Below the pieces are notes generated by a model that saw only the letters and a program-made list of their open reading frames with translations, did no database searches and was not told the origin of the DNA. A stretch of DNA of 64,000 nt from Gammaproteobacteria bacterium (lineage in GTDB: Bacteria > Pseudomonadota > Gammaproteobacteria > Pseudomonadales > Azotimanducaceae), in the NCBI GenBank assembly GCA_026708185.1, contig JAPOVK010000034.1:1-64000 (forward strand), written 5' to 3'. Of this stretch, positions 1 to 64,000 are shown piece by piece; the stretch's first letter is position 1, and each line of letters opens with the position of its first letter. The position numbers and the translations under genes are program-made.

Positions 1-1
1 C

Positions 2-3000
2 TATATGGCGAGCAACGGCGTCGCCGCCAACCTGCTCATGTTAGCGATCCTGGCGGCCGGTCTCGTGTCGCTCCCCGGCTTGGAGCGCCAGTCCTGGCCC
101 ACGTTGGCTTTCAACCACATCGAGGTTTCCATCGCCTATCCCGGCGCGACGCCCGAGGAGGTGGAGGAGTCGATCGTCGTCAAAGTCGAAGAGCAGGTCA
201 GCTCGCTCGACGGCGTCCGCGCAGTCAAGTCAACAGCTGCGCCGGGGGTGGCCTCGGTCAGGATCCAAGTGAAATCCGGTACGGACATTCCCAAGGCGAT
301 AGACGACGTCGAGTCGGCCGTTTCCCGTATCCAGACGTTTCCCGTCGGCGCCCGGCGCCCCGAAATCACCGAGATGACCTCTCGACAGAGCATCATTCGA
401 CTGGTGGTCTACGGCGACATTTCGGAGCGTTCGCTAAAGGAGCTCGCCTACCAGCTAGAAGACGAACTCGCATCGCTCCCAACCGTATCGCTGGTCGAGA
501 CAAGCGGCCTGCGAGACTACGAAATCTCCATCGAGGTGGCGTTGAACCGGCTGCGCTCGCTCGGGCTAACCCTCGACGACATCGCCGCCGCCGTTCGCCG
601 CAGCTCTCTCGACCTATCCGCTGGCCGCATCGACACCGCGGACGAGCAGGTACGGATTCGCTCCCTTGGACAGCGTTACGTTCAACAGGACTTCGAGGAG
701 ATCGTGGTGCTCAGCCGCAGCGACGGCACGACAGTCCGATTGGGCGACATCGCGGACGTTCGGGACGGTTTCGAGGATGTCGACCTGATCGTCCGCCACG
801 ACGACAAGCCAGCCGCGTTCGTCGAGGTCTCGCGCGTTGCAGGGGAACACGTGCTGGAGGTTGCGACAGCGGTGCACGAGCACGTCGCCAACGTCATCGT
901 CCCGTCGCTGCCGGAAGGCGTGCGGGTAGACATCCTGAACGACGAGTCGCAGACGTACTCCGAACGCGCAGAGCTCCTGCTCAAGAATGGCGCCCTAGGC
1001 CTCATGCTGGTTCTTGTCGCGCTGGCTCTGTTCCTGGAGATCCGCCTCGCGGTGTGGGTTGTCGTCGGGCTGGCCACGTCGCTCGTCGGCGTTCTGGCAG
1101 TCATGCTGATCCTCGATGTCGCGCTCGACCTGCACTCTCTGTTCGTGTTCGTTCTGGCGATCGGAATAATCGTCGACGACGCGATCATCGTGGCAGAAAA
1201 CATCCACCTCGAACGCCAGCGGGGAACACCCGGTCTTGTCGCGGCGATTCGCGGCGCCCGACGCATCAAGGTGCCGCTGACATTCGCCGTGTTGACGTCG
1301 ATCGTGGCGTTCACCCCCGTTTTCTTCATTCCCGGAGGCATCGGCGATGCCTGGCTGGCGCTGCCCATCATGATCATCGCCATGTTGCTGATATCGCTGT
1401 TCGAGTCGCTGTTCGTACTTCCCAACCACCTGTCGCACTTGCACGGTCCCGAATGGGTGCCCACAAATGGCGTGGACAGGTTCTTTGCGCGGACCAAGGG
1501 CCATGTCGACCGCCAGCTGGCCCGGTTCGTTGACGGTCCGCTAGACCGGGCGCTGCGCTTCGCGACCGACCAGCCCGCGGTCGTGGTCGCCGGCGCGTTG
1601 GGGCTCTTCATCCTGAGTGTTTCCCTGTTGCCCGCCGGCATCGTCACCTCCTCCTTCGCCGACGTCGTGGAGGGGGATTTCGCTACAGCCCGTCTCGAGA
1701 TGCCGGACGGGACACCCGCGAACAGGACCTACGAGGTGGCGAAGGAGTTGGAGGCGGCGGGCTACCGGGCGATCGAACGTCTAACCCGGGATCGGTCCGA
1801 GGACGAGCCATCCGTGGTATCCGGGGTGACGGTGACGGTCGGCCAGGGGCCGCGTCGGGAGGGCGGGGGACTTACACCGGCAGCCACGTTGAATCCCCAG
1901 GCCAACGTTGCGGCCATCGAGTTCAAGCTCGTCGGCGTGCAACAGCGGCAGATCACCACCGGCGAAGTCGTTCAGGCTTGGCGCGAGGAAGTGGGCAGTC
2001 CGCCGTATGTCCGGGGCATCACCTTCAGCGGCGAGGTCGTCGACTTCGGCAATCCCGTGGAGGTTCTTCTCTCACACCCCGACTCCGGACGCCTCCCCTC
2101 GATCGCGAGTAGTTTGGCTGACAGCCTTCGAAGCATTGACGGCGTGTTCGACGTGCGGTCGGACCACACGCCCGGCGTCAGGGAGATCCAGCTCGCGCTC
2201 AAGCCCGAAGCTCGGACTCTCGGGCTCACCCAGGAGGCACTGTCCGTGCAGGCGCGGGCCGCGTTCTTCGGCGCGGAAGTCGAGCGCGTGCAGAGAGGCC
2301 GGGACGAGGTCGGCGTGTTCGTGCGTCTACCCGACGACGAACGCAACGCCATCGCCGACATCGAGGCGTATCCCATTCGCACCGCAACAGGCGGCGAGGT
2401 TCCGCTTCGCCAGGTCGCAACGCTCAAGACGGGTGTCGCCGCGCCGAGTGTCCGTCGCAGGGATGGTCAGCGCGCCGTCACCGTCACCGCCGACGTGGAT
2501 CTGACCGTTATCACCGGCGGGGAAGCCAACGACGTGCTGGTCACCACCATCCTACCGGAACTCACCGCCGCGAATCCGGACCTGACGTACATGCTAGGCG
2601 GTGAACAGCAACAGCAGCTCGACTCCCTCGATGCGCTCTATCGCGGTTTCGCGATCGCCATGCTCGTGATCTTCGCGCTTTTGGCGATTCCGCTTCGGTC
2701 CTACACCAAGCCGTTCATCGTCATGGCGGCGATCCCGTTCGGGGTCGTCGGCGTGATTCTGGGTCATCTGATACTTGGGATAACCTTCACGACGACGGCC
2801 ATCCTGGGCATCCTGGGCTTGAGCGGCGTCGTGGTGAACGATTCGCTGGTCATGCTCGACGCCATCGATCAGCGCGTACGCGAAGGCACACCCGTACGAA
2901 CGGCAATCATCGAAGGTGCCAAAGGCCGTTTCAGACCGATCATGCTGACCTCCGTGACCACATTCCTGGGCTTCACGCCGCTTATTCTGGAACAGGCTAT

Positions 3001-3163
3001 CCAGGCACAGTACCTGCGCCCCTTTGCCGCGTCCCTCGGGTTCGGCATCATGATCACCACGGCTATCTTGATGGTGCTCATCCCGGCTCTTTATTCGATC
3101 CGCCAAGGTTTCGTTGGCAACCCTGACCAGACTCCGAACCGCGTCGCGACGGCGCCGGCGTAG
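2..3163 (+). CDS. RND-family efflux transporter permease (5' end outside window)
   Basis: Inner-membrane proton-driven efflux pump of the AcrB/HAE1-like RND superfamily, about 1,050 residues, the family's usual length. The first visible Met is followed by ASNGVAANLLML, which in relatives lies several residues inside the protein, and the frame is open to the window edge, so the true start is probably just upstream. Two RND repeats are visible: an N-terminal membrane helix, a large periplasmic loop, a helix block containing GIIVDDAIIVAEN (the TM4 Asp-Asp proton-relay motif), a second periplasmic loop and a final helix block with VVVNDSLVMLDAI. A methyltransferase follows 19 bp downstream on the same strand, and a membrane-fusion protein lies convergently at 4385-5593. 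Substrate unknown; the neighbours suggest a lipid or sterol-like molecule (inference). Confidence 0.93.
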   Translation, partial: YMASNGVAANLLMLAILAAGLVSLPGLERQSWPTLAFNHIEVSIAYPGATPEEVEESIVVKVEEQVSSLDGVRAVKSTAAPGVASVRIQVKSGTDIPKAIDDVESAVSRIQTFPVGARRPEITEMTSRQSIIRLVVYGDISERSLKELAYQLEDELASLPTVSLVETSGLRDYEISIEVALNRLRSLGLTLDDIAAAVRRSSLDLSAGRIDTADEQVRIRSLGQRYVQQDFEEIVVLSRSDGTTVRLGDIADVRDGFEDVDLIVRHDDKPAAFVEVSRVAGEHVLEVATAVHEHVANVIVPSLPEGVRVDILNDESQTYSERAELLLKNGALGLMLVLVALALFLEIRLAVWVVVGLATSLVGVLAVMLILDVALDLHSLFVFVLAIGIIVDDAIIVAENIHLERQRGTPGLVAAIRGARRIKVPLTFAVLTSIVAFTPVFFIPGGIGDAWLALPIMIIAMLLISLFESLFVLPNHLSHLHGPEWVPTNGVDRFFARTKGHVDRQLARFVDGPLDRALRFATDQPAVVVAGALGLFILSVSLLPAGIVTSSFADVVEGDFATARLEMPDGTPANRTYEVAKELEAAGYRAIERLTRDRSEDEPSVVSGVTVTVGQGPRREGGGLTPAATLNPQANVAAIEFKLVGVQQRQITTGEVVQAWREEVGSPPYVRGITFSGEVVDFGNPVEVLLSHPDSGRLPSIASSLADSLRSIDGVFDVRSDHTPGVREIQLALKPEARTLGLTQEALSVQARAAFFGAEVERVQRGRDEVGVFVRLPDDERNAIADIEAYPIRTATGGEVPLRQVATLKTGVAAPSVRRRDGQRAVTVTADVDLTVITGGEANDVLVTTILPELTAANPDLTYMLGGEQQQQLDSLDALYRGFAIAMLVIFALLAIPLRSYTKPFIVMAAIPFGVVGVILGHLILGITFTTTAILGILGLSGVVVNDSLVMLDAIDQRVREGTPVRTAIIEGAKGRFRPIMLTSVTTFLGFTPLILEQAIQAQYLRPFAASLGFGIMITTAILMVLIPALYSIRQGFVGNPDQTPNRVATAPA

Positions 3164-3182
3164 GTCGCTTCTCAAACATCGC

Positions 3183-4214
3183 ATGCTGACCGACCTGTCC
3201 AGAAACCTGTGGCGTGCCTATCGCGGCTCGAACGTGAAGGACCGCGTGGCTCGCTACGGTACCTGGTTCGACGGAAATCAGCGGGGACCCGCAAACGGCA
3301 GGGACTACGACCACACGGAGACGGTCAACGACTACTACGACATGTGCAGCGAGTTCATGCAATTCGGATGGAACGAGTCCCTGCACTTCGCGCCGCTGAA
3401 GCCCGGAGAGACACTGGAGCAGTCGATCATCCGCCATCAGCGGCTGATGATCGACCGGCTGCAACTGCGCGCGGGAATGACGATTATCGACGTCGGTTGC
3501 GGCGTCGGCGGTCCGATGCGCCGGGTGGCGCGCGAATCCGGTGCAAGGGTCCTATGCCTCAACAACAACGCACAGCAGCTCGACCAGGCCAGGAGGAAAA
3601 ACGTTGCCGCGGGGCTCGACCACATGGCCGACTACATGAAATGCAACTTCATGGACATGAATGCCATCGACCCCTGCACCTTCGATGGCGGGTATGCAAT
3701 CGAGTCGACCTGCCATGCGCCGGACAAGCGACAAGCGTTCGCGCAAATCTACCGCGTACTTAAGCCAGGGGCATTGTTCTGGGGCCAGGAAATGTGCATG
3801 ACCGACGACTTCGATCCCGACAACAGTCGTCACCAAGCCATCAAGGGAGCTCTCATGCTAGGGATCGCCCTACGCGACATCGCGACTTTCTCGGAAGTGA
3901 ACCGTGCGCTCGAGGCCGTTGGATTCGAGGTCATCGAGGCAGCGGATCGGGACGTACAGACCGGGCCGAGCACGCCGTGGTACCAGCCGATGCAGGGGCC
4001 GCGCGGGACTTTGCGCAGCGCGTTTCGCCGAACGCCCTTGGGCCGCAAGGCGATGATCGGCACCTTTAGGGTGGCCGAGGCGCTGCGCTTTTTCCCAAAA
4101 GGTTCGACAGCGGTGGCTCAATTGATGGACCGGACGGCCGATGCATACGTCGCCGGAGGCAGGTCGGGACTGTTCACGCCGCTCTACTGCTTCTTGGCCC
4201 GCAAACCAGCGTAG
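3183..4214 (+). CDS. Sterol C-24 methyltransferase homologue (ERG6/SMT family)
   Basis: SAM-dependent methyltransferase of 343 aa. It carries the hallmarks of sterol 24-C-methyltransferases, not just a generic Rossmann MTase: FGWNESLHF (61-69, the aromatic sterol-binding region matching YGW-x-SFHF of Erg6), IIDVGCGVGGP (101-111, SAM site), LNNN (126-129), YAIESTCHAP (171-180), VLKPG, a WYQPM motif near 266-270 and a C-terminal SMT domain ending LFTPLYCFLARKP. Predicted reaction: methyl transfer to the C-24 double bond of a sterol side chain. I chose ATG 3183 over an upstream in-frame start at 3114, which would overlap the pump gene and add an Arg-rich stretch with no family counterpart. No squalene epoxidase or oxidosqualene cyclase lies in the window, so the source of substrate is unknown. 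Family strong; exact substrate inferred. Confidence 0.9.
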   Translation: MLTDLSRNLWRAYRGSNVKDRVARYGTWFDGNQRGPANGRDYDHTETVNDYYDMCSEFMQFGWNESLHFAPLKPGETLEQSIIRHQRLMIDRLQLRAGMTIIDVGCGVGGPMRRVARESGARVLCLNNNAQQLDQARRKNVAAGLDHMADYMKCNFMDMNAIDPCTFDGGYAIESTCHAPDKRQAFAQIYRVLKPGALFWGQEMCMTDDFDPDNSRHQAIKGALMLGIALRDIATFSEVNRALEAVGFEVIEAADRDVQTGPSTPWYQPMQGPRGTLRSAFRRTPLGRKAMIGTFRVAEALRFFPKGSTAVAQLMDRTADAYVAGGRSGLFTPLYCFLARKPA

Positions 4215-4258
4215 TGGCGATCCTTCGCCGCCTGATCGACCGGGCCTTCCGCGAACGG

Positions 4259-4293
4259 GCGAGGGTCGCGACCCATGGGCGCGATAGCCTCGC
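4259..4293. terminator. Inverted repeat between convergent genes, possible terminator
   Basis: In the 170-bp spacer between the convergent methyltransferase and adaptor genes there is a perfect 12-bp palindrome GGGTCGCGACCC (4263-4274), and arms GCGAGG (4259-4264) and CCTCGC (4288-4293) that could form an alternative stem. There is no T-run on either side, so an intrinsic terminator is only a guess. I see no gene in this spacer. Confidence 0.25.
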
Positions 4294-4384
4294 CCCCACG
4301 ATGCCTCCCCAAGATGCAACCTGATTGCAGGCGTCGGGCGGCTCAAGAACTCCAGCAATGGCCGATGCCGCCCAACGCGCCCGT

Positions 4385-5593
4385 CTAACGTCCTCCGGCT
4401 TCCCCGATACGAACCTTCATGCCCTCCGTCGCGAACCGGATGCCGCCCGTGACGGCCAACTGGCCGTCTTCGAGTTCACCGGTTACGTAGACATCGTCGT
4501 CGATACGCTGCAGAACGCGAACCGGCACGACGCGCACCGTGCCGTCGTCTCGAACCATCCAGATCTCATCGTCCGCCTGCAACGCGGCTCGGCGCACGCT
4601 GAAGTATTCGTCCGGCACCAACCCCTCGATGGCCACTTCCACGAATTTGCCCACGAGCAGCGGTGGGCTCGTGCTTCGACCCGCTGCGGACGCAGCACCA
4701 GGAACGCCCGGCGCAAAGGGGTCCGGCACGTGGACAATCACGTCGATGGTGCGCGTTTCGGCATCCAAGGATGCGTCCGCCCGGTCCACGTACGCCCGCC
4801 AGGAATAGACGACATCGCCGTACTCGGCGAGCACCACTGCGGCGACGCGTTGCCTTACCCCTTCGTACTGCCAAATCTGGGGGACCAGCGCTGCGTCCGC
4901 ATCGGAAAGAGATACCACCACTTCCATCGCGGCCGAGGAGAACAACCTGCCCAGCGACTGGCCTGGGGTCACGAGCTGTCCGACATCCACTGACTCGTCG
5001 TGTACGACGCCGTCGAACGGCGCCGTAACCCCGGTGCGCGACAATGCCAGTTTGGCTTGGGCCAAGGCGGCCTCTTCCCGCGCCAGGGCGGCCTCCGCCG
5101 CCTTCAACTGGGGGATGTGCAGAGTTAGCGGATTCGGCTTGGTCGACGCATCCTCGCCTTGCCTGCGGGCATAGCGCTCGTACTCGGACCGGGCGATTGC
5201 CGCGTCCTCGCGCGCTTCGAGGAGCGCTACCTCCCGCGCGGCCAAAGCGGCTTCCGCCTGGCGCACGCCGAACTCGTAGTCTGCCTCCTCGAGGCGGAAC
5301 AGGGTCTGCCCGGCAACGACGTGACGACCGCTGACGAAACCCTCGTCCACCCAAGCCACCCTTCCGCCCACCTGCGGCGCGATGTCGACTTCCGCGGTCG
5401 GCCGCACCGTCCCCGCGCCACGAACCGGGATCGGCCCGGCGCCGGCGACGATCGGGGCGGTGTTGACGTACGGAACCTGGGAAGGCGGCTCGTGCGTGTC
5501 GGGTTCCGGTGCCAGCGACACCAGCACGGTGGCCACACCCACGGCACCGGCAATCACGGCGATGGCGACGAGATAGCCCGTTCTCTTACGCAC
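4385..5593 (-). CDS. RND periplasmic adaptor (membrane-fusion protein, HlyD/AcrA family)
   Basis: 402-aa periplasmic adaptor that would link the inner-membrane RND pump to an outer-membrane channel. An N-terminal signal anchor (residues about 6-28, LVAIAVIAGAVGVATVLV) is followed by a biotinyl/lipoyl-like half (VGGRVAWVDEGFVSGRHVVAG), an Ala/Glu-rich alpha-helical hairpin (about 110-185), the second lipoyl half (VTAPFDGVVHDESVDVGQLV), a beta-barrel and a membrane-proximal domain. It is convergent with the RND permease at 2-3163, an unusual layout since the two are normally co-operonic, but it is the only adaptor nearby and probably serves that pump. The start is an ATG directly before the signal anchor. 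No outer-membrane factor is visible in the window. Confidence 0.9.
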   Translation of the reverse strand: MRKRTGYLVAIAVIAGAVGVATVLVSLAPEPDTHEPPSQVPYVNTAPIVAGAGPIPVRGAGTVRPTAEVDIAPQVGGRVAWVDEGFVSGRHVVAGQTLFRLEEADYEFGVRQAEAALAAREVALLEAREDAAIARSEYERYARRQGEDASTKPNPLTLHIPQLKAAEAALAREEAALAQAKLALSRTGVTAPFDGVVHDESVDVGQLVTPGQSLGRLFSSAAMEVVVSLSDADAALVPQIWQYEGVRQRVAAVVLAEYGDVVYSWRAYVDRADASLDAETRTIDVIVHVPDPFAPGVPGAASAAGRSTSPPLLVGKFVEVAIEGLVPDEYFSVRRAALQADDEIWMVRDDGTVRVVPVRVLQRIDDDVYVTGELEDGQLAVTGGIRFATEGMKVRIGEAGGR

Positions 5594-5631
5594 GCTTCAG
5601 TATCGGTCGATCTGACATCGGGCGAAAACGA

Positions 5632-6759
5632 CTATAGCGAAGCGAGTATTCTGCGGGTCCGCCCGGCGGTCTTCTCGTTCTCGGGGTAGAACTGACTGCA
5701 GTAGCGTCGGTAAAGCATGATTTTCCCGTCATCGCTGTTCAGCACCGGCTGCGGTCGAAAGATCCTTCGATTCCAGATGGGAACGTCCTGTTCAACGTCC
5801 TTCACCTGCTCTTCCAGCAGGATGTAGTTCAGCAACTTCGCCCGAAGGCGCTTCGGGAGGAGCCAAAGTCCCATGAATCCCGGCCCGACGCGATCAGTCT
5901 CCTGCGTCTGGTTCGCCAACACCAGGTCCATGTAGGTGCCGTCCAACGGGGTGGCGAGAACCCAAAACCGGGAGCTGACCGGAATCGAACGCTCGGTTAT
6001 GTCGACGGCAGAGTAGCCCATGCCGTAGAGGTTGGTGACAACGGACGCCTCGAGCAGTCGCCGTCGTCCCATCACGGACCGTTCGCGCTTGAAGTTGAAA
6101 GCGCTCCGCAGATGTGCGCCATCAACCGTCACGGCACCTTGCTGGTGAACGTCGGAGTACCCGTGAATGTGAGTGAAGTGGGCGAGATCAACGGAATTCT
6201 CGGCCGTGTGTTCCGGATGGCTCGTCAGCCGGAAAGTCCGGAGGCCCACAGCGCTCCAGCCGTCTTCGTCCCGCCGGTCAAGCGGCAATCTGAAGTAAGG
6301 CGGCTGGCCAACGGAACTCCACCAGCCGAAAACCATGCCGTTGATGACCTGCGTTTCGAAACGCTTCAGCTTGGCGTTCCTCGGCGGCGGAGCATTCGGC
6401 GTGGCGACGCACTGACCCGTCACGTCGTACTCGAACCCGTGGAACGGGCAGACCAGGCGTCCGTCTCTCACCTTGCCGCCCGTTTCAGGGCCGAGGTGCG
6501 ACCCCAGGTGCGGGCAGTACGCATCGGCAACGCATACCGAACCGGCGCCGTCGCGCCAGACCACGATCTGCTGTCCGAGCCACGTCCTCTCGATCAGGGT
6601 TTTCTTGCGCAGCGCACCGTCACTCGCAACGAAATACCAGCCATCGGGAAACGGCGAGGTAGGGCGACGATCATCCTGTGTTCGCGACTCTGCGCTGGCC
6701 AAGGCAGGTTCCCCTTCCACAGTAGCCGCGACTGTACCAGAGAGGCCATAGAGCCGCAC
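5632..6759 (-). CDS. Rieske non-heme iron oxygenase, sterol-oxygenase-like
   Basis: 375-aa oxygenase alpha subunit. The Rieske [2Fe-2S] site is C82-x-H84 ... C104-x2-H107. The mononuclear iron site is in ENSVDLAHFTHIHG, with D191, H194 and H199 as likely ligands. Overall length and the arrangement of the catalytic half resemble the KshA / cholesterol 7-desaturase (DAF-36/Neverland) branch better than aromatic-ring dioxygenases; that is inference from motif spacing. No ferredoxin reductase gene is adjacent, so electrons must come from a partner elsewhere. The start is uncertain because about 30 poorly conserved residues precede the first family-like segment (FPDGWYFVA). It lies 38 bp upstream of the adaptor gene on the same strand. 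A sterol or steroid substrate is suggested by the nearby methyltransferase but not shown. Confidence 0.85.
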   Translation of the reverse strand: MRLYGLSGTVAATVEGEPALASAESRTQDDRRPTSPFPDGWYFVASDGALRKKTLIERTWLGQQIVVWRDGAGSVCVADAYCPHLGSHLGPETGGKVRDGRLVCPFHGFEYDVTGQCVATPNAPPPRNAKLKRFETQVINGMVFGWWSSVGQPPYFRLPLDRRDEDGWSAVGLRTFRLTSHPEHTAENSVDLAHFTHIHGYSDVHQQGAVTVDGAHLRSAFNFKRERSVMGRRRLLEASVVTNLYGMGYSAVDITERSIPVSSRFWVLATPLDGTYMDLVLANQTQETDRVGPGFMGLWLLPKRLRAKLLNYILLEEQVKDVEQDVPIWNRRIFRPQPVLNSDDGKIMLYRRYCSQFYPENEKTAGRTRRILASL

Positions 6760-6844
6760 AAGACGGATAGGCTGGCCGGCAAAGGTCGTCGAGGGTCAGG
6801 AACAGGGCTTGCGGCCTCCCGTTGCCGACCGTCAGCCCGACTGT

Positions 6845-7843
6845 TCAGGCACTCAGGTCAACCAGGCCACGCCCAACCATCTCGCCGGCCAGGATGCGGT
6901 CGATCGCGGCCGAGAGCGTATCCAGTCTGAGCGGCCGGGCGAGGTCGTCCAAGCCGTCGAGCCGCCACTCCCCGCCGAGCTTGCGCCAGATCGCCTCCTT
7001 CTGGGCCAAGGGCAATTCGACCGAGTCGACCCCGAGCAGGTTGACGTGGCGCAGGATGAAGGGCAGCACGGTTGCCGGAATCTCCGGCGAAGCCACGAGG
7101 CCGCAGGCCGCCAGGCTCATTCCGTAGCGCAGCGATTTCACGGCGTTGACGAGGATCTGCCCACCCACGGTGTCTACGACGCCGCCCCACGTCTCGCGCC
7201 CAAGCGGGCGGTCGGCGCCCGCCAAGGCCTCCTCCCGGCTCATGATCGCGCTGGCACCCAAACTGTTGAGGAATCCGTGCTGGGCGGCCTTGCCGGTGAC
7301 TGCATGGACCTCGTAGCCGAGCTTCGCCAAGAGCTTGACCGCGACGCAACCCACTCCCCCCGTAGAGCCGGTCACTAGAACGGGGCCGCTTTCGGGCGAC
7401 ATTCCGGCAGCCTCCAGCTTGTCCACGCAGAGAGCCGCCGTGAACCCGGCCGTACCGAGGGTCATGCTCGTGCGCAGGTCCAAGCCGCTCGGCATCGGGA
7501 CGGCCCAGCCCGCGGGGATGCGTATCTTCTGCCCGAACCCTCCCGCCGTGTTCATGCCGAGATCGAAACCGATGGCGATTACCTCGTCGCCCGGCGAGAA
7601 GGCGGCGACCGATGACTCCGCGACAACGCCAGCCGCGTCGATCCCGGGCGTGTGCGGGAAGTTCCGGGTAACCCCCGGGTTCCCGGTCGCGGACAACGCA
7701 TCCTTGTAGTTGAGCGACGAATAGGCCACGTCGATGAGCAGTTCGCCTTCGGGCAAGTCCGCCGCCTCGAGCTCGACAACGCTGCGCGGGTACTTGCGGT
7801 CTTCGGTCTTGTCGACCCGGAATGCTTGATACGCGGAACTCAT
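6845..7843 (-). CDS. MDR-family quinone oxidoreductase / acrylyl-CoA reductase-like
   Basis: 332-aa zinc-independent medium-chain reductase of the YhdH/AcuI type, NADPH-dependent. The sequence shows the N-terminal GroES-like part (YSSLNYKDALS), the substrate-loop region HTPGIDAAGVV and the nucleotide-binding motif VTGSTGGVGCVAV. In characterised members this fold reduces acrylyl-CoA or quinones; the substrate here is not determined. I chose ATG 7843 rather than the longer frame because it has a good ribosome-binding site (GGGGGAT) and its ATG overlaps the TGA of the upstream sohB gene in an ATGA junction, implying translational coupling. Confidence 0.88.
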   Translation of the reverse strand: MSSAYQAFRVDKTEDRKYPRSVVELEAADLPEGELLIDVAYSSLNYKDALSATGNPGVTRNFPHTPGIDAAGVVAESSVAAFSPGDEVIAIGFDLGMNTAGGFGQKIRIPAGWAVPMPSGLDLRTSMTLGTAGFTAALCVDKLEAAGMSPESGPVLVTGSTGGVGCVAVKLLAKLGYEVHAVTGKAAQHGFLNSLGASAIMSREEALAGADRPLGRETWGGVVDTVGGQILVNAVKSLRYGMSLAACGLVASPEIPATVLPFILRHVNLLGVDSVELPLAQKEAIWRKLGGEWRLDGLDDLARPLRLDTLSAAIDRILAGEMVGRGLVDLSA

Positions 7844-8898
7844 CGAAATCCCCCCATCATCCTGTCCATCAGTCGGTGCAGCGTGCTCTCGATCACGCTC
7901 GAGAACTGTCCGACGAGCCTCTCGATCGGCCGCTTGGGTTCCACCCAGGCCACCTCCAAGACCTCGGCGTCGGCGCATGCGCGTGCAAGGTACTCGTCGC
8001 TGGTCACGAGTTCGTCGACGAGCGCGCGATCCAAGGCGCGCTGGCCGTACCAGGCCTCGCCCGTGGAAACGGCATCGAGGTTCAGGCTAGGTCGCCAGTC
8101 GGCAACGTACTCCTTGAACAGCGCGTGGATGTCTTCGAGCTCCTCGCGCAGTTTTTCGCGACCCTGCTCGGTGTTCTCTCCGAGGACGTCGAGCGTGCGC
8201 TTGTAGCGCCCAGCGGTCAGCACCTCGACGTCGACATCGTGCTTCTTCAGCAGCCGGTGGATGTTCGGGATCTGCGCGAGAACACCGATGGAGCCGACGA
8301 CCGCGAACGGGGCGGCCAGCACGCGGTCGGCAACGGCGGCCATAAGGTAGCCGCCGCTCGCCGCCACCTTGTCTACCGCCGCGGTCAGTTTCAGTCCGTG
8401 GCTGCGCACACGGGCGAGTTGCGAGGCGCCGAGCCCGTACGCATGCACCATGCCCCCCGCGCTTTCAACGCGCACCACCACCTCGTCGGTTTCCGCGGCG
8501 GATGCGAGCACCGCGGAGATCTCCAATCTGAGGTTGTCGACGGCGCTCGCCTGGATGTCGCCGTTGAAGTTCAAGACGAATACGCGCCGCCGCGGGTCTT
8601 CCACGGGTCGTCCCCGGCGACCCGCCTTGTCGCGCCGTTTGCGGTCGTGCTTGCGAGCCTTGGCTTCCCGCTTGCGCTGCCTCTTGGCGGCGGCGTGGGA
8701 AATCGACGCCTCCTCGATCGCGCGGCCCATGTCGCGCAGACGATCGTTGAGCAGCGTGATCTCGATCTGTCCGCCGGGGGGCTTGCGCATCGCGCGGTGG
8801 GCGCTGGTCGCGGCCACTGCGGACAGCACGATCAGCGCGGCGACCACAACGGTCGCCGTCTTGGCGAGGAAGCCAAGGTATTCGAGCAGGAAATCCAT
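7840..8898 (-). CDS. sohB: SohB-like inner-membrane serine protease (S49)
   Basis: Signal-peptide-peptidase-family protease of about 352 aa. An N-terminal membrane helix (FLAKTATVVVAALIVLSAVAA) and a very basic cytoplasmic linker rich in Lys/Arg precede the S49 domain. The nucleophile is the Ser in VAASGGYLMAA and the general base is the Lys in AGRYKRTLD, the Ser-Lys dyad of the SppA/SohB fold. The ATG at 8898 gives the family-typical start MDFLLEYLGFLAK; an upstream TTG at 8907 is possible but weaker. Likely role: degradation of membrane or periplasmic peptides. The stop overlaps the start of the downstream oxidoreductase. Confidence 0.9.
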   Translation of the reverse strand: MDFLLEYLGFLAKTATVVVAALIVLSAVAATSAHRAMRKPPGGQIEITLLNDRLRDMGRAIEEASISHAAAKRQRKREAKARKHDRKRRDKAGRRGRPVEDPRRRVFVLNFNGDIQASAVDNLRLEISAVLASAAETDEVVVRVESAGGMVHAYGLGASQLARVRSHGLKLTAAVDKVAASGGYLMAAVADRVLAAPFAVVGSIGVLAQIPNIHRLLKKHDVDVEVLTAGRYKRTLDVLGENTEQGREKLREELEDIHALFKEYVADWRPSLNLDAVSTGEAWYGQRALDRALVDELVTSDEYLARACADAEVLEVAWVEPKRPIERLVGQFSSVIESTLHRLMDRMMGGFR

Positions 8899-8983
8899 TG
8901 CGGGCAAGAGCCCTTACCGCTTGCTTGCTGGGCGGATTCTAGCGGTAATTGTCGTGCCCGCAACGAAAAGAGATAGATCGGCC

Positions 8984-9307
8984 ATGGACCTGTCCATCGA
9001 ACTTGCCCGGCGGCTGGAAACCGATGCCGCCGCCCACGTCGATACCGTTTTCCGGTTGGCCACCGACCGCGGCACTTTGCTCGTTTTCTCGGTGCGGGCC
9101 GGCGAAATCGAGTTCGAACCGGACGCGAGCCCGGATGTCACGTTCACGTTCGACCGTCCTGATACGGCGCGCGCGATCCTCCTCGGTGATGCGGATCCCA
9201 TCGCCGCGTTCATGGCCGGCCAGTTCCGGTCCGACGGCCACCTACCGTTGGCATTCGTCCTGCTCGGTCTCTTCCGTCACGACTTCGGCGGCCCCCCGCC
9301 GGACTGA
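8984..9307 (+). CDS. Small SCP2 sterol-carrier-like domain protein
   Basis: 107-aa single-domain protein. The run TVFRLATDRGTLLVFSV, then IEFEPDASPDVTFTFD, then ARAILLGDADPIAAFMAGQF matches the SCP2 (sterol carrier protein 2) lipid-binding fold. It starts at ATG 8984 within a longer open frame whose upstream part is antisense to sohB. Its 3' end overlaps the convergent nudC gene by 31 bp. SCP2 domains bind fatty acyl-CoA, sterols or polyprenyl lipids; many bacterial copies are involved in ubiquinone or lipid metabolism, so a sterol role is not implied by the domain alone, although a sterol methyltransferase homologue lies 5 kb away. Confidence 0.75.
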   Translation: MDLSIELARRLETDAAAHVDTVFRLATDRGTLLVFSVRAGEIEFEPDASPDVTFTFDRPDTARAILLGDADPIAAFMAGQFRSDGHLPLAFVLLGLFRHDFGGPPPD

Positions 9308-10161
9308 CGCGCGCTCATTTCGGCGATGAAGGCATCGATCAGCCATCGCGAGATCGCCGTGCCGCCAGGAACGTTGGGCATGTCCCGGAAGTGGAACCAG
9401 CGTGCGTCGGCAATCTCCCCGTCGTGATAGGCGATCTCGCCACCCGCATAGTCGGCGTGGAATCCAAGCATGAGCGAGTTCGGGAACGGCCAAGACTGGC
9501 TGCCGAGATAGCGCAGGTTGGACACGCGGAGGCCGACTTCCTCGGCCACCTCCCGGTGTACCGTCTGCTCGATGGACTCGCCCGGCTCGACGAAGCCGGC
9601 AAGCGTCGAGTACATGCCCGTCGGCCACGCCACGTTGCGGGCGAGCAGCATGTCTTCGCCGTTGCGGACCAGGACGATGATGCTCGGCGACAACCGGGGG
9701 TAGGTGGTCAGCCCGCATTCTCCGCAATACTTCGCCCGGTCGGTCGCGTGTTCCTCGTTCAAGCTGCCGCACCGCCCGCAGTAGCGGTGGTCGCGGTGCC
9801 ATTCGATGATCTGCTTGGCGCGCCCGGCGAGGTAGAAGAAGTCCGGCTCCACGCGGCCCAGCCAGGCACGCAGTCCAGTTACGGCGAACCCTTCCAAGAC
9901 TTCGCTCGTCGGGGGGCGCTCGGCGGCAAGCGCGAAGCAGCCCTGCGCACCCCAGCGGCCGAGGTAGTGCTTATAGGTGACCTCGAGATCCACCCAGCGG
10001 AACTCGTCCGCCGTGACCGGACGGGGAATGCCCTGTTCGCTGATGGACAACAGTTCGTCCCCCAGGCAGACGAAATAGAGCGCGTCACCCTGATCGAGGC
10101 CGTCCGGCGGCCTCGTTTCCGAGATGAATTTCGAGGGGCTCGTGACGAACAATGTACTCAC
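9277..10161 (-). CDS. nudC: NAD+ diphosphatase / NADH pyrophosphatase
   Basis: 294-aa Nudix hydrolase that splits NADH/NAD+ to NMN(H) and AMP and, in E. coli, removes NAD caps from RNA. There is a four-Cys zinc ribbon (CGRCG and CGECG, about residues 128-150), a Nudix box GFVEPGESIEQTVHREVAEEVGL... with the conserved Gly and REVAEEVG core, and the NudC-specific SQSWPFPNSLMLGF segment. The predicted start is GTG 10161. It is divergent from nhaB and overlaps the SCP2-like gene tail to tail by 31 bp. Confidence 0.95.
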   Translation of the reverse strand: MSTLFVTSPSKFISETRPPDGLDQGDALYFVCLGDELLSISEQGIPRPVTADEFRWVDLEVTYKHYLGRWGAQGCFALAAERPPTSEVLEGFAVTGLRAWLGRVEPDFFYLAGRAKQIIEWHRDHRYCGRCGSLNEEHATDRAKYCGECGLTTYPRLSPSIIVLVRNGEDMLLARNVAWPTGMYSTLAGFVEPGESIEQTVHREVAEEVGLRVSNLRYLGSQSWPFPNSLMLGFHADYAGGEIAYHDGEIADARWFHFRDMPNVPGGTAISRWLIDAFIAEMSARQSGGGPPKS

Positions 10162-10168
10162 CTGCTGT

Positions 10169-10192
10169 TGCTATACTCGCGCGCTTCGCGCG
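10169..10192 (+). promoter_or_regulatory. Possible extended -10 promoter and hairpin upstream of nhaB
   Basis: In the 192-bp spacer between nudC and nhaB, TGcTATACT (10169-10177) fits an extended -10 element with no good -35. It is followed at once by a perfect hairpin with arms CGCGCG (10178-10183 and 10187-10192) around a 3-nt loop. If used, the nhaB leader would be about 170 nt. nhaB has a clear AAGGAG ribosome-binding site at 10343-10348. Confidence 0.35.
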
Positions 10193-10353
10193 TACTCGCG
10201 CGCCTTTGGGCGGAATCGCCTCAAGACGTTCGCGGTCAAACCGCCGCTATGTCTTCGCGTCGGCCAAGCGCACGATTCTAGCGAAAAATCCGCTGCCCGC
10301 TGCCGCTCGCCAACCGGGTGAGGCGGCGCGCAGCCTGAGGTTAAGGAGCTCAA

Positions 10354-11856
10354 ATGGCTGAAGTGCACGGCGGTCGCGACCGCGCTTGGTGGGTAGCGTA
10401 CTGGACCAACTTTCTCGGGGAAGCCCCACCCTGGTACAAGCTGACGGTACTTGCCTTCCTGTTCGCCAATCCGTTCCTGTACCTCGCTTTCGGCGGTTTC
10501 ATCGCCGGCTGGGTGCTGGTGCTGCAGTTCATCTTCACGCTGGCCATGGCGCTGCGCTGCTACCCGCTGCAGCCTGGAGGCCTGCTGGCGGTGGAAGCCC
10601 TGCTCATCGGCATGACCACACCCGGCCACGTCTACCACGAAGTCGAGGACAACCTGAAGGTGATCCTGCTCCTGGTGTTCATGGTGGCCGGCATCTACTT
10701 CATGAAGGAACTCTTGCTGTTCACCTTCACGAAGATCCTCGTGCAGGTCCGCAACAAGATGCTGCTGTCCGTCCTCTTCTGTTTCGTCGCCGCCGTCCTG
10801 TCGGCGTTCCTCGACGCCCTCACCGTGACCGCCGTGGTCATCAGCGTTGCGGTCGGTTTCTACGGGGTCTATCACCGCGTGGCCTCTGGAGGCGGCAATG
10901 TCGACGACGAAGTCCACGAACTGCATCGCGAGGACTTGGACCGGTTCCGCGCCTTACTGCGCAGCCTCGTCATGCACGCCGCCGTGGGTACCGCGCTTGG
11001 CGGCGTCATGACGATCGTAGGCGAGCCGCAGAACGTCCTCATCGCGGACAAGATGGGCTGGGAGTTCATGGAGTTCTTCAACCGCATGAGACCGGTCACC
11101 ATGCCGGTTCTCGTGGTCGGCCTGCTGACCTGCCTTTTCCTAGAGAAGATCAAGCGCTTCGGCTACGGCGCTGCCATCCCGGAGCCGGTACTGACGATCC
11201 TGGCCGAGTTCGACGAGGAGCAGTCGGCCGAACGCACGCCCAAGGAGACGGCCCGGCTCGTCATCCAGGCGATCACCGCCGTCCTGCTCGTCTTCGCGCT
11301 CGCCTTCCACGTCGCGGAGATCGGCCTGATCGGACTCGCCGTGATCGTCCTGCAAACGGCGTTCAACGGCATCGTTGAAGAGCACCGCCTCGGCCATGCC
11401 TTCGAGGAGGCGCTGCCGTTTACGGCGCTGCTGTGCGTCTTCTTCGGGATCGTCGCGGTGATTTCCGAGCAGCAGTTGTTCCAGCCCGTGATCGAGTGGG
11501 TACTGACGCTACCCGCCAGCCAGCAACCCGGGACGTTCTACATCGCCAACGGCGTGCTCTCGATGATCAGCGACAACGTGTTCGTGGCGACCGTGTACAT
11601 CGGCGAGGTGCAGAAGGCGTTCACCGAAGGAATCATCGGTCGAGAGCAGTTCGACCTCTTGGCGGTGGCGATCAACACCGGGACGAACATCCCGAGCGTC
11701 GCCACGCCGAACGGCCAAGCGGCATTCCTGTTCCTGCTGACGTCGTCCCTGGCACCCCTGATCCGGCTCTCGTACGGGCGCATGGTCATCATGGCGCTGC
11801 CGTACACCATCACCATGGGCATCATGGGCTGGATCGGCGTGACCTACCTGCTGTAG
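10354..11856 (+). CDS. nhaB: Na+/H+ antiporter NhaB
   Basis: 500-aa polytopic inner-membrane antiporter exchanging cytoplasmic Na+ for protons. It is recognisable along its full length: [66 protein letters not shown] and [11 protein letters not shown] are NhaB-specific blocks, followed by the C-terminal half with [20 protein letters not shown]. Length agrees with the E. coli protein (513 aa). ATG 10354 has a strong Shine-Dalgarno. A sodium antiporter of this type fits a marine or saline habitat but does not prove one. Confidence 0.96.
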
Positions 11857-11889
11857 GCGGCCTGACGCGGTAGATCGGGTAAGCGCGCC

Positions 11890-12639
11890 TTAAGGCCCGT
11901 CCGCCGCCGGGTGGTCGGCGGTTTCGCGCGATGCGGCATGTCGCCATACGGCACCGCGTTCCGCGACCCGGTCCAGGTCGTCCAGGTAGGCCTCGTGCGC
12001 GGCCAGTTCGGCGGGCGTTGCCAGCCGGACCGGCACGGCCGGGCGATCCGTTGGCAGGCGCAACGCCTCGTGCTCCACCGCCGCGGCCAGGTCGGCCTCG
12101 TCGCTGCTGCCGAACAACGTCATCTGCCCGCCGGTCATCGCGAGATAGACGTCGGCCAGGATCTCCGCGTCCAGCAAGGCGCCGTGCAATTCCCGCTTCG
12201 TGTTGTCCACGTGGTAGCGGCGGCACAGGGCGTCCAAGCCGTTCTTCTGGCCCGGGTGTCTGCGGCGGGCCAAGGCCAGCGAATCGGTCACCGTACAGCG
12301 CTCCGCCAAGCCATACCCGACGTCAAGCAGCGATAGCTCATAGTCGATGAACGAAACGTCGAATGGCGCGTTGTGCATGATCAGCTCGGCGTCCGCGACG
12401 AAGGCGAGGAACTCTTCGGCCACCTCGGCGAACTTCGGCTTGCCGGCCAGGAACGCATTGTCGAGGCCGTGCACGTCGTAAGCGGCGTCGTCGATCTCCC
12501 GTTCGGGATCGATGTAGAACTGGACGTTCTTGCCCGTCACCTGGCGATCGACGATTTCCACGGCGCCCAGCTCCACCACGCGATGGCCTTTCTCCGGCTC
12601 CAGGCCGGTGGTCTCGGTATCGAGTACGACTTGTCTCAT
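11890..12639 (-). CDS. dnaQ: DNA polymerase III epsilon subunit (3'-5' proofreading exonuclease)
   Basis: 249-aa DEDDh exonuclease, the proofreading subunit of the replicative polymerase. Exo I DTETTG (D7, E9), Exo [11 protein letters not shown] and Exo [14 protein letters not shown] are intact. QMTLF after the nuclease domain fits a beta-clamp-binding motif, as in E. coli epsilon, and a roughly 75-aa C-terminal tail probably contacts the polymerase alpha subunit. Its ATG overlaps the TGA of rnhA by 4 bp (ATGA), so the two are translationally coupled; in E. coli the same two genes are divergent. Confidence 0.95.
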
Positions 12640-13097
12640 CGGCTCTTACGCGGTTGGGCCTCGAGCATGGCGTCGATCGCCGCGTTGGCTGCTCGGTCCA
12701 CGGCCTCGTTCTCGGCGTGGCCGCTGTGGCCCTTGACCCATTCCCAGCGCACCTCATGCACCGCGTTCAAGCGGTCCAGGCGCTGCCAAAGGTCCTGGTT
12801 CAGGACCGGCCGCCGGTCGGCGCGCCGCCAGCCACGCCTCTTCCAGCCGGCCAACCACTGCGTGATGCCCTGCCTTACGTACTGCGAGTCCGTGGTCAAC
12901 ACGACGCGACTACCGCGCTTGAGAGCTGCCAGGCCCTCGATCGCGGCGGTGAGCTCCATGCGGTTGTTGGTGGTGTGCGGCTCGGCACCACTGATGGCGC
13001 GCTCGGCCTTGCCCAAGCGGAGGAGCGCCGCCCATCCGCCGGGACCCGGATTGCCCCGGCATGCGCCGTCAGTGAAGATCTCTACGACCTGCGCCAT
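12636..13097 (-). CDS. rnhA: Ribonuclease HI
   Basis: RNase H type 1, about 153 aa from ATG 13097, which cleaves RNA in RNA-DNA hybrids. The signature is clear: [16 protein letters not shown] (first catalytic Asp), [10 protein letters not shown] (Glu), [11 protein letters not shown] (Asp) and [17 protein letters not shown] (His and last Asp). Two nearby ATGs exist (13103 and 13097); the second has a better-spaced ACGGA ribosome-binding site. It is followed by dnaQ with a 4-bp overlap. Confidence 0.95.
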
Positions 13098-13160
13098 GCA
13101 CATTCCGTCGCGCCCGTCTCGTCCCTGTCGACCAGTCCACAAGCCCCGAACTTCGTCAGT

Positions 13161-14171
13161 CTAACCGTCCGCGGCGCGAATCGGCAAACCATCCACGTCG
13201 GGAATGCGCTGGGAGAGCGATGCCGTCGGATCGGCGGCCCGTAGTCGGTTCAGGCAGGCAAGCCGGCGAGCGGGACTCGGCAGCGGGCCCGCCAAGGCAC
13301 GTTGCGCGCGCCGCCGCTCGGCGCGCTCGATGATGTAGCCGTGGCCGACCTTCGTGGCGGCCAGCAGGTACACGCCGCCAAACGGCAGTTGCAGCTTGCC
13401 GAGCAAGGCGCTTGCCCGCCGCCAATGGTCGTGGGCCAGCGCGAACGGCAAGGCGCCCCTGTAGTGCAGGTGGATCGTACGGGCGCTTCGTTCGAAGCCG
13501 AGCACCGCCAGCCAGTCGCTCAGGCGCAGCGTGCCCACGGGCCTAAGCCCGCGCAACGCCGGTCGCAGCCGAGCCAAGGACCACAGACTGAGCGGGTTGA
13601 AGCCCGCGACGAGCAACCGGCCGCCGGGTCGCAGGGCCCGCGTCACTTCGCGCAAGACGGCTCGCGGGTCGGGTGCCGCCTCGAGGACATGGTGCAGGAC
13701 GACACCGTCCAGACTGCCCGCCGCAAGCGGCAAATCCATGGGATCGGCGACGATTCGCGACGCCGTGCCGGCACCGGCAGCGTCGCCAACGGGAAGATTG
13801 TGCACGGTCAGCCTCACCATGCAACGCGACGTCACTTCGATCAGCCCCGGCGGCGCGCCCAGCCAGAGCATCGCATCGCCGTGGAATAGGCGCACGGCCT
13901 TTGCTAGCGGTGCCCGCTCGGCCGCCAAGAGGCGGGCGCCGCTGGGCGTGCTGAACCAACCGGCCAGCCGCCGTTGTGGTTCGGCGCCCGGGAAGGCGGT
14001 CGCGGATCCACGTAGACCCGCATCCCGGCGCCGTTCCTCGATCACGGGACGAAGGAGACGGGAAGCAGACGCGGACGACCGCGCACCGTCAGTCTCACGA
14101 TTCGGGGGCAGTTCTCTGCGCCGGCTGTCATTGTAAGCACCTTCGTGGGCGCGACCGGCTGGCTTCTCCAA
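13161..14171 (-). CDS. Class I SAM-dependent methyltransferase (YafS-like position)
   Basis: Putative methyltransferase, up to 336 aa. The readable domain begins near PQRRLAGWFSTPSGARLL and includes DPMDLPLAAGSLDGVVLHHVLE and LRPGGRLLVAGFNPLSLWSLARL, typical of the methyltransferase_11 fold. In E. coli the gene yafS occupies the same place beside rnhA-dnaQ. The N-terminal roughly 60 residues are Arg/Ser-rich and unlike the family, and the frame's first start is a TTG, so the true start is probably a later GTG (for example 14045). Substrate unknown. Confidence 0.7.
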   Translation of the reverse strand: MEKPAGRAHEGAYNDSRRRELPPNRETDGARSSASASRLLRPVIEERRRDAGLRGSATAFPGAEPQRRLAGWFSTPSGARLLAAERAPLAKAVRLFHGDAMLWLGAPPGLIEVTSRCMVRLTVHNLPVGDAAGAGTASRIVADPMDLPLAAGSLDGVVLHHVLEAAPDPRAVLREVTRALRPGGRLLVAGFNPLSLWSLARLRPALRGLRPVGTLRLSDWLAVLGFERSARTIHLHYRGALPFALAHDHWRRASALLGKLQLPFGGVYLLAATKVGHGYIIERAERRRAQRALAGPLPSPARRLACLNRLRAADPTASLSQRIPDVDGLPIRAADG

Positions 14172-14221
14172 AGGCCAAACGGCAAAGTCCGCCTAGTAAG
14201 TGCGAGCAAGTTTGACGACCA

Positions 14222-15664
14222 GTGGCAACCGCCGCAAGACGCTTCGCGACGCGACTCAAGGGCAGCCAGCGGGACTTCGTGCTTCTCGCCGGGCGCGTCG
14301 CGCCGCTAGCTTGTCTGCTTGTCGTCACCTCGGGCTGCGTCCAGCAGCCGTCGGCGCCGGTCGAGTTGCCGTCGCAGACTGGGTCGGCCGCGCCGCCAGC
14401 ACCAACAATCGGGGACGCGCCACCGGAGCCGCCGATCAAGTCCGAGGTACTGTTCGCCGAGCCTGGACCAGCCGGGTTCCTGACGGAACTCAGGCGCAGT
14501 TTCCAACTTGACCACCTCGTCTGGCACCCTTCGGTCGCACGACAGATCGAGGCGTTGGCGGCGCAGGACGCCCATGGCGATCACTTCGCGTATCTGAACG
14601 ACCCAGACGGTGCTCGGCTCGACTACCTGCGCTATGTGTGCGCCGAAGTCCGGGCGAGGAGCCTGCCGGGAGAGCTCTGCCTCGTGCCGATCGTGGAGAG
14701 CGCGCTGGATCCCCACGCATTCTCCCCGCAAGGTGCCGGGGGCCTTTGGCAGTTCGTGCCCAGCACAGCGCGACAGTTCGGCCTCAAGGTGGATTGGTGG
14801 GCGGACGAACGCCGCGACCCGGTGTCCGCGACGACCGCGGCACTCGACTACCTGGAACAGTTGCACGCCCGGTTCGGCGACTGGCTCTTGGCACTCGCCG
14901 CGTACAACTGCGGCGAAGGCCGCCTGGAACGCGCGTTGCGCCGCGCCAGCGGGGAAGCCACGGGCTTCTTCGACATCGATGTACCGCGTGAAACCCGCAA
15001 CCACGTTGCCAAGCTGCTGGCCTATGCCGCGCTATTCGCCAGACCGGAGGACTTCGGGGTTGAACTGCCGGTCGGCGTCGAGACGTCTGCCGAGGCCGAC
15101 TTCGCTGTCGTCGGTACCGGCAGCCAGATCGACCTCGCCTTGGCCGCGTCCGCGATGGGCAAGTCCGTGGAATACCTCTACCAGCGCAACCCCGCCCTGA
15201 AGCGGTGGGCAACGCATCCGCGCGGTCCGCACCGCTTGATCGTGGACGGCGCCGACAGGGAGACGGCAATCGACGCCTTGGAAGGGCTTCGAGACGAGGA
15301 GCGTCTGCGATGGCAGCCTGTCCGAGTCGAGGCAAACGATACGCTGGGCCATCTCGCGCTCCGTTTCGGTACGGATGTCGCCACGTTGCGGCAAATGAAC
15401 GGACTGCCCACCACGTTGATTAGGACTGGCGACGAATTGCTCGTCCCGGTGGGCCGAATCATGCGACGACCAGGCACCGGCATCTTCGCGCCGCGAGGCT
15501 CGGGCACCAGGGCCGGTTCCGCTTTCGTCTACGTCGTCCGCGCCGGCGACTCGATCTGGCGCATTGCACGTCGCCTCGGCGTGACCCGCAACGCCTTGAT
15601 GCAGGCCAACGGGATCGACCCGCGCGACATCCTGAGAATCGGCCAGCGGCTCGCCGTTCCGTAG
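14222..15664 (+). CDS. mltD: Membrane-bound lytic murein transglycosylase D
   Basis: 480-aa lipoprotein that cleaves peptidoglycan glycan strands. A signal peptide ends in a lipobox (LVVTSGC, Cys near residue 39). The SLT domain carries the catalytic Glu in VPIVESALDPHAFSP and the GLWQFVPSTARQFGL motif, followed by ALAAYNCGEG. Two C-terminal LysM domains are visible (DTLGHLALRFGTDVATLRQMN and GDSIWRIARRLGVTRNALMQ). The start is GTG 14222. In E. coli mltD is separated from yafS by gloB; gloB is absent here. Confidence 0.94.
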   Translation: MATAARRFATRLKGSQRDFVLLAGRVAPLACLLVVTSGCVQQPSAPVELPSQTGSAAPPAPTIGDAPPEPPIKSEVLFAEPGPAGFLTELRRSFQLDHLVWHPSVARQIEALAAQDAHGDHFAYLNDPDGARLDYLRYVCAEVRARSLPGELCLVPIVESALDPHAFSPQGAGGLWQFVPSTARQFGLKVDWWADERRDPVSATTAALDYLEQLHARFGDWLLALAAYNCGEGRLERALRRASGEATGFFDIDVPRETRNHVAKLLAYAALFARPEDFGVELPVGVETSAEADFAVVGTGSQIDLALAASAMGKSVEYLYQRNPALKRWATHPRGPHRLIVDGADRETAIDALEGLRDEERLRWQPVRVEANDTLGHLALRFGTDVATLRQMNGLPTTLIRTGDELLVPVGRIMRRPGTGIFAPRGSGTRAGSAFVYVVRAGDSIWRIARRLGVTRNALMQANGIDPRDILRIGQRLAVP

Positions 15665-15701
15665 CGACTGTGCGCGCCCCGGAACGAGGCCCCGTGGCGT
15701 T

Positions 15702-17603
15702 CTACGGCAGCTCCGTCGCGCCGAGGTCGATTGCATCGATCGCGGCTTCGAGCCGCAAGGACTGCAGCAACGCAGCGTAGTCCCGCTCGGCGTTCAGTTG
15801 GCCCAACGACGTCGCCAGCGTCGCACGATCCGCCTCCGTGACTGCCGCGAAGTCGCCGAGTGAGACGTTGGAGAGCAGCACCAATGCCCGGGAACCATTT
15901 GCCAAGGTCGCCACTTCGGCTTCCCGGTCGCCTGGCGCGGGCGCGGTCATCTCGAAGGCTGTCCGCAGAATCTCCGGATCGACGTCACTCGTCGTCAACT
16001 GTACGCCGTCCGCGGTCCGCCACTCGACCCCCAAACGCGTCGCCACGGCGGCCGGGGTCTCGCCCCCGGCGACGCCCGTGAGCGCATCGAAGGCCGCAGC
16101 GTCAGCCTCTTCGATGGCCTGTAAGTGTTCAAGCGTGTCGCGAATCTGTTCGCGCACTTCGTCAAGCGGCCGTTCGGTGGCCGGATGGCGGCTGCTCAGC
16201 CGGGCAACCAGGATGTTGTCGTCGCCTTCTTGAACCGCGCGGCTGTTGAATCCTTCGAGTAGGACCTCGTCGCTGAACCACTCGTCACGCACCGCGCGAT
16301 CCGCGAGCGGGCCTTCCGCACTGGCCCGGGTCGCACCGACGACGCTTTCAACGGCGAGCTCGAAGGTTTCGACCAAGCCCTCGAGCGAGTCGCCCTGCTC
16401 GAAGGCGATCGTATCCATCTCGCGGCGGGCCTCGTCGAAGCGGCGCTGGACCTCGTCGCGCCGCAAATCGGCGAGGATCTCGTCGCGGCGTTCGGCCAGG
16501 GAGGGCACCTCCATGGTCTCTACCGCGATCAACTTGATCAGATGCACGCCGAACTCCGTCTCCACGGGCTCCGAGACTTCGCCCGGCTCGAGCGCCCAGA
16601 GGGCCGCCTCGAACGCCGCTGGGAATACACCTTTGCCGGACGCTCCCAGATCGCCACCGTCGGGCGCGGTCGCCGGGTCTTCGGAGAGCGTCCGCGCCAG
16701 ATCCTCGAAACTGGCACCGTCGACAATCTCCTGGCGCGCAGCGTCGAGCCGGGCACGCGCCTCGGCAACGTGCCGCTCAGTCGTCTCCAGGAGGATGTGC
16801 GCGGCTTGACGCCGGGGTTCCTCGATGCCGGCCACCTCGTCCCGATAGGCCAGCTCGACGTCGTCCTCCGCGATCTCGATGTCGGCATCGAATCGATCCC
16901 GCGACAGACGCACGTAGTCGAAATCAAAACTTTCCTCTGTCATGTATTCGTCGAGGTGCGTACCGTAGCGCTCTTCGATCGCCGCCTCTTCGATCGCAAC
17001 GTCCTCGGCGAGTCGCTCGACGTCGAACAGAAGCCAGGCGATGTCGCGCCGTTGTAACTGCACCCCAGCCGTGCGGCGCAGCTCGCGGGCCGTAACGAAT
17101 GCGGTTTCGCGGTACGCGGCGTTCACCTGCGCGCGGAGTTCCTCCGCGGTGCGCGTGGCCTGGAATGTCGCCGGCGTATAGCCGAGTTCGGCCAGGCGCC
17201 GACGGTAAAGGGCGTCGTCGTAGCCACCGGCGGCGGCGAACGAAGCCCGAATGCGCGCCAATACGGCATCCGGGTCCATCGACAGGCCCATGTCGGCCGC
17301 CGACTGGCCGAGAAGCGTCTGGTTGACGAGTTGATCGAGGACGCTGCGTCGGTTGACAATGGTCTCAAGCAGTTCGTCCGGCACCTCGCCGTACTGGCCG
17401 CGATAAAGGGACTGCTGACGCGACGTCTCGAGGTCCAATACCCGTTGGGTGATGTCGTCGCCGTTGACCGTTGCCACCACGGGCTCCGATCCTGAGAACA
17501 GGCCGATCGAGCCGAAGCCGAATACCGCCAGCACAAAGACGATCAGGCCGACGAGAATCTTGGCGGCGATCCCTTGCGCGCCGGCGCGCATTTTCTGCAG
17601 CAC
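15702..17603 (-). CDS. ppiD: Periplasmic folding chaperone / peptidyl-prolyl isomerase PpiD
   Basis: 633-aa membrane-anchored chaperone at the Sec translocon exit. The N-terminus MLQKMRAGAQG then a single membrane helix (AAKILVGLIVFVLAVFGFGSIG) is typical, followed by a SurA-like N-domain, one parvulin domain (about residues 265-360, containing GASFEDLARTLSEDPATAPDGG, cut here for length, and FGVHLIKLI) and a C-terminal domain. The start is GTG 17603, chosen because MLQKMR matches the usual family start; ATG 17591 is an alternative. It lies downstream of hupB in the conserved lon-hupB-ppiD order. Confidence 0.93.
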   Translation of the reverse strand: MLQKMRAGAQGIAAKILVGLIVFVLAVFGFGSIGLFSGSEPVVATVNGDDITQRVLDLETSRQQSLYRGQYGEVPDELLETIVNRRSVLDQLVNQTLLGQSAADMGLSMDPDAVLARIRASFAAAGGYDDALYRRRLAELGYTPATFQATRTAEELRAQVNAAYRETAFVTARELRRTAGVQLQRRDIAWLLFDVERLAEDVAIEEAAIEERYGTHLDEYMTEESFDFDYVRLSRDRFDADIEIAEDDVELAYRDEVAGIEEPRRQAAHILLETTERHVAEARARLDAARQEIVDGASFEDLARTLSEDPATAPDGGDLGASGKGVFPAAFEAALWALEPGEVSEPVETEFGVHLIKLIAVETMEVPSLAERRDEILADLRRDEVQRRFDEARREMDTIAFEQGDSLEGLVETFELAVESVVGATRASAEGPLADRAVRDEWFSDEVLLEGFNSRAVQEGDDNILVARLSSRHPATERPLDEVREQIRDTLEHLQAIEEADAAAFDALTGVAGGETPAAVATRLGVEWRTADGVQLTTSDVDPEILRTAFEMTAPAPGDREAEVATLANGSRALVLLSNVSLGDFAAVTEADRATLATSLGQLNAERDYAALLQSLRLEAAIDAIDLGATELP

Positions 17604-17779
17604 GTTGAGCGGATCCAGTGACTGCCCAGATGAGCGACATTATCGCCCACATCGGCCGATCGCGTCAGGTGGCGCGGCTTCGGATTGGTTGGCGCGACAG
17701 CGTCGCGTGGGCTCCTCCAACGTTTCGGGGGCCTCGCGAACCGACTGAACCTGGCAGCCAGCCAGCTTGGATTGGGGCA

Positions 17780-17806
17780 AAAGGCGGTGCCGCGCGGCAA
17801 CGCCTC
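17780..17806 (-). terminator. Intrinsic terminator after hupB
   Basis: Nine bases beyond the hupB stop on the minus strand, a stem AGGCG-TGCC closes around a GCGC loop with GGCA-CGCCT (one mismatch) and is followed by TTTT. This would end hupB transcription before ppiD; the remaining roughly 175 bases to ppiD hold nothing else I recognise and no tRNA gene, although some relatives carry tRNAs there. Confidence 0.6.
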
Positions 17807-17814
17807 TTGTGGCT

Positions 17815-18087
17815 CTAGTTGAGTGCGTCCTTGAGTGCCTTGCCCGCCTTGAACGCCGCCACCTTGGAGGCCGCGATCTCCATGGTCTCGCCGGTCTGCG
17901 GATTGCGGCCCGTTCGTGATCCGCGTTCACGCACCAGGAAGGTGCCGAATCCGATCAATGCGACGGGTTCACCGTCACAAAGGGACCGCGTTACCGCATT
18001 GAGCGTCGCGTCGACCGCCCGCGCGGCGGCGGACTTCGAGATGTCCGCTTCTTCGGCGACGTTAGCGACGAGTTCAGATTTGTTCAT
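17815..18087 (-). CDS. hupB: DNA-binding protein HU (beta type)
   Basis: 90-aa nucleoid protein, the standard length. [21 protein letters not shown] starts the helical dimerisation domain (quoted in part), [20 protein letters not shown] forms the DNA-binding arms with the RNPQTG turn, and [13 protein letters not shown] is the usual C-terminus. It lies between lon and ppiD as in most gammaproteobacteria, with its own strong promoter upstream and a terminator downstream. Confidence 0.97.
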
Positions 18088-18195
18088 TGTTCCATCCTGC
18101 AGTCAGCGCAAGGCCAAGTCGCATGCCGCCCGGAGTTTCTTGGACCAAGCCTTGCAGAGTACCGGTTCGCGGGCGCACCTAGACGTTTCAGCCGT

Positions 18196-18224
18196 ATTAA
18201 AGGCACCGGCAGCCAGACTGTCAA
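18196..18224 (-). promoter_or_regulatory. Sigma-70 promoter for hupB
   Basis: On the minus strand TTGACA (18219-18224, perfect -35) is followed by a 17-bp spacer and TTTAAT (18196-18201, -10). It sits about 110 bp upstream of the hupB ATG, in the 177-bp spacer after lon. The same spacer contains a 12-bp perfect palindrome GCACGCGCGTGC near the lon stop. Confidence 0.75.
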
Positions 18225-18264
18225 TGCGTAGAAGCACGCGCGTGCAAGCACGCCGGCTCCGGTG

Positions 18265-20895
18265 TCAGTGGGCGCTGATGGAAAGGGGGTCCGGGGCCGG
18301 TGCTTCCGGCACGCTTGCCGGCTGGTCGTCCGAAGACTCACGCGGCTCGGGGCGCTGCTTGAGCGCCTTGTGGATGACTTCGTCCATCCAGGCGACGGTA
18401 ACGATGTCGAGGTCGGCCTTGACGTTGTCCGGCACCTCTTTCAAATCCCGCTCGTTCTCTTTCGGGATCACAACGCGCTTGATGCCGCCCCGGTGGGCAG
18501 CCAGCAGTTTCTCCTTGAGACCGCCGATGGGCAGGATCTGACCCCGTAACGTGATCTCGCCGGTCATCGCAACGTCGGCCGCAACGGGTATTCGGGTCAG
18601 CACGCTCACAAGCGCCGTGCACATGCCAATGCCGGCGCTCGGCCCATCCTTCGGCGTCGCGCCCTCGGGCACGTGAATGTGCAGATCGTAACGCTCGTGG
18701 AAGTCGTCCGGAACGCCCAACGTGGCGGCCCGGCTGCGCACGAAGGTCAGTGCCGCTTGGATCGACTCCTGCATGACATCGCCAAGCGATCCCGTCTTGA
18801 TCTGGCGTCCCTTGCCGGGCACGGCCAAGGCTTCGATGTTGAGTAGCTCGCCGCCAGTCTGCGTCCAAGCGAGCCCGGTCACAACACCGACCTGATCCTC
18901 GGTTTCCGCACGGCCATAGTTGAACCTGCGGACACCGTTGAACTTCTCCAAGTCGTCCGGGCCGATCTCCCGGGGTTCTTTCTTGCGAGGGGCGCGCCCC
19001 TCGCGCTCCCCCGCTGACGGCTCTTCCTTGCGAGGGGCAAGCCCCTCGCGCTCCCCGGCTGAGGGCTCTTCCTTGCGAGGGGCAAGCCCCTCGCGCTCCC
19101 CGGCTGAGGGCTCTTCCTTGCGAGGGGCAAGCCCCTCGCGCTCCCCGGCTGAGGGCTCTTCCTTGCGAGGGGCAAGCCCCTCGCGCTCCCCCGCTGACGG
19201 CTCTCGGCTCTCTTGCCCTGCCAAGGCCTGCTCGGTGATCACCTTGCGGCACAGTTTCGCGATCTCGCGCTCCAATCCGCGCACGCCCGCCTCCTTGGTG
19301 TAGTAGCGGATCAGGTCGGTGAGCGCCTCGTCGGTAAGTCGAAACTCGTCGGCCTTCAAGCCGTTCAGGCGTTGCTGTTTCGGCGTCAGAAAACGAGACG
19401 CGATGTTGCGCTTCTCGTCCTCGGTGTAGCCGGCCAAGCGGATCACCTCCATGCGGTCGAGAAGTGCGGGCGGGATGTTCATGGAGTTGGAGGTGCACAC
19501 GAAGAACACGTCCGAGAGGTCGTAGTCCACCTCGAGGTAGTGGTCGTTGAAGGTGTTGTTCTGCTCCGGGTCGAGCACCTCGAGCAACGCGGAGGCCGGA
19601 TCGCCGCGCACATCCATGCCCATCTTGTCCACCTCGTCCAAGAGAAACAGCGGATTGCGAACCCCGGCCTTGGCCATTTTCTGCAGGATCTTGCCGGGCA
19701 TTGAGCCGATGTAGGTTCGCCGGTGTCCGCGAATCTCGGCCTCGTCGCGGACGCCTCCCAAGGCCATTCGGACGAACTTTCGGTTCGTGGCCCTGGCGAT
19801 GGATTCGCCGAGCGAGGTCTTGCCCACCCCGGGCGCGCCGACCAGGCACAACACCGGACCCTTCACCCTGTTCACACGGCTCTGTACGGCCAAATACTCG
19901 AGCACACGCTCCTTCACGTCTTCGAGGCCGAAGTGGTCCTCGTCCAGGATCTCCTGGGCGCGCTTGAGGTCACGTCGAACACGACGCTTCTTCTTCCAAG
20001 GCACCGACAATGCCCAGTCCAGGTAGCCACGCACGACGGTGGCCTCCGCCGACATCGGCGCCATCAGTTTCAACTTCGCCAACTCGGCGTTGGCCTTCTT
20101 CCGGGCCTCCTTCGACATGCCCGAAGCATCGATGCGTGCCTGAAGGTTGTCGAACTCGTTGGGTGCGTCCGACAGGTTCCCCAGCTCCTTGTGGATCGCC
20201 TTGATCTGCTCGTTGAGGTAGAACTCCCGCTGGCTCTTCTCCATCTGTTTCTTGACCCGGCCGCGGATGCGCTTGTCCATCGCCCGGGCGTCGATCTCGG
20301 CCTCGAGGTCGGCCAGCAAGCGTTGCACGCGCTGCTCGATGTCGAATGTCTCGAGAATCGCCTGCTTGGCTTCCAGCTTGAGCGGCGCCTGGGCAGCCAC
20401 CGTGTCTACCAGACGGGACGGGTCGTCAATGCTCGAGATGGAGGCAACCACGTCGTCGCCGATCTGCTTGGCGGTCTTGGCGAAGCGCTTGAACTGCGTG
20501 AGCAAGGCCCGGGTGATCGCCTCGGCCGTACCGGTGGGCAACTGTCCGTCCTCGAACACGGTCACGTCCGCCACGATGTAGTCCCCGGCGGGCTCGAGGC
20601 GGTCGATCCGCGCCCGTTCGCCACCTTCGACGAGAACCTTGACCTTGCCGTCGGGAAGGGGCAGGAATTGGAGCACGGTCGCGACGGTACCAACGGCGAA
20701 GAGATCACTTGCCCCCGGTTCTTCGACGTCCGCGTCCCGCTTGGCGACGACAAGGATCTGCTTGTCGTTGGCAGTTGCGGCCTGTACGGCCTTGATCGAG
20801 CGTTGCGTGCCGACGAACAGGGGGTGGATGCCGTGCGGATACACGACCATGTTGCGCAGCGGCAGTACGGCGATTCCGGTTAGCGAGCGGGACAC
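18265..20895 (-). CDS. lon: ATP-dependent protease La (Lon) with a 75-aa repeat insertion
   Basis: 876-aa Lon, about 75 residues longer than usual. Order: LON N-domain (about 8-200), coiled coil, AAA+ module with Walker A GAPGVGKT (353-360) and Walker B LFLLDEVD (416-423), then the proteolytic domain with catalytic Ser753 (GPSAGIGM) and Lys796. Residues 565-639 are five copies of a 15-aa unit, [15 protein letters not shown], placed exactly at the junction of the AAA+ alpha-helical subdomain and the P domain. Removing them leaves about 801 aa, the normal length. All catalytic residues are intact, so the enzyme is probably active with a charged, disordered linker. Start GTG 20895 with GAGG upstream. 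It follows clpX by 30 bp. Confidence 0.96.
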   Translation of the reverse strand: MSRSLTGIAVLPLRNMVVYPHGIHPLFVGTQRSIKAVQAATANDKQILVVAKRDADVEEPGASDLFAVGTVATVLQFLPLPDGKVKVLVEGGERARIDRLEPAGDYIVADVTVFEDGQLPTGTAEAITRALLTQFKRFAKTAKQIGDDVVASISSIDDPSRLVDTVAAQAPLKLEAKQAILETFDIEQRVQRLLADLEAEIDARAMDKRIRGRVKKQMEKSQREFYLNEQIKAIHKELGNLSDAPNEFDNLQARIDASGMSKEARKKANAELAKLKLMAPMSAEATVVRGYLDWALSVPWKKKRRVRRDLKRAQEILDEDHFGLEDVKERVLEYLAVQSRVNRVKGPVLCLVGAPGVGKTSLGESIARATNRKFVRMALGGVRDEAEIRGHRRTYIGSMPGKILQKMAKAGVRNPLFLLDEVDKMGMDVRGDPASALLEVLDPEQNNTFNDHYLEVDYDLSDVFFVCTSNSMNIPPALLDRMEVIRLAGYTEDEKRNIASRFLTPKQQRLNGLKADEFRLTDEALTDLIRYYTKEAGVRGLEREIAKLCRKVITEQALAGQESREPSAGEREGLAPRKEEPSAGEREGLAPRKEEPSAGEREGLAPRKEEPSAGEREGLAPRKEEPSAGEREGRAPRKKEPREIGPDDLEKFNGVRRFNYGRAETEDQVGVVTGLAWTQTGGELLNIEALAVPGKGRQIKTGSLGDVMQESIQAALTFVRSRAATLGVPDDFHERYDLHIHVPEGATPKDGPSAGIGMCTALVSVLTRIPVAADVAMTGEITLRGQILPIGGLKEKLLAAHRGGIKRVVIPKENERDLKEVPDNVKADLDIVTVAWMDEVIHKALKQRPEPRESSDDQPASVPEAPAPDPLSISAH
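18979..19203 (-). repeat. 45-bp palindromic tandem repeat, five copies, in frame within lon
   Basis: Five head-to-tail 45-bp units, each encoding 15 codons of lon ([15 protein letters not shown] with minor changes). Four units share the core GCGAGGGGCAAGCCCCTCGC, whose two 9-bp arms are perfectly complementary; in the unit at the low-coordinate end the core is GCGAGGGGCGCGCCCCTCGC, a perfect 20-bp palindrome. Middle units are identical or nearly so, indicating recent expansion. The two outer units share a variant CCCCCGCTGACGG in place of CCCCGGCTGAGGG on the plus strand. Confidence 0.95.
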
Positions 20896-20925
20896 GGCGC
20901 CGACCTCGATCTAGGCCGGCATGCG

Positions 20926-22212
20926 CTAGGGACTGCTAGCCGACTTCGGGGCCGCTTCCTCGCCGCCTTCGTAGAGCAGCATCGGTTCCTTGTCACCGTT
21001 GATGACGCTCTCGTCGAGCACCACCTCGGACACGGAGCCCGACGAGGGCAGGTCGTACATCGTATCGAGCAGGACGGCTTCCAGGATCGAACGCAGGCCA
21101 CGGGCACCGGTTTTGCGCTCCATCGCCTTCTTGGCGACCGCGCGCAAGGCGTCTTCGCGGAAGTCCACCGCCACACCTTCCATCTCGAAGAGCTTGCCGT
21201 ATTGGCGCGTCAGCGAGTTCTTGGGCTCGGTGAGGATTCGCACCAGGGCGTCCGTGTCGAGTTCCTCGAGCGTTGCCACGACCGGCAAGCGGCCGACGAA
21301 TTCGGGGATCAGCCCGTACTTGATGAGGTCCTCCGGCTCCACTAGGCGCAGCGTCTCGCCAATCGATTCAGGGTCGCGCGACGCCGCCGGATCGGCGCCG
21401 AAGCCGATATCGGTCTTGTTGGTGCGATCCATGATGACCTTCTGCAGGCCTGAAAACGCGCCGCCCGCGATGAACAGGATGTTCGACGTGTCAACCTGCA
21501 GGAATTCCTGCTGCGGGTGCTTACGGCCGCCCTGCGGCGGTACCGACGCGATCGTGCCCTCGATGAGCTTGAGCAGGGCTTGCTGAACGCCCTCGCCGGA
21601 TACATCGCGGGTGATCGACGGGTTGTCGGACTTGCGCGAGATCTTGTCGATTTCGTCGATGTAGACGATGCCCACCTGGGCGCGCTCGACGTCGTAGTCG
21701 CATTTCTGGAGCAGTTTCTGAATGATGTTCTCGACATCCTCGCCGACGTATCCCGCCTCCGTCAGCGTCGTCGCGTCTGCGATCGTGAAAGGCACGTCGA
21801 GCAGCCGCGCAAGCGTCTCGGCGAGCAGCGTCTTGCCGCATCCCGTCGGGCCAATGAGCAGGATATTGGATTTGGACAGTTCGACGTCGTCCTTCTTGCC
21901 GGCGTAGTTCAGCCGCTTGTAGTGGTTGTAGACCGCAACGGAGAGCACCTTCTTGGCGTGTTCCTGATCGATCACGTACTCGTCGAGGATGCCCTTGATT
22001 TCCTGCGGCACCGGCAGCTTCTGGCCTTCCTTGCCGTCGGAGCCGGGCTGCACCTCCTCGCGGATAATGTCGTTGCAGAGTTCCACGCACTCATCGCAAA
22101 TGTGCACGTTGGAACCGGCGATCAGCTTGCGTACCTCATGCTGGCTCTTGTGACAGAACGAGCAATAGAGGTAACTCCCGGAGTCGTCTCCTTTGCCGTG
22201 GTCGCTGGCCAT
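20926..22212 (-). CDS. clpX: ClpX, ATP-binding unfoldase of the ClpXP protease
   Basis: 428-aa AAA+ unfoldase. The N-terminal C4 zinc domain ([14 protein letters not shown] ... CDECVELC) recruits substrates and adaptors. Walker A is GPTGCGKT, Walker [10 protein letters not shown], the pore region is normal and the IGF loop for docking ClpP is in [11 protein letters not shown]. No repeat insertion is present in this gene, unlike lon and tig on either side. It lies downstream of clpP, separated by a 246-bp spacer containing repeat copies. Confidence 0.97.
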
Positions 22213-22314
22213 GAAACCTCTTGAGCGTTATTCGCTATCCGCGAAAGATGAGGGGTTGATAGAGATTTTGCAACCCCGCCGAGTCGGCTCCACGCGTGAC
22301 GTTGTGTGCGAGAG

Positions 22315-22437
22315 GAGCCCTCAGCCGGGGAGCGCGAGGGGCTCGCCCCTCGCACCGAAGAGCCCTCAGCCGGGGAGCGCGAGGGGACCGCCCCTCGCAA
22401 GAAGGAGCCCTCAGCCGGGGAGCGCGAGGGGCCTTGC
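22315..22437 (+). repeat. 45-bp palindromic repeat, two full copies and one broken copy, in the clpP-clpX spacer
   Basis: Units start at 22315, 22360 and 22405. The first two are full length; the third matches only through the first arm of the palindrome and then diverges. Cores are GCGAGGGGCTCGCCCCTCGC (perfect palindrome) and GCGAGGGGACCGCCCCTCGC. Orientation is opposite to that in lon and tig relative to transcription. These occupy about half of the spacer between the clpP stop and clpX start and would form strong hairpins in a clpP-clpX transcript. Confidence 0.92.
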
Positions 22438-22458
22438 CACGTACACGAAAGAGCCTGG

Positions 22459-23127
22459 CTAACCGTTGCCGGTTCGGTCCGGTGCGTCATCCGGGTGCTT
22501 CACGACATCGATCAAGCCGTACTCGGCGGCATCCTCAGGACTCATCCAGTAGTCTCGGTCGGTGTCTTCGGCGATCCGATCGACCGATTGACCCGTATGC
22601 GCCGCCAGAATCTCGTTCAACCGCAAGCGCATGGAGAGTATCTCGCGCGCCTGGATCTCGATGTCGGCCGCAACGCCGCGCGAACCGCCGGAGGGCTGGT
22701 GCAGCATCATGCGCGAATTCGGCAGCGCAAAGCGCTTGCCCTTGGTGCCCGCGGCCAGCAGGAATGCGCCCATGCTCGCCGCTTGACCGATGCAATAGGT
22801 CGCCACGTCGCAGCTCACGAACTGCATCGTGTCGTAGATCGACAGGCCGGAAGTCACCGCACCCCCCGGCGAGTTGATGTACAGGTTGATGTCCGCGTCG
22901 CCGTTCTCCGAGGCAAGGTAGAGCAACTGGGCCATGACCAAGCTCGCGACGTTGTCCTCGACCGGACCGACCAGGAACACGATCCGGTTCTTCAACAGTC
23001 TCGAGTAGATGTCGTAGGCACGCTCGCCACGGGCGCTCTGCTCAACGACCATCGGCACCAAACCAAGCCCCCGCGGGGCGACGTCGAAGCCGGCGTGAGC
23101 CGGTTGATCATACGGACTGCTTGGCAT
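22459..23127 (-). CDS. clpP: ClpP, proteolytic subunit of ClpXP
   Basis: 222-aa serine protease forming the ClpP barrel. The catalytic Ser is in [14 protein letters not shown] and the His in MMLHQPSGG, with the Asp in the DTDRDYW region. [19 protein letters not shown] is a typical block. ATG 23127 is preceded by a good AAGGAG site; the much longer upstream frame is antisense-type noise from the repeats in tig. It lies 22 bp downstream of tig. Confidence 0.97.
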
Positions 23128-23149
23128 CGAAAACTCCTTGTATGTCAAG

Positions 23150-24988
23150 TTACTCAGCGGTTTTGCGCTTGCCGAACATCCGCCGGAAGCGGCCACTGAA
23201 ACCCGCTGGCAAGGCATCTGGGTCATCCGCGCGCGGCGGCGCTCTGTCGCCCGGACCTTCCCTCTCCCGCCGATCGGCATCCTCGTCGGCGCTCGTCTTC
23301 GCCGGTTCGAGGGCGGATGGCACGTCGTCGCCGGGCGGGGGCGCGTCAGGCTCTTCCGTGCGAGGAGCGAGCCCCTCGCGCTCCCCGGCTGAGGGCTCTT
23401 CTTTGCGAGGGGCGGGCCCCTCGCGCTCCCCGGCTGAGGGCTCTTCTTTGCGAGGGGCGAGCCCCTCGCGCTCCCCGGCTGAGGGCTCTTCCGTGCGAGG
23501 GGCGAGCCCCTCGCGCTCCCCGGCTGAGGGCTCTTCCGGGAGCGCACGCCCGTTCATCACGTCCGCGTAGCTGGTTGGCACCTTTTCGACCTGCGCCTGG
23601 GCAAGGATGTGGTCGACCACCTGCTCTTCCAAGACCGCGGCCTCTATGGCCGCGAGTCGGTCCTCGTCCGCGTAGATGGCGCTGCGCACCTGCGCGCTCT
23701 CCTCGTAGGCGCTCGAGATCTCCTGGATGCGATCGCGCACGCGCTGGTCGTCTGCGGTCATGCGTTCGCTGGTGACGATCTTGTTGGCCGCCAATTGCAC
23801 CCGCACCCGTTGTTCGGCCATCGCCACGAACACCGGCGGCAACTCGTCCGGAACGTCGTTCAGCATCCGTTCCAGACGTGATCTCTCCTCGGCGACCTCG
23901 GCCTCGACCAAAGCCTGCGGCAGATCGAAACCGTGACTACGGCCCAACACCGCCAACGCTTCGCGCCGCTGGGCTTCCCGCAGCGCGTTGCCGAGTTCGA
24001 CCGCCATCCGCTCGCGGACGTCGGTGCGGAAACGCTGATCCCGGGGGGCGCCGTCCTCCTCGTCCTGGATCCCGAACTGGTCGTAGAACTCGTCATCGAG
24101 TTCGGGGAGGCTGGGTTCCTCGACCGCCCGCAAGGTGACCTTGCCGATGGCTTGCCCGGACGTCGGACTCGCCGATTCGCTGGACGCGGACTCCGCGACC
24201 ATCTCCGGGACCGGATCGCCGTCAGGATCGGGGTCATCGACCTCTGGCGCCCCAAGCGTATGGCCATGGTCGTGATCGTGCGCGTTGTCATCGTCATGTT
24301 CGTGCGCTTGGTCATGGCCGTGGTCGCCGGCCGCATCGCCCGGCAAGGTGGCCGGGAAGGCCCGCGTCTCGCCTGCAGTCATGCCACGAACCGCCTGGTC
24401 GAGTTCCGGCAAGAGGCCCACGCTTCCCACGATCAGCGATCGGCCCGTTCCCTCGGTCACCACCTCGCCTTCGGCGGTCAGCGAGTAGTCGACCGTCAGA
24501 CGATCCCCTTCACGCGCCTCGCGATCCACCCCATGCCATTGGACGCGCTGCTCGCGGAGCGTCTGCACCATCGCATCGACGTCCGACTCGGACACCTCTG
24601 CGACGGGCCGGCGAACCTTCAACTGGTTCAAGTCCGCAAGTTCAAACTCGGGCAGCACCTCGAAGGTCGCCGTGAATTCGAAATCGGCGCCCGCCTCGAG
24701 CTTGACGATCTCCACGTCGGCACGGCTCGCAAGGGCAAGATCCTGTTCCTGCACCGCCTCCTGCAGGCTCGTCTGAAGCAGCTCGGAGGCGACCTCCTCG
24801 CGCAGCCTCGGGCCGAATCGGCGCCGGACCTCGCTGATCGGAACCTTGCCCGGTCGAAACCCGGGGAGCTTGACCTGGCCTGCCGTCTTCCTGACGTGCT
24901 CGGCGAATTGCCCCTCGAAGGTGGCCGACGGGACGGCAATGGTCATCTTGCGCGTCAGGCCTTGTGCCGTCTCGATCGATACCCGCAT
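23150..24988 (-). CDS. tig: Trigger factor with His-rich insertion and repeat-containing C-terminal tail
   Basis: Ribosome-associated chaperone, 612 aa against a usual length near 430. The ribosome-binding signature GFRPGKVP (43-50) is intact. The PPIase domain (from about 160) is interrupted at roughly 217-278 by an Asp/His/Glu-rich segment with eight His between 223 and 243, followed by an acidic Ser/Pro stretch; the domain then resumes with [20 protein letters not shown]. The C-terminal chaperone arms end near YADVMNGR. Residues 486-545 are four copies of a 15-aa unit ([15 protein letters not shown] type), followed by a 67-aa charged tail ending [13 protein letters not shown]. The His-rich insert recalls metal-binding tails of SlyD-type chaperones (inference). 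First gene of the tig-clpP-clpX-lon series. Confidence 0.95.
23354..23533 (-). repeat. 45-bp palindromic tandem repeat, four copies, in frame within tig
   Basis: Four exact-period 45-bp units coding for residues 486-545 of trigger factor, in the same orientation and reading frame as the lon array. Cores vary slightly: GCGAGGGGCGAGCCCCTCGC, GCGAGGGGCGGGCCCCTCGC and one with GAGGAGC. The non-palindromic part of the unit (CTCCCCGGCTGAGGGCTC on the plus strand) is identical between copies. Confidence 0.95.
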
Positions 24989-25018
24989 GATTCCCTATGT
25001 AGGCGCCCCAAGGTGGAT

Positions 25019-25095
25019 TGGGGTGGATGATGGGACTTGAACCCACGACGACCGGATCCACAATCCGGGGCTCTACCAACTGAGCTACACCCACC
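25019..25095 (-). tRNA. tRNA-His (anticodon GTG)
   Basis: Minus-strand cloverleaf starting GGTGGGTGTAGCTC with the extra 5' G(-1) of tRNA-His pairing with C73. The anticodon loop reads ATTGTGG (GTG) and the T-arm GTGGGTTCAAGTCCCA. CCA is encoded (25019-25021). It is the last of three tRNA genes, 30 bp upstream of tig, so read-through into tig is possible. Confidence 0.97.
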
Positions 25096-25174
25096 ATTGC
25101 ACGTGGCGTCGGCGTGTCAAGGACCGCCGGATCACGCGAGGTCGCGATTCTACACCGTTTCGGGGCGCGCGAGC

Positions 25175-25207
25175 GCCGGGGAGCGCGAGGGGCTTGCCCC
25201 TCCCAAG
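25175..25207 (+). repeat. Solitary partial copy of the 45-bp repeat between tRNA genes
   Basis: In the 143-bp spacer between tRNA-His and tRNA-Arg, GCCGGGGAGCGCGAGGGG then CTTGCCCCTCCCAAG matches about 33 bp of the repeat unit, including the palindrome with one mismatch in the right arm. The outer GAGCCCTCA part is missing. Orientation matches the clpP-clpX spacer copies. The rest of the spacer shows nothing I recognise. Confidence 0.85.
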
Positions 25208-25238
25208 CATGGCCGACCCGGCCGGGCGGCGCACGGTC

Positions 25239-25315
25239 TGGTACGCCCGGAAGGACTCGAACCTTCAACCGTCGGCTTAGAAGGCCGATGCTCTATCCGA
25301 TTGAGCTACGGGCGC
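25239..25315 (-). tRNA. tRNA-Arg (anticodon TCT)
   Basis: Minus-strand cloverleaf GCGCCCGTAGCTCAATCGGA ... with anticodon loop CTTCTAA (TCT, reading AGA/AGG), a T-arm with GGTTCGAGTCC and encoded CCA. It is the middle gene of the Pro-Arg-His tRNA cluster, 10 bp from tRNA-Pro. Confidence 0.97.
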
Positions 25316-25325
25316 TAGGTCGAAC

Positions 25326-25402
<77 letters not shown>

Positions 25403-25471
25403 AACGCAGGCATGGGGTCGAGGTGAGTCGCTAGCGGCGACGCGCCGTTCCCCCGGAACACCGGTGCGAGC

Positions 25472-25500
25472 ACTATACTGACGGCCTCCGGGACGGTCAA
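25472..25500 (-). promoter_or_regulatory. Sigma-70 promoter of the tRNA(Pro-Arg-His) operon
   Basis: Minus-strand TTGACC (25495-25500), 17-bp spacer and TATAGT (25472-25477), followed by a GC-rich discriminator (GCTCGCACC) typical of stable-RNA promoters under stringent control. It is placed 70 bp upstream of tRNA-Pro. The divergent folD gene begins 51 bp away on the other side. Confidence 0.8.
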
Positions 25501-25550
25501 TGCGAGGGCCGGTCTATGCTCCCTCTGGTGTCTGTTGCATAGGAGGTCCG

Positions 25551-26414
25551 ATGGCCGCCAGGATTCTCAACGGCAACGCCATCGCACGGTCGATTCGCGC
25601 CGACCTCGCCCAACGGGTGAAACGGCGGGTGGCCAACGGATCGCGTGTGCCCGGCCTCGCCGTGCTGCTTGTCGGCGACGACCCCGGGTCGCTCATCTAC
25701 GTCCGGCTCAAGCAGAAGGACTGCCAGGAGGTAGGTTTCAAGACCGAGGTGAGGCACCTGCCCGCGGATACCGACGAAGCGGCCGTCATGACCCTGATCG
25801 ACGAACTCAACGCCGACCCGACCTTCGACGGGATACTCGTCCAACTACCGCTGCCGCCGCACATCGACGCGCTCGCCGTGACGGAGCATGTCGCTGCCGC
25901 CAAGGACGTGGACGGCGTCCACCCGCACAACATGGGCCGCCTGGTCTTGCGCGAGCCGAGCATCCACTGCTGTACGGCGAAGGCCGTGATGACGCTCCTG
26001 GACCAGACGGGCGTTGCGCTGCGCGGCCTCCACGCAACGGTGGTGGGGGCCTCCAACCATGTGGGTCGCCCCGTCGGACTCGAACTCCTGCTCGTCGGAT
26101 GCACGGTCACCACCGTGCATCGCTTCTCGCGCGATACGCGCGAGCATGTCGCGACAGCGGACATCGTGGTATCCGCGACCGGCAGGGCGGGGTTGATCGG
26201 CGCCGACTGGGTCAAACCGGGAGCCATCGTCATCGATGTCGGCATCGTCGCCCAAGCTGATGGCCGGTTGCGCGGCGATGTGCGCTTCGACGAAGTCAGC
26301 CAAAAGGCCGGCTGGATCACGCCTGTCCCGGGCGGCGTGGGACCGATGACCCGTGCGGCCCTTCTGCAGAACACGTTCTCCGCCGCGGAACTGACCGACG
26401 CGGCGCGCGCTTAG
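25551..26414 (+). CDS. folD: Bifunctional methylenetetrahydrofolate dehydrogenase / methenyltetrahydrofolate cyclohydrolase
   Basis: 287-aa one-carbon enzyme interconverting methylene-, methenyl- and 10-formyl-THF. The catalytic Tyr/Lys segment YVRLKQKDCQEVGF, GILVQLPLPPHID, KDVDGVHP and the C-terminal TPVPGGVGPMT are present. Two family motifs deviate: the usual PCTPxG is CCTAKA, and SNIVGRP is SNHVGRP. ATG 25551 follows a perfect AGGAGGT site; the open frame upstream is not translated. It is divergent from the tRNA-tig operon, the common arrangement in relatives such as Pseudomonas. Confidence 0.94.
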   Translation: MAARILNGNAIARSIRADLAQRVKRRVANGSRVPGLAVLLVGDDPGSLIYVRLKQKDCQEVGFKTEVRHLPADTDEAAVMTLIDELNADPTFDGILVQLPLPPHIDALAVTEHVAAAKDVDGVHPHNMGRLVLREPSIHCCTAKAVMTLLDQTGVALRGLHATVVGASNHVGRPVGLELLLVGCTVTTVHRFSRDTREHVATADIVVSATGRAGLIGADWVKPGAIVIDVGIVAQADGRLRGDVRFDEVSQKAGWITPVPGGVGPMTRAALLQNTFSAAELTDAARA

Positions 26415-26432
26415 AACACGCCGACAAAACCC

Positions 26433-27191
26433 ATGGCCGCGCTGTTCATCTCGGATTTGCACATCGACGCCACCCGCCCGCAGGTCCTCACCGGGCTGCA
26501 GCGGCTACTTGGGACACTAGACGACGACATCGACGCGGTCTACATCCTGGGCGATCTCGTCGAGGTCTGGGTGGGGGACGACGACGACGGACCTACAGCC
26601 GTCGCCATTCGCGACACCCTCGGCCGCGCCGCACAGCGCCGTGCCGTGCATGTCATGCATGGCAACCGCGACTTCCTGTTCGGCGCGAGGTTCGCCGCCG
26701 AGACGGGCGTGGCCCTGCTCGAAGACCCTGCCGTGATCGAGGTCGACGGCGAGCGCGTGCTCATCGCACACGGCGATGCCTACTGCACACGCGATCTCGC
26801 CTACCAGAAAGCCCGCGAGCAGCTCCGTTCGAAGGCATGGCAGGCAGGCGTATTGGCGATGAGCTTGATCGACCGACGAGCCCTCGCTGCCGGCCTGCGC
26901 GCGCGCAGCATCGCCGCCAACGAAAACAAAGCGGCCAACATCATGGACGTCACGCCAAGAGCGATTGAAGAGGCCATGGATGCCGCCGATGTCAAGTTGA
27001 TGGTCCATGGCCACACCCACCGTCCCGGGATCCATTCGCTCACGGGCGGACGCCGCCGCATCGTGCTCGGCGACTGGCACCGGTGCGGATGGAAACTCAC
27101 GTTGGCTCCGGGCGACGCTAACTTGAGCTGCTTCGCGCTACCGATGGCCGGGCGCCAGCGGTCCGCGCCGCCTCTCACGTCAGGGTCTTGA
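26433..27191 (+). CDS. lpxH: UDP-2,3-diacylglucosamine pyrophosphohydrolase
   Basis: 252-aa metallophosphoesterase of lipid A synthesis, releasing UMP to give lipid X. Metal-binding motifs are complete: ISDLHID, ILGDLVEVWVGDD, MHGNRDFL, LIAHGDAYCTRD (the LpxH-type loop) and VHGHTHRPGIH. It lies 18 bp after folD on the same strand. Presence confirms a Gram-negative cell with lipid A. Its last 17 bp overlap the convergent DUF1289 gene. Confidence 0.94.
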   Translation: MAALFISDLHIDATRPQVLTGLQRLLGTLDDDIDAVYILGDLVEVWVGDDDDGPTAVAIRDTLGRAAQRRAVHVMHGNRDFLFGARFAAETGVALLEDPAVIEVDGERVLIAHGDAYCTRDLAYQKAREQLRSKAWQAGVLAMSLIDRRALAAGLRARSIAANENKAANIMDVTPRAIEEAMDAADVKLMVHGHTHRPGIHSLTGGRRRIVLGDWHRCGWKLTLAPGDANLSCFALPMAGRQRSAPPLTSGS

Positions 27192-27630
27192 AACTCGCCT
27201 CGTAGTAGGCGCGCGAGCGCGTGTAGAACTCCCGGTCGATCCAGCGTACGGTTTCCCGCGTGGCAGCCGCCGACTCGTCACCCCGGTCCCTTGCGGCCAA
27301 GCCCAGCGCGGCCATGGGCAAGGGGCGCGCACGCATCGTGCGAAACGCGACGACTTCGACGGGCAGCGCATCGCCATCCGGTACGCGCTCGGGGGCCACG
27401 GAGCGGAGGCGTTTCTCGTCAACGACCGTCACGTAGGCGCGCACGCTCTCGGCGAGCAGCCGGTTCAGCCGGGTCCACACGACGTGTCGCTGGGCGTCGG
27501 CAAAGCCGTTCCAGCCGACGACTTCGTGCGCAAAGCGCTTGCAGCCGCGACACACCAGGTCGCCATAGGTGGTCGAACAAACTCCGATGCACGGTGTCCG
27601 CCGCAGGCGGCGGCGAGCCGTCTCAGGCAT
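27175..27630 (-). CDS. DUF1289 domain protein (four-Cys, uncharacterised)
   Basis: 151-aa protein. The N-terminus has the DUF1289 pattern PCIGVC ... CRGCKRFAHEVVGWNGF, with C14, C18, C28 and C31 likely to bind zinc or an Fe-S cluster; the C-terminal 90 residues have no motif I recognise. It starts at ATG 27630, overlapping the purF stop by 8 bp, and is hidden inside a longer frame antisense-free but out of frame with purF. Function unknown. Position at the end of the trp-fol-pur operon suggests co-transcription with purF. Confidence 0.75.
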   Translation of the reverse strand: MPETARRRLRRTPCIGVCSTTYGDLVCRGCKRFAHEVVGWNGFADAQRHVVWTRLNRLLAESVRAYVTVVDEKRLRSVAPERVPDGDALPVEVVAFRTMRARPLPMAALGLAARDRGDESAAATRETVRWIDREFYTRSRAYYEASFKTLT

Positions 27631-29161
27631 GGTTGTAGAGTTCGATGACCGTGGAATCCCCGGTCTGCTCCCGTTCCCGCCGTTGCTTGCTGCGGTCGTT
27701 GCGTACCGCGGACAGCGCATCGAGGTAGCCCTCGTCGATGTCGCCGGTGACGTATTCGCCGTCGAACACCGAGCATTCGAAACGCTTGAGCCTGCGGTTG
27801 CCCTCCGCGGCCGCAGCGACCAAGTCGCCAATGGACTGATAGACCAGCCAATCCACACCGATGGCCTTGGCGACCTCGGCCTCGGTCCGGTTGTAGGCGA
27901 TGAACTCGTTCGCCGCCGGCATGTCGATCCCGTAGACGTTCGGGAACCGGACGGGCGGCGCGGCGACCGCCATGAACACCTTGCGCGCACCGGCCTTGCG
28001 GGCCTGCCTGACGATCTGCTCGGTGGTTGTGCCGCGCACGATGGAGTCCTCGACGAGCAGTACGTTCTTGCCGCGGAACTCCAAGTCGATCGCGTTGAGT
28101 TTCTGCTGGACGGATTTGGTGCGCTGGTCCTGTCCCGGCATGATGAAGGTCCGGCCGATATAGCGGTTCTTGACGAAGCCTTCCCTGTACTTGACGTTCA
28201 GGGCGTAAGCCAACGGGATCGCCGAGGCGCGGCTCGACTCCGGGATCGGGATCACGACGTCGATGTCGTGCTCGCGCTGCGAGTAGCGTTCAAGAATCGG
28301 CCGCACAAGCTTTTCGCCCATCCGCAGCCGCGCCTTGTAGATGGAGATGTCGTCCATGATCGAGTCTTCACGGGCTAGGTAGACGTGCTCGAAGATGCAC
28401 GGCGTATGGTCCGCCTTCGGCGCGCATTGCCGCGTCTCGTAGTGGCCGCTCAAGTCGACGTAGATGGCCTCCCCCGGGCCGACGTCGCGCACGAAGTCGA
28501 ACCCGAGGATGTCCACGGCGCTGCTCTCTGAGGCCACCATGACCTCCTGCGCGCCGTCCGCGTTCGTGCGAACGCCGAACGCCAAGGGCCGGATCCCGTG
28601 CGCATCCCGGAACGCCACGATGCCGTGGCCGTTGATCATTGCCACGGCGGCGTACGCTCCCTGGCAGCGCTCGTAGACCCCGCGCAACGCCTTGAAGACG
28701 TGCTCGGCGTCCGGCTTCAAGGCGCCGACTTCGTGCAACTCGTGCGCGAACACGTTCAGTAGGATCTCCGAGTCCGAGTCCGTATTCACATGCCGCAGGT
28801 CGCTCTTGAACACGTCGGCCTCGAGTTGCCGGGCGTTGGTGAGGTTGCCGTTGTGCGCCAGGCTGATGCCGTAGGGCGCGTTGACGTACATCGGCTGCGC
28901 TTCGGCCGCGCTCGACGAGCCCGCCGTCGGATAGCGCACGTGGCCAACGCCCATGTTCCCGCGCAGCCGCTGCATGTGGCGTTCCTCGAAGATCTCGCGC
29001 ACCAGGCCATTGCCCTTGCGCAGCCGCAGCCGGCCTTCCGCCTCCGTGTCCCAGGTCACCATGCCCGCCGAGTCCTGGCCGCGATGCTGCAAAGCCAAGA
29101 GCGCGTCGTAGATTTGGTGGAATACCGGACTCTGGCTCACGATTCCGACGACACCGCACAT
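27623..29161 (-). CDS. purF: Amidophosphoribosyltransferase
   Basis: 512-aa enzyme for the first committed step of purine synthesis, converting PRPP and glutamine to phosphoribosylamine. MCGVVGIV places the nucleophile Cys directly after the initiator Met, with no propeptide. LQHRGQDSAGM and the NGNLTN region form the glutaminase domain; LLVEDSIVRGTTTEQIVR is the PRPP-binding loop. Follows cvpA by 2 bp. Confidence 0.96.
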   Translation of the reverse strand: MCGVVGIVSQSPVFHQIYDALLALQHRGQDSAGMVTWDTEAEGRLRLRKGNGLVREIFEERHMQRLRGNMGVGHVRYPTAGSSSAAEAQPMYVNAPYGISLAHNGNLTNARQLEADVFKSDLRHVNTDSDSEILLNVFAHELHEVGALKPDAEHVFKALRGVYERCQGAYAAVAMINGHGIVAFRDAHGIRPLAFGVRTNADGAQEVMVASESSAVDILGFDFVRDVGPGEAIYVDLSGHYETRQCAPKADHTPCIFEHVYLAREDSIMDDISIYKARLRMGEKLVRPILERYSQREHDIDVVIPIPESSRASAIPLAYALNVKYREGFVKNRYIGRTFIMPGQDQRTKSVQQKLNAIDLEFRGKNVLLVEDSIVRGTTTEQIVRQARKAGARKVFMAVAAPPVRFPNVYGIDMPAANEFIAYNRTEAEVAKAIGVDWLVYQSIGDLVAAAAEGNRRLKRFECSVFDGEYVTGDIDEGYLDALSAVRNDRSKQRREREQTGDSTVIELYNHA

Positions 29162-29163
29162 GA

Positions 29164-29697
29164 CTAGATGGCCTCCTCTACCGGTATGGGCTCAGAACCG
29201 ATCGTGCCGCCGAACGCGTTCGCGATGAACGCCGCGAGATCCAGAACGTCCCCCTCCAATGCCAGGAACATCGGGATGAGCCGTGACTCCGGCCACCAGG
29301 GGCTGGCTTCCGCCAGAGGTCGCATGATGATCAGCCCGACGACGACGACCGCACCGCCGCGAACCGCGCCGAAGAGCAGTCCCAGCGTCCGGTCCGTCCC
29401 CGTCAAGCCGGTCGAGTCGACCATTCGCCCCAAGAGCCGCTGCAGGAACGCCCCGGCCACCAGGACAACGATGAAGATCGCTCCGAATCCGATCCCCACT
29501 TGCAGGCGGGGACCTAGGCTGTCGGCGATCACCGACCCGACCGTGCCGGCGAACACCACGCCAAGCAGCAGCGCGGCCACCCAGATCACCAAGGCCACGA
29601 CCTCCTTCACAAGGCCCCGCAGGACGCCCCATACCGCCGACACCACGATCACGACGACGATCACGACGTCGGCGACGGCGAAGTCGCCAATCGGCAT
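29164..29697 (-). CDS. cvpA: CvpA family membrane protein
   Basis: 177-aa inner-membrane protein with four predicted helices (near 8-28, 33-52, 68-88 and 108-126) and the family start DFAVADVVIVVVIVVSAVWG followed by LRGLVKEV. In E. coli CvpA is linked to colicin V production and envelope stress; the molecular role is unclear. It lies between the SPOR gene (1-bp overlap) and purF, as in other gammaproteobacteria. Confidence 0.9.
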   Translation of the reverse strand: MPIGDFAVADVVIVVVIVVSAVWGVLRGLVKEVVALVIWVAALLLGVVFAGTVGSVIADSLGPRLQVGIGFGAIFIVVLVAGAFLQRLLGRMVDSTGLTGTDRTLGLLFGAVRGGAVVVVGLIIMRPLAEASPWWPESRLIPMFLALEGDVLDLAAFIANAFGGTIGSEPIPVEEAI

Positions 29698-30230
29698 CAG
29701 GGAGAAAACCTCACGAGGACGGCCTCGTCGGCATAGCGACTGTCGAGTTCGGTCTTCAGACGCAGCGCGTCCTCACGGTCCACGACCGGGCCAATGGCCA
29801 CGCGCGTGGTGACTCGCCCGTCGCGCTTGGCGTCGGACAGAAACGCCTCGTAGCCGTCGGCGAGCAACGCCTCGCGCCGGGCGAGAGCGTTTTCGCGGCG
29901 CTCGAAACTGGCGACTTGAACAGCCCACTTCAAGTCGCCGACGGTTTCGTCGTCTGGGAGCAGCCGCGCTTCGCCGACCCGTGTGCCTGTTCGGCGGTCG
30001 AAGCCGTCGGCGTCGATCTCGGCTTCGAGTTCGCTGCGTGCCGCCAGCGCAGGCGTCAGATCCGGTACGGGAGACGTGTCGGGCTCGACGGTGAAGTCGG
30101 CGGGTGGGAGCGGTTCGAGGTGCATCGGCTCAACGCCGGCACCGTCGAAGAGCATCGGCAACACCACCGCCGCCACGGCTATCAGGAAAATCGACCCCGT
30201 GAGACGGTAGCGGGTTCGGTCTGTCAGCAC
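29697..30230 (-). CDS. SPOR-domain protein (DedD-like)
   Basis: 177-aa bitopic membrane protein with a short cytoplasmic start, one helix (LTGSIFLIAVAAVVLPMLF), a Pro/Glu/Asp-rich periplasmic linker and a C-terminal SPOR domain (WAVQVASFERRENALARREA and VTTRVAIGPVVDREDALRLK). SPOR domains bind denuded glycan at the septum, so a cell-division role like DedD is expected. It overlaps folC by 7 bp and cvpA by 1 bp. Confidence 0.88.
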   Translation of the reverse strand: MLTDRTRYRLTGSIFLIAVAAVVLPMLFDGAGVEPMHLEPLPPADFTVEPDTSPVPDLTPALAARSELEAEIDADGFDRRTGTRVGEARLLPDDETVGDLKWAVQVASFERRENALARREALLADGYEAFLSDAKRDGRVTTRVAIGPVVDREDALRLKTELDSRYADEAVLVRFSP

Positions 30231-31537
30231 GTTCTCTCGCGAAGCGGTACCGATTCGCGCCCTGCCATGTCCACGGCGGGCGTCGTCAAATGAAGTCGGT
30301 CGCGCGCCCGTTCAACCAAGTCGAAGGAACCGCATACGAGAATAACACCGTTGCTATCTCGGCGAGACCGAAAATGCGCCATCGCGCCCGCCAGGCTTCC
30401 CGCGAAGGCGGTCGGTTCGCATACCGCGCGCCGTATGGAGTCCCCGCTCCGGCCACGCGCCGTGCCCGTGTCGGCAAAGGCCATTTCCGTCACCACAGGA
30501 CGCAGTGCTGAGACGATTTCGGCAACGTCCTTGTCGCCCAGACAGCCTATGATGGCGTCGATGCGCCGACCGGCGAAGCGTTCGCGCAACTGCCTGGCGA
30601 GGAATCGCGCGCCGTCCGGGTTGTGCGCAACGTCCAGCACCCAGGTGGCGTCACCGGCCTTGACGACCTCGAAGCGCCCCGCGTTGCGAGCCTTGGCGGC
30701 AGCAGCATCGACATGGTCCTGACTGGGCACCTGCCCGGCAAGGCGGACCGCCTGCAGCGCGGTTGCGGCATTGACCTGGTCTATCGCCGGGTCGCCGCCA
30801 AGAGAGGCGCGCTCGCTCGGATAGGCGAAACGGATGCGCTGTCCACGCTCCCGGCACCACAGCGCTCGGCCCTCGGAGCCGAAGTCCCGTCCTGCCCGGT
30901 AGACCGGAGCGCCGAGGGCCCGCGCCCTGTCGAGCACCGAAGCGGGCGGTGACCGGTCACCCAACACCAGTGGGCGAGACTGGCGGACGATGCCAGCCTT
31001 CTCCGCACCGATCAGTTCTCGTGTGTCTCCGAGGTATTCCTGGTGGTCCAGGCCGATGCTGGTGATCACGGCGACATCGGCGTCCACCACGTTGACGGCG
31101 TCCAGGCGCCCCCCGAGTCCAATCTCGAGCACGGCGACATCGACTTCGGCGCGCCGGATCGCAACCATCGCCGCCAGCACGGCGTATTCGAAGTACGACA
31201 GTTCGACATCCCCGCGTGCGCCATCGACCGCTTCCAGGGCGCCCACGATCGACGCATCGTTGGCGTCCATTCCGCCGATCCTTATGCGCTCGTTGAACCG
31301 ATGGACGTGCGGCGACATCGTCGTGCCCACCGACCGGCCACCGGCAAGCAGCAACTGTTCCGCGAACGCCGTGGTCGACCCCTTGCCGTTGGTCCCCGCC
31401 ACCACGATCGTGGTGGCGGCTGGCGGCAGGATGTCGAGCTTGGCGGCCACGTCCCGGACGTGCGCTAGCCCTCGCTTGACCCCGCGGGGATGCTCGATGC
31501 CGATCCGACCGAGCCAGTCTTCAAGCGTTGCGGTCAC
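30224..31537 (-). CDS. folC: Bifunctional folylpolyglutamate / dihydrofolate synthase
   Basis: 437-aa Mur-ligase-type enzyme that adds glutamate to dihydropteroate and folates. The ATP loop is VAGTNGKGSTTAF, with TMSPHVHRFNERIRI and VLEIGLGGRLDAVN characteristic of FolC, and WVLDVAHNPDGA in the C-terminal domain. Start GTG 31537 overlaps the trpA stop in a GTGA junction. In most relatives accD lies between trpA or trpF and folC; it is missing here. Confidence 0.95.
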   Translation of the reverse strand: MTATLEDWLGRIGIEHPRGVKRGLAHVRDVAAKLDILPPAATTIVVAGTNGKGSTTAFAEQLLLAGGRSVGTTMSPHVHRFNERIRIGGMDANDASIVGALEAVDGARGDVELSYFEYAVLAAMVAIRRAEVDVAVLEIGLGGRLDAVNVVDADVAVITSIGLDHQEYLGDTRELIGAEKAGIVRQSRPLVLGDRSPPASVLDRARALGAPVYRAGRDFGSEGRALWCRERGQRIRFAYPSERASLGGDPAIDQVNAATALQAVRLAGQVPSQDHVDAAAAKARNAGRFEVVKAGDATWVLDVAHNPDGARFLARQLRERFAGRRIDAIIGCLGDKDVAEIVSALRPVVTEMAFADTGTARGRSGDSIRRAVCEPTAFAGSLAGAMAHFRSRRDSNGVILVCGSFDLVERARDRLHLTTPAVDMAGRESVPLRERTC

Positions 31538-32333
31538 AGCGTGTCCAACGCGGTGCGGATGTCCCTGACCTGGGCGGTCAGGCGCGCCGGGATCTCGGAA
31601 CCGCCGACGTTACCCATCGTATTCACCAATACGCTTCCGACCACGACACCATCGGCATGCCGGGCCACCGCGGCGGCCGAAGCGCCGTCCTTGATGCCGA
31701 AGCCGACCAGGACGGGCAAGTCGCCCAGGCCCGGTCGCATGGCTTGCAGGCGTTCACCCACCGCTCGAGCATCGAGGTGTTCGGCACCGGTGATGCCCTT
31801 GTAGCTGACGTAGTAGAGGAAGCCCGAGGCCTCGCCGGCGATGTAGCGAAAACGCTCCGAAGTCGTTGTCGGGGCGACCAGCAGTACCAGGTCCAGATCG
31901 TGGCTGCAGAGCGCGGCCTTGAAATCCCCGGCCTCTTCGGGCGGCAGGTTGACCACGATCACGCCGTCGATGCCCGCCTCGCCAGCCGCCCCGCAGAAGT
32001 TCTCGTAGCCCATCTTCAGGAAAACGTTGAGGTAGCCCATGAGCACCACGGGCGTATCGGCGTCGGCCGCCCGGAAGGCCGCCACCATGCCAAGCACGTC
32101 GTGCAGCGTCGTGCCATTGGCCAGCGCCCGTTCCGACCCGGCCTGGACCGCTGGGCCGTCGGCCTCCGGATCCGAAAACGGTACGCCGAGTTCGATGATG
32201 TCCGCGCCCCCGGCCACCAGCGCGTGCATCGCCGGCACGGTCGCCGTTGCATCCGGGTCGCCAGCCGTGATGAACGTGCTCAACGCTTTGCGGCCGCGTC
32301 CACGAAGTCCTGCCAAGCGGCCCGCCAGCCTGG

Positions 32334-32337
<4 letters not shown>
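31534..32337 (-). CDS. trpA: Tryptophan synthase alpha subunit
   Basis: 267-aa TIM barrel that cleaves indole-3-glycerol phosphate. The catalytic Glu and Asp are in [27 protein letters not shown] and [12 protein letters not shown] surround the active site and [10 protein letters not shown] binds phosphate. It overlaps trpB and folC by 4 bp each, so TrpA and TrpB are made together for the alpha2-beta2 complex. Confidence 0.96.
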
Positions 32338-33546
<1,209 letters not shown>

Positions 33547-33554
<8 letters not shown>

Positions 33555-34185
33555 TTGCGACAGCCGCTAGGAAACCACGCAACCGTGCCGGATCCTTGCG
33601 TCCTTTGGTCGGGCCTTCGACGCCGCTGGCAACGTCCACCGCGAAAGGTCGTGTTCGACGAATGGCCGCGGCGACGTTGTCCGGGTTAAGCCCGCCAGCC
33701 AGCACCAGCAACCGGTCCGACCGCGGCCACAACGTCCAATCGAAAGGCACGCCGGTGCCGCCGCTTCGGCCTCCCTGGCGTCCGTCGAGCATCAACGCCC
33801 TCGCATCGGCGTAATCTCGCTCCCAAGCGTCGAAGTCGAAGCCCCGTCCGACGCCGACCGCCTTCACATAGGGCGTGTCGAACTGCCGACAGAAGGCGGC
33901 CGGTTCGCTACCGTGGAACTGGAGAACGTCCAGCCGCGCCTCGCCCAAGGCCTCGCGGACAGTCGCTTCCGGCGGATCGACGAAAACCCCCACCGCGGCG
34001 ACGTGTGCCGGTAGCGCGCTGCGGATGGCAACGGCCTGATCCGTCGACACGGCGCGTGGACTGCCGGCGTAGAAGTTGATGCCGATCGCGTCGACCCCGG
34101 CATCGGCCGCAAGCGCCGCGTCCGACGGCGTGGTGATGCCGCACACCTTGACGCGCACCCTTGTGCGAGCCGCCTGTCCAGCCAT
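33547..34185 (-). CDS. trpF: Phosphoribosylanthranilate isomerase
   Basis: About 212-aa TIM barrel of tryptophan synthesis. [14 protein letters not shown] holds the catalytic Cys; [14 protein letters not shown], the catalytic Asp in [14 protein letters not shown] and [14 protein letters not shown] follow. Starts at 34230, 34215 and 34185 are in frame; I chose 34185 because relatives begin only a few residues before RVKVCG and a candidate -10 (TAGAAT, 34229-34234) would put the transcript start inside the longer versions. First gene of trpFBA-folC-SPOR-cvpA-purF. Confidence 0.92.
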
Positions 34186-34326
34186 CTTCGCGAGCCCCCG
34201 CGGATCCAAGGTCATTTGAAGGCGGCGCATTCTAGCAGGGCGCGATCTGGCGGTTGCGTGGCCGATTTCGTCGCGAAGCCGACCGTTCGCGCATTGAAGT
34301 CAGTTAGGCTTGTGCCTTGCAAGACG

Positions 34327-34343
34327 CGACCGCTTCGCGGTCG
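34327..34343. repeat. Inverted repeat upstream of the helicase gene
   Basis: CGACCGC (34327-34333) and GCGGTCG (34337-34343) form a perfect 7-bp stem with a 3-nt loop in the roughly 237-bp divergent spacer between trpF and the helicase-like gene. It lies 80 bp before the helicase start and could be an operator or a leader hairpin. I find no convincing -35/-10 pair for the helicase gene. Confidence 0.4.
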
Positions 34344-34422
34344 GCCCGAGGATTGGCTGCACGAGTCTCGGGGCGACGGGAGGCGGCGCCGACCGCCAGG
34401 TAGCAAGACACGGGTTTGTTTC

Positions 34423-37299
34423 ATGCAAGTACTCACCTATCACGGGCTCGACACCTCGCGCATCCCGAATTTCGCCAAAGTGAAGTCCCACCTCGAGGCT
34501 GGAGACTTCCGTTCCGCGCAGACCAGGAAAGTAGGCGAAAACCTCTTCCGGGCCCGCCTCGACGGCAGCAACCGCCTGCTGTTCTCGTTCGCCCGGTACC
34601 GGGGCCAAGGCGTCGTGCTGATCCTGGAGTTCATCGCCAACCACGCCTACGACAAGTCCCGCTTCCTGGCGGGCGGCGCCACGGTCGACGACAACAAGCT
34701 GCCGGAGGTCGGCGGCGACGACTTGACGGCGGGTGCGACGGACCTCGCCTACGTCAACCCGCGCCGAGCGTCCTTCAACCTGCTCGACAAGGTGATCTCC
34801 TTCGACGATGCGCAGCACGACGTCTTCGCCTTGCGACCGCCGTCAATCGTCATCGGCTCCGCTGGCAGCGGCAAGACCGTACTCACCCTCGAGAAGATGA
34901 AGGAGGCCATAGGCGACGTACTCTACGTCACGCGCTCGCCCTATCTCGTGGACAGCTCGCGCGAGACCTACTACGGGATGAACTATCTGAACGACGCCCA
35001 GGACGTGAGTTTCCTGTCCTATGCGGAGTTCATGGACAGCATCCGCGTGGCAGAGACCACAGAGGTCGGCTACATCGACTTCGCGCGGTGGTTTACGCGG
35101 CATCGGGCCGGCAGCGGCTTGAAGGATCCGCATCAGCTCTTCGAGGAGATCAACGGCGTCATCACCGGTTCAACCGTGGACGGGCCATGGCTCGAACGCG
35201 ACGAGTACCTCGCGCTCGGCGTTAGGCAGTCGATCTATGCGCGGGACGACCGCGAGCGGGTCTACGACCTGTTCACCAAGTACCGGGAGCATCTCGAGGA
35301 TGCCGGCCGCCACGACGTGAACATCCTGACCTATCGCTATCAGTCCCTCGTCAAGCCGATGTGGGACTTCGTCGTGGTGGACGAAGTGCAGGACTTCACA
35401 ACCGTGCAGTTGGACCTCGTGCTGCGCACCCTCAAGGATCCGCACAACTTCATCCTGTGCGGCGACGCCAACCAGATCGTGCATCCCAACTTCTTCTCGT
35501 GGTCCGCCCTGAAGCGGCACTTCTACGAGCAGACCGACGCCGAGTCGCCGGCGGAGCTGATGCGCGTGCTCGACACCAACTACCGCAACTCGAAACATGT
35601 CACCGAAGTGGCCAATCGGATCCTCAGGCTGAAGCACGCACGTTTCCGTTCGGTTGACAAGGAGAGCAACCACCTCGTTCACAGCAACACCGACACCGAA
35701 GGCTCGGTTCTGCTGCTGGACGACGAACCTGGCGTGACACGGGAGCTCGACGAGAAGACGCACGACTCCATCCGCTATGCCGTGATCGTCATGCACGCGG
35801 AGCAGAAGGGGAAGGCACGCGAGCGGTTTCGCACGCCGCTGGTGTTCTCCATCCAGGAGGCCAAGGGGCTGGAATACGACAACGTGATCCTCTACGACTT
35901 CGTGTCGGGCGACGAGAGCCGTTTCCGGGAGATCGTTCGCGGTGTCGCGCCGGAGCAGGTCCAGCAAGGCGAGTTGCGTTTCGCCCGGGCGCGCGACAAG
36001 AGCGACAAGTCGCTGGAGATCTTCAAGTTCCACATCAACGCGCTGTACGTTGCCGCCACACGCGCGGTCAGCAACGTCTACCTTGTGGAATCGAAGCCGG
36101 AGCAACGCCTGTTCGCCCTGCTGGGCATCGAACGGTTCAGCGGCAAGCTCGACCTCGCCGCCCAGGTGTCGAGCTTGGCGGACTGGCAGCGAGAAGCGCA
36201 GAAGCTCGAGCGGCAAGGCAAGGACGAACAGGCGCAGGAGATCCGTACGCGCATTCTGGGCGTGCAGGATGTGCCGTGGGAGCCGCTGACGCGAGAGCGT
36301 GCGGCGCGCTTGGCGGAACGGGCATTCAATGGCGGCGGTCGCAAGCCGATGCTGCAACTCTTCGAGCACGCCTTGCTGAACCGCGACGAGTACCGGCTCC
36401 GCAAACTCGCGGACAGTGGCTTTCGACCCGCTCGTCAGCGGCGGGATGCGGCGATGAAGAAGCTGGTCGGCAACCACTACACCGGCTACACGTTCAGACG
36501 CGCGGACGCGGTTCGGGCGCTGGTGACCAAATACGGCGTCGACCATCGCGACCGCTACAACTGGACCCCGCTGATGCTGGCGACGCGACTCGGCAACGAA
36601 GCCGCCGTCGCCATGCTTGCGGACATGGGTGCCGATCCGTCGCTGGCCAACAGCGCTGGCCTGACGGCCTACCAGATCATGCTGGCCGAGGCTTCCACGA
36701 CGCCGCGCTACGCCACGCGGTCCGTCCCTGGAATGTACCGGCGACTGGTTCCGGCGAGCTTCTCCGTCCTCATAGAAGACAGGCTGGTCAAGCTCCACGC
36801 ACGGCAGGCTGAGTTCCTGTTCTGCAACCTCTTCGTCGCCCTGTTCCACTCAAAGTGGGTCGACAACGCAACGGCGTGGAAGATCGGGTTGCGCGCGGCC
36901 GACCTAGAAGACGCGTTGAAGCTCCTGCCGTCCGTCGCCGTACCACCCTACCGCACCAAGCGGGCGTACATCACCGGTGTGCTCGCCAAGAACGAGGTGA
37001 CCCGCCCGCCGCAAGGCAACAGGAGGCTCTTCAAGCGTACAAGCCGCGGCTTCTACATCCTCAATCCGAATCTCAAGATCCGTTCCGGGGAGGCGTGGTT
37101 GGGTATTTACGAGCTGTTGGAGCCGCGAGCGCTTTTTCTTCGCCTGCCCGCACGCGTCCCGGCACAGTTCCGCGCCATCGTCGAGCGCGATCAGCGTGCC
37201 TTCCGGGAACAGTGTCTCGCAACGCTGACCGGGGACGAACCGCGCGTGTCAGCACGGTCCGGTGATGACGCGCCAAACGCGATACGCCAACCGTCGTAA
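34423..37299 (+). CDS. UvrD-like SF1 helicase with RelE-like N-terminus and ankyrin repeats
   Basis: 958-aa multidomain protein. Residues about 1-82 resemble a RelE/ParE toxin fold (KVGENLFRARLDGSNRLLFS, GQGVVLILEFIANHAYDKSRF). Residues 140-560 form a complete SF1 helicase: Walker A GSAGSGKT (145-152), Walker B VVVDEVQD (317-324), motif III CGDANQIVHP (346-355), motif IV TNYRN (385-389), motif V EAKGLEYDNVIL (479-490) and motif VI YVAATRAVSNVYLV (542-555). Residues about 706-757 are ankyrin-like (RYNWTPLMLATRLGNEAAVA, ADMGADPSLANSAGLTAYQI). The C-terminal 200 residues are unrecognised. ATG 34423 was chosen; the frame upstream encodes non-conserved Arg-rich sequence. It sits between trpF and truA, normally neighbours. 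Function unknown; a stress or anti-phage role is inference. Confidence 0.85.
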   Translation: MQVLTYHGLDTSRIPNFAKVKSHLEAGDFRSAQTRKVGENLFRARLDGSNRLLFSFARYRGQGVVLILEFIANHAYDKSRFLAGGATVDDNKLPEVGGDDLTAGATDLAYVNPRRASFNLLDKVISFDDAQHDVFALRPPSIVIGSAGSGKTVLTLEKMKEAIGDVLYVTRSPYLVDSSRETYYGMNYLNDAQDVSFLSYAEFMDSIRVAETTEVGYIDFARWFTRHRAGSGLKDPHQLFEEINGVITGSTVDGPWLERDEYLALGVRQSIYARDDRERVYDLFTKYREHLEDAGRHDVNILTYRYQSLVKPMWDFVVVDEVQDFTTVQLDLVLRTLKDPHNFILCGDANQIVHPNFFSWSALKRHFYEQTDAESPAELMRVLDTNYRNSKHVTEVANRILRLKHARFRSVDKESNHLVHSNTDTEGSVLLLDDEPGVTRELDEKTHDSIRYAVIVMHAEQKGKARERFRTPLVFSIQEAKGLEYDNVILYDFVSGDESRFREIVRGVAPEQVQQGELRFARARDKSDKSLEIFKFHINALYVAATRAVSNVYLVESKPEQRLFALLGIERFSGKLDLAAQVSSLADWQREAQKLERQGKDEQAQEIRTRILGVQDVPWEPLTRERAARLAERAFNGGGRKPMLQLFEHALLNRDEYRLRKLADSGFRPARQRRDAAMKKLVGNHYTGYTFRRADAVRALVTKYGVDHRDRYNWTPLMLATRLGNEAAVAMLADMGADPSLANSAGLTAYQIMLAEASTTPRYATRSVPGMYRRLVPASFSVLIEDRLVKLHARQAEFLFCNLFVALFHSKWVDNATAWKIGLRAADLEDALKLLPSVAVPPYRTKRAYITGVLAKNEVTRPPQGNRRLFKRTSRGFYILNPNLKIRSGEAWLGIYELLEPRALFLRLPARVPAQFRAIVERDQRAFREQCLATLTGDEPRVSARSGDDAPNAIRQPS

Positions 37300-37361
37300 A
37301 GGCGAGTCATGAATGTACAGGAGGCATGGCAGGAAACGGGCCCGACGGCGTCGCAGCAGGC

Positions 37362-37829
37362 CTAGGCTCGGAGAGCGGCTAGCCCGTTTGGACAAGCTCG
37401 GCCACGATTGCGACGGTGGCGGCGGCCTTGCTTGACGATCGCCCTCGCGATGTTCGGGTTGGCCGGATTCACAACCAGTGTCTGCGTTGCCGGTGACACC
37501 AACACGTCCATGTCCTCCATCGGCACGACGCCGAGCAAGACCTCGTCGCCAAGAACCAATGCGCCGGTGACGCAACCTCGGTTCTCGAACTCGATGGCCA
37601 CCGGACCGACATAGGGGACGAGCCGCGTGCTGCCGTCCGCAATCGTTACTTCTCGCTTGTACAGTTCTTTGAGCCCAAGCTGCAGGGCAACATGCTCCGG
37701 GACGCACAGGTTCATCGCACCCGTATCGACCAAGGACCGGACATGGAGCGGCTGCATGTCCCTAGCCGGATTGGACAGTTTCAGATCGGCATTGACCAAT
37801 CCCGTCTTTGCTCCTGTCAGGTCGTACAA
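37362..37829 (-). CDS. Clan AA retropepsin-like aspartic protease
   Basis: Up to 155 aa. The sequence VRSLVDTGAMNLCVPEHVA carries the DTG catalytic triad, and PYVGPVAIEF, TGALVLGDEVLLGVVPMEDM and VNPANPNIARAIVK match the small bacterial single-domain aspartic protease family, likely active as a homodimer. The family's usual first Met (MGLVxADLxLSNP) corresponds here to an ACG codon (37803-37805); translation would need the upstream TTG 37829 or an internal TTG. A basic tail of about 20 residues follows the usual end. It could be decaying or use a weak start. It lies 13 bp from truA and 62 bp from the helicase gene, convergent with the latter. Confidence 0.65.
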   Translation of the reverse strand: MYDLTGAKTGLVNADLKLSNPARDMQPLHVRSLVDTGAMNLCVPEHVALQLGLKELYKREVTIADGSTRLVPYVGPVAIEFENRGCVTGALVLGDEVLLGVVPMEDMDVLVSPATQTLVVNPANPNIARAIVKQGRRHRRNRGRACPNGLAALRA

Positions 37830-37841
37830 ATGGCGCAGTGG

Positions 37842-38633
37842 CTAGAGCATCGGCGGCATTCGCGCCTCCAGCCGCCAATGGGGATACCCGACGCCGACCA
37901 AATATAGCCCTACGGGCGGCGCAGTCGGCGGACCCAATGTACGGTCCCCGCGCTCGAACAAGGCCGCGAACCCGTCGGCAGTCAGCGCACCTGCCCCGAC
38001 CTCCCGCAGAGCACCCGCGATGTTGCGGACCATGTGCTTCAGGAAGGCGTTCGCCGTCACGTCGATGGCGACGTAGCTACCGACCCGCTTGACCTCGATG
38101 GCGACGATGCGCCGCCAAGGCGACCGCGACTGGCAGCCAGCCCCGCGAAACGCCGAGAAGTCATGCTCGCCCAACAGGCACCGTGCGGCGTCATGCATGG
38201 CCTCCACGTCCAGCGGCGTGCGGGCCCACGCCACCTGCTCGCGTAGGATTACGGGTATCTGCGCGGCATCGCTCCAAACGTAGACGTAACGTCGCGAGAC
38301 CGCATCGAAACGTGCGTGGAACGGCGCCGACTGTACCCGCGCCCAGAGTATGCCGATGGCTCGCGGCGTGAGAGTGGAGACACCACGTCGCCAAGCGTCC
38401 GTCGGTCGTTCCGCGGACGTCTGGAAACTCACCACCTGCTGCGTGGCATGGACGCCGGCATCCGTCCGTCCCGCACCCACGATCCGGATCGGTTCGTTGG
38501 CCACATTGGAGATAGCCGTTTCCAAGGCCCCCTGCACGCTAGGGGCATGGCTCTGACGCTGAAAACCGTTGAACTGGGTGCCGTCGTACTCGACACCGAG
38601 CACGACGTACGTGTTCCGCGCGCCGCTAGACAC
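37842..38633 (-). CDS. truA: tRNA pseudouridine(38-40) synthase
   Basis: 263-aa enzyme modifying U38-U40 of the tRNA anticodon arm. The catalytic Asp is in GAGRTDAGVHATQQV; GVEYDGTQFNGFQRQ and FLKHMVRNIAGALREVG are further family blocks. The start is GTG 38633. In relatives truA is followed directly by trpF; here 3.6 kb of accessory DNA separates them. The 157 bp upstream, before asd, contain no gene I recognise; fimV, often found there, is absent. Confidence 0.95.
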   Translation of the reverse strand: MSSGARNTYVVLGVEYDGTQFNGFQRQSHAPSVQGALETAISNVANEPIRIVGAGRTDAGVHATQQVVSFQTSAERPTDAWRRGVSTLTPRAIGILWARVQSAPFHARFDAVSRRYVYVWSDAAQIPVILREQVAWARTPLDVEAMHDAARCLLGEHDFSAFRGAGCQSRSPWRRIVAIEVKRVGSYVAIDVTANAFLKHMVRNIAGALREVGAGALTADGFAALFERGDRTLGPPTAPPVGLYLVGVGYPHWRLEARMPPML

Positions 38634-38790
38634 GAGATGCGACGGTTAGGCGTAGCTCAGGCAGTCTTTCACCCAACTCGGCGCGTAGCCGGCCAACAAC
38701 GGAAACAAGGCAAGAGTGTCGCTTGCACAGTGTCTAATCCCTCCCAGCATCCGAAGCCATACTCCCAGTGGATCAACTGCGCAAAGGCGA

Positions 38791-39813
38791 TCAGGAAGCG
38801 ATCAGGTCGCGGACACCCTCGGCGATCTGAATGCTGTTCAGGGCCGCGCCTTTGCGTACGTTGTCGGAGACCACCCAGAGGTCGAGGCCGCACGGGTGGG
38901 TGAGATCCTCGCGGATGCGGCCGACGAATACCGGGTCGTTGCCAGCGGCGTGTTCGACGGCGGTCGGGCATGCGCCGTCGAGGTCGTCCATCACCACCAC
39001 GCCCTCGGCGAGGGCAAGAAGGTCGCGCGCATCCGCCGCCGAGATCGGGTCGCGCGTCTCGATGTGCACGGCCTCCGAGTGACCGTAGAAAACCGGGATC
39101 CGAACGCACGTGGGATTGACCAAGAGATCGTCGTCCTCGAAGATCTTCTTGGTCTCCCGCACCATCTTCATCTCCTCGACGCTGTAACCATTGTCGAGGA
39201 GGTCCCAGGCATGCGCGAGCGCATTGAAGGCGATCTGCGCCGGATGCACGTCGGGATCGGGCATGGGCTTGGCGTTGAGCAGGCTGACGGTCTGCGAGGC
39301 GAGTTCCTCGACCCCCGATGCCCCGGCGCCGGAAACGGCCTGGTAGGTCGCGACGTTGATGCGTTCGATGCCGACGGCATCGTAGATGGGCTTCAGCGCC
39401 ACGACCATCTGGATGGTCGAACAGTTCGGATTGGCGATGATGTTGGTGGCGAGCCCGTCGGCGATGCGATGGCCGTTGACTTCCGGCACGACCAGTGGGA
39501 TCGCGTCGTCCATTCGGAACTGCGATGTGTTGTCGATCACCACCGCGCCGGCCTCCGCTGCCCGGGGCGCATGGTCGGCAGAGATCGCGCCACCTGCTGA
39601 GAACAGCGCGATCTGCGTGTCGGCGAAGTCGAAGTCGTCGAGGACCTCGACCGTGCGCGACTTGCCTCCCACTTGGAAGCGCTTGCCGGCCGAACGCTCG
39701 CTCGCCAGGAGGCGCACGTCGTCGACGGGAAAGCCGCGCTCATCGAGGATTTCCCGCATGGCTTCGCCCACCGCGCCGGTGGCGCCGACAATGGCAACGT
39801 TCAGCTTGTCCAT
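38791..39813 (-). CDS. asd: Aspartate-semialdehyde dehydrogenase
   Basis: 340-aa enzyme reducing aspartyl phosphate, needed for Lys, Met, Thr and diaminopimelate synthesis. VAIVGATGAVGEAM binds NADP, the catalytic Cys is in ANPNCSTIQMV, and the His region is in CVRIPVFYGHSEAVH. ATG 39813 was chosen over a TTG at 39834 that would overlap leuB. It follows leuB closely, a common arrangement. Confidence 0.96.
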   Translation of the reverse strand: MDKLNVAIVGATGAVGEAMREILDERGFPVDDVRLLASERSAGKRFQVGGKSRTVEVLDDFDFADTQIALFSAGGAISADHAPRAAEAGAVVIDNTSQFRMDDAIPLVVPEVNGHRIADGLATNIIANPNCSTIQMVVALKPIYDAVGIERINVATYQAVSGAGASGVEELASQTVSLLNAKPMPDPDVHPAQIAFNALAHAWDLLDNGYSVEEMKMVRETKKIFEDDDLLVNPTCVRIPVFYGHSEAVHIETRDPISAADARDLLALAEGVVVMDDLDGACPTAVEHAAGNDPVFVGRIREDLTHPCGLDLWVVSDNVRKGAALNSIQIAEGVRDLIAS

Positions 39814-39823
39814 GGCACCCGAC

Positions 39824-40903
39824 CTAGGATCCAAGGGCGGCGATCACCGCGTCCGCCATTTCGTCCGTGCCAACGCGGCGCAGTCCGCCCGCCACGGGTG
39901 CCGCCGGCATGATGTCCGCGGTGCGCACGCCGTCATCCAACACGGCCTTCACGGCCGCCTCGAGGCGATCCGCGTGGGCTGCCTCGTCCAAGCTGTAGCG
40001 CAGCATCATGGCAGCCGAGAGGACGGTGGCCAGCGGATTCGCGATGTTCTGTCCAGCAATGTCCGGCGCGCTGCCGTGCACCGGTTCGTAAAGCCCCTGG
40101 TTCGCGGCATTGAGCGACGCCGAGGGCAGCATGCCAAGCGATCCGGTGAGCATCGCCGCGACGTCCGAGAGGATGTCGCCGAACATGTTGCCCGTGACGA
40201 CCACGTCGAACTGTTTCGGCTGCCTCACGAGTTGCATGGCGGCGTTGTCCACGTACAAATGGTCGAGTTGAACCCCCGGATAGTCGGCGTGCACCCCGCG
40301 CACCACGTCGCGCCATAGCTGCGTGACCTCGAGCACATTCGCCTTGTCGACCGATGTGAGTCGCCCGCTGCGCTTCTCGGCCAACTCGAAGGCCACGCGC
40401 GCGATCCGCTCGATCTCGCGTTCCTGGTAGACGTAGGTGTTGAAGCCTCGGCGTCCGCCGTTGTCCACCGTGACGCCCCGGGGTTCGCCGAAATAGATGC
40501 CTCCCGTCAGTTCGCGGACGATCAGGATGTCGAGATCGGCGACGAGTTCCGCCTTCAGCGACGACGCGTCCGCGAGCGGCTCGAACAGGAGTGCGGGGCG
40601 CAGGTTCGCGAACAGGTCCAGGCCCGAGCGCATGCCAAGGAGCCCCTTCTCCGGTCTTTGGTCCATGGGCAGGTCGTCCCACTGCGGCCCCCCCACGGCG
40701 CCGAGCAGGACGGCATCGGCCGCCCGGGCCGCCGTCAGTGTTTCCGGCGGCAGCGGCGTACCGTGCTTGTCGATGGCGTGGCCACCGAGGTCCGCGTAGT
40801 CAAACACGAACGGCAAGGCGAGGGACTTAAGCACGCGCACCACGTGCGGCATGATCTCGGCACCGATGCCGTCGCCGGGAATGACCAGTACGCGATGGGT
40901 CAC
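39824..40903 (-). CDS. leuB: 3-isopropylmalate dehydrogenase
   Basis: 359-aa NAD-dependent decarboxylating dehydrogenase of leucine synthesis. [12 protein letters not shown] at the start, [17 protein letters not shown], the catalytic Tyr in [22 protein letters not shown] and the NAD site [18 protein letters not shown] are all present. GTG 40903 lies directly after the leuD stop. Confidence 0.97.
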
Positions 40904-41548
40904 TTAACCGCCCTCCCGGAACACCCACGGCTGGCGCTCGCGATGCGCCGTCTCGAAGGCGCGGATGGCATCGGCATGGCGCATCGTGAGCCCGATGTCG
41001 TCCATGCCTTCTAACAGGAGGCGCTTGCGCTCCGGTTCGATGTCGAACGTCGCGTGGAAGGCGTCCCCGTCGATGCGCTGCGCCCGCAAGTCAACGGTCA
41101 GCGAGAAGCCAACGGTGGTCGCCACCGCAGAAAAGACGGCATCGATCTGCGATTCTGCGAGGACCACGAGGAGCAAGCCGTTCTTCAGCGCATTCGTGAA
41201 GAAAATGTCGGCGAAACTCGGCGCAATCACGCACCGGAAACCGTACTCCGCGAGCGCCCAGACGGCATGTTCCCTGCTTGACCCGCAGCCGAAGTTGTCG
41301 CGGGCGAGGAGGATGCTGCCGTCCGCAAAGCGTGGGGCGTTCAGCACGAAGTCGTGGTTGATCCGGCGCTCGTTGGCGTTCATGCCGATGTCGCCCTCGT
41401 CGAGGTAGCGCCAGGCATCGAACAGGTTGTCGCCGAACCCGGTACGCCGGATGGACTTCAAGAACTGCTTGGGGATGATCTGATCGGTATCGACGTTGGC
41501 CCGATCCAGGGGCACGACGACCCCGGTATGGCTGACGAAAGGGTCCAT
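40904..41548 (-). CDS. leuD: 3-isopropylmalate dehydratase small subunit
   Basis: 214-aa swivel domain partner of Leu[21 protein letters not shown] and [18 protein letters not shown] are the substrate-binding hallmarks. It lies 3 bp downstream of leuC and is contiguous with leuB. Confidence 0.96.
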
Positions 41549-41551
41549 GAC

Positions 41552-42964
41552 TCAGAACTCCCGCACGTCCGCGAAGTGCCCGGCCACCGCCGCGGCCGCC
41601 GCCATCGCCGGGCTGACGAGGTGGGTGCGCCCCAGGTAGCCTTGGCGCCCCTCGAAGTTCCGATTCGAGGTCGCCGCCGAGCGCTCGCGCGGATACAGCC
41701 GGTCTTCGTTCATCGCCAGGCACATCGAGCAGCCCGGATCACGCCATTCGAACCCCGCCGCCTTGAAGATCGCGTCGAGACCTTCCGCCTCGGCTTGCTG
41801 CTTGACGAGGCCCGATCCGGGGACCGCAAGAGCCTGGGTAACGGAATCCGCGACTTTGCGACCGTCGAGGACGGCGGCGGCGGCGCGGAAGTCCTCGATC
41901 CGCCCGTTCGTGCAAGAGCCGATGAATACGCGGTCCACGGCGACGTCGGTCATCGCCGTGCCCGGCACCAGGTCCATGTAGTCGAGCGCCCGCTCGCAGA
42001 GTTCCCGCTTGGCCGGATCGTCGAACGCCTCGGGCGCTGGCACGGTCTCGTCGATCCCGAGCACCAGTTCGGGCGACGTGCCCCAGGTCACCTGCGGCAC
42101 GATCTGCGAGGCGTCGAGGTGGACTTCCCGGTCGAACGACGCATCGTCGTCCGACTTAAGGCCCCGCCAGTATTCTTCGGCGCGGTCCCACAAGGCACCG
42201 ACCGGAGCGAAGGGCCGGCCGTGTACGTAGTCGATGGTGGTGTCGTCCACGGCGACCAGGCCCGCTCGTCCGCCCGCCTCCACCGACATGTTGCACAGCG
42301 TCATGCGCGCCTCCATGGACAGTGCGCGCACGGCGCTACCGGCGTACTCGACGGCATGTCCCGTGGCACCGGCCGTGCCGATGGCGCCGATGATGGCGAG
42401 AATCAGGTCCTTCGCGCCCACGCCGGCGCCGAGGTCGCCGTCGGCCACGATGCGCATGTTGCGGCTCTTGCGCTGCACCAGGCACTGCGTCGCGAGAACG
42501 TGCTCCACCTCCGAGGTCCCGATGCCGTGCGCCAAGGCCGCGAAGGCACCGTGGGTGGAGGTGTGCGAATCGCCGCAGACTATGGTCATCCCGGGGAGCG
42601 TCGCGCCCTGTTCGGGGCCGATGACGTGCACGATGCCTTGGCGGACGTCGGTCATCTCGAACTGTTCGATGGCGAAACGCTTGCAGTTCTCGTCGAGCGT
42701 CACCACTTGCGTCCTGGCGACCGGGTCGTCGATGCCGTCGATACCCGCGGCCCGATTGGTGGTCGGCACGTTGTGGTCCGGCGTCGCCAGGTTGGCGTCG
42801 CGGCGCCACGGGTGGCGACCGGCAAGGGCAAGCCCTTCGAAGGCCTGCGGGGACGTCACTTCATGCAGCAGGTGCCGGTCGATGTAGAGGATCGTCAGGC
42901 CGTCGTCACGCTCGGCAACGGCATGCGCGTCCCAGATCTTGTCGTATACGGTACGGCCCGCCAC
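41552..42964 (-). CDS. leuC: 3-isopropylmalate dehydratase large subunit
   Basis: 470-aa [4Fe-4S] isomerase of leucine synthesis. Cluster ligands are in [14 protein letters not shown] and [34 protein letters not shown] and [19 protein letters not shown] (quoted in part) are typical LeuC blocks. First gene of leuC-leuD-leuB-asd. leuA is not in the window. Confidence 0.97.
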
Positions 42965-43000
42965 GGTTGAACTCGCGGGTGAGGCAAAGGAGGGGCGCGA

Positions 43001-43029
43001 ATAGTAGGTGCGCGGTCGAAAGATGGCAA
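43001..43029 (-). promoter_or_regulatory. Probable sigma-70 promoter for leuCDB-asd
   Basis: Minus-strand TTGCCA (43024-43029), 17-bp spacer and TACTAT (43001-43006), about 37 bp upstream of the leuC start, in the 67-bp spacer after aroC. No leader peptide with Leu codons fits in this space, so leucine attenuation is not apparent. Confidence 0.6.
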
Positions 43030-43031
43030 CA

Positions 43032-44096
43032 TCACGCGCGGACGTTCTGCGCCCGATCGCGCATCAGGTGATCCATCAACACCAACGCCACCATGGCTTC
43101 GGCGATCGGCACGGCGCGAATGCCAACACACGGATCGTGCCGTCCGGTGGTGACCACCTCGACCTCCGCGCCGTGGATGTCGAGGCTCTTGCCGGGAATC
43201 GTGATGCTCGACGTCGGTTTCAGGGCGATGCTGACCACGAGATCCTGGCCCGTCGTGATGCCACCGAGGACGCCGCCTGCGTTGTTGGACAGGAAGCCAC
43301 TGCGGTCGCGTTGGTCGCGGTGCATGCTTCCCCGCTGGCGAACCGACTCGAAGCCGGAGCCGAACTCGACACCCTTGACGGCATTGATGCCGACCAGCGC
43401 GGACGCCAAGTCGGCATCGAGCTTGCCGAAAACCGGCTCCCCAAGTCCCACAGGGACGTTGCTCGCGATCACCGTGACCTTGGCGCCGATGGAGTCCCCG
43501 TCGCGGCGCAACTGGTCGATCATCGCAGCGATCTCGTTGCCGGCGCCCGGCTCCGGACAAAAGAACGGGTTGTCGTCGACCTGGTCGAAGTCGGCGACGT
43601 CGAATTCGCGGTCTCCGATCTGCGCGAGGTATCCGCGAATGGTCGTCCCAGCCTCCTCCGCGAGGTACTTGCGCGCGATGCCCGCCGCAGCGACGCGCAT
43701 CGCCGTCTCGCGCGCCGACGCGCGACCGCCGCCGCGGTAGTCCCGGACGCCATACTTGGCGCGATACGTGAAGTCCGCGTGGCCCGGTCGGAACTGCTCG
43801 CGAATCTGCCCGTAGTCGCGCGAGCGCTGGTCGACGTTCTCGATCAGGAGACCGATCGGCGTACCCGTGGTCCGGCCCTCGAAAACGCCCGAGAGGATGC
43901 GCACGGCATCGGGTTCGCGACGCTGGGTCGTGTACTTGGACTGGCCCGGGCGGCGACGGTCCAGGTCGCGCTGCAGATCGGCTTCGCACAGGCTCAATCC
44001 TGGCGGACAGCCGTCGACCACGGCACCGAGAGCGGCCCCGTGGCTCTCGCCGAACGTCGTCAGCGTGAACGCCTGTCCGAAGGTGTTGCCGGCCAT
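43032..44096 (-). CDS. aroC: Chorismate synthase
   Basis: 354-aa FMN-dependent enzyme converting EPSP to chorismate. [18 protein letters not shown] at the start, [32 protein letters not shown]-like block ([11 protein letters not shown]) and [15 protein letters not shown] are family signatures. ATG 44096 was chosen; the longer frame runs into prmB. It lies 7 bp after prmB, the usual neighbour. Confidence 0.96.
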
Positions 44097-44103
44097 CGAT
44101 CCA

Positions 44104-44976
44104 CTATAACCGTTCCCGTCGCCGGGCTGGCCCCGCGAGCGCGCCGGCGGCCACGAATACGCCGAAGTCGCCGCCGGCTTGGCGCTCGGCCCCATCGACG
44201 GCGAGCCACACCGCGCGCAGGTGCGGAAACGCGGCATCGAAGGCGCCGCTTAGGTTGCCGGTCTCGCCGAGCAGCACGCCGCCGGGCTCGAGGAAGTCGT
44301 CGAGCCGCGCGACGACGCGCCGCCAAACGGCCAGGCCGTCGCTGCCGCCGTCGAGGCCATGCCGAGGTTCATGGTCGAACTCGGCTGGCGCGGCGGCAAG
44401 TTCCGCCGTCGGCACATACGGCGGGTTGCACACGATCAGGTCGTAGCGGCGTCCCGCGAGACCGTCGAAGAGGCTGGACTTCAAGAGTTCAGCCCGGTCG
44501 CCAATGCCGGCGCGTTCGATGTTGATCGCGGCCGCTCCGATCGCCCGGGCGTCGTCGTCGGCCAGGTCGACGCGGGCACCGGGAAAAGCCCGCGCGGCGA
44601 GGATTCCCAACGCGCCGGTTCCGCAACAGAGGTCGAGGACGCGGCCCGGCTCGTCGGCGAGCCAAGGCGCGACGCCCGCAGCGAGCACGGCAGCGATCGG
44701 CGAGCGCGGAATCATCACGCCGGGCGGCACGTCGAACCGCACGCCGGCAAGCCACGCTTCACCCGTCAGGTAGGGGACGGGCACGCGGGCGCGGATCCGC
44801 TGTTCGAGGAGCGCCTCGAGCGCGGCCCGGCTCCCCGCCGTCAATGGCTGCCCGCGCAGTCCGCCCATCACAAGTCGATAGGCTTCGTCCCGGGCGTTGT
44901 CCGTACCGTGCCCGTAGGCGACCTTCGCCGCGTCGAGCCGAGCCGCGAATCGACCGATCAGCGCCTCGATGTCCAC
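44104..44976 (-). CDS. prmB: Ribosomal protein uL3 N5-glutamine methyltransferase
   Basis: 290-aa SAM methyltransferase acting on Gln150 of ribosomal protein L3. [20 protein letters not shown] and [10 protein letters not shown] are PrmB-specific, [16 protein letters not shown] is the SAM site and [12 protein letters not shown] the NPPY catalytic loop. The aroC-prmB pairing supports PrmB over the related PrmC. Confidence 0.93.
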
Positions 44977-44979
44977 CGA

Positions 44980-45870
44980 TCACTGCGCATCGCGCGGCAT
45001 GACCAGTTCGACACGGTCTGCGGGAAAGCCCGCGCGTGGCAGCAGTGGGCCCCCGCCGAACCCGAACGCCGTGATCCCGGCGGTCCGCAGTCGCGCGACG
45101 ACGGTCTCCGCACAGGCCGCTGAGCGCGCCATCGACGCTTCGGGCCCACCGGCGTCGAGGTGACAGACGACATACAGCGTCCCCTCGAGCGCGGCGATCT
45201 GCGCCACCAACGCGTCGATCGCCGCCAGGGAGGCTGCATCCAAGCCGCCGTCAGGCCCGGGGACCACGCCGGCGACCACCGCGAAGCCCTGCTGGCGCAG
45301 TTGCCCGACGAGCCCCGCGTCCGTGGCCGCCACCGGCGGCGCATCGGCCGTACCGAGATCGACGTGGGCGTAAACCCGGCGGTTGCCCCGTTGCACGACG
45401 TAGACGGCCATCAAGGTCCGACCGTTCCTCGCGGCGAGGTAGAACTGGGACGAGTCCGGCGCGACCAGTTCCTTGACCCCGAAAACGCTATTGGCCCAGC
45501 TCGTGCTGCGCCCGCAGTCCCGGGCCTGGCAGGTGAAGACCACGTCGGCACCCCGGCCGACGATCTGGTCGCGGTAGTGCTCGACGACGTCCTCGAAACG
45601 CGTCCCGTCCGCAGCCCGGTAGGTCACGCGCACCACCTCGGCGGCCAGCCGCACGCTGTCGTCGACGCGCGTCGTCCGGCCACTGCGATCGACCCGGCCG
45701 GTGACGAACTCATAGCTTCGCAACATGGCCGGCGGGCTATAGGCGACGATCCACGATCCTGGATAGCGTTCAAGGCCGGCCGGGTCATCGGCGTCCGGCA
45801 AGTCCTGGGCGGCATGGTTCGTCACCGCGGCCAATGCCACGACAAGGCGCGCCGACCATGCGCCGGTCAC
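44980..45870 (-). CDS. DUF4892 family exported protein
   Basis: 296-aa secreted protein. GTG 45870 overlaps the gpsA stop in a GTGA junction and begins a short signal peptide (ARLVVALAAVTNHA). The family pattern CQARDCGRSTSWANSVFG, QFYLAARNG, VVQRGNRRVYAHVDL is clear. The C-terminal half (from about 200) resembles the peptidoglycan- or OmpA-like end seen in some members, weakly. Function of the family is not established; a periplasmic or outer-membrane location is expected. Confidence 0.78.
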   Translation of the reverse strand: MTGAWSARLVVALAAVTNHAAQDLPDADDPAGLERYPGSWIVAYSPPAMLRSYEFVTGRVDRSGRTTRVDDSVRLAAEVVRVTYRAADGTRFEDVVEHYRDQIVGRGADVVFTCQARDCGRSTSWANSVFGVKELVAPDSSQFYLAARNGRTLMAVYVVQRGNRRVYAHVDLGTADAPPVAATDAGLVGQLRQQGFAVVAGVVPGPDGGLDAASLAAIDALVAQIAALEGTLYVVCHLDAGGPEASMARSAACAETVVARLRTAGITAFGFGGGPLLPRAGFPADRVELVMPRDAQ

Positions 45871-46892
45871 TGCTGGTAGCTCCACGCGGTGGGGGCCGCG
45901 AATTCCACGTCCATCCGCTGGGTACTGGTCATCAACTGGTGCACGATGGTGGCGAGGTCGGCGCCTTCGAACAACATGCGATAGAGGCCATCGGCAAGCG
46001 GCATGTAGACCCCGAGTTCTGAACTCTTGGCATGCACCACGCGCACGGTGTTGACCCCCTCGGCGAGCTTGCCCAGCGACTCCATGGCCTCGGCCAGCGT
46101 GGCCCCCCGCGCCAACCGGGCGCCGAGCTGAAAATTGCGCGACAGCGGCGACGTGCACGTCGCAAAGAGGTCGCCGACGCCGGCCAGGCCCAGGAACGTG
46201 AACGGGTTCGCGCCGAGCGCAACGGCAAAACGGCCCATCTCAGCCAAGCTTCGGGTGATCAGCATAGCCAGAGCATTCTGTCCAATGTCCAGGGTCGTGG
46301 CGAGGCCGGCTACGATGGCATAGATGTTCTTCAACGCACCGCCGAGTTCGACACCGTATACGTCGGTGCTGGAGTAGACCCGGAACGTCGGGCTCTTCAG
46401 GATCTCCTGCACCGTTGATCGCAACCCGTCGTCCCGACTGGCCACGACGGTCCCGGAGAAACGCCCATCGGCCATTTCCTCGGCCAGGTTCGGCCCGCTG
46501 ATGACGCCGATCCGGGCCTCCGGAAGCAGCTCCTCGAGGATCTGGCTCATCAGCTTGAAACCGTCGGCCTCGATGCCCTTCGTCGCACTGATGACGCACG
46601 CGCCGGCCGGCAACACGGCGCGCAGTTCGCCCGCGACGTCGCGGAAAGACGCGCTGGGCACGGTAACGAAAACGACATCGCTCGAACACACCGCGCGCAC
46701 CAGGTCCGACGTCGGCGCGATCAGGCGCTCGAGACGATGCCCTGGCAAGTAGCGCCGGTTTTCGCCGTGGGCGCGGATTTCCGCTAGCTGCTCCGAGTCG
46801 CGCATCCACAACTGCGTGGGCACGCCGTTGCCAGCAACGATGTTCGCGACGGCCGTGCCGAAGTTCCCGGCACCGACGATGGCGGCCTGCAT
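45867..46892 (-). CDS. gpsA: Glycerol-3-phosphate dehydrogenase [NAD(P)+]
   Basis: 341-aa enzyme making glycerol 3-phosphate for phospholipids. VGAGNFGTAVANIVAGNG is the nucleotide-binding site, VISATKGIE and SGPNLAEEM follow, the catalytic Lys is in GGALKNIYAIVAG and GLAGVGDLFATCTSPLSRN is the substrate block. It is coupled to the DUF4892 gene downstream. Confidence 0.96.
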   Translation of the reverse strand: MQAAIVGAGNFGTAVANIVAGNGVPTQLWMRDSEQLAEIRAHGENRRYLPGHRLERLIAPTSDLVRAVCSSDVVFVTVPSASFRDVAGELRAVLPAGACVISATKGIEADGFKLMSQILEELLPEARIGVISGPNLAEEMADGRFSGTVVASRDDGLRSTVQEILKSPTFRVYSSTDVYGVELGGALKNIYAIVAGLATTLDIGQNALAMLITRSLAEMGRFAVALGANPFTFLGLAGVGDLFATCTSPLSRNFQLGARLARGATLAEAMESLGKLAEGVNTVRVVHAKSSELGVYMPLADGLYRMLFEGADLATIVHQLMTSTQRMDVEFAAPTAWSYQQ

Positions 46893-47008
46893 TCGAGTCG
46901 ACTCACGAGCGCAATCCGAGAGGTGAGAGTGTACCTTCCCTGCCCTGCAGCCCGAACAAACACCGGTGACGTTCGGACATGCATTCGCCTGCCCGTTATG
47001 ATGGACCC

Positions 47009-47666
47009 ATGCTCATCGAAATCTACTCCGACGTCATCTGCCCGTGGTGCTACGTCGGCAAGCGGCGGCTGGACAAGGCGCTCACCGCGCCGGCCTGCGA
47101 CGACGTCGATGTGGTCTGGCGGCCCTTCCAGCTCTATCCGAACCTCCCCTCTTCCGGCATGGACCGGGACGAGTACCTCGCACGTCGCTACGGCGAGAAG
47201 GCGGACCGCGCCCGGGCGCCGAGGCAGATCGTCGAGGAGGGCGAAGACGCCGGAATCGCTTTCGACTACGGTGCGATCGGCAGGATGCCGAACACGCTGA
47301 CGGCGCACCGGCTGCTCGACTACGCCGAGCGCCGGTCAGGCGCCGACGTGCAGCACGAACTCGCGGAGGTTCTGTTCCGCTACTACTTCTGCGAGGGCCG
47401 AGACGTCGGCGACGTCGATACGCTCTGCGAAGCCGCGTCGTCTCGGTTTGGATGCCCTCGAGGCGCGTCGCTACCTCGACGAACGCGCCGACGAGGAGTT
47501 CATGCGCGCGCGGATCAGGAGCGCGTTCGAGATCGGCGTGGTGAGCGTCCCGTGCTACCTGTTGGGTGGGGGTTTCATGCTGCCCGGCGCCCAGTCGTCC
47601 GACGTCATGCTCCAGTTCATCGAACGCGCCAAATCGAAGCTGGCTGAAGCCAGTGAAGCTGGCTGA
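47009..47666 (+). pseudogene. DsbA-family (FrnE-like) oxidoreductase broken by a 1-nt frameshift
   Basis: The first frame gives MLIEIYSDVICPWCYVGKRR, a thioredoxin-fold oxidoreductase with a CPWC active site, and runs correctly to about 47440 (DTLCEAASS). The rest of the family sequence (LDALEARRYLDERADEEFMR, SAFEIGVVSVPCYLLGG, MLQFIERAKSKLAE) continues in the next frame. Removing one T from TTT at 47447-47449 restores a continuous protein of about 218 aa. Either a recent frameshift or a sequencing error in the short T run. Relatives are 2-hydroxychromene-2-carboxylate isomerase-like disulfide isomerases. Confidence 0.85.
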
Positions 47667-47692
47667 AGCCAGTTAAGCTGGCTGAGAGCCAG
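47637..47692 (+). repeat. Three 19-bp hairpin repeats at the 3' end of the DsbA-family gene
   Basis: Three tandem units of AAGCTGGCTGAAGCCAGTG (last unit altered). Each contains the inverted repeat CTGGCT-ga-AGCCAG. The stop codon of the DsbA-family gene lies in the second unit, so unit one encodes the C-terminal KLAEASEAG. It may act as a bidirectional terminator between this gene and the convergent gene at 47706. Unrelated in sequence to the 45-bp repeat. Confidence 0.8.
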
Positions 47693-47705
47693 AGGCTGAC
47701 CAGGC

Positions 47706-48233
47706 CTAAAGCCGCGCGACGCTGACCTCGTGCAGCCAGTTGCCCGGTTCTCCGTCGTTGCCCGCGGCCTCGCGGCTTACCGCGAGCGTCTTCGCGTGGG
47801 CCAGGATGCCCTGCACCGTATCGCTTAGCTTCAACGCGGCCCGCCCGCGGTCGACGGGGAGGACGCCGAGACGCTGCGGGTGCTGGCCGCTAACCCACAG
47901 GACGTACTGATCGTCCCCCGGCGACTGGGCAGCGACCGCGCGCACGTTCAGCAGGCCCTCCCCGAGATCCGCGTTGATCACCCACATCGGTTCTGAGTCG
48001 TCGCCGCCGACGATCGCCACGTAGTCCGCCACGTAGCCGTCGGACGAGTATTCGATGTTGGCCGCGAAGGCAATGAGGGCGGCAAGGGTCGCCGCGACCG
48101 CCCAGCCTTGCCAGAAGCGGATGGAGTGAAAAATGCCGCCTACTTCGTCGTCCAAGATCCGTCCCCGTCGCTCAAGCCCCAAGCAAGGCGCGAAACATAC
48201 TCGGATCGGCCGCACGTTGGAAGGGCCCCACAA
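47706..48233 (-). CDS. Truncated anti-sigma factor RskA-like C-terminal domain protein
   Basis: Up to 175 aa. One membrane helix (GWAVAATLAALIAFAANI) is followed by a periplasmic domain in which YVLWVSGQHPQRLGVLPVDR and ALKLSDTVQGILAHAKTLAV match the RskA C-terminal region. The cytoplasmic sigma-binding domain that should precede the helix is missing: only about 38 unrelated residues lie upstream, starting with TTG or GTG, and the next gene ends 28 bp away. No ECF sigma factor gene is nearby. Probably a gene remnant. Confidence 0.6.
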   Translation of the reverse strand: MWGPSNVRPIRVCFAPCLGLERRGRILDDEVGGIFHSIRFWQGWAVAATLAALIAFAANIEYSSDGYVADYVAIVGGDDSEPMWVINADLGEGLLNVRAVAAQSPGDDQYVLWVSGQHPQRLGVLPVDRGRAALKLSDTVQGILAHAKTLAVSREAAGNDGEPGNWLHEVSVARL

Positions 48234-48261
48234 CCGTGCGGACGGGAATGCCCGCGGACAC

Positions 48262-50097
48262 TCAGCCGCGGTACATGCCGTCGATCAAGTCGGCATACTT
48301 CTCGTTGACCACCTGGCGCTTAAGCTTCTGCGTCGGCGTGAGTTCGTCGTCTTCAGGGTCGAGTAGCTGGTCTATCAGACGGAAACGCTTGATCGTCTCC
48401 ACCCGGGCGAACTTGGCGTTCACTGCCTCGACCTCCCGTCCCACGAGGTCGACGACCGCTTGCGCGTGGCAGAGGCTCGTGTAGTTGGTGAACGGGACGT
48501 CGTTGTCCTGGGCGAACTTGGTCACGTTGTCGTGGTCGATCATCACCAGGCACGTGAGGTACGGGCGGCGGTCACCCACCACCACCGCGTCGGTGATGTA
48601 CGGCGAGAACTTCAATTGGTTCTCGATCTCGCTCGGGGTGATGTTCTTGCCGCCGGCCGTGATGATGATGTCCTTCATGCGATCGACGATGTAGACGAAG
48701 CCGTCGTCGTCGATCCGGCCAACGTCCCCTGTGTGCAGCCAGCCCTGGCGGATCGTGTCCGCCGTCTTTTCGGGCTTGTTCCAGTAGCCCTGGATGACGC
48801 CGGGGCTGCGAATGACGATTTCATCGTCCTCGGCCAGCGCGACGTCGACGCCCTCGGTGGACTTCCCCACGCTACCGATCCGGAAGTCCCCGGGGACGTT
48901 CGCGGTGGCGATTCCGGAGCACTCCGTCTGGCCGTAGCACTCGTACATGGGCTTGCCCAGCGCCCAGTACCAGTCGATGAGATCCGGCGCGATCGGCGCT
49001 GCGGCCGTTGCCAGCCAGCGGCATTCATCGATCCCGAGCAGCCGACGGACGTTTCTGAGGACCAGACGGTCGGCGAAGAAGAACACGCCGCGCAACGCGG
49101 TCGGGACGGTGCGCCCTTCCTTGAGGTGGACCGCGCGCCGTTCACCCAGCGTGATCGCCTGGTTGTATGCCCAACGCCCGAGGGCGGTCGCCTCCTTGAG
49201 CTTGATCTGCACGGCGGAGTACTGCTTCTCCCACACGCGCGGCACGGCGAAGTGGATGGTCGGCGAAACCTCCTGGATGTCTTGCACCATGGTCTCCGGG
49301 TTCTCCACCAGGTTGACCACCGAACAGGCCTCGATGACCACGAAGGTGTAGAACATGCGGCCGGCCACGTGCGCAAGCGGCAGGAAGCCGAGCTGTTCGT
49401 CGTCGTGGTGGATCCCGTAGGTCCCCTGCAGCGTCCGCACCATGAACATCATGTTGCCCTGCGAGATCATCGCGCCCTTGGGCGGGCCGGTCGTGCCCGA
49501 CGTGTAGGTGAGGATCATCAGGTCGCCCGGCGCTGCGACCGCGATTTCCCGATCCCAAACGTCCGGGTTCTCGGCGCCGTAGGCGCGGCCCATGTCGAGA
49601 AACGCATCGAAAGACATGCACATGGGGTCGTCGAGGTTACGCAACCCCTCCATGTCGAAGACGATGACCTTCTCGAGCGTCGGCGTGCGTTCGCGGACCT
49701 CGAGGACCTTGTCGAGCTGCTCCTCGTCCTCGGCGAAGTAGAACCGCGTACCGCTGTCGTTGATGAGGTACTCGACCTGCGTCGGCGAGTCGGTGGGGTA
49801 GACGCCGTTGGTCACGCCGCCCGCGCAGATGATCCCGAGGTCGCTGAACAACCACTCCTTGACGACCTCGGCAGCCACCGAGCAGACGTCGCCACGCTCG
49901 AGGCCGAGCGCCTTGAGGCCGCCCGCGACCAGGCGCGCGTATTCGCCCCAGTCGGCCCAGGTGTATTCGTTCCAGATCCCAAAGTCCTTCTCGCGAAAGG
50001 CGACCTTGGCGCCGAGGTCGGCAACCCGCTTCTGGAACAGCGCCGGGATGGTCGCACAGCCGTCGATGAGGACCTCGCCCCTGGACTCCGCATTCAT
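48262..50097 (-). CDS. Long-chain fatty-acid--CoA ligase / AMP-dependent acyl-CoA synthetase
   Basis: 611-aa adenylate-forming ligase activating a carboxylic acid to its CoA thioester. The P-loop LTYTSGTTGPPKGAM, YGQTECSG, GWLHTGDVGRIDDDG and DRMKDIIITAGGKNITPSEI show all core motifs. The length matches the FadD15-like group often found beside Liv-type transporters. It begins the block acyl-CoA ligase-livF-livG-livM-livH on the minus strand as the last gene, suggesting that the transporter imports the acid it activates. Substrate unknown. Confidence 0.9.
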   Translation of the reverse strand: MNAESRGEVLIDGCATIPALFQKRVADLGAKVAFREKDFGIWNEYTWADWGEYARLVAGGLKALGLERGDVCSVAAEVVKEWLFSDLGIICAGGVTNGVYPTDSPTQVEYLINDSGTRFYFAEDEEQLDKVLEVRERTPTLEKVIVFDMEGLRNLDDPMCMSFDAFLDMGRAYGAENPDVWDREIAVAAPGDLMILTYTSGTTGPPKGAMISQGNMMFMVRTLQGTYGIHHDDEQLGFLPLAHVAGRMFYTFVVIEACSVVNLVENPETMVQDIQEVSPTIHFAVPRVWEKQYSAVQIKLKEATALGRWAYNQAITLGERRAVHLKEGRTVPTALRGVFFFADRLVLRNVRRLLGIDECRWLATAAAPIAPDLIDWYWALGKPMYECYGQTECSGIATANVPGDFRIGSVGKSTEGVDVALAEDDEIVIRSPGVIQGYWNKPEKTADTIRQGWLHTGDVGRIDDDGFVYIVDRMKDIIITAGGKNITPSEIENQLKFSPYITDAVVVGDRRPYLTCLVMIDHDNVTKFAQDNDVPFTNYTSLCHAQAVVDLVGREVEAVNAKFARVETIKRFRLIDQLLDPEDDELTPTQKLKRQVVNEKYADLIDGMYRG

Positions 50098-50121
50098 CAG
50101 TCATTCACCTTTCGTTCGCAG

Positions 50122-50886
50122 TTAGCGCCACGTCTTGCGCTGTTTCCACCGTCGCCTGCCGCGCACGCCCTGATCCTTCATGCCGAGGTAGAACTCCTGG
50201 ATGTCCGTGGCCGCCTTGAGCCGTTCGCAGGTGTCCTCCATGACGATCCGGCCGACTTCCATGACGTAGCCGTAGCTCGCCACGTCAAGGGCCATGCGGG
50301 CGTTCTGTTCGACAAGGAGGATCGCGACGCCCTGTTCCCGGTTCAAGCGCTCGACAATCCCGGCGATCTCCGCCACCAGGCGCGGTGCAAGGCCCAGGGA
50401 GGGCTCGTCGAGTAGCATCAGCCGCGGCCGGGCCATCAACGCGCGGCCGATGGCCAGCATCTGTTGCTGTCCGCCGGACAGGAACCCGGCGGGCAGTCTG
50501 CGCTGCTCGGCCAATGCCGGGAAATAGCTGTAGACCATCTCCAGGTCGGCCGACAGGTCCACGCGCGGTCGGGTGTACGCGCCGACGCCCAAATTCTCCT
50601 CGACGGTCAGGAACGGGAACACCTCCCGCCCCTCCGGCACATGGCCGATTCCCTTGCGTGCGGCGCGATCCGGATCCGTGCCGGTGATGTCGTCGCCCGC
50701 GAACGTGACGAAGCCCTTCTGCGGATCCATCGCGCCGCAGATCGTCTTGAGCACGGTCGTCTTGCCCGCGCCATTGGCGCCCAGGATCGTCACGATGCTG
50801 TCCGCCTCGACGGCGAGCGAGACGCCGCGGATCGCCATGATGGGGCCGTAGTACGTCTCGATGTTGCGCAGCGTCAACAGGGGCAC
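50122..50886 (-). CDS. livF: Branched-chain amino acid-type ABC transporter ATPase LivF
   Basis: 254-aa ABC ATPase. Walker A is GANGAGKTT, the signature LSGGQQQMLAIGRALM and Walker B LMLLDEPSLGLAP. HVPEGREVFPFLTVEENL is typical of LivF. The start is GTG 50886, 3 bp after livG. A basic 15-residue tail (RGRRRWKQRKTWR) is unusual. It partners LivG in a HAAT-family importer. Confidence 0.92.
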   Translation of the reverse strand: MPLLTLRNIETYYGPIMAIRGVSLAVEADSIVTILGANGAGKTTVLKTICGAMDPQKGFVTFAGDDITGTDPDRAARKGIGHVPEGREVFPFLTVEENLGVGAYTRPRVDLSADLEMVYSYFPALAEQRRLPAGFLSGGQQQMLAIGRALMARPRLMLLDEPSLGLAPRLVAEIAGIVERLNREQGVAILLVEQNARMALDVASYGYVMEVGRIVMEDTCERLKAATDIQEFYLGMKDQGVRGRRRWKQRKTWR

Positions 50887-50889
50887 GGC

Positions 50890-51657
50890 TCAATCTCCGA
50901 GGTAAGCCCTGAGGACTTCCGGATGGCTCTGGATATCGGTGGCCTCGCCCACCGCGATCACGCCCCCGTCGGCCATGGCGAGGACCCGGTTCGACACGGT
51001 GGCCACGAGGTTCATGTCGTGCTCCACCATGGCGACGGTAACGCCGAGATCCTCGACGATGTCCTCGATCCAGAACGACAGGTCCTCGGTCTCTTCCGGG
51101 TTGAGGCCCGACGAGGGCTCGTCGAGCAGCAGCAGCTTGGGCTCGGTGCACAGCGCGCGGCCGATCTCGACCATCTTGCGCGCGCCGAAGGGCAAGCTCC
51201 CGACCGGCGCCTCGCGGTGCTGCTGCAGGTCCAAGAGGTCGATGATGTCCTCGACCTTGCGACGGAAAGCGACTTCCTGGCGGCGCACCTTCGGCAGAAA
51301 GAGGATGTCGCTGGCGAGGCTCGTTTCCCGGTGCACGTGGCGGCCGACCAGCAGGTTGTCGAGTACGGTTTCGCGGTCGAAGAGTTCCGTGTTCTGGAAG
51401 GTGCGTGCGATCCCCAACTCGGCGATGCGATGGGCCGGGACGCCGGTCATGTCTTCGCCCGCGAAGGTCATGCGGCCCGTGTCGGCGTCGTAGAACCGGC
51501 TGATCAGGTTGAACACGGTCGTCTTGCCAGCGCCGTTGGGGCCGATGATGCTGAAGACCTCGCCGACGGCGATCTCGAAAGACACGTCGCGCACGGCCTT
51601 GACACCGCCAAAGCTGATCGACAGGTTTTCCGCGTGGAAAAGCCCATCCGCCGGCAT
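50890..51657 (-). CDS. livG: Branched-chain amino acid-type ABC transporter ATPase LivG
   Basis: 255-aa ABC ATPase with Walker A GPNGAGKTTVFN, the LivG-type RTFQNTELFDRETVLDNLLV, a degenerate signature LPFGARKMVEIGRAL (usual LSYGxQRxLEIARAL) and Walker B LLLLDEPSSGLNPEE. ATG 51657 shares one base with the livM stop (TGATG). An apparent longer frame upstream is antisense-type noise over livM. Confidence 0.92.
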   Translation of the reverse strand: MPADGLFHAENLSISFGGVKAVRDVSFEIAVGEVFSIIGPNGAGKTTVFNLISRFYDADTGRMTFAGEDMTGVPAHRIAELGIARTFQNTELFDRETVLDNLLVGRHVHRETSLASDILFLPKVRRQEVAFRRKVEDIIDLLDLQQHREAPVGSLPFGARKMVEIGRALCTEPKLLLLDEPSSGLNPEETEDLSFWIEDIVEDLGVTVAMVEHDMNLVATVSNRVLAMADGGVIAVGEATDIQSHPEVLRAYLGD

Positions 51658-52733
51658 CAGTGCACCCGCTCGGTGCGCAGATAGGACTTCTGCCGCTTGT
51701 GCGTCGCCCTGCGGTACAGCGGGAACTCGTCGAACCACGCCCGGATCTTCAGCCAGCGGCCGTAGATCCCCAAGGGTTCGAAAACCAGGAACAGCACCAG
51801 GATCGCCCCGAAGACGCCAAGCTCCAAACCTGGGATCTGCCCGATCGCCGCAGGCAGCACGTCGCGCGCCACTGCGAGGGCCTGCGGCAGATAGCCCACG
51901 AAAATGGCACCGAAAACGACGCCGTGCAGGGAACCGAGGCCGCCCACGACCACGAGCAAAAGGAGTTGGATGGACGTCTGCACGGTAAAGGCGTCCGGCG
52001 CCAGGTAGCCCGCCTTGTGCGCGAACAGCGTGCCAGCGAGGCCGGTGAAGCCGGCAGAGACGGCGAACGCCGTGGTCTTGGTGCGCGCCAAGTGAACGCC
52101 CATGCTCTCCGCCGAGATCTCCGAATCCCGCACTGCCACGAACGCCCGCCCGGTCGGGCTGCGCAAAAGGTTCTTGGCGCCGAAGAGGCCGACGACGAGC
52201 ACCCCGAGGCAGAGGTAGTAGAACAACTGGTCGTTGACGATGCTCAACCCGAAGAAGCTCGGCTGCTCGACGGCCATGCCCCGCAAGCCACCGGTCAGCG
52301 GATCGCTGTGTTCGATCGTGAACGCCACGATCCGCTCGAATGCCAAGGTCGCCACCGCCAGGTAGACGCCCGTCATGCGCAGCGCCGGGATGCCGACCAG
52401 CGCGCCGACGCCCGCCGTGAGCGCGACGGCGATCGGCACGGACACCACGAACGGTACGCCATAGCCGAGCAGGATCGCATGGCTGTACGCACCTATGGCA
52501 AAGAACGCGGCGTGACCCAGGCTCACCAGGCCCGTGTAGCCCACCAGCAGCATGAGCCCGATGCCAGCGATCGCCCAGATGAATACCAGCGCCAATTCGC
52601 CGACGTTGTAGGGCGAGACGACCCACGGCGCGGCCAGCACGACCAGCCCAAGCAAGGCGTACCAGAACCGTTCGCCACCGTGGCGAAACACGTCGACGTC
52701 CTGGCCATAGCGCGTGGTGAGAACGAAACGCAC
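51657..52733 (-). CDS. livM: Branched-chain amino acid-type ABC transporter permease LivM
   Basis: 358-aa inner-membrane permease with about nine hydrophobic helices; GYTGLVSLGHAAFFAIGAY and RDSEISAESMGVHLARTKT (the EAA-like loop) are LivM signatures. The start is GTG 52733. It lies 1 bp after the livH stop codon and overlaps livG by one base. Confidence 0.92.
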   Translation of the reverse strand: MRFVLTTRYGQDVDVFRHGGERFWYALLGLVVLAAPWVVSPYNVGELALVFIWAIAGIGLMLLVGYTGLVSLGHAAFFAIGAYSHAILLGYGVPFVVSVPIAVALTAGVGALVGIPALRMTGVYLAVATLAFERIVAFTIEHSDPLTGGLRGMAVEQPSFFGLSIVNDQLFYYLCLGVLVVGLFGAKNLLRSPTGRAFVAVRDSEISAESMGVHLARTKTTAFAVSAGFTGLAGTLFAHKAGYLAPDAFTVQTSIQLLLLVVVGGLGSLHGVVFGAIFVGYLPQALAVARDVLPAAIGQIPGLELGVFGAILVLFLVFEPLGIYGRWLKIRAWFDEFPLYRRATHKRQKSYLRTERVH

Positions 52734-52734
52734 G

Positions 52735-53607
52735 TCAGACCTTCTTCTGCTGCAGCGACGCGAAGATGCCCTCGGGCCGCACGAAGAGCATGATGAGCAG
52801 GATCGCGAACGCGCTCACTTCGCCAGCACCCGCGGGCAGGTAGCGGCCCGCGAACTGTTCCGCGACCCCGATCACGAGACCGCCGACGATCGCACCCGGG
52901 AGACTGCCGAAGCCGCCGACGATGGCCGCCGCGAAGGCCTTGATTCCGACGAGACCCATGTTCGGGTCGATCAAGGCGATCGGTGCGACCAGCATTCCCG
53001 CGGTCGCCGAAATCGCCGCCGAGATGCCCCACACCAACGACGTGATCCGCTTGACCGGCACCCCGCTGTAGTACGCGGCAAGCTGGTTCTGCGATGCGGC
53101 TTGCATCGCGACGCCGATCCGGGAGTAGCGGAAGAACAGCCACAGGGCGATGCACAGCACCGCCGTGCCCGCGATGACCACGAGGTTCTCGACACCGAGC
53201 ACGATGCGGCCGAGGTTCACCACGTCCCCCGCGAACGGCACGTCGAGCGTGCGCGGCTCGTTGCCCCAGATGGCGCCCGCCACGGCGCGCAGGACGAACC
53301 CCAAGCCGATGGTCAGCATCAGCACGGCGAACGGCGGTTCGCCGATCATCGGCCGCAGGACGCCACGCTCGAGCCCCATGCCGAACGCCACCATGGCGAC
53401 TAAGGTCAGCGGCACGCCGAATACGAACGGCAGGCCCATGAGGTTGATCACGGTGAACGCCACGAAAGCGCCCACCATCATCAGTTCGCCTTGCGCGAAG
53501 TTCAGCATCTCGGTGGCCTTGTAGACCATCACGAAGCCGAGCGCGATCAGGCCGTAGACGCAACCCTGCGACAGACCGCTCAAGAGCAGTTGGAGGACCT
53601 CACTCAC
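52735..53607 (-). CDS. livH: Branched-chain amino acid-type ABC transporter permease LivH
   Basis: 290-aa permease. QLLLSGLSQGCVYGLIALGF, YKATEMLNFAQGELMMVGAF and RYSRIGVAMQAASQN are LivH signatures. The start is GTG 53607. The periplasmic substrate-binding protein expected for this transporter is not encoded in the window, so the ligand cannot be guessed from it. Confidence 0.92.
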   Translation of the reverse strand: MSEVLQLLLSGLSQGCVYGLIALGFVMVYKATEMLNFAQGELMMVGAFVAFTVINLMGLPFVFGVPLTLVAMVAFGMGLERGVLRPMIGEPPFAVLMLTIGLGFVLRAVAGAIWGNEPRTLDVPFAGDVVNLGRIVLGVENLVVIAGTAVLCIALWLFFRYSRIGVAMQAASQNQLAAYYSGVPVKRITSLVWGISAAISATAGMLVAPIALIDPNMGLVGIKAFAAAIVGGFGSLPGAIVGGLVIGVAEQFAGRYLPAGAGEVSAFAILLIMLFVRPEGIFASLQQKKV

Positions 53608-53656
53608 CGCGTGCGCTGCCTCTCAAAAACGCGCCTCAAGTCGGCGCGAAGTAGGA

Positions 53657-54565
53657 TCAGCCGTCCGTCAGCCGGCCTTCGTCGTCCCGGAACTCCGGCC
53701 CGTTGACGCGCACCCTGCCGTCGCCGAACTTGGCGTCGCGATTGCGCAACGTATCGCGCAGGCCGATCTTGGCGACCGACTCCCGGAAACCGAACGCCGC
53801 TTTGGCGTTGTGGCCGCGGACGTCGTTCTCCGACGCCATGCGCTGCAGGGTCCGCGCACCCATCAGTTCCAGTCCCATGTTGATGATGCGCTTATTGGTC
53901 GACAGCAGGTCCGGGTCGATCTGGCACAGCCGGTCGGCCAACTGCTCGACCTCGTATTCGAGGTGCTCCTTGGGGACGGCCTTCAAGACCAGGCCGATCT
54001 GCTGGGCCTCCGCGCCGGTGATGCTGTCGCCGGTCAGCATCAGCCGCTTGGCCCATTGCGGGCCGACGTTGTAGAGCCACATGTTGTTCGGCAGTGCGCC
54101 GAGGTCGCGCGCCGGCGGGAATCCGAACAGGGCGTCGTCGGCACAGATCACCATGTCGCACAGCAGCGCCACGTCGGTGCCGCCGGCGAGACAGTAGCCG
54201 TGCACCTGGGCGATGGACGGCTTGTGCATGTCGAACAGGGCCATACGGTAACGCTGGGCGCGCTCGAGCTGCCACGCGTCGTCGTCGATGCTCCGACCAC
54301 CGCGATAGCTCACGTCCGACGACTGGATGCGCGACACCGGCACGTTGCCGTCGGCACCGGTGAGGTCGTAGCCCGCCGAGAAGGCGCGCCCCGCCCCGCG
54401 CAGGATGACGCAATGCACGTCGGTGTTGTTGTCGGCTTCCCAGAGCGCCTCGTTGAGTTCCGACTGCAGCTTCAACGACAGGGCGTTGAGCTTTTCCGGT
54501 CGATTCAGGGTGATCCGGGCGCGACCGTCCGCGACCTCGTACTCGATGCTGTCAAATCCGCTCAC
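53657..54565 (-). CDS. Enoyl-CoA hydratase/isomerase family protein (crotonase) 1
   Basis: 302-aa crotonase. GRARITLNRPEKLNALSLKL and GAGRAFSAGYDLTG form the CoA and oxyanion region, and QVHGYCLAGGTDVALLCDM the second oxyanion loop; FGFPPARDLGALP carries no obvious catalytic Glu pair of classical hydratases, so the reaction may differ. The start is GTG 54565. It probably works on a CoA ester produced by the adjacent ligase. Confidence 0.85.
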   Translation of the reverse strand: MSGFDSIEYEVADGRARITLNRPEKLNALSLKLQSELNEALWEADNNTDVHCVILRGAGRAFSAGYDLTGADGNVPVSRIQSSDVSYRGGRSIDDDAWQLERAQRYRMALFDMHKPSIAQVHGYCLAGGTDVALLCDMVICADDALFGFPPARDLGALPNNMWLYNVGPQWAKRLMLTGDSITGAEAQQIGLVLKAVPKEHLEYEVEQLADRLCQIDPDLLSTNKRIINMGLELMGARTLQRMASENDVRGHNAKAAFGFRESVAKIGLRDTLRNRDAKFGDGRVRVNGPEFRDDEGRLTDG

Positions 54566-54645
54566 TTACTCCACTCCGCGTGCGTTGTCAGACGGGGAAA
54601 GACGAAGAGTACCGTTTGCCCGTGAGCCGCGAAAGCTGCTTGCCG

Positions 54646-55257
54646 TCAGCTAGCGGGCCGGGCGACTTCCTCCTCGACGTCGCGCAGCTTCTCCTTGCCG
54701 AAGTAGAGCTCGTCGCCGACGAAGAAGCTCGGTGAACCGAAGACGCCGCGCGCAACGGCGGATTCGGTGTTGGTGATCAGTTCCTGTTTCACCTCCGGCT
54801 CCTGGATTCCCGCGAGGATCGCCTCCACTGGCAAGCCCGATCGGGTAAGCGCCTCGGCGACGACCTCGAGGTCGTCCATCTTGCGCTGCTCGACCCACAT
54901 ATGCCGGTAGACCTCGTCGACGTAACGCGCGAAGAAGCCCTCGCGCCCCGCGACGATCGCGCCGCGCATGATGGTCAGGGTGTTGACCGGGAAATGGGGA
55001 TTCGGGACGTAGGCGGAGACGCCGTAGCGCTTGAGGAACCGGTCGGTCTCGATGCGCTGGTACTCGGGCTTGTTGCGGATCCCCTGCAGGGACACTGCGG
55101 GGGAGACGTTGTTGGTAGCCTTGAAAACGCCACCGAGCAGCACGGGCACGTATGTGAACCGGATGCCCGTGCGCTGCTCCGCGCCGGGGATCGCGAGATG
55201 CGCCAGGTAGGCGTTGGGACTGCCGAAGTCGAAATGGAATTCAACACTTGCCGCCAT
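54646..55257 (-). CDS. 2-hydroxychromene-2-carboxylate isomerase-like DsbA-family protein
   Basis: 203-aa thioredoxin-fold protein of the kappa-class GST / HCCA isomerase group. The start EFHFDFGSPNAYLAHLAIPG has a Ser in place of the CxxC, the typical glutathione-dependent isomerase form, and ARGVFGSPSFFVGDELYFGKEKLRDVEE-type C-terminal block (ARGVFGSPSFFVGDELYFG) is clear. ATG 55257 was chosen over an upstream start in non-conserved sequence. Location between two crotonases suggests a role in ring or aromatic degradation (inference). Confidence 0.85.
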   Translation of the reverse strand: MAASVEFHFDFGSPNAYLAHLAIPGAEQRTGIRFTYVPVLLGGVFKATNNVSPAVSLQGIRNKPEYQRIETDRFLKRYGVSAYVPNPHFPVNTLTIMRGAIVAGREGFFARYVDEVYRHMWVEQRKMDDLEVVAEALTRSGLPVEAILAGIQEPEVKQELITNTESAVARGVFGSPSFFVGDELYFGKEKLRDVEEEVARPAS

Positions 55258-55276
55258 CGGTCTCTCCGTCAAGTTG

Positions 55277-56101
55277 TCATTGGCCTTTGAAAACGGGGGT
55301 ACGTTTGCCGAGGAACGCCGCGACGGCCTCGCGGTGATCCTCGGTCTGTGCCGAGCGCGACATCCGGTCGGCCTCCAAGGCGAGGCATGTGCGCAGATCC
55401 GCACCGACGGCCCGGTTGAGATTCTCCTTCATGTACCGCAACGCCACCGGCGGTCCATCGGCGATGGTCCGCGCCAACTCCGCCGTGCGCTCGGCGAGCC
55501 GATCGTCGTCCACGACCTCGTTGAAGATGCCTAGCGCCAAGCCTTCCGCCGCGCCGACGCGCCGGCTCGTGAAGAAGAGTTCCTTGGCCTTGGCGATGCC
55601 GACGAGCTGCGGCAGCAGCCAACTGGCGCCGTAGTCTCCCGACAGCCCGATGTTGGCGAACGCCGTGGTCACGAAGGCGCTCTCGGCCGCGAGGCGCAGG
55701 TCGCAGGCGAGCGCGATCGAGAACCCCGCGCCCGCGGCCGGTCCCGGCAGAGCCGCGATGGTCGGCTTGGACAGGTCGAAAAGCCGCAAGGTCAGCGTCT
55801 CCTGCTTGCGTTGCAGTTCGCGCACGCCGTCCTGGAACGTGCGTTTCACCGCGCCCGGCGGCCGGGACTTCGAGCCCATGCCCGAGACGTCGCCGCCCGC
55901 ACAAAACGCCGTCCCGGCGCCGGTCAGCACGACGACGCGGACTTCCGGGTTCTCGTCGAAGCGCAGCAGGGACTCGCGCAGCGCTGGCGTCAACTCGTCG
56001 GACAGCGCATTGCGCTTACGCGGTCGATTGAACGTGATCGTCGCCACGCCGTCGTCGATCACGGCGAGCAACTGCTCGGTCCCGGTGTCTACCGAAGCCA
56101 T
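55277..56101 (-). CDS. Enoyl-CoA hydratase/isomerase family protein (crotonase) 2
   Basis: 274-aa crotonase. GVATITFNRPRKRNALSDEL, GAGTAFCAGGDVSGMGSKS, ALPGPAAGAGFSIALACDLR and the Gly-rich second oxyanion hole are present; ANIGLSGDYGASWLLPQLVG holds an Asp at a usual catalytic position. It lies 19 bp upstream of the HCCA isomerase-like gene, in the same direction. Confidence 0.87.
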   Translation of the reverse strand: MASVDTGTEQLLAVIDDGVATITFNRPRKRNALSDELTPALRESLLRFDENPEVRVVVLTGAGTAFCAGGDVSGMGSKSRPPGAVKRTFQDGVRELQRKQETLTLRLFDLSKPTIAALPGPAAGAGFSIALACDLRLAAESAFVTTAFANIGLSGDYGASWLLPQLVGIAKAKELFFTSRRVGAAEGLALGIFNEVVDDDRLAERTAELARTIADGPPVALRYMKENLNRAVGADLRTCLALEADRMSRSAQTEDHREAVAAFLGKRTPVFKGQ

Positions 56102-56161
56102 ACACGAGCCTGGGTGCCTTGAGAGCGCCGGATGTTAACTGACCGGGTGGTGTGCCGGGAC

Positions 56162-57820
56162 CTAATCGGCGCAGCGCGCTCCAGGTGCGCGCATCGTCGG
56201 TTTACCCAGAATCAGGTCGGCGGCGCGTTCGGCGACCATGATGGTCGGGGCGTTGAGGTTGCCGTTGGGAATCGACGGGAAGATCGACGCATCCACCACC
56301 CGCAACCGTTCCAGGCCCCGAACGCGGCACCGTGCGTCCAGTACGGCCCCTGGATCGCCATCGTGCCCCATCCTGCACGTGCACGACGGGTGATAGGCGC
56401 TCTCCACGTTCTGCCGCAGCCAGCGGTCGATGTCGACGTCCGTCGCGACCGCCGTGCCCGGCTGGATTTCGGCACCGCGGTACGCGTCGAACGCCGGCTG
56501 GTTCATGACCTCCCGCGCCAAGCGGATGCAGCGTCGCCAAACGCGGACGTCGTCCGGGTGGCCCAGGTAGTTGAAGAGAATCTCCGGGGCGGCATCCGGA
56601 TCGGACGACCGGATGGCGATCCTACCTCGGCTCTTGGGTTTGTTCGCGCCCACGTGGACCTGGTAGCCGTGTCCGGGGAACGCCTTGGCGCCGTCGTAGC
56701 GCATGGCCGCAGGCAGGAAGTGCATCTGCACATCGGGCCATGGTCGCGTCGGGTCGGACCGCAGAAACGCGCCCGCCTCGAAGTGGTTCGTGCTCCCGAG
56801 CCCGTTCCTGCGCAGCCCGAGCAGCCAGGCGAGCCCGATCGCTGCCTTGCCAACCGGCGTCAGCGCACCGTTGAGCGTGATCCGCCGAAGACAGGCGTAC
56901 TGCACGATCGCCTCCAGGTGATCCTGAAGATTCTCACCGACCCCCGGAAGCTCGTGCTGCAACGGAACGCCGGCATTATCCAAGACATCCCGCGGCCCGA
57001 TGCCAGACCGTTGCAGGACCGAGGGTGATCCCACGGCACCCGCCGCAAGGACGATCTCCTTCGCCGCCGGGACCGTGAACTGCCGGTCGTCTCGGCGCAG
57101 CGCAACGCCGGTCGCCTTCTTTCCGTCGAGCACGACCTTGTCGACGGTGGTGTGGAGCATCACGTCGAGGTTCGCCCGGCGTCTCACCGGCTTCAGATAC
57201 TCGCGGCCCGTGGATGATCGCACGCCTGATCGAACCGTCATTTGCATCGCCCCGAAGCCTTCCTGCCGAAAGCCGTTGGGATCGTCTGTGCGCCCATGGC
57301 CCGCTTGCACGCCGGCCTCGACAAACGCCGCATACAACGGGTTGCGCGCCATGTCGTTTCCCGCGCACGTCGCCACCGGACCGTCGCCGCCACGGAACGC
57401 ATCCGCGCCACCACACCAGCTCTCCGCCCGCTGGAAGTAGGGCAGGCAGTCGCGGAACCCCCATCCCGCCGCGCCGAGCTGTTCCCACTCGTCGAAGTCG
57501 CGTCCATGGCCGCGCACGTACACCATGCCGTTGATCGAGGACGACCCGCCCAGGCCTCTGCCGCGGGGGCAAGCCAGGCGGCGTCCGTCCAGGCCCGGCT
57601 CAGGTGCAGACACATAGCCCCAGTTGAGCCGGTCGATGTTCATCGCGTACGAGAACGCGGCCGGCATGCGGACCAGCAGGTTGTTGGCGCGTCCTCCCGC
57701 CTCGACCAGCAAGACGCGGTTGGCCGCATTCTCGGTCAGTCGGCTTGCCAGGACGCAGCCCGCGGAACCGGCGCCCACCACTACATAGTCGTAGCCCCGA
57801 ACCGACGTCGTCCTCGACAC
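56162..57820 (-). CDS. GMC-family FAD-dependent oxidoreductase (choline dehydrogenase-like)
   Basis: 552-aa flavoprotein oxidising an alcohol. FAD site YDYVVVGAGSAGCVLASRL, PRGRGLGGSSSINGMVYVRG (GMC signature 1), GAVGSPSVLQRSGIGP (signature 2) and C-terminal YHPSCTCRMGHDGDPGAVLD with the catalytic His. The start is GTG 57820. It follows the epoxide hydrolase gene by 13 bp, so an alcohol or diol product could be its substrate (inference). Confidence 0.9.
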   Translation of the reverse strand: MSRTTSVRGYDYVVVGAGSAGCVLASRLTENAANRVLLVEAGGRANNLLVRMPAAFSYAMNIDRLNWGYVSAPEPGLDGRRLACPRGRGLGGSSSINGMVYVRGHGRDFDEWEQLGAAGWGFRDCLPYFQRAESWCGGADAFRGGDGPVATCAGNDMARNPLYAAFVEAGVQAGHGRTDDPNGFRQEGFGAMQMTVRSGVRSSTGREYLKPVRRRANLDVMLHTTVDKVVLDGKKATGVALRRDDRQFTVPAAKEIVLAAGAVGSPSVLQRSGIGPRDVLDNAGVPLQHELPGVGENLQDHLEAIVQYACLRRITLNGALTPVGKAAIGLAWLLGLRRNGLGSTNHFEAGAFLRSDPTRPWPDVQMHFLPAAMRYDGAKAFPGHGYQVHVGANKPKSRGRIAIRSSDPDAAPEILFNYLGHPDDVRVWRRCIRLAREVMNQPAFDAYRGAEIQPGTAVATDVDIDRWLRQNVESAYHPSCTCRMGHDGDPGAVLDARCRVRGLERLRVVDASIFPSIPNGNLNAPTIMVAERAADLILGKPTMRAPGARCAD

Positions 57821-57833
57821 ACCCGTCAGCGCC

Positions 57834-58985
57834 TCACGACCGGTCGGCCGCGCGAAGGAAATCCACCAACAGCCGAACGGTCTCGACGGGCTGTTCCTGC
57901 TGCACCCAGTGGCCAGCGCCCTCGACCAGGTGCACGCCGCGGAAGTCCGTGCAGACCTCGTCGCGCATGCGCTCCAAGGCTCCGGGGCTCTGGTAGACGC
58001 CCCAATCCGCTGTCCCGGAGATGAACGTCGACGGCTGCTCGATCCCGCGGCCCGCGAACAGTTGCTGTTCCGCCATGCCGATGGCGCCGGAGCGGTAGTG
58101 GTTCAAACCGCCCTGGAACCCGGTGCGCTCGTACTCCGCCGCGTAGACGGCCAACTCCGCATCCGGAAGCCAGGCATTCGTCGCCACCGCCTGCGCCGAC
58201 GGCATGTGCTTGGCGACGGTCTCGGCCATGCCGTCCGCGGCGTCCATGACGTAGTACGTCGGCATCCTGGCCATCTCGACGGCGCTGCGGGCGCTGAGCC
58301 GGAACGGCGTGTTGTGCGGCCAGTCGGCGCTCTTGACGTGATAGTAGGCGCGCAGAAAGTCATGCACCCCCTGCGGTGCGCGCCACATGTTCGGATTGGC
58401 TTCGCGGGTCTGGTAGTACTGCTGATAGTGCTTGCGCGGTCGCCGCAGCGCCGCAAGGTCGCCGGACAACGACGAATCCGAGGCGCGACGATCGCCGGCG
58501 TCGCCTTCCGGCAGCGCGGGCGGTCCGGGGAACGGCGCGCTCATCAGCGCCACCGCCGTGAACACGTCCGGCCGAAGCACGGCGCACCAAGCGGCGATCG
58601 GCGATCCGAAGTCGTGGCCGACCACCGCCACGGTCCGGCATTGCATTGCGGCAACCACGCCGAGTACGTCCCGGACGATGTTGAAGCGCCGGTACGAAGC
58701 CAGGTCGCCGTCGTAGTCGGTATCGGCACCCGTCGTGCGGCCATAACCTCGCAGGTCCGGCGCGAACACGTGGTAACCGGCATCCACCAACGGCGGCATG
58801 ACATGCCGCCAGCTATAGGCGAGCTCCGGGAAGCCGTGCAGCAACAGCAAACCCGGCTTGTCCGGATCGCCCGCCTCGAGGAGGTGCACCCGCAACCCAT
58901 TGATGTCAGTAAGGAATCGGCTGCGGACGCCGTCCGGAAGCGCGTCGGCGCCGAGGGGCTCGAGACCTAGCGCGCGTGCGCTCAC
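57834..58985 (-). CDS. Alpha/beta hydrolase, soluble epoxide hydrolase-like
   Basis: 383-aa alpha/beta hydrolase. Oxyanion motif LLLHGFPELAYSWRHVM, APDLRGYGRTTG, nucleophile Asp in VVGHDFGSPIAAW and C-terminal His in VEGAGHWVQQEQP. Asp as nucleophile with HGFPE points to epoxide hydrolase or haloalkane dehalogenase-type chemistry. An unusually long segment between the core and cap (about 185-215) is Asp/Arg-rich. GTG 58985 overlaps the M20 gene stop in a GTGA junction. Confidence 0.82.
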   Translation of the reverse strand: MSARALGLEPLGADALPDGVRSRFLTDINGLRVHLLEAGDPDKPGLLLLHGFPELAYSWRHVMPPLVDAGYHVFAPDLRGYGRTTGADTDYDGDLASYRRFNIVRDVLGVVAAMQCRTVAVVGHDFGSPIAAWCAVLRPDVFTAVALMSAPFPGPPALPEGDAGDRRASDSSLSGDLAALRRPRKHYQQYYQTREANPNMWRAPQGVHDFLRAYYHVKSADWPHNTPFRLSARSAVEMARMPTYYVMDAADGMAETVAKHMPSAQAVATNAWLPDAELAVYAAEYERTGFQGGLNHYRSGAIGMAEQQLFAGRGIEQPSTFISGTADWGVYQSPGALERMRDEVCTDFRGVHLVEGAGHWVQQEQPVETVRLLVDFLRAADRS

Positions 58986-60175
58986 TCCTTCAGTTGCTTC
59001 TCGACCACCCGGGCGAAGAAACTCGCGCCGGTGGACAGCGCCGCGTCATTGAAGTCGTAGCCGGGGTTGTGGACGGGACGTGAGTGCTCGTCGTCGCTGT
59101 TGCCGATCAGCAAGTAGCAGCCAGGCACTTCCTCGAGCATAAACGAGAAGTCCTCCGAACCGGTTCCCGGCTTCAGATCCCGCTTGACGTGGTCAGCGCC
59201 GACCAAATCGCTACACACCTCGGCTGCCACGTCTGCGGCGCGGGCGTCGTTCACGACCGGGTGGAAGACGGTTCGGAAGTCCACGGTGGCCTTCGCGCCG
59301 AAGCCGGCGGCGACGCCCTGGGCCAGCTCGGTCATCCGTTCGCAGACCTGTTCCATCACCGAGGTGGCGAATGTCCTGACCGTGCCCGACAAGCGCGCGG
59401 TCGCCGGAATGACGTTGTAGGCGTCGCCGGCGTGGAACTGGGTCACCGACACGACGGCCGCCGTCGACGGCGCCATGTTTCGCGCCACGACGCTTTGCAG
59501 CGCCGCCACCAACTGCGCGCCGGCAACCACCGGGTCGACGCCATGATGAGGGTGTGCCCCATGGGCGCCGACGCCCTCGATGTCGATATCGAAGAACGCG
59601 CCGGCGGCGGCCACGACCCCCTCCTTAACGCCGAACTGTCCGAGGGGCATACCGGGGGCATTGTGCATGGCAAAGATCGAGTCGCACGGAAAGTCCCGGA
59701 ACAGGCCGTCGTCGATCATCGCACGTGCACCGCCGATACCCTCCTCCGCCGGCTGGAAGATGAAGTTGACCTGACCGCGGAAGTTCTTGGTCTCGGCCAG
59801 ATAACGCGCAGCCCCGAGGAGCATCGTCGTGTGCCCATCGTGACCGCAGGCATGCATCTGGCCGTCGTGCCGGGAACGGTGCGCGAACGTGTTCTCCTCG
59901 ATGATCGGCAACGCGTCCATGTCGGCACGCAAGCCGATCGAGCGCGTCTCGTTGCCGACGCGCAGCACGCCGACAACACCGGTACCGCCGACACCGCGAG
60001 TCACGTCGACGCCGAATTCCTCGAGTTTCCGCGCCACGAAATCGGCCGTCCGCTCCTCTTCGAACCCGAGTTCCGGGTGCGCATGAAGATCGCGTCGCCA
60101 GCGGGTGAGTTCGTCCTGCTTAACGGCAATGGCATCGATCAAGGCCACGGTCGCCCCCTGCTTGGTTGGTTGCAT
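58982..60175 (-). CDS. M20 family metallo-amidohydrolase (hippurate hydrolase/N-acyl-amino-acid type)
   Basis: 397-aa zinc-dependent amidohydrolase. LHAHPELGFEEERTADFV at the start, MHACGHDGHTTMLLGAARYL (metal ligands), FIFQPAEEGIGGARAMI (catalytic Glu) and GTGSEDFSFMLEEVPG with the last metal ligand are all present. It probably cleaves an N-acyl amino acid or amide. It is the first gene of a run with the epoxide hydrolase and GMC oxidoreductase. Confidence 0.92.
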   Translation of the reverse strand: MQPTKQGATVALIDAIAVKQDELTRWRRDLHAHPELGFEEERTADFVARKLEEFGVDVTRGVGGTGVVGVLRVGNETRSIGLRADMDALPIIEENTFAHRSRHDGQMHACGHDGHTTMLLGAARYLAETKNFRGQVNFIFQPAEEGIGGARAMIDDGLFRDFPCDSIFAMHNAPGMPLGQFGVKEGVVAAAGAFFDIDIEGVGAHGAHPHHGVDPVVAGAQLVAALQSVVARNMAPSTAAVVSVTQFHAGDAYNVIPATARLSGTVRTFATSVMEQVCERMTELAQGVAAGFGAKATVDFRTVFHPVVNDARAADVAAEVCSDLVGADHVKRDLKPGTGSEDFSFMLEEVPGCYLLIGNSDDEHSRPVHNPGYDFNDAALSTGASFFARVVEKQLKE

Positions 60176-60255
60176 GCGCTATGTAACCACAGTTGGGCTG
60201 ATGAACCTTGCGATGAGGTTTCATAACATGCGCCCAGTTCTCGGAGGGGTTCCTT

Positions 60256-60939
60256 ATGCCAGACCGATTGCGAGGCAAGCGCGTGCTCGTCACCCAGGCC
60301 GGCGACTACATGGGGCCGGCGACGGTGGACGTGTTCCGCGAAGAAGGGGCCGACGTGGTCGCCGACGACGCCACGCGAACGACGGCCGGCGCCTGCCGAG
60401 ACATCGTTGCGGACACCGGGCACATCGACGTGCTGGTCGCCAACCTCGCGTCCCCGAACTTCAGCGGGACGCCCATCGGCGAACTCGCCGACGACGACTG
60501 GCATACGCCTTTCGCGCTCCTGGTCGATCCGCTGCACTGGTACACGCAGGCGGTGCTGCCGCAGATGATCGAGCGCCGAGCGGGCAAGATCGTCGTATAC
60601 GGCAGCGCGACCGCCCTGCGCGGCCTCAAGACCGTGGCGGCCTACTCGGCCGCCCGTGCCGCGCAGGTCGGGTACGTGCAAGCCGTCGGCGTCGAGGTGG
60701 CCCCCCACAACGTGCAGGTGAACCTGATCGCCCAGAACTATGTCGAGAACCGCGAGTACTACCCGCCGGAACTCATGCAGAAGGAGTCCTTCGTGCGTTC
60801 CCTCAAGCGGCAGGTTCCGGCGGGCCGACTGGGAACGGCGCGCGAAGACGCCCTCTTCGCGCTGTTCCTGGCGAGCGACGAGAGCGGGTTCTTCGCCGGT
60901 CAGGCGTTCCCCTTCGCCGGCGGCTGGGTACAACGGTGA
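60256..60939 (+). CDS. Halohydrin dehalogenase (HheB-like, SDR fold)
   Basis: 227-aa protein that looks like a short-chain dehydrogenase but lacks its nucleotide-binding Gly motif and catalytic Lys. Instead it has T13-x4-Y18-x-G20 (TQAGDYMG, halide-pocket motif) and the triad S117-x12-Y130-x3-R134 (GSATALRGL ... YSAAR), the two diagnostic patterns of halohydrin dehalogenases. The sequence resembles HheB through VLVAN, GKIVVYGSA, NLIAQNYVENREYY and GRLGTAREDALFALFLASDE. Predicted reaction: vicinal haloalcohol to epoxide plus halide, without cofactor, in the cytoplasm. An epoxide hydrolase follows 50 bp downstream. Confidence 0.88.
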   Translation: MPDRLRGKRVLVTQAGDYMGPATVDVFREEGADVVADDATRTTAGACRDIVADTGHIDVLVANLASPNFSGTPIGELADDDWHTPFALLVDPLHWYTQAVLPQMIERRAGKIVVYGSATALRGLKTVAAYSAARAAQVGYVQAVGVEVAPHNVQVNLIAQNYVENREYYPPELMQKESFVRSLKRQVPAGRLGTAREDALFALFLASDESGFFAGQAFPFAGGWVQR

Positions 60940-60989
60940 CCGGGCCCGCTTAAGAAGATGACCCGCGGCCACGCAAGAGGAGACGATGC

Positions 60990-62129
60990 ATGAGCGACGA
61001 AGTCCATCCATTCCGTATCGACATCCCCGATGCGGATCTCGACGATCTGCGCGCACGTCTTGGGCGCACGCGCTTCCCCGACGCCGAACCCGTCGACGAC
61101 TGGAGCCAGGGCATACCGCTCGCCTATGTGCGCGAGCTCTGCACCTATTGGCGCGAACGCTACGACTGGCGCCCGGTCGAGGCCCGGTTGAACGCGTGGC
61201 CGCAGTACAAGACCGGACTCGACGGTGTTGGCGTCCACTTCCTGCACATCCGATCGCCCGTCGCCGACGCCACGCCACTGGTCATGACCCACGGCTGGCC
61301 GGGATCGGTTATCGAGTTCTCGAAGGTGATCGAGCCGCTGACGAACCCGGCAGCGCACGGCGGCACCGACGCCGACGCCTTCCATCTCGTGCTGCCGACC
61401 ATTCCGGGCTACGGCTTCTCCGACAAGCCGACGACGCCCGGATGGGGCGTCGATCGCGTCGCCAGAGCCTGGAGTGTGCTGATGGCCAGGCTGGGCTACG
61501 CCCACTACTTCGCCCAAGGCGGCGATTGGGGGTCGGCGATCACCGCGTCGATCGGCGCCCACGACCCCGAACACTGCATCGGCGTGCACACCAACATGGC
61601 GGTCGTCGCGCCGCCGGCCGAGATGATGGCCGAGCCCACCGAGGAGGAGCAGGACGCGATCGCGGCGCGGCAGTTCTACGCGGACTCGGACTCCGGCTAC
61701 TCAAGGCAGCAAAGCACGCGCCCCCAGACCCTGGGGTACGGCCTGGTCGACTCCCCGGCGGGCCAGGCGGCCTGGATCGTGGAGAAGTTCTACCAATGGA
61801 TGGACTGCGACGGCCATCCCGAGAACGTCCTCACCCGCGACGAGATCCTCGACAACGTGATGTTCTACTGGCTCACCGGGACCGGTGCCTCGTCCGCGCG
61901 ACTGTACTGGGAGAGCTTCGCTCGCGGATCCATGGACGACGTCAAGGTGCCGGCGGGCATCAGCGTGTTCCCCAAGGAGATCTTCAAGACGTCGCGACGC
62001 TGGGCGGAAACCCGGTTCAAGGACCTGCGCTACTTCAACCGGCTCGACAAAGGCGGACACTTCGCGGCTTTTGAGACACCGGATGTGTTCGTCCAGGAAC
62101 TCCGGGCTTGCTTCGCCACCATGCGCTAA
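60990..62129 (+). CDS. Epoxide hydrolase (microsomal type, EHN domain)
   Basis: 379-aa alpha/beta hydrolase with the N-terminal EHN domain (FRIDIPDADLDDLRARLGRT, RFPD, YVRELCTYWRERYDW). The oxyanion motif is MTHGWPGSVIEF, nucleophile Asp179 in QGGDWGSAITAS, and the catalytic His357 in KGGHFAAFETPD. ATG 60990 has a good AGAGGAG site. Its position just after a halohydrin dehalogenase suggests that it hydrolyses the epoxide formed by that enzyme to a diol. Confidence 0.92.
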   Translation: MSDEVHPFRIDIPDADLDDLRARLGRTRFPDAEPVDDWSQGIPLAYVRELCTYWRERYDWRPVEARLNAWPQYKTGLDGVGVHFLHIRSPVADATPLVMTHGWPGSVIEFSKVIEPLTNPAAHGGTDADAFHLVLPTIPGYGFSDKPTTPGWGVDRVARAWSVLMARLGYAHYFAQGGDWGSAITASIGAHDPEHCIGVHTNMAVVAPPAEMMAEPTEEEQDAIAARQFYADSDSGYSRQQSTRPQTLGYGLVDSPAGQAAWIVEKFYQWMDCDGHPENVLTRDEILDNVMFYWLTGTGASSARLYWESFARGSMDDVKVPAGISVFPKEIFKTSRRWAETRFKDLRYFNRLDKGGHFAAFETPDVFVQELRACFATMR

Positions 62130-62143
62130 GGCACCCCGCGAGC

Positions 62144-62581
62144 GTGACAGAGACACCCGTTCTGCCCTCATGGGCGGCGTCCTGCCCCCTGGCACGCCTG
62201 GCCACCGTCGGCGAGACGCATCCGCATATCGTGCCGGTGGTCTTTTGCGAAGTCCGCGGGGCGATCTACGTGCCCATCGACGGCAAACCCAAGTCCGGAC
62301 GACGCCTGCAAAGGCTGCGCAACATCGACCGCGATGCCGCCGTGTGCCTGCTGGTGGACGTCTACGACGACGACTGGTCGCGCCTGCGCTGGGTGCGCGT
62401 GGACGGCCGGGCCGAGCGAACGCCAACCACCGATGCCGTGGCCGCGGCGCTACGCGCCAAGTACCCGCAGTACGTCACAACGCCGTTGGGAAACAGCGCA
62501 ATCCGCATCACGGTGGACCGTGTCCGCTCCTGGCGAAGCCAACCGGATGGCGAACTGTCAGCCGACCCACGAGGCTGTTAG
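62144..62581 (+). CDS. PPOX-class pyridoxamine-phosphate-oxidase-fold protein
   Basis: 145-aa split-beta-barrel flavin- or F420-binding protein. ARLATVGETHPHIVPVVFCE, DGKPKSGRRLQRLRNIDRD and CLLVDVYDDDWSRLRWVRVD match the Rv0121-type PPOX subgroup, members of which are typically actinobacterial and assigned to F420 binding. Cofactor here is unverified. The start is GTG 62144; the longer frame lies inside the epoxide hydrolase gene. Confidence 0.8.
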   Translation: MTETPVLPSWAASCPLARLATVGETHPHIVPVVFCEVRGAIYVPIDGKPKSGRRLQRLRNIDRDAAVCLLVDVYDDDWSRLRWVRVDGRAERTPTTDAVAAALRAKYPQYVTTPLGNSAIRITVDRVRSWRSQPDGELSADPRGC

Positions 62582-62614
62582 GATTCGCCCCGACTCGGCT
62601 TCGGGACCACGGAA

Positions 62615-63586
62615 TTGAACGACCACGCCATCCGGCACGACTGGACAACGAGCGAAATCCTCGCCCTCTTCGAACGCCCATTGAACGACCTCCTGTTCGA
62701 AGCCCAGTCGGTTCACAGGCGCCATCATCGCGCCAACGAAGTGCAAGTCAGCACGTTGCTGAGCATCAAGACAGGCGGTTGTCCCGAGGACTGCAAGTAC
62801 TGCCCGCAGAGCGTCCACTACGACACCGGCTTGGACGCGCATGCGCTGCTGCCGCTCGACGATGTCGTCAGCGCCGCCGAGAAGGCCCGCGATGCCGGCG
62901 CGACGCGGTTCTGCATGGGCGCGGCGTGGCGCAGCCCCACCAACTCGCAAGCCCGCAAGGTGGGCGAGATGGTTGCGGCCGTGAAGGCCACCGGCATGGA
63001 GACCTGCGTCACCCTCGGCATGCTCACCGCCGAGCAGGCCGCCGAACTCGCCGATGCCGGCCTCGACTACTACAACCACAACCTGGACACGTCGCCGGAC
63101 TACTACGCAGAGATCATCACCTCACGCGTCTACCAGGACCGGCTGGACACGTTGGCCAACGTCCGCGCGGCCGGCATCAACGTCTGTTGCGGCGGCATCG
63201 TCGGCATGGGCGAGACGCGGCGCGATCGGGCGGGGCTGTTGCGGGAACTCGCCAACCTCGCCGAGCATCCGGAGTCCGTCCCGATCAACAACCTGGTCCA
63301 GGTGGAAGGCACGCCGGTGCACGGCATCGCCCCTCTCGACCCGTTGGAGCTGGTCCGTTGCATCGCCGTGGCCCGAATCCTGATGCCCAAGTCGGTGGTG
63401 CGGCTGTCCGCCGGCCGCACGGACTTAAGCCCCGAGGCGCAAGCCCTGTGCTTCATGGCGGGTGCGGGGTCGATCTTCTGCGGCGACCAACTGCTGACGA
63501 CGCCAAACCCTGCATTCGACGAGGACATGGCCATGTTCGGCGACCTCGGCATCAAGGCGTCGGCGGGCAAGACGGCTGCGGCATAG
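62615..63586 (+). CDS. bioB: Biotin synthase
   Basis: 323-aa radical-SAM enzyme inserting sulfur into dethiobiotin. [11 protein letters not shown] holds the SAM [4Fe-4S] ligands; [34 protein letters not shown] and the Arg ligand of the second cluster in [18 protein letters not shown] are present. The start appears to be TTG 62615. Other bio genes are not in the window. Confidence 0.96.
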
Positions 63587-63594
63587 CGGCAGCG

Positions 63595-64000
63595 ATGCGT
63601 CGCTTCGACGACATCCCCGACGATTACGAGTCCGTGATCGGAACCTGGGAACTGACCGCCGACGAGATCATCGCCTTTGCCAAGACCTGGGACCCTCAGC
63701 CGTTCCACACCGACATCGGCGCGGCGGAGCAGTCGCCGTTCGGCGGCCTGGTGGCCTCGTCCGCGCACTTGTTCGCCATCTGCACGCGGCTGTTCTTCGA
63801 CCACCCCGACCACATCGACGTCCTCGCCATGCTCGGCAAGGACAAGCTGCGCCTGCCAAATCCGGCTCGCGCCGGCACGACCTTGACCTACCGCACGCGC
63901 TGCATCGGCAAGCGTGCGTCTTCAAGCCGGCCGAGCACAGGGATCATCACGCTCGCCGACACCGTGTCCGACAGCGACGATAGCACCGTGCTGGCCCAGG
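63595..64000 (+). CDS. MaoC-like hotdog-fold dehydratase (3' end outside window)
   Basis: 135 residues visible, open at the window end. TADEIIAFAKTWDPQPFHTD and SPFGGLVASSAHLFAICTRL match MaoC-type (R)-enoyl-CoA hydratases, with the Asp/His dyad in DPQPFHTD. ATG 63595 lies 8 bp after bioB. The usual family length is 140-160 aa, so little is missing. Substrate unknown; a fatty-acid or CoA-ester role fits the surrounding genes. Confidence 0.82.
   Translation, partial: MRRFDDIPDDYESVIGTWELTADEIIAFAKTWDPQPFHTDIGAAEQSPFGGLVASSAHLFAICTRLFFDHPDHIDVLAMLGKDKLRLPNPARAGTTLTYRTRCIGKRASSSRPSTGIITLADTVSDSDDSTVLAQ

Follow-up and report, generated by a model that had tools for sequence, protein, structure and literature searches.

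A mobile 45-bp palindromic repeat of triplex-type sequence within and between the genes of a lon-clpX-clpP-tig-tRNA locus

The locus and its repeat unit

The window, a 64,000-nucleotide stretch of gammaproteobacterial DNA, contains a lon-clpX-clpP-tig-tRNA locus in which a 45-bp unit occupies four sites, as the preliminary description had claimed: five units lie in lon, three in the clpP-clpX spacer (one of them decayed), four in tig and a single headless copy between tRNA genes (Table 1). Tandem Repeats Finder reports a period of 45 at 18973-19204 (5.2 copies), 22313-22433 (2.7) and 23349-23538 (4.2). A 27-base probe of head plus half-core matched 12 times across the window when up to 3 mismatches were allowed, against 0 in 100 shuffles, and the palindromic 20-base core, which had also been said to recur, is found 12 times where 0.32 occurrences are expected. 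The lon insert falls between the Pfam matches to Lon_lid, ending at residue 560, and Lon_C, beginning at residue 644 of 876. Because of where its Pfam match lies, the true start of clpP is downstream of the listed one. Rfam identified only three tRNAs in the window and gave no match in 11 further loci.

Table 1 Coordinates of the genes and repeat units in the window
Feature	Position	Strand	Remarks
lon	18265..20895	-	876 aa including the insert
Five tandem 45-bp units in lon	18979..19203	-	75 aa, at the AAA+ lid / protease domain junction
Individual lon units	18979-19023, 19024-19068, 19069-19113, 19114-19158, 19159-19203
clpX	20926..22212	-
clpP-clpX spacer, three units	22315..22449	+	22315-22359, 22360-22404, 22405-22449
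clpP, listed open frame	22459..23547	-	Pfam match aa 173-349
tig (trigger factor)	23150..24988	-	612 aa including the insert
Four tandem units, 3' end of tig	23354..23533	-	behind the Trigger_C match (ends aa 462 of 612)
Single headless copy, tRNA-His / tRNA-Arg spacer	25176..25210	+	core 25176-25204

The unit reads GAGCCCTCAG-CCGGGGAGC-GCGAGGGGC-NN-GCCCCTCGC-AWGRAA over 45 bp, begins with GAG or GAGCC and has a loop of 2 bases in most copies. Its left end is sharp, a full head opening 81 of the 90 arrays, and its right end is softer. A 66-bp variant has identical ends and an additional inner hairpin. Loop dinucleotides match in 122/159 pairs of units within arrays versus 2991/13869 pairs between arrays. 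Among 89 distinct cores the stem pairs vary too little, with few two-sided changes, some perhaps from non-members, for covariation to be demonstrable, and the hairpin energy is unremarkable by itself (z -0.84). Five of the six reading frames are stop-free, as proposed earlier: the consensus carries a TGA in one frame, which yields 4 stops across the 4 tig units when they are read in it, and the other five are open by reading.

The core fits the ITxF rules for intrastrand triplexes (three stems of 6-15 bases, G-G-C, A-A-T or T-A-T triads, and loops of 1-6) in the form GGGGAG-CGC-GAGGGG-CNNG-CCCCTC. The rule fits 159/190 units and fails in 31/190; it is matched nowhere else in 540,053 bases, nor in two shuffles. 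Where the third-strand base opposite an A:T pair is not A, it is T in 34/36 copies, although these could all belong to one subfamily that has spread. The base opposite G:C is G in 3/3 copies, all from a single array. The third-strand changes mostly agree with the triad rules. One strand of the unit can form a hairpin of 9 bp, and the preceding GGGGAG mirrors the purine side of this hairpin in the layout of an intrastrand triplex. Such a triplex may form in cells, and the moving agent may act on that structure.

Mobility of the repeat and its target

A 29-base core probe found 198 genome copies at up to 3 mismatches, versus 0 for a reversed control. Within the genus, two genomes contain 198 and 81 copies and the remaining 14 between 0 and 39, and seven genomes have at least 33 (G000, G007, G010, G048, G104, G120 and G151). 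The arrays are no artefact of one assembly, as single-contig assemblies of relatives (G089, G130 and G012) also hold 45-bp tandem copies. The insert is absent from all 19 of the 19 other lon genes compared and so is not ancestral protein sequence. Together with the genome-wide copies and the empty sites in a sister species, this bears out the picture of a palindromic repeat that invades genes and intergenic spacers alike.

For 34 of the 90 arrays, a comparison with the sister species G007 could be made. By reading, 12 of these are empty in G007, 18 are common to both and 4 are unclear. Differences in number or type affect at least 10 of the 18 common arrays, and five clean insertions are present in G007 only. 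The repeat is therefore mobile, given the 12 empty sites and the changes in common arrays. At the locus itself, the tig site is empty in G007, the clpP-clpX spacer of the sister species has a counterpart of the third, decayed unit only, and no core was seen in its tRNA-His/tRNA-Arg spacer, where the alignment is not clean. The sister species show mobility and tandem growth at single-base resolution, and the movement of small palindromes without a linked transposase thus becomes testable. It is very improbable that these are old, vertically inherited repeats that are now only lost, with slippage altering the arrays. The 18/34 common sites and the old, decayed third clpP-clpX copy would fit such a history, but the lon site is empty in 19/19 relatives read, and both the five G007-only insertions and the excess of copies in two genomes of the genus argue against it.

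At the 17 empty alleles, 12 in G007 and five opposite the insertions present in G007 only, the junction by reading carries GAG in 8 and GAGCC in 6. To the right of the last unit in G000, GAG follows 21/61 arrays and GAGCC 10/61, over backgrounds of 1.7% and 0.16%; the 61 are 68 arrays minus 7 with another unit after, and all 68 give 26/68 and 15/68. The target preference is not strict, since GAG is missing from the right side of 40/61 arrays. Left joints show a purine preference only (65/71). Irregular joints also occur: the left joints of tig and C36:12275 have 1 to 3 additional bases, the insert at L268 is 42 bases long, and C43:2541 has a matching CCTCA in place of the head, for which later deletion could also account.

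The comparisons establish mobility, unit boundaries, a target preference, tandem copy-number change, a reading-frame pattern (below) and a triplex-type sequence under constraint. The best overall explanation is probably a non-autonomous mobile repeat on whose structure some agent acts. One 45-bp unit, or less often one of 66 bp, would go in whole, often just 5' of a target GAG or GAGCC and hence adjoining a likeness of the unit's own left end; array size would then change up or down through local tandem duplication.

Copies inside genes

Each in-frame copy adds 15 amino acids. The host core proteins include ribosomal protein S17, Lon, trigger factor, RsmH and ZipA. The repeat is a natural experiment in peptide insertion, in which 1 to 6 copies of the same 15 residues enter a protein of the ribosome, a protease, a chaperone and a protein of cell division. 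Insertion had been expected to preserve the frame, and all 31 of the 31 intragenic spacings are indeed 45 bp. Spacings are multiples of 3 in 31/31 cases inside genes versus 53/69 elsewhere (p 0.002); spacings are not independent, and per array any other spacing occurs in 0/12 within genes versus 7/34.

Among the 69 arrays flanked on each side by 240 bases, 17 are coding on both when stops are ignored, and these lie in sense phase 0 in 14 cases, sense phase 2 in 3 and antisense in 0. The 240-base rule drops arrays near gene ends, three antisense ones among them (C4:66615, C31:211960 and C40:21403, at 49, 143 and 91 bases from a predicted gene end); tig, whose 3' part falls short of 240 bases, was set by hand to sense phase 0, and leaving out the doubtful C49:21605 (headless, 5 mismatches) gives 13/16. 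A looser count of 26 arrays inside genes places 16 in sense phase 0 and 3 antisense, but is biased, as the gene caller cannot set a stop-bearing array within a gene. In this count the phase-0 excess among open frames has p 0.01 for a GAGCC target versus p 0.28 for GAGCCC. The 14/3/0 distribution of the 17 arrays arises although GAGCC itself is as frequent within genes in antisense phase 2 (28%) as in sense phase 0 (27%).

In-frame insertions inside genes may be kept because the peptide is short, charged and sited in linkers or near protein ends. That the units are instead ordinary protein repeats, a charged linker peptide under selection for function, is scarcely credible: 14/17 intragenic arrays do encode a like peptide, but 44/70 non-edge arrays lie outside genes or at the very gene end, the host proteins are unrelated to one another, and lon orthologues lack the insert.

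Known elements and candidate agents

Among described elements, the repeat behaves like REP or Rickettsia palindromic elements, and it joins two separate fields, those of mobile palindromes (REP, RPE) and of intrastrand DNA triplexes. BIMEs and REPINs are also mobile palindromes, whose movement is attributed to an enzyme acting in trans, but they are made of inverted REP pairs, whereas the 45-bp units stand as direct repeats. According to Di Nocera (2013, PMC3733652), GTAG/CGTC REPs are many-copy short palindromes lying mostly between convergent or co-directional genes, some families have clusters of copies inside housekeeping genes that reach 43-82 aa, there are also tandemly reiterated clusters, and a repeat-flanked RAYT gene is frequent in GTAG REPs but not universal. 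The present repeat shares with them the many copies, the short palindrome, the tandem clusters and the copies in housekeeping genes. It differs in its larger, 45-bp unit with a conserved 19-base head. Unlike the GTAG superfamily, it has no unpaired GTAG by the stem (GGGGAGC precedes and AWGRAA follows in the listed copies) and no repeat-flanked RAYT gene among the fetched stretches; unlike the CGTC superfamily, it has no CGTC at the stem foot, and its loop is mostly 2 bases, not 4-5.

Placement outside genes follows spacer length rather than the convergent or co-directional preference of those REPs: of 42 arrays, 22 lie between co-directional, 14 between divergent and 6 between convergent genes, where spacers total 22.6, 14.0 and 3.2 kb. 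A role as terminator or mRNA end was rejected on this account. Orientation relative to local GC skew gave no replication-strand bias (36 to 28, p 0.38), in a weak test.

Rickettsia palindromic elements are likewise palindromic and in-frame in unrelated genes, although the likeness is one of behaviour and the host is different; RPE-4 and RPE-6 are assigned to the CGTC group in PMC3733652. The E. coli TMECO motif (Holder 2015, PMC4666352) also combines a G-rich third strand with a hairpin in many near-identical copies at unstable loci. Its strand order is, however, pyrimidine-purine-third, against third-purine-pyrimidine in the 45-bp unit; in MG1655 it is always intergenic and sometimes in inverted pairs, with no link to mobile elements, and the sections of that paper drawn on here do not describe head-to-tail arrays like those of the 45-bp unit. 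A search of the open-licence literature found no paper on this repeat: its DNA words were unmatched and its peptide word led to unrelated text.

Two candidate agents could move the unit: a HUH enzyme of RAYT-like type that acts in trans, or template switching by replication where the structure forms. We slightly favour the enzyme because the unit's left end is fixed. That the repeat is a REP-type element moved in trans by a RAYT (a HUH tyrosine transposase), in the way suggested for GTAG REPs, is a serious possibility, if short of probable. Besides the fixed left end, the target looks like the element's own end. In IS200/IS605-type systems the target is likewise similar to the element's end. 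All 7 of the 7 genomes with at least 33 copies have at least one NF047646 match (E up to 0.01), but the curated cut-off is passed in G048 and G151 alone. Against this, the RAYT gene with similar ends that the preliminary description envisaged did not appear beside the repeat in the fetched Y1/RAYT-type stretches (L031, L032, L302-L313 and L320-L335; 1.9 to 16.3 kb), which represent part of the profile matches, some containing one gene twice and L302-L313 being mostly from non-carriers. These stretches gave just four stray matches, all at 3 mismatches to probes of 16-17 bases and all lacking the palindrome. The enzymes also differ in kind, with 215-aa frames in G048 and G151 versus 340-420 aa in G104 and G120. 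Among genomes free of the repeat, G016 and G020 show 10 and 4 NF047646 matches, and G026, G027 and G036 none; the single-contig carriers G012, G013, G089 and G130 lack any PF01797 or NF047646 match, G053 and G075 have weak NF047646 matches, and PF01797 occurs in 17/30 carriers versus 16/23 non-carriers. The GTAG tag is missing, and the guide rule for RAYT cleavage given in PMC8266576 yields no obvious cut at RAA^GAG.

Almost as plausibly, the same movement may need no transposase: a triplex or hairpin would stall replication, and the nascent strand would change to another template at a short match, for example GAGCC, so that a unit is copied elsewhere and units are duplicated in tandem. The fit of the core to the triplex rule is consistent with this, as are the carriers without HUH matches and the irregular joints at tig, C36:12275 and L268, and also that at C43:2541 unless it reflects deletion. 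Triplex motifs are moreover tied to local instability in E. coli (PMC4666352), which would favour switching. The common start base in 81/90 arrays, the missing GAG at 40 right joints and the mere purine preference at left joints speak against it. An unlikely though conceivable extension is a self-spreading 45-base triplex element with its preferred target (GAGCC) built into one end and with no dedicated transposase; each insertion would then raise the chance of the next one adjoining it, and 15-residue peptides would be written into core proteins. In Rhodobacteraceae an exact 28-base core is present without head or tail and with mostly different loops, which we read as convergence on the same geometry and not as kinship.

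The 45-bp unit, its arrays and their host genes

The repeat recognised in the preliminary description was recovered at all four sites named there (table), and its unit has the consensus GAGCCCTCAG-CCGGGGAGC-GCGAGGGGC-NN-GCCCCTCGC-AWGRAA. Pfam confirms Lon, trigger factor, ClpX and ClpP in the window. The unit is not confined to this locus: the 5.13-Mb, 65-contig genome holds 198 cores at ≤3 mismatches (reversed pattern, 0) and 236 matches to head plus half-core. The 64 segments fetched around listed copies (540 kb, window included), which cover 168 of the 198 cores, contain 90 arrays with a total of 190 units, decayed ones included; neighbouring units are exactly 45 bp apart in 83 of 100 cases. 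Since 20 of the 90 arrays reach a contig end, real array lengths may exceed those counted. A 66-bp variant, found at 16 places (≤2 mismatches), shares the ends of the 45-bp unit and has an additional hairpin inside; its three tandem copies on C34 indicate that it also expands in tandem.

Coordinates of repeat arrays and accompanying features (C, contig of the window's genome; L, fetched stretch)
Feature	Location	Content
lon	window 18979-19203	five 45-bp units
clpP-clpX spacer	window 22315-22449	three 45-bp units, third decayed
tig	window 23354-23533	four 45-bp units
between tRNA genes	window 25176-25210	one headless copy
tig, His/Asp-rich stretch	window 24261-24315	24-bp repeat
19-bp tandem repeat	window 47636-47692	GAAGCTGGCTGAAGCCAGT, 2.9 copies, partly palindromic itself
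66-bp variant	C34:210793-210944 (L086, L120-L122)	three tandem copies
ribosomal protein S17	C28:15211-15345 (L079)	repeat forms N-terminal extension
empty in sister species, besides lon and tig	C1:12504, C3:170552, C4:77382, C25:52572, C27:2930, C31:211960, C36:12275, C42:150329, C43:2541, C43:6130	
unclear in sister species, besides the tRNA site	C4:82920, C42:66866, C47:3089	

Host genes encode Lon, trigger factor, ribosomal protein S17, RsmH/MraW, ZipA, a CcmI/CycH protein, HflX, a DsbD N-domain protein, a tyrosine recombinase (repeat at the C end) and a secretin (at a contig end). Unit spacings inside genes are 45 bp in 31 of 31 cases, which bears out the proposal that insertion and expansion preserve the frame. 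Reading phase was counted with stops ignored and 240 bases required on each side (69 arrays). Of the 17 arrays with coding sequence on both sides, sense phase 0 accounts for 14 (after correction of tig) and sense phase 2 for three, with none in antisense; a looser count gives three antisense of 26, near gene ends. Within genes, GAGCC lies in sense phase 0 in 27% of cases and in antisense phase 2 in 28%, and a unit in the latter phase would read TGA. Because targets are equally common there, antisense phase 2 arrays seem to have been removed by selection or strand preference. Placement outside genes tracks spacer length.

Insertion sites and array growth

Comparison with the sister species G007 (81 cores) shows that the repeat is mobile. 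ClpX is given as 100% identical between the two, and array flanks are mostly 84 to 97% alike, lower at two sites. Both flanks could be located in G007 stretches for 34 of the 90 arrays; by reading of the alignments, 12 of these are empty in G007, 18 are shared and four are unclear. Unit number or type differs in at least 10 of the 18 shared arrays (3 vs 1 at C44 and C62:3079; 4 vs 2 at C36:8175) and is the same in five, with three unjudgeable from the stretch shown. The clpP-clpX spacer of G007 holds only the decayed third copy; the S17 gene of G007 (L267) carries repeats where its counterpart does, in another unit composition. Five clean insertions are found in G007 only, after four other rows were dropped as array misalignments. 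Of 20 stretches fetched from relatives, 19 allowed lon to be read, and none of these has the linker insert; the lon insert is thus not an ordinary conserved protein segment. The tig site, compared in G007 only, is empty there.

Among 17 empty alleles, GAG lies directly 3' of the insertion point eight times and GAGCC six times (counted by reading). Genome-wide, once the seven of 68 arrays with another unit behind are set aside, GAG stands directly behind the terminal unit in 21 of the remaining 61 and GAGCC in 10, vs backgrounds of 1.7% and 0.16%. A purine precedes the first unit in 65 of 71 arrays; as several empty alleles have a non-purine at the left joint, the insertion seems to bring its own. 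Since GAGCC is also how the unit starts, each inserted copy offers a new target, and head-to-tail rows would be favoured. Loop agreement is higher within arrays (77% of pairs) than between them (22%), suggesting that most array growth comes from local duplication.

A triplex-type core and the moving agent

The core, GGGGAG-CGC-GAGGGG-CNNG-CCCCTC, fits by sequence a perfect six-triad intrastrand triplex (order third, purine, pyrimidine strand) under the ITxF finder rules, as defined in PMC4666352. These rules are satisfied by 159 of 190 units, by nothing outside units in 540,053 bases and by neither of two shuffles. Across the 31 carrier genomes, a changed third-strand base opposite an A:T pair is T in 34 of 36 cases, G in one and C in one. 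The figures count copies, not events, at about 20 loci (15 genomes, three genera), and may reflect the spread of a T subfamily. T-A-T is a permitted triad, and transition to G would be the commoner mutation. The lone array with a G:C pair has G in the third strand in 3 of 3 copies.

What moves the repeat may be an HUH enzyme acting in trans, or the triplex-type structure may itself provoke template switching; triplex motifs are linked to unstable loci in E. coli in PMC4666352. The fixed left end (81 of 90 arrays begin with a full head; of the others, seven are headless, one is truncated at a contig end and one is shifted by one base) favours the enzyme and speaks against template switching. 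Extra bases at joints and a 42-base insert in G007 favour template switching, as do carriers without such an enzyme, which count against transposition in trans. PF01797 matches occur in 17 of 30 carriers and 16 of 23 non-carriers (together 33 of 53 genomes), with no match in carriers G104 (41 copies) and G120 (38 copies). All seven genomes with at least 33 copies show one or more matches to the RAYT model NF047646 at E up to 0.01; its cut-off is passed in G048 and G151 only. The model gives weak matches in G053 and G075 and none in the single-contig carriers G012, G013, G089 and G130 (4 to 11 copies); among repeat-free genomes it finds 10 in G016, four in G020 and none in G026, G027 and G036. 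The candidate enzymes are of differing kinds, and the repeat adjoins none of their genes fetched; a RAYT-type transposase with similar ends was thus not seen beside the repeat at these loci, nor does the repeat lie beside either of the two weak Y1 genes of the window's own genome. Two related Y1-type genes, at C23:71445 and C13:69089 (L031, L032; one probably frameshifted), adjoin other repeats, GAAAAGGGCGATGTTCT, which may be their own mobile repeats.

Distribution and relation to known elements

Among 294 genomes, counting that of the window, 31 carry the core, all in one family: 14 of 16 in its genus, nine in genus g7 and eight in genus g34. It occurs in 0 of 114 genomes from other families of the order, and the head pattern in 0 of 368 other genomes of a class-wide sample. 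Arrays of 45-bp units in the single-contig assemblies G089, G130 and G012 speak against an assembly artefact. Among the matches listed in a named-contig scan, the head occurs in the Gammaproteobacteria bins SB0675_bin_3, SB0670_bin_10, SB0661_bin_54, CAR3_bin_15, COS4_bin_45, RHO2_bin_33 and RHO3_bin_63 and in one Pseudomonadales bin; most of these are presumably of sponge origin.

Clustered intragenic palindromes (PMC3733652) and triplex repeats (PMC4666352) are already known. The present family combines triplex-type and intragenic features; it is arranged head-to-tail and lacks either REP tag. Five DNA words searched for occur in no paper of an open-licence collection, and we call it a variant of an already known kind of element.

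The exact 28-base core CGGGGAGCGCGAGGGGCNNGCCCCTCGC also occurs, among the matches listed, in many Rhodobacteraceae contigs and in four viral contigs (among L134-L237, e.g. L141 and L205; L238-L241). These copies lack the head and mostly stand behind a TTCTTC..AAATAYYC-like context, some neighbouring copies having other hairpins behind AAATAYYCCGGGG; Rfam gave no match at six such loci. The Rhodobacteraceae core meets the same triplex geometry, and its identity is taken as convergence.
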